40,323 nt of DNA from Alistipes sp. (lineage in GTDB: Bacteria > Bacteroidota > Bacteroidia > Bacteroidales > Rikenellaceae). The stretch covers positions 1 through 40,323 of the forward strand of contig JAFNYX010000047.1 in assembly GCA_017654125.1 (NCBI GenBank). Direction: 5' to 3'. The stretch's first letter is position 1; every line of letters begins with the position of its first letter. Positions 1 through 40,323 of the stretch are shown here, in pieces. A model generated the notes under the pieces. That model saw only the letters and a list, made by a program, of their open reading frames with translations, made no database searches and had not been told where the DNA came from. The position numbers were made by a program, and so were the translations under genes.

Positions 1-693
1 ATTATAAGATTTCTTAAAATGAGAAATTAGCGTATAGGTTGTAATTTTATCAAATGCTTGAAAATGCTCCAAGTCTATAAGTGAAGTTAAATTCTGATGA
101 TTCAGAATATATCTTCTCATATTATCGGCAGCCACGCTGCTTAACCACGAACTTGGCGTAATGTAACACAACTGTCCATCAGGCTTTAACATGTTAAAGC
201 CTATCTCAAAGAAGACAAGATATAGATCTGTCATTCCTCCATTTGCAAACTTATAGGTCTTTACATTGTCGTATGAGGACTCTAAATTATGCACTCTAAC
301 ATATGGAGGATTGCCGACCACATAATCCATCTTCGAATTATAGGTAGAAACAGTTAGCGTGTCAGCACACAAAATATCCCAATTAACATCTGCTATTCCG
401 TATTGAGAAACGATTTTATTAAGATTTGCTACACATTTTTCTCTCTCGTCCCTATTAATTTCAATACCGTGAATATAAGTTTGCAAGTGTTTTGCCAACT
501 CATCTACCGTACCATCGAATATTTTGCAGTATCTGGGTACGATTTCTGTTAGAAAAGCACCATCACCACAGCTATTATCAATTATGTGTTTGCCGACTAT
601 GTTATCATAGGAAGTATATTCCGTGTGGTCTAGAATAATATCCACAAGGAATTTCGGAGTATAGACTCTTCCGTATGTTTTCGACTCAGTCAT
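1..693 (-). CDS. N6-adenine DNA methyltransferase, N-terminal part (partial)
   Basis: The first 231 residues, reading from ATG at 693, run off the left edge without a stop. Two methyltransferase motifs are clear: a SAM-binding motif I (DNSCGDGAF, residues 39-47) and the catalytic NPPY motif at 128-131, which marks enzymes that methylate adenine N6 (or cytosine N4). The order, motif I before NPPY with no visible target-recognition domain between them, fits gamma-type or Eco57I-like restriction-modification methyltransferases; the specificity region would lie beyond the edge. The gene is clearly more AT-rich than glpC next to it, which suggests horizontal acquisition. No restriction endonuclease is visible in the window, so a restriction-modification role is an inference. 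The start is supported by the position of motif I and by a candidate promoter about 80 bases upstream. Confidence 0.85.
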   Translation of the reverse strand, partial: MTESKTYGRVYTPKFLVDIILDHTEYTSYDNIVGKHIIDNSCGDGAFLTEIVPRYCKIFDGTVDELAKHLQTYIHGIEINRDEREKCVANLNKIVSQYGIADVNWDILCADTLTVSTYNSKMDYVVGNPPYVRVHNLESSYDNVKTYKFANGGMTDLYLVFFEIGFNMLKPDGQLCYITPSSWLSSVAADNMRRYILNHQNLTSLIDLEHFQAFDKITTYTLISHFKKSYN

Positions 694-760
694 TCGCTAT
701 CACAATTCAAGTGTAAAGTTACGAAAAATATAAATACGAACATCTACCAAACATACAAAA

Positions 761-802
761 TTTGGTTCACGCAAATTTATTTTGGTTCAGCATAGGTTCA
801 AC
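761..802 (-). promoter_or_regulatory. candidate methyltransferase promoter with TGAACC repeats
   Basis: On the minus strand, GTTG (799-802), a 19-bp spacer and a perfect TAAATTTG box (772-779) match the Bacteroidetes promoter pattern. TGAACC occurs three times on this strand (starting at 800, 789 and 769 and reading leftward). Two copies share TGAACCAAA and lie 20 bp apart, about two helical turns. The copies cover the -33 box and flank the -7 box, as repressor sites often do. The predicted leader before the ATG at 693 is about 70 nt. Confidence 0.45.
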
Positions 803-874
803 AAATATTGCTGATTGGGTTGTTTTTTTGCCTAATACCGCCACGGAAACCGCCAAACCAAGCGTATTTATACG

Positions 875-907
875 AAAAAAGGACGGAAATCGTTGTGATT
901 TCCGTCC
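875..907 (-). terminator. rho-independent terminator of the glpABC operon
   Basis: A perfect 11-bp inverted repeat (881-891 and 897-907, arm GGACGGAAATC) with a 5-nt loop lies just after the glpC stop codon. Read on the minus strand, it is followed by a run of six T (875-880). This is a textbook intrinsic terminator and marks the end of the glp operon. Confidence 0.85.
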
Positions 908-921
908 TTCGTACCCCCTCG

Positions 922-2145
922 CTACTCCAAAGCGTCGGCAAGTATCTCCAACGGATGTAGCACACGCTTCGAGGTGGACATCTCGATTTGCCACTTACAA
1001 GTCTCGCAATCGGTCGAAACAACATCACAACCCGACTCCTCGATTTTGCGGAACAACGGCTCGCCGATTGCCTGCGACGTCGCATAATTCTCCTTCTTGA
1101 AGCCATACGTACCGGCGATACCGCAGCACTGCGAATCGAGCGGCACCATCTCCACCGATGGAATCATGGCGAGCAACTCCTTCGAGTAGCACGACCAACC
1201 GAGTTTCTCCATGTGGCACGCCGTATGGTACGCTACGCGCAGCTTCGGAGCGTCCTTGCGGAAACGCAACTGCACCTCGCCTGACGAGAGCAGGCGATAG
1301 ATGAAGCGCACTGCGAGTTCGACACTATCGCGCACATCGGCATTATCCAGACCGAGCAGGTGCGGATACTCGTCGCGCAACGTGAAGGTACAGGTCGAAG
1401 AGGTTGCCAACACAGGCAACTTGCGCTCGATGACCGCCGTACGAATTGAGCCGAGATTGACCTTCGCCTGACGACGCGCCTGTTTCACAAAGCCATTCGA
1501 GATAAGCGCCACACCACAGCACTTCTCCTTATCGAGCAACTGCACACCATAGCCGAGCGCATTCATCACCTTGACAAACGCCTTGCCGAGCGGTGGGTTG
1601 TTATAGTTCACATAGCAGCCGTGGAAGAAAGCAACCTGACGCTCGAAAGCTGCCTGCGCCTCGCGCTGCTTTCGCATCCAACCCTCGAACGTACCCTGCG
1701 AATACTTCGGGAAGGTACGACGGTGGTCGATTTTCACTACGGCATCCATAATCGCCTTCATCGGCTTCAATGCAACCGTCGCGTTCACAATCGGGGCAGC
1801 GAGCGTCGCAACCGAGCCGACAAGGTCGGTATTGGCAAGCGTAAACTCACGCAAGCCCGGACTCTTCTTGCTATGTTTGAGACGAGCGAGTTGAATAATG
1901 TCGCCGATACGAACGTTCGACGGGCACGCCACCTCGCAACGCTTACAGTTAAGACAATATTTCAACGCCTCGTCGTAGAACTCCGGACGTTTCAAACGCA
2001 GTCGTTCGCCATCAGGACCCGACTGTTTCGGACCCGGATAGAGCGGATTGACCGCCGCAACAGGGCAATAGACCGTACATACGGTACACTTGATACACTG
2101 CTCGAAGTTATTTTGACTTGTCTCCTTTATGGTATTCATCTTCAT
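922..2145 (-). CDS. glpC: anaerobic glycerol-3-phosphate dehydrogenase subunit C
   Basis: This 407-residue iron-sulfur protein is the electron-transfer and membrane-anchoring subunit of the anaerobic glycerol-3-phosphate dehydrogenase; it passes electrons from GlpAB to the quinone pool. The N-terminal part carries two 4Fe-4S ferredoxin motifs, with cysteines at 17/20/23/27 and 64/67/70/74, each followed by proline. The C-terminal part has two CCG domains, with twin cysteines at 209-210 and 340-341 (CCGVAL and CCGIAGTYGF). The length is close to E. coli GlpC (about 396). It is the last gene of glpA-glpB-glpC: it starts 12 bases after glpB and ends before a strong terminator. Confidence 0.92.
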   Translation of the reverse strand: MKMNTIKETSQNNFEQCIKCTVCTVYCPVAAVNPLYPGPKQSGPDGERLRLKRPEFYDEALKYCLNCKRCEVACPSNVRIGDIIQLARLKHSKKSPGLREFTLANTDLVGSVATLAAPIVNATVALKPMKAIMDAVVKIDHRRTFPKYSQGTFEGWMRKQREAQAAFERQVAFFHGCYVNYNNPPLGKAFVKVMNALGYGVQLLDKEKCCGVALISNGFVKQARRQAKVNLGSIRTAVIERKLPVLATSSTCTFTLRDEYPHLLGLDNADVRDSVELAVRFIYRLLSSGEVQLRFRKDAPKLRVAYHTACHMEKLGWSCYSKELLAMIPSVEMVPLDSQCCGIAGTYGFKKENYATSQAIGEPLFRKIEESGCDVVSTDCETCKWQIEMSTSKRVLHPLEILADALE

Positions 2146-2157
2146 CGCCCTCCTTCG

Positions 2158-3414
2158 CTATCGTTTCAAAATATTATCCGACACACGCACTGCCGAGAGC
2201 ATCGAGACACCCGCGCCACACCCCTCCGTCAGAGGGTTATAGCCCGAGAGACCGGCTCCGCAGACGTAGAGATTTTGCAACGGCTTACCACCACGCAAGG
2301 CGCGGAACTCGCCATCCGTTGCAACGCCGAACGACTCGAATGGCTGCTTGGCAAACAAATCGCGCTCGAACCACTCACCACGACTTGCCGCCTGCTCGAC
2401 ATCCACGCCGAACAGAGGCTCGATAACCGCCTCGCGCGTCGCCTCCAAACCACGACTGAAAAAGCTGCCCGTCGCCAAAACGAACTCATCTGCCGAGAAA
2501 CCAATATCGCCGTGATTTACGGTATATACTCGCTCTATGCGACCATCCTTCTCGTCGTAGCCCGCAACCGTATCGCCCAACATATAGACACCACCGGCAC
2601 GCTCGAAAGCTCGACGCAGAGCAATCTGCGTACGGATGCCGGGCACCGAAGGTGGCAGAGTCGCAATAACCGCACACTCGCGGCCCGTGCGTCTCTTCAA
2701 CTCGTCGAGCACATCGTAGCGGTTGATGCCCAGGAATGCCGGCAGCAACACCGCATCGCTATCACCCGCCTCACGGGAGATAATCTCGGATAGCTGTGCA
2801 ATGCACTCCTCGCCATCGAAGATGCGGGCAATATTTGCCGAACGCATCTCGGTCGGATTGTTACGAATCGCATCGAGAGCCGCAAGCGAGAACGAGCAGA
2901 CGCGACACGTCGTACCCTTCTTGCGCAACTCATCGACAATAAACTGTGTATAGAAATCGAGGAAACCCTCGGCATTCATCACAACCACATTTTTCCACTC
3001 CAAACCCTCTTCCGTCGCGCTACGCACGTAGCCATCCAATGTGAGCCACGTCGCTTTAAGCGTACCCATCGGGGTCAGACGATAGTGGTTTTGCGCGGCG
3101 TCACCCGACACGCGCACGCCTGCATCCACAAGCGTCTGCTTTGCCGCTTCGGCCGTCTCTACAAACGCCTCCGCACCAATCTTTGCATACGGGTGCGACG
3201 GCTCCTGCTCGATGAGTTGTGCCACCCGTTCGGCAGGCGAACCAACACTCTCGCCCGATGGCAGTGCACCGAGCAAATCGAACGAACCGGACGAGAAGTG
3301 AAGAGCACTCTGTCCCGCAGATATTATGACGCAGCGTTTGCCCGCCTTGGCAAGACGCAGACCACACACGAGGCCCGACAAACCGCCACCTATGATTACA
3401 CTGTCGTATCTCAT
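2158..3414 (-). CDS. glpB: anaerobic glycerol-3-phosphate dehydrogenase subunit B
   Basis: This 418-residue flavoprotein subunit is nearly the same length as E. coli GlpB (419). The N-terminus is a dinucleotide-binding fold (VIIGGGLSGLVCG, residues 6-18), and a second FAD-fold segment near the C-terminus (LYVCGAGLSGYNPLTEGCG) is typical of this family. In the known complex GlpB links the catalytic GlpA to the iron-sulfur GlpC. Here it starts 2 bases after the glpA stop and is followed by glpC after a 12-base gap, so the three are co-transcribed. The context makes the assignment secure even though GlpB sequences are less conserved than GlpA. Confidence 0.9.
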   Translation of the reverse strand: MRYDSVIIGGGLSGLVCGLRLAKAGKRCVIISAGQSALHFSSGSFDLLGALPSGESVGSPAERVAQLIEQEPSHPYAKIGAEAFVETAEAAKQTLVDAGVRVSGDAAQNHYRLTPMGTLKATWLTLDGYVRSATEEGLEWKNVVVMNAEGFLDFYTQFIVDELRKKGTTCRVCSFSLAALDAIRNNPTEMRSANIARIFDGEECIAQLSEIISREAGDSDAVLLPAFLGINRYDVLDELKRRTGRECAVIATLPPSVPGIRTQIALRRAFERAGGVYMLGDTVAGYDEKDGRIERVYTVNHGDIGFSADEFVLATGSFFSRGLEATREAVIEPLFGVDVEQAASRGEWFERDLFAKQPFESFGVATDGEFRALRGGKPLQNLYVCGAGLSGYNPLTEGCGAGVSMLSAVRVSDNILKR

Positions 3415-3416
3415 CG

Positions 3417-5033
3417 CTACTCCTCCTCTTTTTTAGTCGTTAAACCGCAAACTCCGCCGTAGAGCCACTTCGTAAACTCGCTCTCGCGCAACGTATCACC
3501 CCACGCTACCGGCGCCATACCCTTCCAACGCTCGTTGATGAATGCCGCCAAATCCTGCTTGGCACGCGACGTACAGTAACGACCCATCTCGGCCATCAGA
3601 CCCGCTGCACGACAAGCACACAACTCGCCCTGGCAGGTACCCATACCGACACGCGTACGACGACGCAAATCGACCAGATTATTCACTTCGAGTGCATTGA
3701 TTGCATACTCCACCTCGCCGACCGAGACCTCCTCGCACTCGCACACAATCGAACGTTTGGCTGCGGTTGTCGCCTCAACACGCTCGGCCATATCGCCGTG
3801 ACGATGGAGCGACGATTCGCGCTGCAACGTAGGTAGCGCATGTATCTTCTTCTCCGTACGCTCGCGCTCCTCTTTGCGCGAACCCGGCAGCGGACGCTCC
3901 GCCGTCGTACACTTCGCCTCGACACCGAGCTTCTTGCAAATGAGGTCGGTCGTCCACTCGCCCATCAAGCGGTAGGTCATCAACTTTCCGCCCGTAATGG
4001 TAATAAATCCCTCAACACCATCGCGCGTTGCGTGGTCGAGAACCACGATACCGCGACTCACGCTGCGGCCGCTCGGGTCGTCATCCGATGCCACAAGCGG
4101 ACGTACACCCGCATAGGCACGCAAGATACGCGTATGCTCCAACGACGGAGCGAGCTTCATACCCTCGCGCAACAGCAAATCGACCTCGTCGGCCGTTACA
4201 TACATATCATCAACCTCGTCGAACGGCACTTTGCTCGACGTGGTACCGATGAGCGAAATCGTATCGCCTGGCACCAAAATATCGGCATCCGCCGGCTTAC
4301 GACAACGGTTTATAACCACATTATTCACGCGGTGGCCGAAGATGAGCAACGCACCCTTCGCCGGCAACATATTTACGGTCACGCCAGCCTTCTTGGCAAT
4401 GTTATGACCCCAGATACCGCCGGCATTCACCGTAATACGGGCACGATACTCGCGCATCTCGCCACTCTTGCGATCGAGCGCACGCACACCAACGACGCGA
4501 CCCTGCTCCATGATGAGTTCGCTCACCTCCTGATAGGTCAGCACCTCAGCACCGTGCAACTTCGCATCCAACACGTTGGCAGCCGTCAGACGGAACGGAT
4601 CGACCGAGCCATCCGGAACGGTTACGGCACCGATGAGCGCCGGATTGACCGACGGCTCCATACGCAATGCCTGCTTCGGGTCGATTGCCTCCGCAGCGAT
4701 ACCTGCTGCGCGACACGCCGTGATGAACTTCGCCTGAAAATCCAGACCATCCTCCGGCAGCGAGATAAACAAACCGCCAGTCTCCTCGACGCAGTGCGAC
4801 GCAATACGACGCAAAATCATATTTTCGCGGATACACTCCTCTGCCGACTCGTGATCGTTCACCGCATAGCGTGCTCCACTGTGTAACAAACCGTGGTTAC
4901 GACCCGTCGCTCCGGTTGCGATATCGAAGCGTTCGAGCAGCAACGCACGTATGCCGCGCAACGCGCAGTCGCGCGCGACACCGGCACCCGTAGCACCACC
5001 TCCGATGATGATCACATCAAACTCTTTTTGCAT
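3417..5033 (-). CDS. glpA: anaerobic glycerol-3-phosphate dehydrogenase subunit A
   Basis: The catalytic subunit, 538 residues (E. coli GlpA about 542), oxidises sn-glycerol 3-phosphate to dihydroxyacetone phosphate using FAD. The N-terminus has the FAD-binding glycines (IIIGGGATGAG, residues 8-18) and a DAO-type fold (GATGRNHGLLHSGARY). The C-terminal 100 residues carry a BFD-like [2Fe-2S] domain with cysteines in CECEE and GTCQGELCAC, which distinguishes GlpA from the aerobic enzyme GlpD. It is the first gene of the operon, with a good promoter upstream at 5085-5117. In the window its likely substrate source is the glycerophosphodiesterase lipoprotein at 10.8-12.8 kb. No glycerol kinase or GlpT/GlpF transporter is seen here. 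Confidence 0.94.
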   Translation of the reverse strand: MQKEFDVIIIGGGATGAGVARDCALRGIRALLLERFDIATGATGRNHGLLHSGARYAVNDHESAEECIRENMILRRIASHCVEETGGLFISLPEDGLDFQAKFITACRAAGIAAEAIDPKQALRMEPSVNPALIGAVTVPDGSVDPFRLTAANVLDAKLHGAEVLTYQEVSELIMEQGRVVGVRALDRKSGEMREYRARITVNAGGIWGHNIAKKAGVTVNMLPAKGALLIFGHRVNNVVINRCRKPADADILVPGDTISLIGTTSSKVPFDEVDDMYVTADEVDLLLREGMKLAPSLEHTRILRAYAGVRPLVASDDDPSGRSVSRGIVVLDHATRDGVEGFITITGGKLMTYRLMGEWTTDLICKKLGVEAKCTTAERPLPGSRKEERERTEKKIHALPTLQRESSLHRHGDMAERVEATTAAKRSIVCECEEVSVGEVEYAINALEVNNLVDLRRRTRVGMGTCQGELCACRAAGLMAEMGRYCTSRAKQDLAAFINERWKGMAPVAWGDTLRESEFTKWLYGGVCGLTTKKEEE

Positions 5034-5084
5034 AATGAATATGTGTAGTTTTGAGAAAATTTCCCCTATTCTGTTACCAACTTA

Positions 5085-5117
5085 CAAAGTTACAACAAAA
5101 AGCGGCATACACGCAAC
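5085..5117 (-). promoter_or_regulatory. glpABC promoter
   Basis: On the minus strand, GTTG (5114-5117) is followed by a 21-bp spacer and a perfect TAACTTTG box (5085-5092), matching the Bacteroidetes housekeeping consensus (TTTG, 19-21 bp, TAnnTTTG). The predicted transcript starts near 5078, giving a leader of about 45 nt before the glpA ATG at 5033. Confidence 0.65.
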
Positions 5118-5160
5118 TTTTTGCACATTTTATTTGTCATTCGAACAAGATTTTTTGCAC

Positions 5161-5193
5161 AAAAAAAGGCTGTCCGCCAAAATTCGGACAGCC
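5161..5193 (-). terminator. terminator of the sodium:solute symporter gene
   Basis: A perfect 9-bp stem (GGCTGTCCG at 5168-5176, CGGACAGCC at 5185-5193) with an 8-nt loop is followed on the minus strand by seven T (5161-5167). It lies about 60 bases after the symporter stop codon and upstream of the glpA promoter, so it separates the two transcription units. Confidence 0.85.
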
Positions 5194-5251
5194 CATACTA
5201 TCATAAAGCCGCACAAACGCGTGCTTTTGCGGGAAATCCCCGCCGAAAACG

Positions 5252-6823
5252 CTATTTCTGTGCCGGCTTGCCGAGCATACAGACAATGGTCGAGATCGTA
5301 CCACCAATCGGAGCCCACCACGTCCATGCGATATACTGACCACCAAAGATTTGCTTCTGGAACATCAACGGAATGATGATAAGCGCACCGATAACGATAG
5401 CCGCAACGACGCTCTTCGTATTACCGCGCTTGGTGAAGATTGCTGTGAGGAACACACCAATCATACCAGCATAAGCGAAGCACATAACGCCCGTAGCGAA
5501 GTCCACCAGATTCAGACCGCTCGCCTCCTGCATCACAGCCGTAACGATAGCGAAGCCCGTGAGCAACATACCCATCAGGAACACCATCTTGCGCGACGAC
5601 GAAAGTTGGTCGGCATCACCCTTAACCGCCTTGCCCATCTCGGCACGAATCGGCAGATAGAGGTCCGTCACAAAACTCGACGCCATAGCGTTGATTGCCG
5701 AGTTGAACGACGAGAGAGCCGCCGCCAACAGACCCGTAATCATCAGACCGCGAACACCCATCGGGATATGATTCTTGATATACTGAGGGAAAATATCGCG
5801 TGCATCGTGGAAGAACTGCGATGCCTCACCCGAAGCGAGGAACTCGCTCTTATATTTCACGTAGAGCAACGAGCCGATAAGCAGGAACACGAGCACAATC
5901 GGCAACGACATAAGCTGCGACCACACGAGCGAGCGCGAAGCCTGCTTCACGTCGTTACAAGCCAACTGACGCTGCACAAACTCGTGGTCGGTCGTATATT
6001 GGCACACCTTGAAGAATGCCACACCAATCATACCGCCCAACACCGTATAAGGAGAGGCCCAATTTACCGAGAAGTCGAACATCGTGAGTTTGCTACCCTC
6101 CTTCCATCCGACAAGCGAGCCATCAGCAGCCACAGCACCTGCATCGACACCCGGCATCTTGGTCTGTCCGCCATCGGTGAGCATCGCCCACAACTCCGAG
6201 AACGGCATATCAATCGAGCAGAATACCATAATGAGCGCAACTACACCCGTACCTACGAGCAACAACGTCTGGAAGGTGTCGATATAGAGCAGACCCTTGA
6301 TACCGCCCATCATCGTATAGATGGTCGAAACCAAGCCGAGCAAGATGATCGAATAGACCATAAAGTCGAACTTGATACCGCCAAAGACGATAACCGAAAT
6401 GGCGATGGCTGCGATAAACAGACGCGAACCCGAAGTAAAGAGCTGACCGAGCAGGAACATTGCGCTGTTCACACGTTTCGACGTATCGCCAAAGCGGTCG
6501 CCGATGTAGCCATAGATGGTGATGGTGTTTGCTTTGTAGAGTTTCGGCATAATGAGTGCCGCAACCAGCATACCGCCAAAAATTGAACCGATAAGGTTCA
6601 TCACGTAGGTCAGGTCGGTATTGAAACCGAGTTCCGGCGAGCCGACAAACGTACCTGCCGAAATGGTAGTACCCGTAGCAGCAATGGCAACAATCCAGCC
6701 CGGCATAGAACGACCTGCCACAAAGTAGTCCTCAACGTCTTTGTTCTTACGGGAAAAGGCGTAGCCGATAGCCATCAGTGTTCCCAAAAAGAGCGCGACA
6801 ATAAGCCAATCAATAATAGTCAT
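5252..6823 (-). CDS. sodium:solute symporter family protein (SSS/SLC5-like)
   Basis: This 523-residue polytopic inner-membrane protein has about 13 hydrophobic segments. The N-terminus (WLIVALFLGTLMAIGY, then DVEDYFVAGRSMPGW) is the typical first helix and loop of the SSS family, and the second helix contains the sodium-site-like ATGTTISAGTFVG. Members import sugars, inositol, sialic acid, amino acids or organic acids with Na+; the substrate cannot be told from sequence alone. It is a single-gene unit between the PTS operon and glpABC, with its own promoter and terminator, so shared regulation with its neighbours is not evident. Its position suggests a polyol or a product of glycerophosphodiester breakdown, but this is a guess. 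Confidence 0.88.
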   Translation of the reverse strand: MTIIDWLIVALFLGTLMAIGYAFSRKNKDVEDYFVAGRSMPGWIVAIAATGTTISAGTFVGSPELGFNTDLTYVMNLIGSIFGGMLVAALIMPKLYKANTITIYGYIGDRFGDTSKRVNSAMFLLGQLFTSGSRLFIAAIAISVIVFGGIKFDFMVYSIILLGLVSTIYTMMGGIKGLLYIDTFQTLLLVGTGVVALIMVFCSIDMPFSELWAMLTDGGQTKMPGVDAGAVAADGSLVGWKEGSKLTMFDFSVNWASPYTVLGGMIGVAFFKVCQYTTDHEFVQRQLACNDVKQASRSLVWSQLMSLPIVLVFLLIGSLLYVKYKSEFLASGEASQFFHDARDIFPQYIKNHIPMGVRGLMITGLLAAALSSFNSAINAMASSFVTDLYLPIRAEMGKAVKGDADQLSSSRKMVFLMGMLLTGFAIVTAVMQEASGLNLVDFATGVMCFAYAGMIGVFLTAIFTKRGNTKSVVAAIVIGALIIIPLMFQKQIFGGQYIAWTWWAPIGGTISTIVCMLGKPAQK

Positions 6824-6894
6824 AAGGTTTTAAGTTTTGTTGTTAGTTTATTTTGTATTAGTTTCTTCGCCCGTTATTTTCTATTCTAATTGTG

Positions 6895-6925
6895 CAAATA
6901 TACTATTTTTTTTCGATAATTCACA
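6895..6925 (-). promoter_or_regulatory. symporter gene promoter
   Basis: On the minus strand, TGTG (6922-6925), a 19-bp spacer and a perfect TATATTTG box (6895-6902) match the Bacteroidetes consensus. The expected start is near 6888, giving a leader of about 65 nt before the ATG at 6823. The promoter lies directly after the ptsI stop codon. Confidence 0.65.
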
Positions 6926-6940
6926 CATCTCTTTGCCGCA

Positions 6941-8548
6941 CTACACAACCTCTGCCACACGGCGTTTGATGCGTCCGACAACCCCTGCGCCAACACTGAA
7001 CGACCGCAGACCGCAATCGAGCAACAGGGCCGTAGCCTCCTCGTCCGACGCAAATTCGCCACACATTCCACACTCGATACCCGCCTCCGCAGCCGCTTCG
7101 AGCGTTCGGCGTATAGCCTCGACAACCGCCTCCGAGCGCGGATTGCATAACGATGCAACCTTCGCATTGGTACGGTCGGCAGCCATAACGTATTGTGTAA
7201 GGTCATTGGTGCCGATACTGAAAAAATCGCACTCGGCAGCAAGCGATCGCGCCACAAACACTGCCGCCGGCGTCTCTATCATCACACCGAGAGGTAGATG
7301 TTCGTCGAAAGCCACGCCTTCCGCCCGCAACTCTTGCTTGCACTGCTCCAAAAACGCCTTCGCCTCGCGCAACTCCTCGACCGACGTCACCATCGGCAGC
7401 ATCACACGCACGTTACCCGCCACGCTTGCTCGCAAAATAGCACGCAACTGACGCGCGAACACATCGCGCACTTCGAGCGACACGCGGATTGCGCGCCACC
7501 CGAGGAAAGGATTTTCCTCTTTGGGCATCGGCATATAAGGAAGTGGTTTATCGCCTCCCACATCGAGCGTACGAATTGTGAGTGGTCGCCCGTCACACGC
7601 CGCAGCGGCTGCCGCATAGTGTTCCGCCTGCTCAATCTCCGATGGCTCGGCATCGGTAAGCATATATAGAAATTCGCTACGGAATAACCCCACTCCGTCG
7701 GCACCGTTCTCGATAGCCATACGCACCTCCTCGACACTGCCGGCATTGGCTCGAACCGTGATTTTTCGCCCCTCGGCATCCCTCAACTCGACACGTGCTG
7801 CCTCGCGGTCGCGGTCGCGCTGTTGGCATTGAGCCTCCATTCGCGCACGATACTCACCAAGCGTCGCCTCATCCGGCTCGACGATAACCTCGCCGGCCGA
7901 CGCATCGACCACAATCTGCACCCCATGCGGAATCTGCGCCACGACATCGCCCAACCCGACAATTATCGGACACGAACGACTGCGCGCTATGATACAGACG
8001 TGCGACGTCGCACCGCCCTCGCCCATCACAACACCTGCCACCTTTGCAAAGTCCATCATCGCCACATCCGATGGCAAAAGCAGCGTATCGACCACAATAT
8101 CGCCGGCGCGCACCCCATCGAACGGATTGCACACGCCCCCCGTCAAGTTGGCTTTGATGCGCGCAAAGATATCGCGCACATCCATTGCCCGCTCACGCAG
8201 ATATTCGTCATCAATGGCCTCAAACACAGCCACCATCTCCGTCTCCGACACTTCGACCGCCGCAATCGCCGACAATCCCTCGTCGATATGACCTTCGACT
8301 ATCTCGCGCAGCGCATCGTCGCGCACCATCTCCAAATGTGCCGCAAAAATCTCCTCCTCGCGGCTTATCGCCTCAATCTGCAACTCACTCGCCATGAGCG
8401 CATCACGAAAACGCGCGCACTCCGTTGCGGCATTACCCTGCCACTGCACCTGCGTTTCACCCTCCACGCACCGCTCGCGTCGAACAACGTATGCTCGACC
8501 GATAGCAATGCCCTCCGAGGCACGAATGTGTGTTGCAAATCGTCTCAT
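6941..8548 (-). CDS. ptsI: phosphoenolpyruvate-protein phosphotransferase (PTS Enzyme I)
   Basis: The general PTS kinase takes phosphate from PEP and passes it to HPr. The protein is 535 residues, somewhat shorter than the usual 570-575. The phosphohistidine domain motif GGATSHVCIIARS includes the active-site His183. The C-terminal PEP-binding barrel shows ENPFLGWRAIR, the PEP-utilising signature FFSIGTNDLTQYVMAADR and the catalytic cysteine in CGMCGE near residue 495. All key residues are present, so it should be active. It is the last gene of an apparent operon with the glycerophosphodiesterase, mtlA and ptsH; it starts about 25 bases after ptsH. Confidence 0.94.
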   Translation of the reverse strand: MRRFATHIRASEGIAIGRAYVVRRERCVEGETQVQWQGNAATECARFRDALMASELQIEAISREEEIFAAHLEMVRDDALREIVEGHIDEGLSAIAAVEVSETEMVAVFEAIDDEYLRERAMDVRDIFARIKANLTGGVCNPFDGVRAGDIVVDTLLLPSDVAMMDFAKVAGVVMGEGGATSHVCIIARSRSCPIIVGLGDVVAQIPHGVQIVVDASAGEVIVEPDEATLGEYRARMEAQCQQRDRDREAARVELRDAEGRKITVRANAGSVEEVRMAIENGADGVGLFRSEFLYMLTDAEPSEIEQAEHYAAAAAACDGRPLTIRTLDVGGDKPLPYMPMPKEENPFLGWRAIRVSLEVRDVFARQLRAILRASVAGNVRVMLPMVTSVEELREAKAFLEQCKQELRAEGVAFDEHLPLGVMIETPAAVFVARSLAAECDFFSIGTNDLTQYVMAADRTNAKVASLCNPRSEAVVEAIRRTLEAAAEAGIECGMCGEFASDEEATALLLDCGLRSFSVGAGVVGRIKRRVAEVV

Positions 8549-8572
8549 AACTATTCTCTGTTTTTGCCCACG

Positions 8573-8833
8573 CTAATCGCGGATTGACGCCAGGAACGCA
8601 ACCACACGTTGCAGGTTGCCCTGCTCGTCGCCACCCTCGGCCGTCACCTCAATCTCCGTACCCGACTTCAAACCGAGCGACAGAAGTGCCAGCATCGACG
8701 ACGCGTCGATACTCTTCACCTCGGTTGCCAAGCGAATCTTGCCGTCGAGCGACTTGACCAATCGCACCAACTCCCCTGCCGGACGTGCATGCATACCGTG
8801 CGGAGCTGTGAGCGTAACTTTCTGACTTGTCAT
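8573..8833 (-). CDS. ptsH: phosphocarrier protein HPr
   Basis: This 86-residue HPr has the active-site histidine at the canonical position 15 (HGMHARPA, residues 12-19), which accepts phosphate from Enzyme I and hands it to the EIIA domain. A serine at position 46 (KSIDASSM) corresponds to the regulatory site used by HPr kinase in other bacteria; no hprK is visible here. It lies between mtlA (27-base gap) and ptsI (24-base gap) in one operon, giving a complete phosphorelay within three genes. Confidence 0.95.
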   Translation of the reverse strand: MTSQKVTLTAPHGMHARPAGELVRLVKSLDGKIRLATEVKSIDASSMLALLSLGLKSGTEIEVTAEGGDEQGNLQRVVAFLASIRD

Positions 8834-8860
8834 ATCTTGTCTCTGTTTTATTCTTCTCCT

Positions 8861-10747
8861 TTATTCGCCTCCGAGAATCTGTAAAATATACCCCGGATCG
8901 GTGGTGGTTTTCAGGCGATTGAGCACTCGCTCGTCCTCCAACGCCTCGCTAACACGCGCAAGCAATTCGAGGTGTTCGTCGCCGATACCCGCAATGCCGA
9001 TTACCAACTGTGCACGCTCCTCGCCAAATGCCACACCATCAGGGAACTGCACCACACTGATACCCGTATGCAACACCTCGCTCTTCGCCTTTGCCGTACC
9101 GTGCGGAATGGCAATACCCATACCGAGGTAGGTTGTGGTGATGGTTTCGCGCTCGGCCATAGCATCGACATACTCCATATTCACATAGCCGCCCTTGACA
9201 AGCAGGTCGCCCGCCATGCGGATTGCCTCCCACTTATCCGCCGCTTGCTCACCGACACGAATCGACTCCATACGCAGAATCGGGAAGTCGCCCGACGCTC
9301 GTTGCACGGCTATCATCGCCTCGGCGGATGGTTGTGTTGTGGCACGCTTGCCCGAAGCAAACTCCTCGTAGAGCGCATCCAGCGCAGGGTCTTCGAGGAA
9401 ATTGACCAACTCGACAACCCTCGCCTGCGGAGCAGAACCGCGTGCACGACCCGCCAACTGCTGTTGGCACACCACGATATCGGCCGTCGGCGGAACGGAA
9501 CTAACCGAAGCGTAACCGACCTCAACATCCTCTATGCCGAGCGATTGTAGTCGCTGACGGAAACGTGTCGCTCCCAGCGCACTCGAACCCATACCCGCAT
9601 CGCATGCAAAGACTACATGGCGAACATCGGCAATACTACGTGGCGTGACGGCCGAAGGTGCAGAGGTTGGCAAATTCTGCGCTGCATCACGCTTATATTT
9701 AGGCAAGAACGGATTATCGGGGAGCTTATCGTCACTCTTCGACGAGCGACGAATGATGAGGGCTGACGTAAGGAACGTAACCGTCGCGGCTATGAGCACA
9801 GCCGCCACCAACAGCAACGTCTTACCCTTCGGCGCCATCAGTATAACCGAAATTATACTGCCGGGCGAAATCGGGCCCACCAAACCCGCGTGAACAAGCG
9901 TCAGGAAGAGGATGCTCGACGACGCACCGAGAATCATCGGCACGATAAGCAACGGACGCGAGAGCACGTACGGATAGTATATCTCGTGAATACCACCGAT
10001 AAATTGGATGAGTATCGCACCCGGAGCCGAACTGCGCGCCGTACCGCGACCAAAGACCCAATATGCCATCAGCATACCGAAGCCCGGACCCGGATTCGAT
10101 TCGAGGAAGAAGATTATCGACTCGCCAAACTCCTTCACCTGCACCGTTCCGAGCGGAGTAAGGATACCGTGATTGATGGCGTTGTTGAGGAACATAACCT
10201 TTGCCGGCTCGATAAGAATCGAGACACACGGCAGCAGATTGGCATCTTTCAGCGCAACAATACCCTCGCCAAAGAGCGTCGTCAGCGCCGAGACAGCCTT
10301 GCCGATGGTCAGGAAGCCGACGATGGCGAGCAACATACCGATAATACCTATCGAGAAGTTGTTCACCAACATCTCGAAACCGGCACGGATGCGACCCTCG
10401 ACCGCGCGGTCGAAACGCTTGATAATCCAACCCGCGAGCGGACCCATAATCATCGCACCGATAAACATCGGCACATCACTGCCGACAATGACGCCCGCCG
10501 TAGCCACCGCAGCCGTCACACCACCACGCACACCGGCGACGTTATGACCCGCCGTATAGCCGATAAGCAACGGTAACAGATAGGTAAGCAACGGTGCGAC
10601 CAGCGCGCCGAGTCGCTCGTTCGGACACCATCCCGTCGGGATGAAGAGTGCCGTAAGCAGACCCCACGCAATAAATGCACCGATATTCGGCATGACCATC
10701 GCGCTGAGCGAACGGCCGAAATTCTGAATTTTATCCCTCAACTCCAT
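8861..10747 (-). CDS. mtlA: PTS mannitol-type permease, fused EIICBA
   Basis: The 628-residue fusion has EIIC (about 1-340, membrane), EIIB and EIIA domains, matching E. coli MtlA (637). The EIIC part has the family signature GGIHEIYYPYVL. The EIIB phosphocysteine lies at residue 382 in CDAGMGSS (Cys384 in E. coli), and the EIIA phosphohistidine at about 549 in GMGIAIPHGTAK (His554 in E. coli). It imports and phosphorylates a hexitol, most likely mannitol to mannitol 1-phosphate. The reading frame extends 27 codons further upstream, but the ATG at 10747 fits the family start (MELRDKIQNFGRSLS). No mannitol-1-phosphate dehydrogenase (mtlD) is seen in the window, which leaves the fate of the product open. 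Confidence 0.92.
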   Translation of the reverse strand: MELRDKIQNFGRSLSAMVMPNIGAFIAWGLLTALFIPTGWCPNERLGALVAPLLTYLLPLLIGYTAGHNVAGVRGGVTAAVATAGVIVGSDVPMFIGAMIMGPLAGWIIKRFDRAVEGRIRAGFEMLVNNFSIGIIGMLLAIVGFLTIGKAVSALTTLFGEGIVALKDANLLPCVSILIEPAKVMFLNNAINHGILTPLGTVQVKEFGESIIFFLESNPGPGFGMLMAYWVFGRGTARSSAPGAILIQFIGGIHEIYYPYVLSRPLLIVPMILGASSSILFLTLVHAGLVGPISPGSIISVILMAPKGKTLLLVAAVLIAATVTFLTSALIIRRSSKSDDKLPDNPFLPKYKRDAAQNLPTSAPSAVTPRSIADVRHVVFACDAGMGSSALGATRFRQRLQSLGIEDVEVGYASVSSVPPTADIVVCQQQLAGRARGSAPQARVVELVNFLEDPALDALYEEFASGKRATTQPSAEAMIAVQRASGDFPILRMESIRVGEQAADKWEAIRMAGDLLVKGGYVNMEYVDAMAERETITTTYLGMGIAIPHGTAKAKSEVLHTGISVVQFPDGVAFGEERAQLVIGIAGIGDEHLELLARVSEALEDERVLNRLKTTTDPGYILQILGGE

Positions 10748-10789
10748 ATTTTTCGTTGTTCTGTTTCGTATTAGGTTTACTCTCGCAAC

Positions 10790-10812
10790 TGCCATACCAC
10801 AGGGGCGTGGCA
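10790..10812 (-). other. imperfect hairpin between the phosphodiesterase gene and mtlA
   Basis: In the 85-base gap, TGCCATACC (10790-10798) and GGCGTGGCA (10804-10812) can pair with one mismatch and one G-U wobble around a 5-nt loop. No T-run follows on the minus strand, so it is not a standard terminator. It could stabilise the mRNA or adjust expression of mtlA relative to the upstream gene; this is a weak inference. Confidence 0.3.
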
Positions 10813-10832
10813 GATACGCGTGGCGCAAAGCA

Positions 10833-12764
10833 CTAATTCTTCATGTTCTTCAAGCGCGAGAGCATACGCGACGGATAGTTGGTCGTGATGGCCTTAATGT
10901 CGCTACGCTTTGCGTAGTAGTCCACCGTAGTCACGTCGTCAATCGTATAGACGCTCAGCGCGATGCCGCGGTCAGTGAAGCTCTCCACCGTATGAATCGC
11001 ATCGCTCGTATCCGAGATGCCGTCCTTGATATATTTGACATCGAGGTTTGCCCACTTGACACCCTTATTTGCGTAGGTGGCGGCGTACTTGTTGGCCATC
11101 CACGCAAACGGAACACCGATGGCATCGGCCGCCGCCTTCGAGGCCGCGAGCGGTGGCTCGTAACCAGTATGGATGAACTCAACCCACTTCTCGGCACCCA
11201 TCTCGTGGATGATTTCACACGAGCGCTGCGTCGCCTTCACAACGTAGTCGTGGCCCGGCTGCGACGAGGAGACGTAGCAATTCTTCACATCTAACCACAA
11301 TTTGGTACACGAGCCCTCCTTCATCGTCTCCGTCAGATACTCTTCGAGCGTCGGCAGAGTCTCTCCATTCGAGAGGCGGCCCGAACTCTGCAACTCGGCG
11401 AGCGTATGCTCCCACGGATGCAAACCGTTGATTTTAATGCTGCCGTCGGCGTGTGCCACGATGACACGGTTGTCCTTCGTCCAATAGATGTCGGCCTCCG
11501 AGGCGTAGCAACCCAAACGCTGTGCGTATCGCAACGAGGCGATAGAGTTATCCGGCGTCGCTGCGCCTGCCTCCTTCGAGCCGCCACGGTGAGCCACGAT
11601 ATTGTTGTCCGCAGCAACCGGCTCGGCAGGCGGAATCATGAACGAAAGCTCCTTATAACCCTGCGACCAACCTTTCGCATCGCCCCACAGAGTCACCATC
11701 AGGTAATACTTCTTGCCCTTTTCGAGCACGAGTGTCGAGCAGTCGATTGCAACCGCACCCGTTGCACTCTTTGCACCATAGTATTCGCGTGCCGTAGCCG
11801 ACCCGACAAACCACTGCATATAAGACGGCTTATTCTCCAACAGGTGCGACAATGCCGCATAGCGCTCCTCGTCGAGCACCATATAGTGAAGCGTTTGCAC
11901 ACCTGCATCGGGGTTGATGACCAATTTGCCGGTTCCATTCGAACGTACCGAAGCCGTAAGCGTAGCCGACGCACTCAGTGCCGAAGGGGCTCCCGTCACG
12001 ATCTTCTCCTTATGAAAATATCCCGACGTAGTACCTATCGTAAACGCCGGCGTATAGTGGCCTGCGCCCCACTCCGCGTGCTGACCCTCGGCAAACTCGC
12101 CCACGAGTACCCACATCGGCTGACCCGGCAGAATATCCGCGCCGTCGCACGTCGTAACATCAATCCACGTGCTGCGCTCCACGACATTCTTCGCTACGCG
12201 CTCATCCGCATTGAGCATCTCCACCACGCCCGTATCGCCACCATTCAACGCATAGCGAACAATATCCGTCACGGCCCACTTCACGACATTCCCCTCGGCT
12301 ACCGACGAAGGCGCACCGACGTATGCCGAAAAGCCGTTGATGGCCTTTTCAATCAGCGCAAAACCATCGACCGTCGCAGTCGAAAAGAGCTCGGTCTGCA
12401 CAGCCGTCGTCGTATTGTCTGCCGCGATGCCGACAAACGAGAAGGCGTAGTCCGTGCCCGGCATAAGTTTATCGACAGCAAACGAGATGGAGCCCGAAGA
12501 AGCAACCCTGCTCACCAAACCATCCGCGAGAATCTCTTCGGCGGTCGGTCTCACGTAGTCCGCCGTGCGTGGCTCGACAATGTAGCCAAAACGCTCCAAA
12601 CCGGTCGATGTGAGGCGGATATTTACCTTCGTCGTTGCGGGCGAGATACTCTGCAACATAATCGAAAATGTGTCATCGTCTGCGCCCGACACTCTGTCGC
12701 CGCCCTCGCACGCCGCAGCAAAAAGCACAACCGACGAGAGCAGATAAAGAATATATTTCTTCAT
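10833..12764 (-). CDS. glycerophosphodiester phosphodiesterase family lipoprotein
   Basis: A 643-residue exported protein. The signal peptide ends in an alanine-rich stretch before Cys19 (LFAAACEGG), so it is probably a lipoprotein of the cell envelope. Residues about 30-385 look like beta-rich, fibronectin-like domains of unknown role. The C-terminal 250 residues form a GDPD domain: VAHRGG, then the metal-binding acidic pair in SEADIYW and the VIVAHADG segment that corresponds to the family's HD motif. GDPDs split glycerophosphodiesters into glycerol 3-phosphate and an alcohol, and glycerol 3-phosphate is the substrate of GlpABC in this window. The gene leads the unit with mtlA, ptsH and ptsI, an uncommon pairing. 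Which phosphodiester it cleaves is unknown. Confidence 0.88.
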   Translation of the reverse strand: MKKYILYLLSSVVLFAAACEGGDRVSGADDDTFSIMLQSISPATTKVNIRLTSTGLERFGYIVEPRTADYVRPTAEEILADGLVSRVASSGSISFAVDKLMPGTDYAFSFVGIAADNTTTAVQTELFSTATVDGFALIEKAINGFSAYVGAPSSVAEGNVVKWAVTDIVRYALNGGDTGVVEMLNADERVAKNVVERSTWIDVTTCDGADILPGQPMWVLVGEFAEGQHAEWGAGHYTPAFTIGTTSGYFHKEKIVTGAPSALSASATLTASVRSNGTGKLVINPDAGVQTLHYMVLDEERYAALSHLLENKPSYMQWFVGSATAREYYGAKSATGAVAIDCSTLVLEKGKKYYLMVTLWGDAKGWSQGYKELSFMIPPAEPVAADNNIVAHRGGSKEAGAATPDNSIASLRYAQRLGCYASEADIYWTKDNRVIVAHADGSIKINGLHPWEHTLAELQSSGRLSNGETLPTLEEYLTETMKEGSCTKLWLDVKNCYVSSSQPGHDYVVKATQRSCEIIHEMGAEKWVEFIHTGYEPPLAASKAAADAIGVPFAWMANKYAATYANKGVKWANLDVKYIKDGISDTSDAIHTVESFTDRGIALSVYTIDDVTTVDYYAKRSDIKAITTNYPSRMLSRLKNMKN

Positions 12765-12799
12765 AATGATGTATGTGTATTTTTATAGTTTTTTTTGCC

Positions 12800-12845
12800 A
12801 AAAAGAGTTTAACGACAGTCGCCATAATCGCGATGCGTTAAACTC
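12800..12845 (-). terminator. terminator downstream of recJ
   Basis: A perfect 10-bp inverted repeat (GAGTTTAACG at 12805-12814 and CGTTAAACTC at 12836-12845) is followed on the minus strand by five T (12800-12804). The loop is 21 nt and can fold further. It should end the recJ transcript 38 bases after the stop codon and separate it from the phosphodiesterase operon. Only about 36 bases then remain before the next ATG, so that gene's promoter must be very close or overlap this hairpin. Confidence 0.75.
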
Positions 12846-12882
12846 TCTCTGTTATGTTTTCAACGACGCGTATCCCGCACAC

Positions 12883-14655
12883 CTACTTCTGCTGCGAGGT
12901 GTTGCGCTTGATATCCTTGATACGGAGCTGTGTCGTAGTTGTGCCGCGATAGTGGTTCTCGACAATCTGATAGCAAATATCTATCGGATGACCGGTACGC
13001 ACCCAATCGTAGTGGGTCGGCTGCTGGAAGGCGATGGTCTGAATCGTCGTATTCGGCTTCTGCGTCTGCATCAAATCCATACGCAGATGCTCCGCCTCGA
13101 CACCCACCAACTTCGCATCGCCGTTGTTGATTACGCCACACGTCGCAAAGACCGGAGCGTTATTGCCCGGACCGAACGGCTGGAAGCGGTTCAACTCCCT
13201 ATGGAACGACGGCGTAATGTCCGAGAAGAGCAACATCGAGTCGATTTCGACCTGCGGAACAAGTATCTGCGGGTCAATATTCTCCTCAACGTAGGCGTTG
13301 AAGCGACGTGCAAACTCCTCGACTCTCTCCGGACGCATCGTAAGACCTGCGGCGTACATATGACCACCGAAGTTTTCGAGCAAATCCGAGCACGACTCGA
13401 CCGCCTGATAGAGGTCGAAGCCCGGAATCGAACGCGCCGAGCCGGTCACAAAACCGTTGCTCTGCGTCAGTACCACCGTCGGACGGTAGTAGGTCTCGAT
13501 AAGGCGCGAGGCAACAATACCCACGATGCCCTTCATCCACTTCGGATTGTATATAACTGTACTCTTACGGAGTTTCAACTCCGGATGTGCCTCGATATAG
13601 TCGTGTGCCTCCTGCGTCACCGAGCGGTCGATGCTCTTGCGGTCCTGATTGAACGAGTCGATTACGTCGCCGAACTCGCGTGCTGCGTCCGTATTACCCT
13701 CGACAAGCAGTTTAACCGCCGCATAGCCACCCGACGGAACGGCATTTTCGTCGTTCTCATCCATACGCATACGACCTGCGGCATTGATGCGCGGACCAAT
13801 CTTGAAGACAATGTCGTCGATGGTGATGGTCTGACGGTCGAGACCGCAGATATTGATAATCGACGAAAGACCATGGCTCGGTGTCGAGTTAAGAATTTTC
13901 AAGCCGTAGTAGGCGAGAATACGATTCTCGTCAACAAGCGGCACGATATCCGATGCGATGCTCACTACGAGCAGGTCGAGCAACGGCTCAATCTCCGAGA
14001 ACGGAATGTTGTGTTTCTGGGCATAGCCCTGCACGAGTTTGAAACCCACACCACAGCCCGACAATTCGTCGAACGGGTAGGTGCAATCCGTACGTTTCGG
14101 ATCGAGGACGGCTACGGCATGAGGAATCTCCTCGGCCGGAAGATGATGGTCGCAGATGATAAAATCTACCCCCTTTTCCTTTGCATAGTCCACTTTTTCG
14201 ACGGCCTTAATACCACAATCGAGTGCAATAACCAACGTCACACCCTTCTTGGCGGCGATGTCTATGCCCTTACGCGAAATACCGTAGCCTTCGGTATAAC
14301 GGTCCGGAATGTAGAACATCAGGTTCGTGTGGCCGATTTGGCGCAGAAACTTATAGACCAATGCCACGGCTGTTGTGCCATCGACATCATAATCGCCGTA
14401 AACCATAATCTTCTCGTTACGGGCGAGGGCCTGCTCCACACGCTCGACTGCGCGCTCCATATCCTTCATCAGGAATGGATCGTGCAAGTCCTGCAACTGC
14501 GGATTGAAAAATTTCTTTACCTTTTCTACTGTGTCTATGCCTCTTTGTACCAATAGGTTAGCCAAGACCGGAGCAATCTTTGCGGCAGATGCTATGCGCG
14601 CCACCACCTGCGGATCGCCCTGGGCTTTGACCTCCCAGCGTTTCTCTATAGGCAT
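12883..14655 (-). CDS. recJ: single-stranded-DNA-specific exonuclease RecJ
   Basis: A 590-residue 5'-3' single-strand exonuclease of the DHH phosphoesterase family, used in recombinational and mismatch repair. The metal-binding motifs are intact: YGDYDVDG (residues 86-93), ALDCGIK (144-150) and the name-giving DHH at 169-171 in ICDHHLP. The DHHA1 and C-terminal OB-like parts follow (GGHMYAAGLTM, FQPFGPGNNAPVFA). The length agrees with typical RecJ (560-590). It stands alone after lipB, separated by a 91-bp AT-rich gap, and ends at a clear terminator. Confidence 0.95.
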   Translation of the reverse strand: MPIEKRWEVKAQGDPQVVARIASAAKIAPVLANLLVQRGIDTVEKVKKFFNPQLQDLHDPFLMKDMERAVERVEQALARNEKIMVYGDYDVDGTTAVALVYKFLRQIGHTNLMFYIPDRYTEGYGISRKGIDIAAKKGVTLVIALDCGIKAVEKVDYAKEKGVDFIICDHHLPAEEIPHAVAVLDPKRTDCTYPFDELSGCGVGFKLVQGYAQKHNIPFSEIEPLLDLLVVSIASDIVPLVDENRILAYYGLKILNSTPSHGLSSIINICGLDRQTITIDDIVFKIGPRINAAGRMRMDENDENAVPSGGYAAVKLLVEGNTDAAREFGDVIDSFNQDRKSIDRSVTQEAHDYIEAHPELKLRKSTVIYNPKWMKGIVGIVASRLIETYYRPTVVLTQSNGFVTGSARSIPGFDLYQAVESCSDLLENFGGHMYAAGLTMRPERVEEFARRFNAYVEENIDPQILVPQVEIDSMLLFSDITPSFHRELNRFQPFGPGNNAPVFATCGVINNGDAKLVGVEAEHLRMDLMQTQKPNTTIQTIAFQQPTHYDWVRTGHPIDICYQIVENHYRGTTTTQLRIKDIKRNTSQQK

Positions 14656-14746
14656 ACTCTCTGTTTTTTATATATTTTTTTATATTTTTTCTCATCTTCA
14701 CTTTCGAGGGCCTTTTTCGCCTCCCTCACTATATATAATATATTAT

Positions 14747-15442
14747 TTAATAGGCGACCTCTACACCGAGACCCTTTGCAAGATTTTCGACCAGCAGTCG
14801 TTTCACCTGCTCGATATCGACACTCTTGCCCGTCTCGCGCTCGATGCTCGTCACCCCCTTATCGACAAATCCGCACGGGTTTATCATCGTAAACCAATTC
14901 AGATCGGTGGCCACATTGAGAGCCAAGCCGTGCATCGTCACAAAGTGGGATGCCTTGACGCCGATGGCGCAAATCTTTCGCCAACGCGACGGAGCGCCCG
15001 ATGCATCGCGGTCGCAAATCCATACACCCGTTGCACCCTCCAAGCGTTCGGCACGAATGCCATACGTGGCAACGGTATCAATAACGGCACTTTCGAGCAG
15101 CTCGATATAACGACGCAGCCCGATGCCTATTGAATCGAGATTAAGAATGGGGTAAAGGACGATTTGTCCGGGGCCGTGGAAGGTGATGTCGCCTCCACGA
15201 TCGATATGGAAAAACTCTGCGCCAAGACGCTTCAAATGCTCCTCGCTGATGAGCATATTGCTCGACTTGCCGCTCTTTCCGAGTGTATAGACAGGTGTAT
15301 GCTCGACAACAAGCAGACAACCAGCGTCGTCGGACGTCTGCCGCGTAGCATGATGCCGCAAACGCTCGTCGAAGAGGTTGCGCTGGATATCCCAGCACTC
15401 CTTGTAGGACATAGTGCCCAAGTCCTTGTACCCGACCTTCAT
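14747..15442 (-). CDS. lipB: octanoyl-[ACP]:protein N-octanoyltransferase
   Basis: LipB moves octanoate from acyl-carrier protein onto lipoyl domains, the first step of endogenous lipoate synthesis. With the ATG at 15442 it has 231 residues, as usual. Family motifs are RGGDITFHGPGQIVLYPIL, GVWICDRD, the lysine region KICAIGVKA and the cysteine in INPCGF. An in-frame GTG at 15517 would add 25 residues without homology to the family start, so I prefer 15442, where MKVGYKDLGTMSYKECW aligns with other LipB N-termini. It follows lipA by about 87 bases, giving a lipoate operon. Confidence 0.92.
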   Translation of the reverse strand: MKVGYKDLGTMSYKECWDIQRNLFDERLRHHATRQTSDDAGCLLVVEHTPVYTLGKSGKSSNMLISEEHLKRLGAEFFHIDRGGDITFHGPGQIVLYPILNLDSIGIGLRRYIELLESAVIDTVATYGIRAERLEGATGVWICDRDASGAPSRWRKICAIGVKASHFVTMHGLALNVATDLNWFTMINPCGFVDKGVTSIERETGKSVDIEQVKRLLVENLAKGLGVEVAY

Positions 15443-15529
15443 ATTCTCGTGGAGCGGAATTGCCGCTCGCTGAAAAATTTCTTGGCAAAGACCCCAACTT
15501 TCGGCAGGGGAAGCCACAACATCGGGGGA

Positions 15530-16408
15530 CTATCGGCTCACACAGGCGGCTGCCTCGTCAGCGAGGTAGGACGATCGTACAAGCGGTGCGCTGGCACAAA
15601 AGTCGAAACCCATGGAGAGGGCTTTCAGACGGTACTCTTCGAATTTTTCGGGGGTAACATATTCCGCAACCGGAAAGTGCTCCGCCGTCGGTCGAAGATA
15701 CTGTCCGATGGTAACGATACGCACACCCGCCTCTCGCAGGTCGGCAAGCGTTCGCTCCACCTCTTCGTCGCTTTCGCCGAGTCCGACCATCAAACCACTC
15801 TTTACAGTCACTCCCTGCTCGGCAAGGTAGCGCAGCGTGGCGAGCGATGTCGCGTAGGTTGCGCGCGTGCGAACAACGGGAGTCAGACGGCTGACGGTCT
15901 CGATGTTGTGCCCGATAATATCGGGCTTGGATGCTATCACCGTGTCCAAAAACGCGGGCTCGGCATCCAAATCGGAAATAAGGAGCTCAATTGTTGCGTC
16001 AGGATTCTTCGACCTGATCGCTTCTACGGTAGCAGCCCAATGAGCCGCTCCGCGGTCAGGCAAATCATCTCGTGTAACAGATGTTACGACAACGTGCCGA
16101 AGTCCCATAAGTGAAACGCTCTCGGCGACCTTTTTCGGTTCGTCAGCGTCCGGCGGTAACGGATGTCCGGTGAGGGTGGCACAGAAACGACAATTTCGTG
16201 TACAGATATCACCCAAAATCATAAACGTCGCCGTGCGTCTGCTCCAACACTCGGCTTTGTTCGGACATCGTCCGCTGCTGCAAATTGTATGTAACGCGTG
16301 CCGCGTGACAATACGCTCAACCTCCGCAAAAGCTTCACCTTTGTGGAGCCGTATTTTCAACCAATCCGGCTTACGTACCCGAGATACGTCGTCATACAAC
16401 TTCGGCAT
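15530..16408 (-). CDS. lipA: lipoyl synthase
   Basis: A 292-residue radical-SAM enzyme that inserts two sulfurs into octanoyl chains on lipoyl domains. Both iron-sulfur cluster motifs are present: the LipA-specific CX4CX5C (Cys43, 48, 54) for the auxiliary cluster that donates sulfur, and the radical-SAM CX3CX2C (Cys69, 73, 76). The C-terminal RSSY motif of LipA is also present (VRSSYLADEA). It is the first gene of the lipA-lipB unit and has a consensus promoter at 16437-16467. Confidence 0.95.
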   Translation of the reverse strand: MPKLYDDVSRVRKPDWLKIRLHKGEAFAEVERIVTRHALHTICSSGRCPNKAECWSRRTATFMILGDICTRNCRFCATLTGHPLPPDADEPKKVAESVSLMGLRHVVVTSVTRDDLPDRGAAHWAATVEAIRSKNPDATIELLISDLDAEPAFLDTVIASKPDIIGHNIETVSRLTPVVRTRATYATSLATLRYLAEQGVTVKSGLMVGLGESDEEVERTLADLREAGVRIVTIGQYLRPTAEHFPVAEYVTPEKFEEYRLKALSMGFDFCASAPLVRSSYLADEAAACVSR

Positions 16409-16436
16409 TTTAAGTTCATTATTTTCCCAATTGATG

Positions 16437-16468
16437 CAAAGATATGAAAAAATCCAAAAAACAAGAAA
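16437..16468 (-). promoter_or_regulatory. lipA promoter
   Basis: On the minus strand, TTTC (about 16465-16468), a 20-bp spacer and a perfect TATCTTTG box (16437-16444) match the Bacteroidetes consensus. The expected leader is about 20 nt. It lies in the 159-bp divergent gap shared with the plus-strand hydrolase gene. Confidence 0.6.
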
Positions 16469-16494
16469 AAAGTTTGAATTTTTTTACTATTTTA

Positions 16495-16524
16495 TTGTTT
16501 TTTAGTCATTTTTTTGTATATTGG
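16495..16524 (+). promoter_or_regulatory. candidate promoter of the secreted hydrolase gene
   Basis: On the plus strand, ATTG (16495-16498), an 18-bp spacer and TATATTGG (16517-16524) resemble the TTTG/TAnnTTTG pattern with one mismatch in each box. It is a weak match, but it is the best one in the gap before the ATG at 16568. Confidence 0.35.
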
Positions 16525-16567
16525 GGTGCGCGAGAGATAAAATTAGCCACTCGACGCTCGTAGATTT

Positions 16568-17272
16568 ATGCGCTTTTTAACAATTACCACTCTATTGATG
16601 CTGCTTTGGCAAACCTCTTACGGGCAACAATTTGTGCCGAAAGAGGAGTGTGGACTGAAATATCAACTCTTGGACAACACTTCGGGCGAGCCGTTCCATC
16701 CGCTCATCGTCTATCTGCACGGACGAAGCGGTTGCGGCGACGATAACACAACGCAGATGCAACAGCCGGCCGTGCGCAAAATTGCCGACTACATCACACA
16801 GGAGGGCGTGAAGGCGACGCTGCTCGTACCGCAATGTCCTTCGGAGTTCGAGTGGGCGCAGGGCAGAGAACTCCCCGGTTGCTACGAGCGTGTCATCGCC
16901 CTCGTCAAGCGTTATGTCGCCGAACGGGGCGTCGAGCCATCGCGCATATATCTCTACGGAATCTCGATGGGTGCTGTCGGCGTATGGCGCATATTGGCGG
17001 ACGAGCCTACGCTCTTTGCCGGTGCAATTATTGGCTCGGGATTGGCTCGCGGAGTTGAGCCGAGCAACTACATAAATACTCCGCTCTCGGTGACGGTCGG
17101 CAGCGAGGAACGCTCTTGCGAACGGCTCTACGACTTTACGAACGAGATAAAACGCGCGGGAGGCACCATAGATTTTACGGTGTTCGACGGCTATCGGCAC
17201 GGCGAGGCGTGCGAAGCTGCATTCTCGGCACGGCGGTTAAAGTGGCTCTTCGAGCAACGACGAGCAAAGTAA
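16568..17272 (+). CDS. secreted alpha/beta hydrolase (predicted esterase/peptidase)
   Basis: A 234-residue protein with a signal peptide (about residues 1-19, cut near SYG-Q), so it is periplasmic or surface-exposed. The alpha/beta-hydrolase core is clear: LIVYLHGRSGCGDD (oxyanion strand, about 46-59), the nucleophile elbow GISMG with Ser133, and the catalytic His211 in GYRHGEA. It resembles the 'predicted peptidase'/phospholipase-carboxylesterase group of Bacteroidetes, which includes feruloyl- and acetyl-esterases; the substrate is unknown. It is a lone plus-strand gene between two minus-strand operons and is followed by a strong terminator. Confidence 0.85.
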   Translation: MRFLTITTLLMLLWQTSYGQQFVPKEECGLKYQLLDNTSGEPFHPLIVYLHGRSGCGDDNTTQMQQPAVRKIADYITQEGVKATLLVPQCPSEFEWAQGRELPGCYERVIALVKRYVAERGVEPSRIYLYGISMGAVGVWRILADEPTLFAGAIIGSGLARGVEPSNYINTPLSVTVGSEERSCERLYDFTNEIKRAGGTIDFTVFDGYRHGEACEAAFSARRLKWLFEQRRAK

Positions 17273-17288
17273 GCGGAACAAAAAACAG

Positions 17289-17330
17289 AAGTGGCTGTCA
17301 CAACTCGGCATGTCGGACAGCCACTTTTTT
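17289..17330 (+). terminator. terminator between the convergent hydrolase and phosphatase genes
   Basis: An 11-bp perfect stem (17289-17299 pairs with 17316-17326, arm AAGTGGCTGTC) is followed on the plus strand by a T-run from 17325. A-rich sequence on the other side (around 17279-17285) gives the minus strand a weaker T-run, so it may work for both convergent genes. Confidence 0.8.
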
Positions 17331-17361
17331 GTTTCGAGAGCCGAGCAAACAGCCCCGCAAC

Positions 17362-18657
17362 CTACTCCTGATAGAGTGCGACGCAGTAGCGACGGAAATC
17401 CTCCCACTTGTAGAACGGGAAGCAGTCGGTCGCCAGCGGAATACGCACCTCGCGCTCGCTGTGCATCATCTTTACAAGCACATCTCCCTGCTTGTTGCGG
17501 AAGAACACAAGCTGTACGTTTACCGACATCGAGGTCACGCGGCTGTCGCACCACACCTCCGGCAGACGCTCAATCTCCGCAAACGATATACGGCCATCGC
17601 AACCCTCGACGTGCATAAGCGCAAGCAGCGGAATGATATACGCATCGTGGCCGAAACGCAACGTAGCCGCCTCGTTCGGAGTCTCGCCAGCGATTACCTT
17701 GTCGGCACGCTCGATGATGTCGCGCAGGAGCGGCTTACCGTCAGCGTTACGCACGTCGCCATAGTCGGCAGACGGGCCATAGGTAAGGTAGCGGCGGATG
17801 TTGAAGAACGACCACATCTGATAGCGCTCCTCCTCGGTGAACAGGTCGTGCAACGACATACCGTCGAGCGTCTCGCAGTTCTGAATAATCATCGCCAGGT
17901 CGTGCATATTACCCATGAAGGCATAGGTTGTCGGTGCGTCGTACACCTTGCAGATGAGCTCCTTGGCGTATTCGTAATCGGTGAATAGGCGGCAAATGAA
18001 CGCGCGGTCATCGGTATGCTCGCGCTGATAATTCTTCGCAATGGCGCGTGCCGTCTTATAGTGCTGATTCATACCCTCGTCCGGCTTGGTGAAGTGGAAG
18101 TCGTGCGCGCTTGCCCAGCGCGACACTTCGAGCCATGGACAGAGGCGGATAAGTTGCTCGGTAAAGGCCGCCATACTCATCACACAGCGTACCGATTGGG
18201 TCGAGAAGCAACTCACATGTTTGCCACCATTGCCTGCAAAGACCTGCGGATAGTACTTCACCATACGCTCGGCGATGCCCATGTGTTCCAATTCGCCACG
18301 ACGTGTAAGGTCACCGTTACGCAGATAGCCATCCTTCGAGATGATACGCACGCGACGCAAAGCATCCTCACCAAGCGGAGTCAGACGACCATCCTTTGCA
18401 GCCTGTTCGAAGAGTTCGATTGGCTGCGAATACTTCTCGGCTGCGGTCTGATAGCGCGAGCCGTGACGACCGTAGTGCGAGATATAGAACGGCTTATAGC
18501 CACGCGGTGCGGGCGTCGGCGTCTGCTCGGTTACGGTATATGCAGTATAAATACCTGCTGCCAAATCCGGATTTTTAGCGATATCCTCGCGCATGGTCTG
18601 CGCCGAGGTGGTAAGTGCGGCACACAACACCGCAAACAAAATAGAAAGTTTTTTCAT
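17362..18657 (-). CDS. secreted histidine-type phosphatase
   Basis: A 431-residue protein with a signal peptide (residues 1-19, cut after TSA). It belongs to the histidine acid phosphatase (branch 2) family: the catalytic RHGSR motif is at 64-68, with His65 as nucleophile, and a proton-donor segment RFGHDAYIIPLL is near residue 330. Bacteroidetes relatives include phytase-like inositol polyphosphate phosphatases; this one has HD rather than the HAE of MINPP enzymes, so the substrate is uncertain. It lies 44 bases after batB on the same strand and may be the last gene of that operon, in the place where batD and batE are often found. Confidence 0.88.
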   Translation of the reverse strand: MKKLSILFAVLCAALTTSAQTMREDIAKNPDLAAGIYTAYTVTEQTPTPAPRGYKPFYISHYGRHGSRYQTAAEKYSQPIELFEQAAKDGRLTPLGEDALRRVRIISKDGYLRNGDLTRRGELEHMGIAERMVKYYPQVFAGNGGKHVSCFSTQSVRCVMSMAAFTEQLIRLCPWLEVSRWASAHDFHFTKPDEGMNQHYKTARAIAKNYQREHTDDRAFICRLFTDYEYAKELICKVYDAPTTYAFMGNMHDLAMIIQNCETLDGMSLHDLFTEEERYQMWSFFNIRRYLTYGPSADYGDVRNADGKPLLRDIIERADKVIAGETPNEAATLRFGHDAYIIPLLALMHVEGCDGRISFAEIERLPEVWCDSRVTSMSVNVQLVFFRNKQGDVLVKMMHSEREVRIPLATDCFPFYKWEDFRRYCVALYQE

Positions 18658-18701
18658 ATCGGGTTAGGTTGTTTTTTTAAGAAGTTTAGGGATGGTGACT
18701 T

Positions 18702-19730
18702 TTAGTTTGCCTGCTCCTTTTCCCAGAGATTGATGCGTCGCAGGCGCGGATTTCGGCGGTCGAGCATCAGCTCTTCGAGCACCAACAGCACAAATGCCGC
18801 AACTACCCACCACAAATACTGCTCGTCGTACTCATCAAAGCGTTGCGAGGTGAGTTCGCCCTGCTCGGTCTTTTCAATCTCGGCAACAATCTCCTCCAAG
18901 CCGAACGCCGCATTCGAGGCACGGATATAAGCACCATCGGCAGCACCGGTTATCTCGGTCAGCATCTGCTCGTTAAGACGGCTCACAACCATCTCGTCAC
19001 GCTCGTCTTTGATAAACTCACCACCGATGCGAATCGGCGCACCCTCAGGCGTACCGATACCGATTGCAAAGATGCGGATACCCTGCTCCGCCGCACGTTT
19101 CGCAGCATCGACGGCCGCCGCATCGTGTGCCTCACCATCGGTGATAAGCACCATCACACGGCCCGCATCGCCATCCTGTGAGAACGATAGTGCGGCAAGC
19201 GAAATAGCCTGTCCCAGCTCCGTACCCTGCACCGACACAAGGTCGGGCGAGAGTCGTTTTGCGAAACTGCGAGCCATACGATAGTCGGTCGTAATGGGCA
19301 GCTGCACCTTCGCCTCGCCGGCAAACACCACCAGACCCACGCGGTCCTGTTTGAGCGACGAGAAGAGTTTATCTATGGCATATCGTGTACGCTCCAAGCG
19401 GTTTGGCGAGAAATCCTCGGCGAGCATCGAGTTCGAAACATCGACCACGAGCATCATCTCGACACCTTCGCTGCGCTCCTCGCGCAACTTCGAGCCAAAC
19501 TGCGGACGCGCAGCCGCAACCACGAGCAGCGCAAATGCCAACACAAAGAGTGTCGATTTGATAGCCAAACGCGCACGCGACACATCAGGCATCAGCGCCG
19601 CGAGCAGCTCCGGATTACCAAAACGGCGCAACGAACGTCGGCGCATACGTCCTATAACGAAGAGCGTCGCCACCATTACGGGAATGAGCAGTAGGGCCCA
19701 CAAAATATGGGGATGTGCAAATCGGAACAT
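18702..19730 (-). CDS. batB: BatB-like VWA domain membrane protein
   Basis: A 342-residue protein with two N-terminal membrane helices (about 8-27 and 58-74), a periplasm- or cytosol-facing von Willebrand A domain and a C-terminal helix (LWWVVAAFVLLVLEELML). The MIDAS metal site DVSNSML is intact (Asp97, Ser99, Ser101), as are the downstream threonine (VQGTELG) and aspartate (LITDGEAHD). BatA and BatB were first linked to aerotolerance in Bacteroides fragilis; the molecular role is not settled, but they work with MoxR ATPases. The start codon overlaps the end of batA, a sign of translational coupling. Confidence 0.9.
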   Translation of the reverse strand: MFRFAHPHILWALLLIPVMVATLFVIGRMRRRSLRRFGNPELLAALMPDVSRARLAIKSTLFVLAFALLVVAAARPQFGSKLREERSEGVEMMLVVDVSNSMLAEDFSPNRLERTRYAIDKLFSSLKQDRVGLVVFAGEAKVQLPITTDYRMARSFAKRLSPDLVSVQGTELGQAISLAALSFSQDGDAGRVMVLITDGEAHDAAAVDAAKRAAEQGIRIFAIGIGTPEGAPIRIGGEFIKDERDEMVVSRLNEQMLTEITGAADGAYIRASNAAFGLEEIVAEIEKTEQGELTSQRFDEYDEQYLWWVVAAFVLLVLEELMLDRRNPRLRRINLWEKEQAN

Positions 19731-20719
19731 TACGGTATGCGTTTCAGGATTATACGTTTGATGAAAAATTCGAGCAACAACGCCGCCAACGCACCCAGCA
19801 CGTAGGCAACAAACTGCTCGTGGGCAATGGTAAACTCCTCGACCTCGATACGTGTCTTTTCGAGCGTATTAATCTGCTCATAGACCGCAGCGAGAGCCTG
19901 TTTGTCGGTAGCGCGGAAGTACTCGCCACCCGTCTCGGAGGCAATCTTACGCAACATCTGCTCGTCAATTTCCACCTTCATATTAACCGTTTGGACGACG
20001 TTGCCCTCGTCATCCATCACCGGATAAGGTGCCTCGCCATGCGTACCGACACCGATGGTATAGACCTTGATGCCCATATCCTTGGCTATCTGCGCGGCGG
20101 TGAGCGGAGCAATCTCTCCACGATTGTTCACACCATCCGTAAGCAGTATGACCACCTTGCTCTTCGAATCACTCTCGCGCAGACGGTTGAGTGCCGTAGC
20201 CAGACCGTTGCCGATGGCCGTACCATCCTCAATCACGCCACTGCGAACGCGACCGAGCAGTGTCTGCAAGGTCGGTTGGTCGGTCGTGAGCGGACTCTGC
20301 GTAAATGCCTCGCCGGCAAATACCACCAGACCGATACGGTCGCCATAACGGTCGGCAACGAACGCCGCAGCAACCTCTTTGGCTGCCGATATACGGTCGG
20401 GACGGAAGTCGCGCGCGAGCATCGAACCCGAGATGTCGATTGCCAACACAATGTCGATACCCTCGGCATTGGTCTTGGTGCGGTGCTCAACCTGCTGTGG
20501 ACGCGCCATAGCCACGATAAGCAACGCGAGAGCCACTACACGCAGCACAAACGGCACATGGCGCAGGTAGTAGCGCACGGTTTTGGGAGCCTTACGCAGC
20601 CCCTCAACCGACGATATGCGTATCGATGCTCCACCCTGTCGGCTACGCCATATATAGTATGCCACAAGTGGCACGAGCAAGGCGAGCAACCACAATATTT
20701 TGGGATTTGCAAACTCCAT
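19730..20719 (-). CDS. batA: BatA-like VWA domain membrane protein
   Basis: A 329-residue paralogue of the neighbouring BatB with the same plan: N-terminal membrane helices (about 7-24 and 56-72), a VWA domain with MIDAS DISGSML (Asp95, Ser97, Ser99) and LLTDGVNN, and a C-terminal helix (AYVLGALAALLLEFFI). In the Bat system the VWA proteins probably form a membrane complex that the MoxR ATPase acts on. It is coupled to batB by a one-base overlap and lies 39 bases after the TPR gene. Confidence 0.9.
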   Translation of the reverse strand: MEFANPKILWLLALLVPLVAYYIWRSRQGGASIRISSVEGLRKAPKTVRYYLRHVPFVLRVVALALLIVAMARPQQVEHRTKTNAEGIDIVLAIDISGSMLARDFRPDRISAAKEVAAAFVADRYGDRIGLVVFAGEAFTQSPLTTDQPTLQTLLGRVRSGVIEDGTAIGNGLATALNRLRESDSKSKVVILLTDGVNNRGEIAPLTAAQIAKDMGIKVYTIGVGTHGEAPYPVMDDEGNVVQTVNMKVEIDEQMLRKIASETGGEYFRATDKQALAAVYEQINTLEKTRIEVEEFTIAHEQFVAYVLGALAALLLEFFIKRIILKRIP

Positions 20720-20758
20720 AATTATTTAGAGGTATATTCTATACTATCGAAAACTCCA

Positions 20759-21544
20759 TTACCAATTTTTGCGACCGCGAATCAGTATGCCCTTCTTCTC
20801 CTTCAACTTCTCCTGCGTCTTATCCTCCTGCTGTTGAATGGCATCGAGCATCGCCTGCTGCTCCTGTGGCGAAATTCCGCTCGGGGTCTGTTGCGGCTCA
20901 CCTTGCTCGTCGCCCTGCTGCGGCTCGGACCCACCGTCCTGCTGTGGTTGCTGCTCGGATGGCTGTTGCTTATCGTCGCCACCCTGCTGCTCCTGCTGTT
21001 GTCCCTCCTGCTGTTGGTCCTGATTTTGCTGCTCCTGATTTTGCTGATTTTGGTCGTTCTGATTCTGTTGATTCTGTTGGTTTTGTTGGTTTTCTTGCTC
21101 CTGAATCAACTTTTTCGTATAGGCGTAGTTATACTTCGCCTCCTGATCGTCGGGATTGAGGCGCATTGCTTGACGATAACTCTCCAACGCCTCTTGTAAC
21201 TTCTTCTGCACGAACTGCGTATTGCCGAGATTATACACCGCATCAGCACGTTCGGCATCGGTGCGCGTCGTATCGGAGACAATCTTCGAAAGCGTCTGCT
21301 CCGCCTTCTCGTAACGCTCGGCACGGAAAAGCGACGAGCCGAGGTTATAGGTCGCCTCGAACGACGTCGGATCGGCTGCGAGAGCCTTCGTGTATGATTC
21401 GATACTCTTCTCGTAGTGTTCGCGGTTGTACTGACGATTGCCCTTACGCACCAAACCACGTTCCGGCATACGTTGTGCCGAGACACGCGCCACACCCGCG
21501 AGAGCCAACATCACACACAGCAAAAATATGTAACTTCTTCTCAT
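20759..21544 (-). CDS. batC: TPR protein with Q/N-rich tail (BatC-like)
   Basis: A 261-residue exported protein: signal peptide (1-23, cut near VSA), then TPR repeats at about 29-145 (for example SIESYTKALAADPTSFEATYNLGSS in shorter units), then a low-complexity stretch of Gln, Asn, Glu and Gly at 149-219, and a basic C-terminus. This plan matches BatC, the TPR member of the Bat operon. Here it comes before batA rather than after batB, an order different from that described in B. fragilis. The Q/N segment is a flexible or aggregation-prone linker of unknown role. Confidence 0.82.
   Translation of the reverse strand: MRRSYIFLLCVMLALAGVARVSAQRMPERGLVRKGNRQYNREHYEKSIESYTKALAADPTSFEATYNLGSSLFRAERYEKAEQTLSKIVSDTTRTDAERADAVYNLGNTQFVQKKLQEALESYRQAMRLNPDDQEAKYNYAYTKKLIQEQENQQNQQNQQNQNDQNQQNQEQQNQDQQQEGQQQEQQGGDDKQQPSEQQPQQDGGSEPQQGDEQGEPQQTPSGISPQEQQAMLDAIQQQEDKTQEKLKEKKGILIRGRKNW
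20888..21100 (-). repeat. low-complexity CAG/CAA-type tract coding for a Q/N-rich linker
   Basis: About 210 bases built from imperfect CAG, CAA, AAT and GAG triplets encode residues 149-219 of the BatC-like protein. Such tracts change length by slippage, so copy number may differ between strains. It stays in frame here. Confidence 0.7.
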
Positions 21545-21551
21545 ACGTGCG

Positions 21552-22592
21552 CTATTTCTCGTTTAGTGTGGGTATATCATCTTCACCGGCATCCTCCGCC
21601 GACGGCTCGACCGGCTTGGTCTCCTCGACAAAGTAGTACGCCTTATGGTATGCCGCCTCGTTCTCCTCCGCCTCCGGCATCGCCTTGGCAAACTTCACAA
21701 GGTCGGCATCGCGCAACACCGCCACCAAGTCCATCGCGCTCTTCTGTGGCAACTCCACGTCGCGCATCGCATCGATAATCTCGTCGGTCGTCATCTCCAT
21801 CGCACCCACACCGAACGCACCAGCAAGATACGTGCGAAGGATATCGCTCAACGCCGAGTAGTACTGTTTGTGGCGGTTATTCTGCCACAACTTCTGGTCG
21901 TGCAACTGCTCCAAAGCCGTGATAGCCACGATGTGTGGTGGTAGTGGCGGAGCCGGTCGCCAGAGGTCGCTGATGTGTTTGCCTCGCTTGGCGAGATACT
22001 TCACAAGCGCGAAGACGAGCAATGCCAAAACGGCTGCACCGAACAGAGCCCACGACAGGTAGCCCGACACCTCGCCAAAACGGAACGGAAGGCTCTTTTG
22101 CGGCTTCATATCGAAGATGGCGTGCGACGTCGAGTCGATTTGGAAGGTGGCAACCTTCACGCTCAACTCCTCCGACGCATAGAGCGTATCGACAATATTC
22201 TTGTCGGCATAGAGAACCTGCGGACGACCGAGCGAATAGATACCCTCGTCGAAGGCCGCCATCTCGTATCGCTTACGCAGATGCAGGCGACGCCCCGTAA
22301 CCGAAACCGTATCGACCGGCGCATCGACGATACACTCCATCGACATCGGCTTCTGCTCTCCATCCTCACTCTTTGGCGGAGTGAAGGTCGGAAAGGCGAT
22401 GCTCTGCACCAAATCCTTCTCGACCTCTATCGTAATCGTAAAGCGGTCGCCAATCATCACACTATCCGGCTCGACCGTAGCCCTAACCGTCGGACGCACG
22501 CTCTGCGCCGAGACATTCTGCCCCGAAAGCAGCAGCACGACAACGAGCAACGACACGCTCTTTACGATATATTTCACATTAATATTCATCAT
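21552..22592 (-). CDS. BatD-like / DUF4381-like membrane protein of the Bat operon
   Basis: A 346-residue protein with a signal peptide (about 1-29, cut after VSA), an extracytoplasmic Ig-like part (VEPDSVMIGDRFTITIEVEK begins like BatD oxygen-tolerance domains), one membrane helix (about 179-201, YLSWALFGAAVLALLVFAL) and a cytoplasmic part resembling DUF4381 (HDQKLWQNNRHKQYYSALSDIL), ending in an acidic tail. Proteins of this kind commonly follow the DUF58 gene in Bacteroidetes moxR operons. It ends 7 bases before the TPR gene. No separate full-length batD is seen, so this protein may take part of that role. Confidence 0.72.
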   Translation of the reverse strand: MMNINVKYIVKSVSLLVVVLLLSGQNVSAQSVRPTVRATVEPDSVMIGDRFTITIEVEKDLVQSIAFPTFTPPKSEDGEQKPMSMECIVDAPVDTVSVTGRRLHLRKRYEMAAFDEGIYSLGRPQVLYADKNIVDTLYASEELSVKVATFQIDSTSHAIFDMKPQKSLPFRFGEVSGYLSWALFGAAVLALLVFALVKYLAKRGKHISDLWRPAPPLPPHIVAITALEQLHDQKLWQNNRHKQYYSALSDILRTYLAGAFGVGAMEMTTDEIIDAMRDVELPQKSAMDLVAVLRDADLVKFAKAMPEAEENEAAYHKAYYFVEETKPVEPSAEDAGEDDIPTLNEK

Positions 22593-22642
22593 TTTTCATC
22601 ACAAAAGTTATGGAGCAACGCTTCCCGCCAACCCTCCTAACG

Positions 22643-23527
22643 CTATCGTTGTTTGAAGAGTTTGATGAGCTCCGCCACATAGTCGCCATCCGTCGGCGTT
22701 GCCACCGAGTCGATGCGGTTGTGTTTGAGCAACTGCTCAACCGCCGCCACGCGTGCCGCACTCTCGGCAGCGTAGTGTTCGCGGACGGCCGACGACGAAG
22801 TATCGACCCACACCAGACGCTCGGTCTCGGCATCGCGCAACTCGACAATACCCACATCGGGCATCTGCTCCTCGCGCGGATCATAGACGCGAACACCAAT
22901 AAGATCGTGGCGCGACGCGGCGATTTTCAGCGCATCGTCGAGCGCCGCAGCATCGCGACGCGGATTCATAAAGTCCGAAATGAGGAATGCCGTACAACGC
23001 TTCTTATTGACGTTCGTCAGATAGCGAACCGCCTCCGACAAGGCCGTACCGTTCGACTCGGGACGAAACTCGATGAGCGAACGGATAATCATCAGAATAT
23101 GGCTGCGGCCCTTTTTCGGCGGGATAAACTTCTCGACCCTATCCGAAAAGAATATACACCCCACCTTATCGCCCGTCTGTGCTGCCGAAAATGCCAATAC
23201 GGCGGCAATCTCCGTAATGACCGCCTGCTTGGTACGCTCCGTAGTACCGAACGTACGCGAACCGCTGACATCCACGACAAGCATCATCGTCAATTCGCGT
23301 TCCTCCTCATAGACCTTGATATGCGGGCGTTGCGAACGTGCCGTCACATTCCAATCGATGTCGCGCACATCGTCACCAATACGATACTCACGCACCTCGG
23401 CAAACGACATACCGCGCCCCTTGAATGCCGTATGATACTTTCCTGCGAAAATCTCATTCGACAGCCCTCGGGTCTTGATTTCGATTTTGCGAACCCGTTT
23501 CAGAATATCGTTTTCGCTCTGCGACAT
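22643..23527 (-). CDS. DUF58 domain protein (VWA-like, MoxR-associated)
   Basis: A 294-residue cytoplasmic protein. The DUF58 signature is clear (YRIGDDVRDIDWNVTARS, about residues 48-65), followed by a VWA-like core with an intact MIDAS-type DVSGS (86-90) and AFLISDFMNP. The N-terminus (ILKRVRKIEIKTRGL) is typical. DUF58 genes nearly always follow moxR and are thought to link the AAA+ ATPase to its targets. It overlaps the end of moxR by one base. Confidence 0.9.
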   Translation of the reverse strand: MSQSENDILKRVRKIEIKTRGLSNEIFAGKYHTAFKGRGMSFAEVREYRIGDDVRDIDWNVTARSQRPHIKVYEEERELTMMLVVDVSGSRTFGTTERTKQAVITEIAAVLAFSAAQTGDKVGCIFFSDRVEKFIPPKKGRSHILMIIRSLIEFRPESNGTALSEAVRYLTNVNKKRCTAFLISDFMNPRRDAAALDDALKIAASRHDLIGVRVYDPREEQMPDVGIVELRDAETERLVWVDTSSSAVREHYAAESAARVAAVEQLLKHNRIDSVATPTDGDYVAELIKLFKQR

Positions 23528-24525
23528 TACGGTACAATGACGTTGTTAAGAATCTCGGTGATAATCTCCTCGCTCGAAATATTCTCCGCCTCTGCTTCGT
23601 AGGTGAGACCGATACGGTGGCGCAACACGTCGTGACATACGGCACGAACATCCTCCGGAATCACATAACCTCTACGACGGATAAACGCATAGGCACGAGC
23701 CGCCTTTGCCAACGAAATACTTGCACGTGGCGAGCCGCCATAGGCGATGAGCGACTGCAACTTTTGCAGGTTGTACTCCGCCGGCTCACGTGTTGCAAAG
23801 ATGATATCGACGATATACTTCTCGATTTTCTCGTCCATATATACCTCCTCAACCACGCGACGCGCCTTGACGATATCCTCCGGCGTGATGACCTTGCTCG
23901 GCTGCGGCATACCCGCACCGGAGAGGTTCATACGTACGATTTCGCGCTCCTCCGACTTCTTCGGATAGGATATTTTCGCCTTCAACATAAAGCGGTCCAC
24001 CTGCGCCTCCGGCAGCGGATAGGTACCCTCCTGCTCCAACGGGTTTTGCGTTGCAAGCACGAGGAACGGCTCCGGCAGACGATAGGTCTTGTCGCCAATT
24101 GTCACCTGACGCTCCTGCATCGCTTCGAGCAGCGCCGACTGCACCTTTGCCGGCGAACGGTTAATCTCGTCGGCGAGCACGAAGTTGGCGAAAATCGGGC
24201 CCTTCTTCACCGTGAAATCCTCATTGCGCTGCGAATATATCAGCGTACCGACGATATCGGCCGGCAACAAGTCGGGCGTAAACTGAATACGCGCAAAATC
24301 GGCATCCACCGCCTTTGCCAACGTCGTGATGGCAAGCGTCTTTGCCAAACCCGGAACACCCTCCAACAGAATGTGGCCGTTCGAGAGCAGACCGATAAGC
24401 AGCGTATCGACCAGATGCGACTGGCCGACGATGACCTTGCTCATCTCGGCACGCAACGTATCGACAAACAACGATTCGCGCTCGATACGCTCGTTGAGTT
24501 CCTTGATGTTGATTACCTCACTCAT
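23527..24525 (-). CDS. moxR: MoxR family AAA+ ATPase
   Basis: A 332-residue AAA+ ATPase. The Walker A motif is GVPGLAKT (56-63), Walker B is in VLADEINRSPAKVQSALLEAM (near 120) and sensor I in LATQNPLEQEG. MoxR ATPases act as chaperones for the maturation of VWA proteins, here probably DUF58, BatA and BatB. I chose the ATG at 24525 (MSEVINIKELNERI), which matches other Bacteroidetes MoxR starts; the frame extends 16 codons further upstream to 24573. It is the first gene of the Bat operon. Confidence 0.93.
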   Translation of the reverse strand: MSEVINIKELNERIERESLFVDTLRAEMSKVIVGQSHLVDTLLIGLLSNGHILLEGVPGLAKTLAITTLAKAVDADFARIQFTPDLLPADIVGTLIYSQRNEDFTVKKGPIFANFVLADEINRSPAKVQSALLEAMQERQVTIGDKTYRLPEPFLVLATQNPLEQEGTYPLPEAQVDRFMLKAKISYPKKSEEREIVRMNLSGAGMPQPSKVITPEDIVKARRVVEEVYMDEKIEKYIVDIIFATREPAEYNLQKLQSLIAYGGSPRASISLAKAARAYAFIRRRGYVIPEDVRAVCHDVLRHRIGLTYEAEAENISSEEIITEILNNVIVP

Positions 24526-24583
24526 GTACTTCTTTGTTTTATCTTTTATTACACTTTTGTTCACAAGCACCAATTAAACGCAA

Positions 24584-24616
24584 GCAACACTGCCTTTATT
24601 GTACGGGCAATGTTGC
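24584..24616 (-). terminator. candidate terminator after tdk
   Basis: GCAACACTGCC (24584-24594) and GGCAATGTTGC (24606-24616) form an 11-bp stem with one G-U pair and an 11-nt loop, 23 bases after the tdk stop. The T-run that follows on the minus strand is short and broken, so termination may be partial. Confidence 0.5.
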
Positions 24617-24639
24617 AAATCGCGCTTTTGTCGGGGCGG

Positions 24640-25212
24640 TTACTCCTCTTTTGCTGTCAGTTCGACATAGCAGTGGCGGCATATCGGCTCGTAGGTATCC
24701 TTTTCGCCGAGCATCACCAACGCGTCATTCTTTGCCAGACGGTGCGAATGGTGTGCCAAATTGCCACAACGAACACAGATGGCGTGCACCTTATCGACAT
24801 ACTCCGCCGTGGCCATCAGCGCAGGCATCGGACCGAACGGCTTGCCGAGGTAGTCCATATCCAGACCCGCTACAATCACGCGCACTCCTCGGTCGGCGAG
24901 TTGGCGGCAGACATCGACGATACCCTCGTCAAAGAACTGTGCCTCGTCGATTCCCACAACATCGACCTCCGACGAGAGCAACAAAATCGTCTGCGACGAC
25001 TCGACCGGCGTCGAACGTATCGTATTCGAGTTGTGCGACACCACATCCTCGTCCGAATAACGGACATCGATGCTCGGTTTGAAAATCTCTACCCTCTGAC
25101 GTGCAAACTCCGCACGACGCATACGGCGAATGAGCTCCTCCGTCTTGCCCGAAAACATCGAGCCACAGATAACCTCTATCCAACCCTTCTGACTTGCGTT
25201 CTCTAAAAACAT
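24640..25212 (-). CDS. tdk: thymidine kinase
   Basis: A 190-residue type II thymidine kinase that phosphorylates thymidine in the salvage pathway. The P-loop is GSMFSGKT (17-24) and the Walker B-like DEAQFF starts at 89. The structural zinc site of this family is visible as ICVRCGN and the final ICRHCY. The C-terminal lasso region has the family's Tyr/Glu context ([11 protein letters not shown]). It appears to be a single gene with a candidate promoter at 25284-25315. Confidence 0.95.
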
Positions 25213-25252
25213 TTTTTTCTGTTCTATTTTTTTGATAATTATTCTCGTTGCC

Positions 25253-25281
25253 CCCTCAACACTCTCTCTTGAGAGTGAGGG
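25253..25281 (-). other. hairpin between the CYTH gene and tdk
   Basis: CCCTCAACACTCTC and GAGAGTGAGGG form a stem of about 11 pairs with a 3-nt bulge. On the minus strand it is followed by GGC and a mixed sequence rather than a T-run, so it is not a clear terminator. Confidence 0.35.
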
Positions 25282-25283
25282 TG

Positions 25284-25315
25284 CTAATTTAGCGAATTAT
25301 TTGCTAACCGCCAAA
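25284..25315 (-). promoter_or_regulatory. candidate tdk promoter
   Basis: On the minus strand, TTTG (25312-25315), a 20-bp spacer and TAAATTAG (25284-25291) match the consensus except for one base in the -7 box. It overlaps the end of the CYTH gene. A G/C-rich hairpin (25253-25281) directly downstream would lie in the leader or end the CYTH transcript. Confidence 0.4.
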
Positions 25316-25782
25316 TTGGTGAGCCAACTCTTGTAGGGACACCGCGCCAAAAACGAATTGTGGTAGTATCGCACACCTGTCACCTCTTTCCATATCCACG
25401 CCGGCATAGCGGGACGCTCGGCAACGGAGCGCAACTCGACTTCGGCAACAACCAAACCCGCATTATCGCCCTCGAAGACATCAACCTCCCACGTATGCTC
25501 GCCACAAAGCACTTCGTAACGCACCTTCTCCACCACACCACGACAACGGCGCAACAGCAGCTCGGCGCAACGCTTCGGAATCTCGCGCTCCCACTCGAAA
25601 CGGCTCAAACCGCCATCGTGACTCTTACCCTTGATAGTCAGGTAGGCTTTCTCACCGCGAATACGCACGCGAGCCGTCACTCGCCGCGAGCATAGATAGC
25701 CCTGTGCGATATGCGTCGCACGAAACGCCTCCTCACGAAACGAGTCGTCGCAGACCAAAAACTTTCGTTCAATCTCTCTCAT
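25297..25782 (-). CDS. CYTH domain protein
   Basis: A 161-residue protein of the CYTH (triphosphate tunnel metalloenzyme) superfamily. The start ATG at 25782 places the ExExK signature (EIERK, residues 3-7) at the N-terminus, as usual. Alternating charged strands follow (TARVRIRGEKAYLTIKGK, FEWEREIP, EVDVFEGDNAGLVVAEVEL), which form the triphosphate tunnel. Bacterial short CYTH proteins often hydrolyse tripolyphosphate, but the substrate here is unknown. Its ATG overlaps the TAA of the KdsC-like gene (TAATG), so translation is probably coupled. Confidence 0.88.
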   Translation of the reverse strand: MREIERKFLVCDDSFREEAFRATHIAQGYLCSRRVTARVRIRGEKAYLTIKGKSHDGGLSRFEWEREIPKRCAELLLRRCRGVVEKVRYEVLCGEHTWEVDVFEGDNAGLVVAEVELRSVAERPAMPAWIWKEVTGVRYYHNSFLARCPYKSWLTNLAVSK

Positions 25783-26348
25783 TATCTCGATGCCGTTTCG
25801 GTTGCATCGCAAGCGATGACACCAATCGTATCCAAAGCCCAGATACCCTTCACGCGCAATACCTGCTCGATAACGTCGCGCACGGCACCTGCACCGCCGT
25901 TGTACTCAGAGACATAGACCGCCGCTTCGAGCACCTCGGCACACGCATCGGCCGGAGCAACCGGAATACCCACGCGACGCATACACTCCAAGTCGGGAAT
26001 ATCGTCGCCCATATATATTGCCTTTTGCAAATCGACCCCCGCACGTGAAGCAAAGTCGTTCAACGCGGCAATCTTATCCATACACCCCAGATAGGCGTAC
26101 TTGATGCCGAGTCGCTGCATACGCGATTCGAGATTGCGACCAAAACCGCCCGAGATGACACACACATTGCAGCCGTGCTTGACGGCGTAGGCCAACGCAT
26201 AGCCATCCTTCGCATAGTAGCAGCGCAGGAAGTCACCGTTCTCGATAGGGATAATTTTGCCGTCGGTCATCACACCATCCACATCAAAGATGAGTGCCTC
26301 GACGTCGGCGATTATCTCTTTGAAATTTTTTCCTGTTTTGTTCTCCAT
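25782..26348 (-). CDS. HAD family phosphatase, KdsC-like (KDO 8-phosphate phosphatase)
   Basis: A 188-residue HAD hydrolase of the C0 (cap-less) type. The nucleophile motif is FDVDGVMTDG (21-30, Asp22 and Asp24), motif II is VISGGFG, and motif IV is YMGDDIPDLECM. The length and these motifs match 3-deoxy-D-manno-octulosonate 8-phosphate phosphatase, which releases phosphate during lipopolysaccharide core synthesis. Other KdsC-like enzymes act on related sugar acids, so I leave the symbol empty. It overlaps the end of the DUF2520 gene by 37 bases and is coupled to the CYTH gene. Confidence 0.85.
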   Translation of the reverse strand: MENKTGKNFKEIIADVEALIFDVDGVMTDGKIIPIENGDFLRCYYAKDGYALAYAVKHGCNVCVISGGFGRNLESRMQRLGIKYAYLGCMDKIAALNDFASRAGVDLQKAIYMGDDIPDLECMRRVGIPVAPADACAEVLEAAVYVSEYNGGAGAVRDVIEQVLRVKGIWALDTIGVIACDATETASR

Positions 26349-27094
26349 ATATTTTCGCTTATCTTGTCATAAATCTCACGCAAGAGCGCATCCTCGCCAA
26401 TGAGCGCACGATGACGCTCCATTGTCCCGATGTCGCCCCTCGCCGCAGGGCCTGTCTGCACATCGGCCGGCGAGCCACTTGCGAGTGCCTTTGCAGCGGT
26501 CTCCGCCACCACCGGAGCAACCACATCGAACGGCAACCCCACCTCCGAGAGCACTTTTGCCGCACAGGCATACATACTATTGACGAAGTTCGAGCCAAAA
26601 ACGCCGCACAGATGGATATGCTTTCGCACCTCGGCCGACGCCTCGCACACATTCTCGGAGAGCGTTGCGGCAAACTCCTTTGCGCGGGCGAGCGTCTGCT
26701 CGTCCTCCGCCTCGACAAACATATACACACGTCGAAAATCGACTCTGCGACCCGACGAGAAAGTCTGGAACGGATATATCACGGCTCGTGACACCCCTTC
26801 GGGCAACATTTCGAGCGTACCGCATCCTGCCGTATGGGCGACAATCGCATCCTTCGGGAATGGCAACGCGGCAGCCACCTCCGCAATGGCTCTGTCGCTC
26901 ACCGAGATAAGGTAGAGGTCGGCCTCTGCAAGCCCCGCCGCCTCGCCACACCATCGGCTATCACCCAGACGGGCAACCTCGCAACCGCGCACTTCGTTGC
27001 GTGCCCACACCTGCTCGGCAGGCATTCCTCCTTCGGCAAGGGCTACGGCAAGGGCCTCCGCCACATTTCCGCTACCAATGATTACTATCTTCAT
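26312..27094 (-). CDS. DUF2520 / Rossmann-fold NADP-binding protein
   Basis: A 260-residue protein with an N-terminal Rossmann fold (KIVIIGSGNVAEALAVAL, residues 2-19) resembling the F420-dependent NADP oxidoreductase family, and a helical C-terminal DUF2520 domain (FGSNFVNSMYACAAKVL, TGPAARGDIGTMERH). The reaction is not established; relatives look like ketopantoate or proline-pathway reductases. The Rossmann motif directly after the first Met fixes the start at 27094. A perfect consensus promoter ends only 5 bases before this ATG, so the mRNA may be leaderless. Confidence 0.82.
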   Translation of the reverse strand: MKIVIIGSGNVAEALAVALAEGGMPAEQVWARNEVRGCEVARLGDSRWCGEAAGLAEADLYLISVSDRAIAEVAAALPFPKDAIVAHTAGCGTLEMLPEGVSRAVIYPFQTFSSGRRVDFRRVYMFVEAEDEQTLARAKEFAATLSENVCEASAEVRKHIHLCGVFGSNFVNSMYACAAKVLSEVGLPFDVVAPVVAETAAKALASGSPADVQTGPAARGDIGTMERHRALIGEDALLREIYDKISENIWRTKQEKISKR

Positions 27095-27099
27095 ATCCG

Positions 27100-27131
27100 C
27101 AAAATTACACCTTTTTCAACTCTATTGCAAA
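27100..27131 (-). promoter_or_regulatory. perfect-consensus promoter directly before the DUF2520 gene
   Basis: On the minus strand, TTTG (27128-27131), a 20-bp spacer and TAATTTTG (27100-27107) match the Bacteroidetes consensus at every defined base. The start codon is at 27094, where transcription itself should begin, which implies a leaderless or nearly leaderless mRNA. Confidence 0.6.
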
Positions 27132-28268
27132 CAATTTTTCGCCCACGCGCGTAAAACACCACTGCGCTGCGCCGCCTTCACGCACTCCGAGTCGCGCCGC
27201 AATCTCGGCATTCGAGAGCGGAAAATCACGTCGCAAGATGTCAATTCGCAACCCCTTGAAGCGTTTTTTGAGCCGTTTTGGCTCGAACGGCAACACCTCG
27301 CCGATAGCAAACGTACGCCCAAGCACCCCCTCCGGTCGCTCGACCGAAAAGGCAACACCCGAAGACGAAAACAGGTCGGCCACACCCGCAAATGCCGCAA
27401 TCGTAAGGCGTGCGTGTTGCAGTGACACATCGGGCAACGTAACGTAATTATAGCCATCGAGTGTTGGTGGTGGCAATATCGGGCCACTCTCACCCACACG
27501 CGACGCCTCAATCTCGAAACGCCCCACACCGACCGCCTCCGCAGCCCGCACGGGAGTTGCACCGTCGATGTAGATATTCACCTCCTTGCTCTCGCCACCC
27601 ATAGAGACCGTCTCGACCGAACACTCGCCAAACAGACGCTCCGCTTCCGCCGTATCGAACAGCGGCGAACACTTGATGCAGACACGCTCCGCTACGCGAC
27701 GTAGCACCGGCATCAACCCCACAACATCGGGCGAACAATCCTCCAAACGCACCAATTTCTCGCCTCGCTCGCCACGTCGGTCGGGGTCGGCAAAGCACCA
27801 ATCGAAGTGCTCCTCGCAGTGCGCCACATACTCTTCGGCCGAACCACAGACAACCTCGACATTCTCGACTCCGAGCAGACGCATATTGTGACGTGCAACA
27901 GCCGCCAACACCTCATCGCGCTCGATGGTAACCACACGTCGAAAACGTCGCGAAAGCGCAACCGCATCCACACCCAACCCACACGTCAGGTCGAGCACCG
28001 CATCACCCGCCAGCCGCTTGCGTGCGGCACACTCCTCGCTCGACGACTGCTCGTAGGCGCGTGGTGGCAACACGGCCCTCACGGCGTAGTACGATGGCAG
28101 TTTCGATGCTGCACGTTGCAAACGCTTGACCTGCGTGGCAACGGCCGACGCGAAGGGCACTCGACCATCGAGCGCAACGGCAGTAGGCGCACGGTCGATA
28201 TTTTGGTCGATTGCGCGGCGCACCTCCTCTTTGAGGAGCGTATTCAAATCCTCGGCGGTAAACATCAA
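27105..28268 (-). CDS. SAM-dependent methyltransferase with THUMP-like C-terminal domain
   Basis: A 387-residue protein. The SAM-binding motif I is VLDLTCGLGVDAVAL (91-105), the acidic loop is TIERDEV, and the active-site region is FADPDRRGERGE (159-170), where DPDRR replaces the NPPF/Y of related enzymes. The C-terminal part matches the THUMP-like domain often fused to this methyltransferase (RRDFPLSNAEIAARLG). The target, probably an RNA, is unknown. A TAAATTTG box at 28294-28301 can serve as the -7 element, but no good -33 box is seen. Confidence 0.82.
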   Translation of the reverse strand: MMFTAEDLNTLLKEEVRRAIDQNIDRAPTAVALDGRVPFASAVATQVKRLQRAASKLPSYYAVRAVLPPRAYEQSSSEECAARKRLAGDAVLDLTCGLGVDAVALSRRFRRVVTIERDEVLAAVARHNMRLLGVENVEVVCGSAEEYVAHCEEHFDWCFADPDRRGERGEKLVRLEDCSPDVVGLMPVLRRVAERVCIKCSPLFDTAEAERLFGECSVETVSMGGESKEVNIYIDGATPVRAAEAVGVGRFEIEASRVGESGPILPPPTLDGYNYVTLPDVSLQHARLTIAAFAGVADLFSSSGVAFSVERPEGVLGRTFAIGEVLPFEPKRLKKRFKGLRIDILRRDFPLSNAEIAARLGVREGGAAQWCFTRVGEKLFAIELKKV

Positions 28269-28293
28269 GATATGTTTATAATATTCTTACGTG

Positions 28294-28301
28294 CAAATTT
28301 A
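28294..28301 (-). promoter_or_regulatory. candidate -7 box of the THUMP-like methyltransferase gene
   Basis: A perfect TAAATTTG box on the minus strand, 26 bases before the ATG at 28268, overlaps the last codons of comEC. No TTTG is found 19-21 bp upstream, so the call is weak. Confidence 0.35.
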
Positions 28302-29774
28302 CGAATTTTTATGAAAAACCGATGTGTTATCGCGCCGAAAACCCCACAAAAAGATGGTAATCGCCACATACACGCCATACGCAATCCACATCGTCTGCTC
28401 CGATGCGGCATATTCCACGTACGCACCACCTACGTCGGCTGCACGATGTATGATTTCGTTTTGCAGCGCAGCCATCCACTCGGCCACCTGCGCCGTAAGC
28501 CCTGCCAACGGCCGTGGCAGAAGGAGCGAGAGGAGCGTGGCAAGCAACAGCAGATTGGCCGAAAGTATCACGAGTGGACCAAGCACCACACCAACGAGCG
28601 ATACCACACCAAAGGTGTGCGAGACGAGCGGCATCACCCACAGCGAGGCAACCCATCCGATTGCCAACATATTGCACAATGCGCGCGGCAGACGATACGG
28701 AATGTGGACCGAGCGCATCAGTGGCACACCCCAAAAGATGATGCCGGCAACCGCTGCAAACGACATCCGGAACGAGAGGTCGAACAGTAAATCGGGATTC
28801 ACGACAAGCATCACAAATGCCGTCGCACACAACACATTGCCACTCACATATCCGCGCACAGCACTCAAACACAACTGCATCACCGAGAACATCGCCGCCG
28901 CACGAACGGCACTCGGCGAGCCACCACACACGAAAACGTACAACCACAGCGCACCAATCACCACCGCCGTTCCGATGGCGTTTCCGTGGCGAAGCAGTGC
29001 AAGCGGCCAAACGAGCAGATTTATCAACATGAAGAGAATCCCTACGTGCAGACCCGAAACAGCCAACAGATGCGACGCTCCGGTGCGCGAATATGCAGCG
29101 TAGGTTGCAGCCCCAATCTCCGAGCGTTCGCCCACGCCCATCGCAAGCGTAACGGCTCGCGCCTCGCCTTCGGGCATCATCGCACGCAGGCGGTCGATAG
29201 CAAGCGTGTGCAGCGATGTTGTTCGTCGTGGCTGATAGCCGATAATCTGCTCCCGACCGAGAAAGGCACTGCCGAGGTATCCGCGATGGTACATCAGCCG
29301 TCCGAAATCACCACGCGCGTAGTCAAACCTCCGTATGCAAAGCATCGCCTCCACACGTTCACCCTCCTCGAATCGTACCGCCGGTGGAGAATAGATACGC
29401 AGACGCACCCCACGCTCTACCCCGTCGCCACTCAAAACCTCCGCCGACGAGGAGCAGTAACGCTCGCCAACGACACTCTCCGAGGTGAAGTCAAGTACCA
29501 CGCGACAGTGTTCGTCATAAGGTGGCAGAGAGGGCCTACTCGCGTCATAAACACCTGCACCAAAGCAAAATATAGCAAATAGTCCGACCACTTCGCGCCA
29601 CTCCTTCACGCAGACCGCCGCCGCTGCCGCCATAAACACCAACACCACCCACAGCCACACTGCGACATCGACCACATCGGAAAACAAAATGCCGACGACA
29701 AGCGATGCGACCATCGCTGCCATCGGCATTTCGTTCAAGCGTTCGTATATGTTTCGCAAAGAAAATTTACGCAT
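28299..29774 (-). CDS. comEC: ComEC/Rec2 family DNA uptake channel protein
   Basis: A 491-residue polytopic inner-membrane protein of the ComEC/Rec2 family, the channel that carries single-stranded DNA into the cytoplasm in transformation. After two N-terminal helices there is a soluble OB-like part (EGERVEAMLCIRRFDYARGDFGRLMYHRGYL split by helices in the family). The competence domain follows, with the signature SRTGASHLLAVSGLHVGILF (about 228-247) and GGSPSAVRAAAMF. The C-terminal metallo-beta-lactamase domain found in many ComEC proteins is absent, as in other short Bacteroidetes versions. It directly follows the phage-derived operon on the same strand but has its own promoter box. Confidence 0.9.
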   Translation of the reverse strand: MRKFSLRNIYERLNEMPMAAMVASLVVGILFSDVVDVAVWLWVVLVFMAAAAAVCVKEWREVVGLFAIFCFGAGVYDASRPSLPPYDEHCRVVLDFTSESVVGERYCSSSAEVLSGDGVERGVRLRIYSPPAVRFEEGERVEAMLCIRRFDYARGDFGRLMYHRGYLGSAFLGREQIIGYQPRRTTSLHTLAIDRLRAMMPEGEARAVTLAMGVGERSEIGAATYAAYSRTGASHLLAVSGLHVGILFMLINLLVWPLALLRHGNAIGTAVVIGALWLYVFVCGGSPSAVRAAAMFSVMQLCLSAVRGYVSGNVLCATAFVMLVVNPDLLFDLSFRMSFAAVAGIIFWGVPLMRSVHIPYRLPRALCNMLAIGWVASLWVMPLVSHTFGVVSLVGVVLGPLVILSANLLLLATLLSLLLPRPLAGLTAQVAEWMAALQNEIIHRAADVGGAYVEYAASEQTMWIAYGVYVAITIFLWGFRRDNTSVFHKNS

Positions 29775-29797
29775 AGTGGGTTCGAGCTCTTTTTTTG

Positions 29798-29831
29798 CAA
29801 ATTTAATATTTTTCTACGAAAAATCTGCAAC
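29798..29831 (-). promoter_or_regulatory. candidate comEC promoter
   Basis: On the minus strand, GTTG (29828-29831), a 22-bp spacer and a perfect TAAATTTG box (29798-29805). The spacer is one base longer than the usual range. The -33 side lies in the last codons of the P5-like gene. The predicted leader is about 17 nt. Confidence 0.5.
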
Positions 29832-30224
29832 AAATAACTGCCACCCACCTAAAACCTCGCTCTCCACGGCCGGCACACCATTCTCGACCTCCGACATCGC
29901 CCGCACGAGAGGAATCATCACACCCTGCGAGAGCGTGTCGAGCGCAAGGTCGGGGGCAAACCCCGTAGCTCGCGCCACACGACGAATGTAGCCATCCGTA
30001 TCGTTCTCCGAAGGCGGAGCATATCGCGAAACGATTTGTCGAAGCGTCGTGCAGTGGTGCTTCACGGCGTAGGTGTGCAACAAGACGAACATCGCGCGAT
30101 AGCCCGCCTCGATACTCTCGAACTGACGAAATTCGGGGTCGCTGCTCACGGCACGCTCGCCCTTGTAGCGCACCGCCGAGCGACGGATGTTGCCGGGATT
30201 GAGGTTACGCAATCCGCGACTCAT
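29814..30224 (-). CDS. phage P5-like structural/lysis protein
   Basis: A 136-residue protein (ATG at 30224, one base after the holin stop). The N-terminal RGLRNLNPGNIRRS is the hallmark of 'structural protein P5'-type proteins found in Bacteroidetes prophages, and the following helical domain (YRAMFVLLHTYAVKHHCTTLRQIVSRYAPPSENDT in shorter units) resembles small lytic-transglycosylase-like folds. It probably degrades peptidoglycan during cell lysis or entry. Its place directly after a holin, at the end of the operon, supports a lysis role. A longer frame up to 30248 exists, but the 30224 start places the conserved motif at the N-terminus. Confidence 0.78.
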   Translation of the reverse strand: MSRGLRNLNPGNIRRSAVRYKGERAVSSDPEFRQFESIEAGYRAMFVLLHTYAVKHHCTTLRQIVSRYAPPSENDTDGYIRRVARATGFAPDLALDTLSQGVMIPLVRAMSEVENGVPAVESEVLGGWQLFVADFS

Positions 30225-30225
30225 T

Positions 30226-30660
30226 TTAACTGTTTTCATACTTTTCAATCTCCTTTTTCATTCGGTGACGAACATATCGGCGCAACCACCCGAATAGGCG
30301 GGCATCGGAGAGCAGTGATGCGTTTTCGAGAAACGACCACATCTCCACACCGCAGACCATACCGGCAAACATACGTGTCAGGTGTAATTCCACGAAGTTG
30401 AGTATGCAGCTCTCGACCATCCACATCATCCCGATTGCCGTCACGACAAAGCCCGCTTTGAGCAGCGTGCGCCACGCCTCGTGGCTCTCGAAGTACCACG
30501 CCTGTCCACGTCGTCGCGTCTCGACACGGCTCGCCGCCGTACCCGTAACGAAATCGACCAGCACAAAGACCAGCGCACAACACACAATCGGTCGAATCGG
30601 CGCAAAAAGCGCAACGATGCCCATCACCGCAGCATTAATGTATCTGTATAATGTCTCCAT
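30226..30660 (-). CDS. phage holin family protein
   Basis: A 144-residue membrane protein with two or three hydrophobic segments (about 9-38, 68-90 and a weaker one near 96-110) and a highly basic, charged C-terminus (RRYVRHRMKKEIEKYENS in two pieces). The loop VDFVTGTAASRVETRRRG with the following WYFESHEAWRTLLK is typical of Bacteroidetes phage holins. Such proteins open the inner membrane to let a lysin reach the wall. The frame extends upstream to 30867, but that part is antisense-like; the ATG at 30660 gives the normal holin start. It overlaps the previous gene by 26 bases. Confidence 0.78.
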   Translation of the reverse strand: METLYRYINAAVMGIVALFAPIRPIVCCALVFVLVDFVTGTAASRVETRRRGQAWYFESHEAWRTLLKAGFVVTAIGMMWMVESCILNFVELHLTRMFAGMVCGVEMWSFLENASLLSDARLFGWLRRYVRHRMKKEIEKYENS

Positions 30661-31111
30661 AGAGCGAACATCTCTGTACGGCATCCCTTGCCACGTTATA
30701 CTCCGGATACTCATCTGCGTGCGCTCGGAGGTGTTCCGAGAGGCGCCGCACCGCCGAGCGACGTCGCTCGACAAGCGAGCGTTGCAGTGCGTCTGCCGCA
30801 GCCGCCGAGGCCGCCGAAGCCGCTTCACAATCGGCCACAACAAGACCCGCCTGACCGGTCGAGACATTCAACGCACGTTGGAGCATCGTGCGCACCGAAA
30901 ACGCCACGGCCGGAGCCACATACTCTTCGAGCAACGCCTCGTATTGTCCGTCAAGCAGCGCATCGCGAAGCGACTCTCCGAGAACAGGCGTCACGTAACG
31001 CGCCTCGGCAGCAGCGATATCGTGCAACGAAATGGCATCGGCCGCAAGATAACCACCGTCGGAGAAGGCAAGCGCGATGGTTTGTTGAGGTGTGATAAGT
31101 GTTTGTATCAT
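30635..31111 (-). CDS. phage DUF6712-like protein (probable head-tail connector)
   Basis: A 158-residue, mostly helical, alanine-rich protein. The order of segments (DIAAAEARYVTPVLGESL, then LLEEYVAPAVAFSVRTML and a C-terminal helical region) resembles DUF6712-type proteins found next to portal genes in Bacteroidetes prophages, where a connector or head-completion role has been proposed. I recognise the family only by pattern and context. It starts 4 bases after the portal gene and overlaps the holin gene. Confidence 0.6.
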   Translation of the reverse strand: MIQTLITPQQTIALAFSDGGYLAADAISLHDIAAAEARYVTPVLGESLRDALLDGQYEALLEEYVAPAVAFSVRTMLQRALNVSTGQAGLVVADCEAASAASAAAADALQRSLVERRRSAVRRLSEHLRAHADEYPEYNVARDAVQRCSLYGDIIQIH

Positions 31112-31115
31112 ATCG

Positions 31116-32330
31116 CTATCCTACTTTTGTTATGTTATACTTGGTTATCTCCGAGAGGTATGCCTGCTGACGCTCATCCTCCGCATCGTAGTCCAAGCCA
31201 TCCGCCTTACGCGCCTCCCACACCTTCATATATATAGGTTTCGAACGTGTTGGCGGACGGTTGATGATGGTGAGCGACGACGCGTCTATGCCCAACACGC
31301 GACCGATAATCTGCACAATCGGTTCGAGCAACTCGGCCTGCTCGCTTAGGATGACCGTATTGAGCGCAATCTCGTACTCGTGCAGGATGCGCTCCGAGCT
31401 GAAACCCGACGAGTAGTCGAGACCACTGAGCGAGCGAAACCACGAGTGGGCAACAACGATGTCGCCGGTCGCCTGGTCGTGCAACTCCTTCCAATCGCCG
31501 TCGTTCTGCGACGTAATCGGTATGAAGCGCGAATTATCCTTGTCGCTACCGTTCTTGACAACAAACAGCACCTGTCCCGGATTGCCCGCAAAGCGCGACT
31601 CGGCGTAGCGCACCAGACGGTTGGCATCCGCCTCGTTATCGACCGCCTCATCGACAATCATCATACCCGAGGGTTGGAACGAATTTTCGAGGCGGGCAAT
31701 ATTCCAACGGTCGGTTTTATAGGTTATGGCCGACACGTTCATACCGGCAATGTATGGTGGCACGCCATAGTGCGAAAAGCACGGCTCGTAGTCTTTATAG
31801 TGGACAATCGAGCGCAACGTGCCATCGCTCTGTTTCTCGAAGGCTGGATAGAGTGGCAGCGATACGGCATCGCGAATGGTGAACGAATCCCAATCGTGAT
31901 GGAGCAGGATATGGCGCGAATCCTTCGCCACACGACAACGCGACGCATCCTGATGATAGAGCGAGAGGAACGTGTGTTGCGGGTCGGTCACCACCTCCAA
32001 AAAGGCGTTACCGAAGAGCGACTTATCGAAGGCAATCTTGTTGATTATCTGTCGCAAACTCTCGTTGTCGCCATTCACGCGCCCGACAAACACACCGAGC
32101 AGCGGTACCTCGTGGTCGAAGGCCACGCCCTTGCCGGAGATGTAGTCCGCCTTGTCGTTGATGATTCGACGGTGGGCGGTCGAGCGACGCGACATTGCCG
32201 CCAGCGTGTCCGGCAGACGGTTGTCGCTGCCCCAACGCCAGAAGTCACGGTCGGAGACGACACCTCCCGCAGAGAATGAGTCGGTGGTCGTTACGCCGCA
32301 TACGGTCGATTTATTGATAGTTTTTTCCAT
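31116..32330 (-). CDS. phage portal protein
   Basis: A 404-residue protein that resembles Bacteroidetes phage portals. The N-terminal FWRWGSDNRLPDTLAAMSRR and STAHRRIINDKADYISGKG are characteristic, as are the central LFGNAFLEVV and the later GDWKELHDQATGDIV and SGLDYSSGFSSERILHEYE. The portal is the ring at the capsid vertex through which DNA is packaged and leaves. In tailed phages the portal usually sits beside the terminase and upstream of protease and capsid; here it comes after them in transcription, and no terminase is present. Confidence 0.8.
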   Translation of the reverse strand: MEKTINKSTVCGVTTTDSFSAGGVVSDRDFWRWGSDNRLPDTLAAMSRRSTAHRRIINDKADYISGKGVAFDHEVPLLGVFVGRVNGDNESLRQIINKIAFDKSLFGNAFLEVVTDPQHTFLSLYHQDASRCRVAKDSRHILLHHDWDSFTIRDAVSLPLYPAFEKQSDGTLRSIVHYKDYEPCFSHYGVPPYIAGMNVSAITYKTDRWNIARLENSFQPSGMMIVDEAVDNEADANRLVRYAESRFAGNPGQVLFVVKNGSDKDNSRFIPITSQNDGDWKELHDQATGDIVVAHSWFRSLSGLDYSSGFSSERILHEYEIALNTVILSEQAELLEPIVQIIGRVLGIDASSLTIINRPPTRSKPIYMKVWEARKADGLDYDAEDERQQAYLSEITKYNITKVG

Positions 32331-32363
32331 TTGTTTTCGGGGTGTTATAAGTTTTAAGGTATC

Positions 32364-32843
32364 TTAATAGGCAATCGGCATCGCCATCTCGGCGTCGATC
32401 GATTCGAGCGACAGCGTGAGTGTCGGCGTATCATTCGCACGTACACCCGAGCCGGCAATCAGCGAGCGCAGTCGCAACGGCTGCTCGGATGCGAGACGTA
32501 GCGAGTAGCCCACCAGCAGACGGCGCGAATCGCAGAGCGTCACCTCCGCAACGAGCCCTTCACACGTGGCGCGATTCAGAAAATCGTCGTCAAGCCACGG
32601 CTGTGCAAAGTTGCGATCGGCGACAAGTGTCAGCCGGTGGCACACCTCCACGACGCCCCCATCGGTCGAGAGTTGCTCCTCGAAGAGCGAGCACTCATCC
32701 GCAAGCGACACTTCGAGTGGCACATCCGTAAAACGTACTCGACAGCCGTCATCCTCGACCGCAAGCGAGCCGACCGCATCGGCGGCGTGGAGCGCAACGT
32801 GCGCCACACCGCCTTTGGGTTTCAGGTATCGGGTCTCAAACAT
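32364..32843 (-). CDS. phage structural protein of unknown function
   Basis: A 159-residue protein with beta-rich composition and no hydrophobic segment. I do not recognise a named family. Segments such as HRLTLVADRNFAQPW and a closing region with paired threonines and leucines (TPTLTLSLESID) look like a small virion protein, perhaps a tail-tube or head-decoration protein. It lies between the capsid gene (26-base gap) and the portal gene (33-base gap), which supports a head or neck role. Confidence 0.6.
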   Translation of the reverse strand: MFETRYLKPKGGVAHVALHAADAVGSLAVEDDGCRVRFTDVPLEVSLADECSLFEEQLSTDGGVVEVCHRLTLVADRNFAQPWLDDDFLNRATCEGLVAEVTLCDSRRLLVGYSLRLASEQPLRLRSLIAGSGVRANDTPTLTLSLESIDAEMAMPIAY

Positions 32844-32869
32844 GGGTTAAACCTTTTGGGATTTATCCT

Positions 32870-33832
32870 CTATCGCGTATAGGCCCACGATACCATATCC
32901 GGATTGAGGATGGCCGTACCGGCGAGGAATACCGCACGCTGGCGATTCTCCATCTCCTCCGGATTGTACCACATACGCACCTCGTTCTCCGGCGTATCGG
33001 CCGTATTGAGAGCCAAGACCATATTGCGACGGTCGGTCAGCACGCAGAAGGTCTTTGGATAGGAGTACTGTTGGAACGAAAGCGAAACCTCGATAACCGG
33101 AATGCCGTGGTAGGTGAGCGCCGAAGCACCGTCGGAGGTGAAGTTGTACGCCAAATCGCCACCCTTCTCGTCGAGGTATGCGAGGTACTTGTTGTAGATG
33201 TCCGACGAGACATAATAGACAAGTTTGCCGTCCGAGCGCAACGACTTCAACTCGCCCGAAGCACCTTCCCAGCAAGCGTCCATAACATCCTTACCGGTCT
33301 TAACCTCGTCTTCGAAAAGGTAGCTTGCAAGGTTTGTGTCACCTGAATCGGCAATGGTTTCAATGTGCTTCAAGAAGCCGTCGAACGTATCGAAGTTCGA
33401 CTTCTCGCCACTCATATCACCCAACCACATCGTTGCATATACGCCCTTAACTATCGCGTAACGGAAGAGTTCGGTCTCGATTTTTTCGAGTTCCGTACCC
33501 GTCAAGTCGCCGAAATTAACATCCGACGATGCCAAAATATGCTCATACACGAGTGACGAGTAGTCGTCAGCCGAGAAGCAATTTTCGGCCTTCACCTTCT
33601 GCAAATCGATTGTCATCTGCTCTCTGTTCGAAACATTCGAGCCGTTCCAACCGCTGCTGAACTTTTGGAGGAGATTCACGTTGTGGTTCCAAAACGTTAC
33701 GTTTGTCGGCACCGGCATATTGTAGAGTACGCGAACGCCGAGCTCGTCGGCAGCCTTGCCCGTAAATGTCGGGATGAAGAAAATATCTTCGAGTTCCTTG
33801 CCCTTATAGGTCTTTGAATTTTCGATAATCAT
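32870..33832 (-). CDS. probable phage major capsid protein
   Basis: A 320-residue protein. The N-terminal part (KTYKGKELEDIFFIPTFTG, then GVRVLYNMPVPTNVTFWN) and central features (FRYAIVKGVYATMWLGD; YYVSSDIYNKYLAYLDEKG) resemble Bacteroidetes phage capsid proteins of the HK97-like type; the C-terminal third (PVIEVSLSF, NMVLALNTADTPENEVRMWY) fits the same pattern. The assignment rests on recognition of the pattern and on the adjacent ClpP-type protease. An A/C-rich, repeat-containing 70-base leader precedes it, compatible with high expression. Confidence 0.68.
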   Translation of the reverse strand: MIIENSKTYKGKELEDIFFIPTFTGKAADELGVRVLYNMPVPTNVTFWNHNVNLLQKFSSGWNGSNVSNREQMTIDLQKVKAENCFSADDYSSLVYEHILASSDVNFGDLTGTELEKIETELFRYAIVKGVYATMWLGDMSGEKSNFDTFDGFLKHIETIADSGDTNLASYLFEDEVKTGKDVMDACWEGASGELKSLRSDGKLVYYVSSDIYNKYLAYLDEKGGDLAYNFTSDGASALTYHGIPVIEVSLSFQQYSYPKTFCVLTDRRNMVLALNTADTPENEVRMWYNPEEMENRQRAVFLAGTAILNPDMVSWAYTR

Positions 33833-33865
33833 GGTTTTCGTGTTTTTTAGGTTTGTTTGTTAAAA

Positions 33866-33892
33866 GTTGATTGTTTTGGGGTTGATTGTTTT
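33866..33892 (-). repeat. direct repeat in the leader of the capsid gene
   Basis: Two identical 12-base copies (AAAACAATCAAC on the minus strand; 33866-33877 and 33881-33892) are separated by 3 bases, in the A/C-rich gap between protease and capsid genes. A-rich leaders without Shine-Dalgarno sequence promote translation in Bacteroidetes; the duplication could strengthen this. Confidence 0.6.
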
Positions 33893-33902
33893 GTGTGACG
33901 AA

Positions 33903-34766
33903 CTACCACTCGCGACGCAACAACTGCGCATCACGACTGTATGCCGTCGAGTTTGCCGAGAGCGGTACACCATCGAGCGGCGGGTCCTCTACGGGGCAGG
34001 TCGAGGTGGGACGAACGGCATTCTGACCCTCGCTCAACACGATTGCCGAGTGGAGTGAACGGTCGAGCGGATGCAGCACATTGTGACCCGCGACGGGAGC
34101 CGACGCTTCGCAGGCAGAGGATTTGGTTCCGATGCCCAACCATTCGCCGATACGCGCTACGACACCCTTCGGTGCGGCGCTCTCCGGCGTGATAATCGCA
34201 TCGACCAACCCATACGAGAGAGCCTCCTCGGGCGAGAGCCATCGACCATTACCTCCATTTTCGTTCATCAGCGCGACAAACTCCTCGCTGTTGCGACCCG
34301 AACGCAAGCCGTAGATTGCAGCAAGTCGCTCGTCGGTCTTACGCAACAGTGCTACCTGTGCATCGAGTTCGGAGGCGTTACCCTCCGCCGCACAACTCGA
34401 ACGGTGGATAAGGTAGAGTGCCGAAGAGGCTATCTCGCGACAACCCTCGCTTGCCGCCTGTGCAATGATGGTCGCAGCCGAAGCGGTATAGCCGTAACAG
34501 CGTGTGGTAATTTGGGCATCGAGAGCCAACAGCGCCTCGTAGATGAGCAGCGCATCGTTCACATCGCCACCCGACGAACGGATGTTCACCACCACGCGCG
34601 GCGATTCGATTTCGGAGATACGCTCCACCTCGCGGCGAAACTTTTCGTAGGTTGCAATTCGCTCGTCGGGCGTTTCGAACTGACACTGCTCTGGAACGCC
34701 TATTGTGCCTTCGATGTCGATTACGCAGAGCGATGCCGAATCTGAGATTTTCATCATTTGTTCCAT
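33903..34766 (-). CDS. ClpP-type phage prohead protease
   Basis: A 287-residue protein with a ClpP/SppA-like fold. The strand-turn RSSGGDVNDALLIYEAL (63-79) is typical, the catalytic serine is Ser96 in GYTASAATIIAQAA, and the histidine is His121 in LIHRSS. The region after about 200 is proline- and serine-rich and unlike ClpP, as in phage scaffolding-protease fusions. Such enzymes trim capsid and scaffold proteins during head maturation. It lies directly upstream of the capsid gene, the usual pairing. Confidence 0.82.
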   Translation of the reverse strand: MEQMMKISDSASLCVIDIEGTIGVPEQCQFETPDERIATYEKFRREVERISEIESPRVVVNIRSSGGDVNDALLIYEALLALDAQITTRCYGYTASAATIIAQAASEGCREIASSALYLIHRSSCAAEGNASELDAQVALLRKTDERLAAIYGLRSGRNSEEFVALMNENGGNGRWLSPEEALSYGLVDAIITPESAAPKGVVARIGEWLGIGTKSSACEASAPVAGHNVLHPLDRSLHSAIVLSEGQNAVRPTSTCPVEDPPLDGVPLSANSTAYSRDAQLLRREW

Positions 34767-34796
34767 GTGTTTTAGGTTTGTGTTTTAGTTAAAGTA

Positions 34797-37181
34797 TTAG
34801 TCTTGGCAAAGTCTGATAAACAGGCATCTACACGATTTGTCGCATCCCGAAAACCGCTCGATGGCCGCGAGTCGGAACAGCGAACTCTCCCCACAAAACG
34901 ATAGGCGAAACGTGTCGCGCAGTGACGGATTAACCCCGTCGGGATTGAAGAGTTGTTCGACATCCGCGGCCGAGAGCCGCATCGAGAGCAAAAGTCGCTG
35001 ACGGGTATGTTCGCGTCGCAACCCCTCGTCGAAGTAGCGATGCAGACCCTGCACCCCGTCTCTGTCCTCGAAACAGAGCGTGAATGGTGTGCTGTGCGAA
35101 TCGCCGGCAAAGTGGAACGCCGCAAGCGGATAGAGCCCTTCGGGAGCGGGATAGCCCCACGTCTGCCCTTTCGGCAATGGTTGCAGACCTGCGTAGAGGA
35201 TGATGTGTGGCAAAAAAGGGGCGTCGAGACCACCCTCCACGGTCGGCGTATCGCCCACGTTGAGCACCGAGGCGTCGGGCGCAGTCGCCACAATGCCCGT
35301 AGAGTTGATGCTCGTCGTAAAGAGCGGATTGACCGTGCGCTCCACACGCTCCGCCGCGCCATACATTCGGTTTTCGACACTCCACACGCCGAGCGAGGTT
35401 TCGTGTTCGGCATTGTATCGCTCCGACGCGTAGTCGCCATCGAGATACTTGCGGGTGCGCCATTGTGCCACACCGAGTCCGGCATCAGCAAGCACGAGAG
35501 GCTCCGAGTGGTCGATGCGGTCGCTCCAATCCCACACACGAGAGTCGGCATACATCTGCTCGAAAGGCTCGATTGTGACCGTTTTCGTGCGCTCGTCGGT
35601 CACCACCGCAAGGTTGAACATCTGCTGTACGGCCGAGAGCAGGTCGAGTTGCGAGAAGTTGTTGCGTGCGACATCCCCGAACCCGACCACAGAGCCATAA
35701 CCCGGATTGGTCGAAAAGTATGGCGCAAGCGAACAGCGCGTCGAGAGCGAGAGCGTCATACCGGGCTCCGCACCACCGAAGAATATGCCATTGAAGCGGT
35801 GTGTCGAGCCGGCCGTAAACTGCTCGGGCGCAATGCGGATGTCGGCCTCCACTCGGCGACGACCGTACTCCGTAACGTAGCCGTCGTAGAGTGCCCAATC
35901 GCGCCCCATCTCCTCGACAAGAGTGCCGTCGTCGGTCGTCAGTGTGCAGCGAAGCGAGCCCTCGGCCGGCATCACGATACGGGTTGCTCGCGAGAGAATC
36001 GGCACACGCTCCAAAACCTCACCACCGGCATTGCTGACAACGAGTTGCAACTGCTCGCCCGCCTCGAAATCGAACACAACGAGCGTATATTCGGTCGTGG
36101 GTTGAAGCTCTTCGCGGCGGTCGGTATAGGCGTTGGTCAGCGGATGCTCGACACGCGTTCCGGGAAGAATTTCGACCGTATCGAACCCCCTCAAACGGTG
36201 GCGCGACTCGATACGGAAATCGGTATCGTACTCCAAATGGAGCAGGAATCCGACCTTTGCCGAGAGCGTCGGGCGGAAACAGCAGAAGCCATGCTCGTCA
36301 ATACCGAACACACCTCCGACCGAGAAGGTGTCGCTCATAGCGTTACCCGCCTCATCCACCGCCGCAGGGTTTGCCGTATCGACAATGTTACCCACCGAGT
36401 GCTCCAACACGCCTGCCGAAGCCACTACGCGACCGAGAACATCGGCCGTCGTCGAAATGGTGCTCTTGCGACGCGCCAGAAAGTCGAGCGCGGCACGCTG
36501 GCGAGAGGTATCGGTCGAGGAGTATTCGCCACTGAACATCAGCGATGCAAAGAGCGGCTCATCGAAGAATCGGCTCTGCACCATGTAGCCCGACTCGGCG
36601 AACATCGCCCGCAACACCGAGCGTACCGAGATAAAGGGGTGGTAGTCATCGATGCTCATCACTCGCTCGACAGGTAGCAGCGACGATGGATCGGTGGTCG
36701 GTGTCGTGAAACGGTTGCGAACGACGGGCAGAAAGCGTACGTCGCGCTCGCCCTCCCAGGTCTCTGCAATCAGATGTGGAAGCATCTTCATCGAGAAGTC
36801 GATACCGCTCTCGCCTACCGCACATCGTGCTGCACGCTTTGCCCAATCGGCTCCGCCCTCCGAGATGCGGATGCGGTACGAGCGGTATCCATCGGCCGAA
36901 ACCACCACTTCGAGCAACACCACCACACCCGAGAGCAACGTCACACCATCCTCTTCAATGTGTGCCTCGTGGTAGCGGTCGTTAAATCGTTCGGCGGCAT
37001 AGATGTCGTGCGCCGCACCGAAGATGCGGTCATTGGCAGGTGTCGAGCGAAGTGTTATCTCCACGCTGCGACCGGTGCGATTGGCCTCGATGTCGCTCAT
37101 CGCTTCGAGCGAAAATCCTATCGGGATGTCGATTTCGCGGTGAAGGTCACAGGGCAGCGAGTCGATTCGGAGCGTCATCAT
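34797..37181 (-). CDS. large phage structural protein, tail/baseplate or appendage type
   Basis: A 794-residue protein without signal or membrane segments. The N-terminal pattern (IPIGFSLEAMSDIEANRTG, then VEITLRSTPANDRIFGAAHD and a DGVTLLSGVVVLLEVV strand) recurs in Bacteroidetes phages, in large proteins thought to belong to the tail or baseplate. The remainder is beta-rich. I recognise no enzymatic motif. Its GTG-free ATG start at 37181 overlaps the stop of the next gene upstream (ends 37178) by 4 bases, so the two are translated together and probably form one substructure. Confidence 0.6.
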   Translation of the reverse strand: MMTLRIDSLPCDLHREIDIPIGFSLEAMSDIEANRTGRSVEITLRSTPANDRIFGAAHDIYAAERFNDRYHEAHIEEDGVTLLSGVVVLLEVVVSADGYRSYRIRISEGGADWAKRAARCAVGESGIDFSMKMLPHLIAETWEGERDVRFLPVVRNRFTTPTTDPSSLLPVERVMSIDDYHPFISVRSVLRAMFAESGYMVQSRFFDEPLFASLMFSGEYSSTDTSRQRAALDFLARRKSTISTTADVLGRVVASAGVLEHSVGNIVDTANPAAVDEAGNAMSDTFSVGGVFGIDEHGFCCFRPTLSAKVGFLLHLEYDTDFRIESRHRLRGFDTVEILPGTRVEHPLTNAYTDRREELQPTTEYTLVVFDFEAGEQLQLVVSNAGGEVLERVPILSRATRIVMPAEGSLRCTLTTDDGTLVEEMGRDWALYDGYVTEYGRRRVEADIRIAPEQFTAGSTHRFNGIFFGGAEPGMTLSLSTRCSLAPYFSTNPGYGSVVGFGDVARNNFSQLDLLSAVQQMFNLAVVTDERTKTVTIEPFEQMYADSRVWDWSDRIDHSEPLVLADAGLGVAQWRTRKYLDGDYASERYNAEHETSLGVWSVENRMYGAAERVERTVNPLFTTSINSTGIVATAPDASVLNVGDTPTVEGGLDAPFLPHIILYAGLQPLPKGQTWGYPAPEGLYPLAAFHFAGDSHSTPFTLCFEDRDGVQGLHRYFDEGLRREHTRQRLLLSMRLSAADVEQLFNPDGVNPSLRDTFRLSFCGESSLFRLAAIERFSGCDKSCRCLFIRLCQD

Positions 37182-38140
37182 ATCGCCACCTCCTCTCTTG
37201 CGGTACGCACATCGACCACCACGCGGTCGGGCCGACCAAAGGTGTGGGAGACGGCCTCCGTCGAGAGCACCTCGACACGCGTCGGCTCTCCCGCCTCAAC
37301 TCGCCAAGTTCGTGGCGAAGCGACTATGCCGGCAAGCGAGACGATGGTTGCTCGTGGCTCAATGGCCGACGAGAGTCGCAAGCAGGTATCCCTCAGCGAG
37401 CGAATGCCAAACGTCTCACCCTCGGCCGTTCGACACTCCGTACGCTCGGCCGAACGCGTCGTGCGACAGATGGTCGGGAAGGTGTATCGCTCGACGGAAC
37501 CCACCTCCGAAAGCCACGCAAGGCGGAACCCTGTACCATAGTGCGGAGCGAAGTGGTAGGTGATGCGTTGCACCTCTATCTCGTCGCAGAAGATACACAT
37601 CTCGGCGCGACGCGTGGTGGCCGGCAGGTCGGAGGTAGCAAAAAAGAGTGTAGCATAACCGGGCGACGATGTAAAGTCGAGCGTCATCGTGAAGCCCTCG
37701 TCGGTGGTCAGCGAGACAAAAATCGGCACATAGAGGCGTGAAATTATTCGGACTTCGTCACACTCGCCATACGCGATGTGTCGCTCGGTCGGGGCGGTCG
37801 TGATGACACCCTGCGCGAGAGGCAGTGTGAGGTTGTTGCTCACGCAAATCACGCCGGAGGAGATGCCGTTTGCCTCCACGCGATACTCCCCGACCGAAGC
37901 GGGCACAATCGCCGAGCAATCGAGCGCAAGCGGCACAACATCGTCTATACGAGCCACATACGGAGCAATGTCTATCGTGGCAACGCTCACGCCGTAGAGC
38001 ATCTTACGGCCGACGAGCGTCTCCGTCTGCGCCTCGTAGATGCAGACCTCGACATCGCTCGGCTCATCGCACTCGACCTCGAACAACAAGCCTTCGTGCA
38101 GGGGCGTAAAATCGGCTGGAAATTTTGTAAATCGAATCAT
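37178..38140 (-). CDS. phage structural protein of unknown function, coupled to the 794-residue protein
   Basis: A 320-residue, beta-rich protein without membrane segments. The piece GTGFRLAWLSEVGSVERYTF, about two thirds along, is a pattern seen in Bacteroidetes phage proteins of unknown role, and residues such as SSPGYATLFFATSDLP suggest repeated beta-sandwich units. It overlaps the following 794-residue gene by 4 bases. A tail or appendage role is inferred from position; no named family is claimed. Confidence 0.55.
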   Translation of the reverse strand: MIRFTKFPADFTPLHEGLLFEVECDEPSDVEVCIYEAQTETLVGRKMLYGVSVATIDIAPYVARIDDVVPLALDCSAIVPASVGEYRVEANGISSGVICVSNNLTLPLAQGVITTAPTERHIAYGECDEVRIISRLYVPIFVSLTTDEGFTMTLDFTSSPGYATLFFATSDLPATTRRAEMCIFCDEIEVQRITYHFAPHYGTGFRLAWLSEVGSVERYTFPTICRTTRSAERTECRTAEGETFGIRSLRDTCLRLSSAIEPRATIVSLAGIVASPRTWRVEAGEPTRVEVLSTEAVSHTFGRPDRVVVDVRTAREEVAI

Positions 38141-38204
38141 TTTTCATTAGGGGAATTTTAGTGAAATGGGGGGGGTATGACCAGAGGAGTAAGGGATGCG
38201 CGTT

Positions 38205-38624
38205 TTACTCTTCCGTGTTGTTGAAACAGAGCGTCACACGAGCCGTTGCCGTCATCGCCACTTCGCCTTGTGCGGTTATCGGACGCGAGGCGGGCGAGAT
38301 GCGCAAATCCTCGACGGCAACGACCGCATCGTTAGCCGACATGGCAGCGAAGATATCGAGTGCATCGTTTTCGATGGAGTACATCAGCGACAGACGCTGT
38401 TCGGGAGAGAGTTTTGCGGCGCGATGGATGAGGTGGAGCGTCACCGCATAGGTGATTTTTCCGCGGGTGCGGCCCTCGATGGCGAGGAATCGAATCGGGA
38501 GAAGAAGAGCGACCGGATAACGGGTTACGAGTGCAGAGGCGTACTCCGGCGGGACGCTGCGAAAGAGGTACTTTCGGGCTGTTGCCGCCTGCTGCACCGC
38601 GGCTTCAAGAGTAGCGCGGGTCAT
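38205..38624 (-). CDS. small phage protein, possibly tail terminator
   Basis: A 139-residue protein starting at ATG 38624. The frame extends to 38858, but that stretch contains the promoter region, so the shorter form is preferred. The middle (GKITYAVTLHLIHRAAKLSP, then LMYSIENDALDIFA) and a final strand (VAMTATARVTLCFN) recall tail-terminator or head-tail joining proteins. It is the first gene of the phage-derived operon, with a leader of about 150 nt from the predicted promoter at 38787-38819. The assignment is by pattern only. Confidence 0.55.
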   Translation of the reverse strand: MTRATLEAAVQQAATARKYLFRSVPPEYASALVTRYPVALLLPIRFLAIEGRTRGKITYAVTLHLIHRAAKLSPEQRLSLMYSIENDALDIFAAMSANDAVVAVEDLRISPASRPITAQGEVAMTATARVTLCFNNTEE

Positions 38625-38786
38625 AAGGTAGTAGTTTTGGTTAATAAGTTTGTGGAATATTTGTGGAAACGCAACAATAACTCCGCCTATCGTGCGGATA
38701 CATAGCGAGTTATGTTGTTGATAAATGTTTTCGACAATGACGAGTCGCGTGTCGAAAACCGCAGGGCGAACGCCCGTTTCACGGTG

Positions 38787-38828
38787 CAAATATATAACAT
38801 GCATACCCCCCTTGTCAAGAGTTTCGGG
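38787..38828 (-). promoter_or_regulatory. promoter of the phage-derived operon, with extended upstream element
   Basis: On the minus strand, CTTG (38816-38819) is followed by 21 bp and a perfect TATATTTG box (38787-38794). The upstream element, CCGAAACTCTTGACAAGGGG plus two more G, covers 38807-38828. It matches the plus-strand promoter at 38957-38978 in 20 of 22 positions, far more than the promoter consensus needs, so it is probably a binding site for a shared activator or a special sigma factor. Confidence 0.75.
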
Positions 38829-38956
38829 CACTTTTTTTCGAGAAATTTTTTGCCCCATCGCGCAACCTCAACAGCAATAGGACATTGCGTCGCAAAAAAT
38901 TTTTCGGATGGCGCGCAAGTCAGAATTATTCAAAAAATTTATTTTGCTTTTTTCGT

Positions 38957-38997
38957 CCAAAACTCTTGACAACGGGGGTCGCGGCATATTATATTTG
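38957..38997 (+). promoter_or_regulatory. promoter of the cysteine-peptidase unit, twin of the phage-operon promoter
   Basis: CTTG (38965-38968), 21 bp, then TATATTTG (38990-38997). The extended element CCAAAACTCTTGACAACGGG plus two G occupies 38957-38978. The spacing between element and -7 box is identical in both promoters. Transcription should start near 39004, with a leader of about 138 nt before the ATG at 39142. Confidence 0.75.
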
Positions 38998-39141
38998 CCG
39001 CCGAATCGATTCCCGAATGTGGTCCGTTCGACACTCTGTCGGGCAGCGCGCAGACCACAATCAAAAAACACATTAAACAATCTATTTTTCTAACAAAAGA
39101 CCGAGCAACTCTTGCGCGGTCGCAAAAAATCATTTATCTTT

Positions 39142-40140
39142 ATGAAAAAATTTGAGAAAGAACTTTTGTTCTCGCAGGTAGAAGGCGAGACAACAACCGG
39201 CAGTGGCAATGGCACTACGGGCGAAAATGCAGGTGAGGGCGAAAACGATGCTCCGGAGCAGGAGCCGGTTGATGAAGGCGCCGAAGCGGACAACAACATG
39301 TATGACGGACAGGATGGCACTTCCTCGGGTCAAACTCCTGATGGACAAGGCAACTCCTCGTCCGAGCAAACACAAGATGGACAAAACAGCTCTTCCTCCG
39401 GACAAAATCCGGAAGGACAAGGAGCAGACTCCGGTTATGGTTGGGAAGAAGATATTCCAAGCGTAATAATAATCGGTCACCCTCCTGTTGACAACGAAGA
39501 AGAGCCCGACGAAGACGAAGGTGATGAGTATGAGAATAATGATGTAAACGAGGACGACACGCAAAAATCAACAGAGCAGTCGGAGGAGGAAACTGAGGAA
39601 GTTGATTATATCATCCCACCTCTTGCGCAATCTTTAACGAATCGTCCGCCAGAAGCCGTTGCTAATGGTTTTTGCCTATTAGGTTGCTGTATGTGGGCAT
39701 TTTATAAAATATTTGGAATTAGACCTGTTTTTAATTTCGTAAAATCTATTGCGGACGCTGTAACCAATAATGGATTTAATGGAATTGGATATAACAACAG
39801 ATTTGATATTAGTATCTTGCAAGATATTTGTAATCGATACATCAACGAACTCAACCTTCAAATATATTTAACAATAAGAATACCCAAGGTAGAACAAGGA
39901 GAATTATACCCAGATATAACTCCATATATTCCAGAATTACGTTATTACTTAAACAATAACGCCGGAGTAATAGGAATATACTCAACAAGCAATCATTCTG
40001 AACATGCCGTACTAATTACTGACATAGAAGACAATGGGTATTACAAATATATTGACCCTGTAACAGCAACTGAATATGCTAGTGACCAACCACTAAAAGA
40101 TAGCAAATTTAACCGTTTTTATAGTATTATTAATCGCTAA
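39142..40140 (+). CDS. acidic repeat protein with papain/C39-like cysteine peptidase domain
   Basis: A 332-residue protein. The N-terminal 170 residues are hydrophilic, very acidic and low-complexity, with 12-residue tandem repeats at 55-98 and no signal peptide or membrane helix. The C-terminal 160 residues look like a papain-like domain: a cysteine-rich segment GFCLLGCCMWAF (176-187; candidate nucleophile Cys178), His288 in SEHAVLITDI and Asp305 in YKYIDPVT, a C39-type triad order. The second half is strikingly AT-rich against the GC-rich host and the next gene, suggesting a recently acquired, exchangeable module. An upstream TTG at 39112 could start translation but is less likely. Its function is unknown; an effector, toxin or maturation protease are all possible. 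Confidence 0.7.
   Translation: MKKFEKELLFSQVEGETTTGSGNGTTGENAGEGENDAPEQEPVDEGAEADNNMYDGQDGTSSGQTPDGQGNSSSEQTQDGQNSSSSGQNPEGQGADSGYGWEEDIPSVIIIGHPPVDNEEEPDEDEGDEYENNDVNEDDTQKSTEQSEEETEEVDYIIPPLAQSLTNRPPEAVANGFCLLGCCMWAFYKIFGIRPVFNFVKSIADAVTNNGFNGIGYNNRFDISILQDICNRYINELNLQIYLTIRIPKVEQGELYPDITPYIPELRYYLNNNAGVIGIYSTSNHSEHAVLITDIEDNGYYKYIDPVTATEYASDQPLKDSKFNRFYSIINR
39304..39435 (+). repeat. 36-base tandem repeats coding for a DGQ-rich linker
   Basis: Three full copies and a partial fourth of a diverged 36-base unit (39304-39339, 39340-39375, 39376-39411, 39412-39435) encode the 12-residue pattern (D/E)GQxxxSSxQxx, for example DGQNSSSSGQNP. They lie between the N-terminus and the acidic spacer of the peptidase-like protein and are a likely site of copy-number change. 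Confidence 0.75.
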
Positions 40141-40142
40141 AA

Positions 40143-40323
40143 ATGAACAAGACCCTTGCAATAATACTATTACTCTTGTTGGGCATCGCCGAGTGCGTTG
40201 CCCAACAAAAAGAGTTCGACCTCTTTGCAGACCCGGCAACGGGACATTACATTTTCGACTACATGCCGTGGGAGTTTCAAGAGCCACAAAAGTTTATCGC
40301 AGAGCAAAAGAAAAAGCACCCAC
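40143..40323 (+). CDS. secreted protein, N-terminal part (partial)
   Basis: Starting at ATG 40143, 2 bases after the stop of the peptidase-like gene, 60 codons run off the right edge. The first 20 residues are a signal peptide (MNKTLAIILLLLLGIAECVA, cut before QQK). The mature start (EFDLFADPATGHYIFDYMPW) is not a family I recognise. Base composition returns to the GC-richer style of the region. Its tight spacing makes it part of the same transcript, so the peptidase-like protein may act with a periplasmic or surface partner. Confidence 0.75.
   Translation, partial: MNKTLAIILLLLLGIAECVAQQKEFDLFADPATGHYIFDYMPWEFQEPQKFIAEQKKKHP

Follow-up and report, generated by a model that had tools for sequence, protein, structure and literature searches.

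Twin promoters beside a phage-derived operon belong to a promoter class that probably marks dispersed, domesticated phage genes in Alistipes

The two divergent promoters that separate a phage-derived operon from a predicted cysteine peptidase gene in an Alistipes genome are probably two members of a promoter class that marks a dispersed, domesticated phage in this genus, most likely one of the gene-transfer-agent-like kind. The class has TATATTTG at near-fixed spacing from a near-perfect −33 TTGACAA, which is usually followed by a G/C run. The twin promoters occupy positions 38,787 to 38,997 of a 40,323-nt stretch of DNA from Alistipes sp. (contig JAFNYX010000047.1 of assembly GCA_017654125.1), which we refer to as the window. 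As in a co-regulated regulon, the same promoter stands before unlinked, functionally related genes, at three places in this genome. A sequence-only reading of the window had taken the operon and the peptidase unit to form one co-expressed system. This was partly right: the peptidase family keeps a similar promoter away from the operon, but the two units alone are not the whole system. The operon is near-universal whereas the peptidase leader is rare (see below), and the promoter class also covers spanin-like, ATPase/primase-like, and some terminase loci.

The promoter of the operon (38787..38827, minus strand) consists of the element CCGAAACTCTTGACAAGGGGGG (38806-38827, with the −33 TTGACAA at 38812-38818) and the −7 box TATATTTG (38787-38794). 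The promoter of the peptidase unit (38957..38997, plus strand) consists of CCAAAACTCTTGACAACGGGGG (38957-38978, with TTGACAA at 38966-38972) and the same −7 box, TATATTTG, at 38990-38997. Direct checking of the sequence confirmed that 20 of the 22 bases of the elements are identical, that both elements are accompanied by TATATTTG, and that the distance from CTTG to this box is 21 bp in both promoters (with a gap of 11 bp between element and box). At three or fewer mismatches, the element matches twice in the window, and none of 100 dinucleotide shuffles reached two matches. The copies are 129 bp apart in inverted orientation, and their spacer and downstream sequences differ. The extra identity had been read as the mark of a shared regulator. 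The identity is indeed not a matter of chance, and across Alistipes the orthologous operon has kept the left promoter, but the regulator itself we infer. Two further ideas about the paired elements were rejected. The first was a DNA-inversion switch; by reasoning, a flip between the inverted elements would swap only the upstream halves, and both promoters would keep their direction. The second was a palindrome around TTGACAA (CCCTTGACAAGGG) serving as a general operator, which, judged by eye, fits some species and not others.

The whole assembly (1.71 Mb in 128 contigs, 82% complete) was searched for the element. The exact core, AAACTCTTGACAA, has three matches (the twin promoters and one on contig C35), and the reversed control has none. 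The match on C35 is again accompanied by TATATTTG and lies ahead of the gene for a 220-aa DUF6549-family protein, which we read as putatively spanin-like from its coiled-coil look and gene company. One-mismatch forms of AAACTCTTGACAA occur at five further places, all within long coding frames. The strict form of the promoter, TTGACAA-N16/17-TATATTTG, was found only at the twin promoters and on C35. The looser TTGACA-N17-20-TAnnTTTG was found at seven places, these three included; the other four are upstream of a thioredoxin-like gene, upstream of a gene for a 497-aa secreted protein, inside a coding frame, and at a site left unassigned. The element is thus not spread before many unrelated genes of this genome.

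The left promoter serves a ten-gene minus-strand operon. It begins with P139 (38205..38624; 139 aa, no assigned role), 162 nt from the −7 box, and P320 (37178..38140; also with no assigned role), followed by the large protein P794 (34797..37181; a tail or hub protein is guessed from position only). Next are a ClpP-type head maturation protease (33903..34766; Pfam PF00574, 8e-27, and phrog_94, 1e-35), the probable major capsid protein (32870..33832), the head-region protein P159 (32364..32843; named by synteny, with no PHROG match), and the portal protein (31116..32330; phrog_11226, 3e-19). The operon ends with a DUF6712 protein (30635..31111; PF20459, 1.5e-12; its position suggests a head-tail connector as a guess), a holin (30226..30867; PF05105, 4e-9; this is the longest frame, and the true start is probably further in), and an endolysin or transglycosylase-like protein (29814..30248; phrog_873, 3e-40). 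The capsid protein is named through its homologues, 23 of 26 of which match phrog_1623 (virion structural protein) and three of 26 phrog_212 (major head protein); it has no meaningful match in PDB. The portal protein also matches TIGR01540 (portal_PBSX, 4e-19), below the cut-off of that model, and PF04860, just below its cut-off. Neither P320 nor P794 has a usable match in Pfam, PHROGs, NCBIfam, or PDB, and P139 has none in Pfam, PHROGs, or NCBIfam. Database profile searches recognized no tail or tape-measure gene and, in Alistipes, no small terminase gene.

Wherever its genes are recognized, the operon keeps one gene order across genera g1, g9, and g20; P139 is recognized in 32 of 64 loci, and some loci likewise lack P159. 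A gene that we take to be a comEC-like DNA-uptake gene (28299..29774) lies about 40 bp beyond the end of the operon, on the operon's strand. A comEC-like gene adjoins the operon in 37 of 76 Alistipes loci. Of the 68 loci with sufficient sequence, 34 have comEC within 2.2 kb after the operon, and 41 have a methyltransferase-like gene within 4.5 kb. Because this neighbor is the same in 41 loci, part of the genus shares one operon site; in the other 27, the methyltransferase-like gene does not follow the operon. As a separate observation, the operon leader (window 38625-38786), like its relatives in L053-L072, is rich in TTATCAACA- or TTATCGACA-like words, which resemble DnaA boxes.

The promoter is conserved along with the operon. 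Of 80 capsid loci, 16 were dropped for want of 1.1 kb of upstream sequence or an assignable first gene, and in 58 of the remaining 64 the strict form lies within 1.3 kb of the operon's first gene. Three of the other six have the promoter further upstream, and three have a near-miss. Four of the 16 dropped loci, in which the upstream sequence is short, carry the strict promoter as well. In the 1.47 Mb of capsid loci, the sole other strict match is the twin at L191, which is taken as G091. Further conserved features of the 66 structural promoters are an A-tract 14–18 bp before TTGACAA, a C immediately ahead of this heptamer (63 of 66), and a G or C two bases (65 of 66) and three bases (66 of 66) beyond it; the sequence downstream of the −7 box begins with a conserved CACYGTCAT. 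Several dyads beyond this box led us to test for RNA hairpins at the 5′ end. For 68 structural-class leaders, the mean folding z over their first 36 nt was −0.39 (controls, −0.21 and −0.34), and at 40 other loci it was −0.52 (controls, −0.22 and −0.87), which is no specific signal, and an Rfam search gave no match near gathering scores.

The genes themselves appear to be kept. Homologues of P320 are present in 113 of the 150 genomes of the family and, within the genus, in 61 of 62. No listed P320 match has an internal stop, and only G052, which is outside the genus, has two matches, these being adjacent pieces. The large terminase gene, terL, was found in 133 of the 150 family genomes and 60 of the 62 in the genus, and some genomes have further, more distant copies; two copies have a stop, both outside the genus, and one copy within it (G072) is in two pieces. 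For dN/dS we used the ten closest locus pairs under 97% capsid identity, some members being shared between pairs. The values were 0.07–0.27 for the capsid and 0.06–0.15 for the portal gene, and the highest were 0.74 (one holin pair) and 0.50 (one P794 pair). By sequence comparison, the operon genes are evidently under purifying selection and are maintained, not decaying. Moreover, terL and P320 co-diversify, although they are unlinked. With the 54 genomes from which both genes were taken, the Mantel r between their distances was 0.69, and it was 0.82 over the 49 Alistipes genomes (0 of 9999 permutations); in 40 of those 49, the nearest neighbor by P320 is among the three nearest by terL. Together with near-universal presence in the genus, this comparison of the two genes with each other would fit vertical inheritance.

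An ordinary or decaying prophage would account for the phage-like gene content, and for a TerL that has terminases of Bacteroides fragilis phages (B40-8/B124-14) among its closest matches, at ~48% identity over 98%. We nevertheless regard a prophage as very improbable. The genes are near-universal in the genus and free of internal stops in the listed genus matches (aside from the terL in two pieces), and they combine a constant gene order and low dN/dS with a terL that is unlinked yet co-inherited. Unlike the terminase, the capsid and portal proteins of the Alistipes operon have no Bacteroides phage among their matches. Capsid relatives number 235 in genome contigs, and the 80 loci kept are from Alistipes, Rikenellaceae, or Bacteroidales; virus collections contain very few of them (nine short contigs in IMG/VR and, among 50,697 phage records, a single unannotated faecal one). 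In the order-wide sample, seven of 295 genomes match, three of them Rikenellaceae and four weakly. An active prophage should also form one contiguous, excisable unit, and here, as in other Alistipes, the operon and terL are unlinked.

In the assembly studied here, the operon, terL, and the spanin-like gene are on three contigs (terL on C16, L144). Two near-complete genomes show the genes far apart. On the single contig of G087 (3.38 Mb), the positions are 1.26 Mb for P320 and 3.27 Mb for terL, a distance of 2.0 Mb (1.4 Mb if the contig is circular), and on the 3.79-Mb contig of G101 they are 1.11 Mb and 3.75 Mb. In the related genus g20, terL is within ~6 kb of P320 in five genomes (G037, G059, G071, G100, and G109), where a CI/LexA-like repressor gene is next to terL, and genomes with no close pair include G019 (where the genes are on different contigs), G045, G053, and G080. 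In genus g9, three genomes have the two genes 16–26 kb apart, and in G008 the separation is 223 kb. We infer that the state in which terL is close to the operon is the older one.

A divergent repressor homologue lies beside terL in this genome and in 27 of the 30 loci L147-L176. The copy in this genome has HTH and S24 domains and is a candidate for the common regulator. In G057, a homologue of the small terminase subunit (phrog_309) is found between terL and the repressor. It should be noted that terL of this genome has a promoter without TTGACAA, with TTGAAC-like half-sites near TATCTTTG. When up to 1 kb was examined at the 30 terL loci, the strict form was present in seven, and 17 had no TTG-TAnnTTTG promoter. 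By eye, the terL–repressor intergenic region (L144 and L147-L176) has TTGAAC-like half-sites, which in some species take the form GTTCAA-N3-TTGAAC, a possible operator; such half-sites were seen at terL and none at the twin promoters. This leaves two possibilities: the common element may be a strong core promoter that answers to more than one switch, or the S24 repressor may control terL on its own.

Within the genus, the strict form is present in 95 of 101 genomes, with no match for the reversed control. We examined 41 promoter places, one in this genome and 40 in 14 relatives, hand-chosen to include places other than the operon. Of these, 30 precede phage-derived genes (AAA1, 14; AAA2 plus primase-like, three; spanin-like, six; structural operon, six; terL, one). 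The other 11 are before cellular genes (two ferritin-like and one transporter-like), before no recognized gene (five), or at contig ends (three). At unlinked sites, promoters of this class are found ahead of spanin-like, primase-like, and AAA ATPase genes, and some species have one ahead of terL. AAA1 is patchy: at our threshold it is in 44 of 150 family genomes and absent from this one, and weaker matches may be other AAA proteins. Separately, we observed AAA1-type promoters with no recognizable AAA gene behind them (L110, L113, L136, and L142) and some AAA1 copies with stops, as though these modules were gained and lost over time.

Outside the genus the picture changes. In a Bacteroidales-wide sample, the strict form occurs in 99 of 295 genomes, and the reversed control matched in 19. 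By eye, nine of 13 order-level promoter regions with the G/C run are before queA-, uppP-, or greA-like genes and four before other cellular genes; none of the 13 has a phage-derived gene of the Alistipes set. Because housekeeping genes in other Bacteroidales families carry TTGACAA, the G/C run, and TATATTTG together, the element is not private to phage genes, and instead of a dedicated operator it may be a promoter close to consensus.

These results bear directly on an explanation with no shared regulator at all, in which TTGACAA-N17-TATATTTG is a very strong primary-sigma promoter and the phage-derived genes happen to keep a near-consensus form of it. The housekeeping genes of other families favor it, as does the number of genomes with the strict form across the order, and in Alistipes itself ferritin-like genes have TTGACAA promoters without the G/C run, and a thioredoxin-like gene has the looser form, also without the run. 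We think this explanation possible, if rather unlikely, given that the places examined in Alistipes mostly precede phage-derived genes. A run of three G/C after TTGACAA also occurs in 67 of 90 genus rows but in only 13 of 90 order rows outside the family (the first 90 listed rows of each list; rows are phylogenetically correlated, so that a test probability is not to be taken at face value). In addition, consensus promoters left unrepressed ahead of lysis and capsid genes should be costly. The published Bacteroidota primary-sigma promoter, as given in an excerpt of PMC7366714, has TAnnTTTG at −7 and TTTG at about −33; the Alistipes class resembles it in the −7 box TATATTTG, but has TTGACAA and the G/C run in place of TTTG at −33.

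The right-hand promoter leads to a gene (39142..40140, plus strand) that encodes a leader, an acidic linker, and a C-terminal domain. This domain looks by eye like a papain-like cysteine peptidase; the identity is predicted from Cys and His motifs, and the domain has no usable match in Pfam, NCBIfam, or PDB. Behind this gene begins one for a signal-peptide protein (40144..40323, plus strand), truncated where the contig stops; in L297, too, a gene of similar kind follows. The leader was found in four of 180 genus genomes: the Alistipes sp. of the window, G091 (88% identity), and G149 and G192, which match weakly (38–40%, E 3e-5 and 2e-4). Leaders of the family share GEGEND...AEAD. The C-terminal domain is exchanged: in G091 and G149 its place is taken by another domain, in which an EExxHA motif was noted by eye. 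As a minor observation, the acidic linker of the G091 homologue (L052 10800-11100) contains a repeated block, NNMYDGQDGSSSGQTPNGESDPTSGTVLIDP.

The surroundings of these homologues are informative about the pairing of the two units. In G091, the peptidase unit is beside the operon and both promoters are conserved. Adjacency of this kind is found only in this genome (G000) and G091. In G149, the peptidase gene is on a different contig from the operon, ~13 kb from the repressor gene, and in G192 the contig ends inside the peptidase gene, with other genes upstream. The homologues in G149 and G192 have similar promoters all the same (CCCTCTTGTCAACCGC...TATATTTG and AAACTCTTGACAACGGGG...TATCTTTG), and in all four species the −7 box of the peptidase-family promoter is followed by GAATCGATTC, a perfect palindrome of 10 bp (window 39003-39012; L052, L297, and L298). 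Since a similar promoter accompanies the peptidase family even in two species that have it away from the operon, co-expression would be no mere by-product of adjacency. We regard this as the strongest evidence available, and it supports placing the peptidase in the promoter program by regulation and not by chance neighborhood. The peptidase unit would then be a rare accessory added to the program in this species.

One could instead suppose that the twin arose by recent inverted duplication of a promoter segment as the peptidase cassette settled by the operon, any co-expression being incidental. The short distance between the copies, their inverted orientation, and the restriction of adjacency to two genomes are what such a duplication would leave. 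We consider it quite improbable, because the peptidase family occurs elsewhere in G149 and G192 with a similar promoter, because the spacer and downstream sequences of the copies differ, and because a conserved GAATCGATTC of its own lies downstream of the peptidase promoter in each of the four species.

On the preferred reading, that of a promoter class marking a domesticated, gene-transfer-agent-like phage, the parts could work together as follows. The primary sigma factor would read the strong TTGACAA-TATATTTG promoters, and a shared switch, perhaps the S24 repressor or something under its control, would hold them off. Upon induction, the head, portal, and lysis genes, the terminase, and the accessory modules would be expressed together. 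Capsids would package DNA through terL, and the holin, endolysin, and spanin-like protein would release particles. Such a particle would carry host DNA, acting like a gene transfer agent, and could not pass on its own genome, because no capsid-size piece of DNA could carry all the loci. The comEC-like gene that ends the operon region in roughly every second locus would be in keeping with recipient cells taking up the DNA, which we offer as a suggestion only.

The main alternative to a gene transfer agent is a phage-derived killing particle, PBSX-like, or some other capsid device, with the peptidase as part of its effect. PBSX of Bacillus subtilis is a GTA-like element that acts as a tailocin, according to an excerpt of PMC12946183. 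In favor of this alternative, the nearest model for the portal is that of the PBSX portal, and the peptidase family has a recurring leader and exchanged C-terminal domains. PBSX is a domesticated phage, as the Alistipes set probably is, but no sequence relation was seen beyond that portal model, which scores below its cut-off. Conservation of terL and the capsid suggests DNA packaging, and the peptidase leader is in few genomes. For these reasons, we judge a killing particle to be unlikely.

Six features are listed in the definition of a gene transfer agent, as excerpted from PMC9662315, and two of them are seen in the Alistipes system. Its proteins are derived from Caudoviricetes (terminase, portal, maturation protease, capsid, and holin, here read from gene sequences), and it is fixed in the host genome at several loci. 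The definition further lists co-diversification with the host through vertical descent, inability of the agent to package its whole genome, a cargo made up mainly of random host DNA, and delivery of that DNA to recipient cells. As to packaging of its own genome, loci more than 1 Mb apart would probably be too distant for any plausible head. The same excerpt places the genes of RcGTA at five loci. RcGTA and BhGTA resemble the Alistipes system in that genes from a tailed phage have become fixed at several places in the host genome; unlike them, the Alistipes system is in Bacteroidota, several of its loci are linked by a common promoter class, and no tail set is recognized. The FpGTA of Faecalibacterium, as described in the excerpt of PMC12946183, is a single 10.5-kb operon, near-ubiquitous in its genus, with particle DNA evidence. 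It is likewise a GTA-like phage-derived operon in an abundant gut commensal, but the Alistipes operon and terL are unlinked and described here from sequence. That excerpt also reports GTA-like packaging in Ruminococcaceae, Oscillospiraceae, and Christensenellaceae, and lateral transduction, not a gene transfer agent, in Bacteroides. Among the titles and abstract openings of the matches listed from open-licence literature, none describes a gene transfer agent for Alistipes or Rikenellaceae.

A fuller version of the preferred reading can be stated, although, taken as a whole, it is improbable. It would posit a Bacteroidota gene transfer agent, near-universal in Alistipes and present in other Rikenellaceae genera, whose scattered structural, lysis, terminase, and replication-like modules are largely on one promoter class. 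Some species would have armed it with a peptidase, the leader loading into the particle or releasing with it and the catalytic domain being exchanged. Alistipes and its family are abundant in the gut, and PMC12946183 counts Rikenellaceae among the most abundant families in the total community DNA of that study. If the gene-transfer-agent reading is true, a major gut genus would have a permanent means of exchanging genes, through a DNA-packaging system that is conserved and run by the host, and the promoter class would provide a simple sequence handle for finding the parts of the system and its on-switch.

Finally, in another part of the window (6941-10828), Enzyme I-like, HPr-like, and mannitol-type EII-like sugar phosphotransferase genes, named by eye, lie in a row. 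Such sugar phosphotransferase system genes are uncommon in Bacteroidales.
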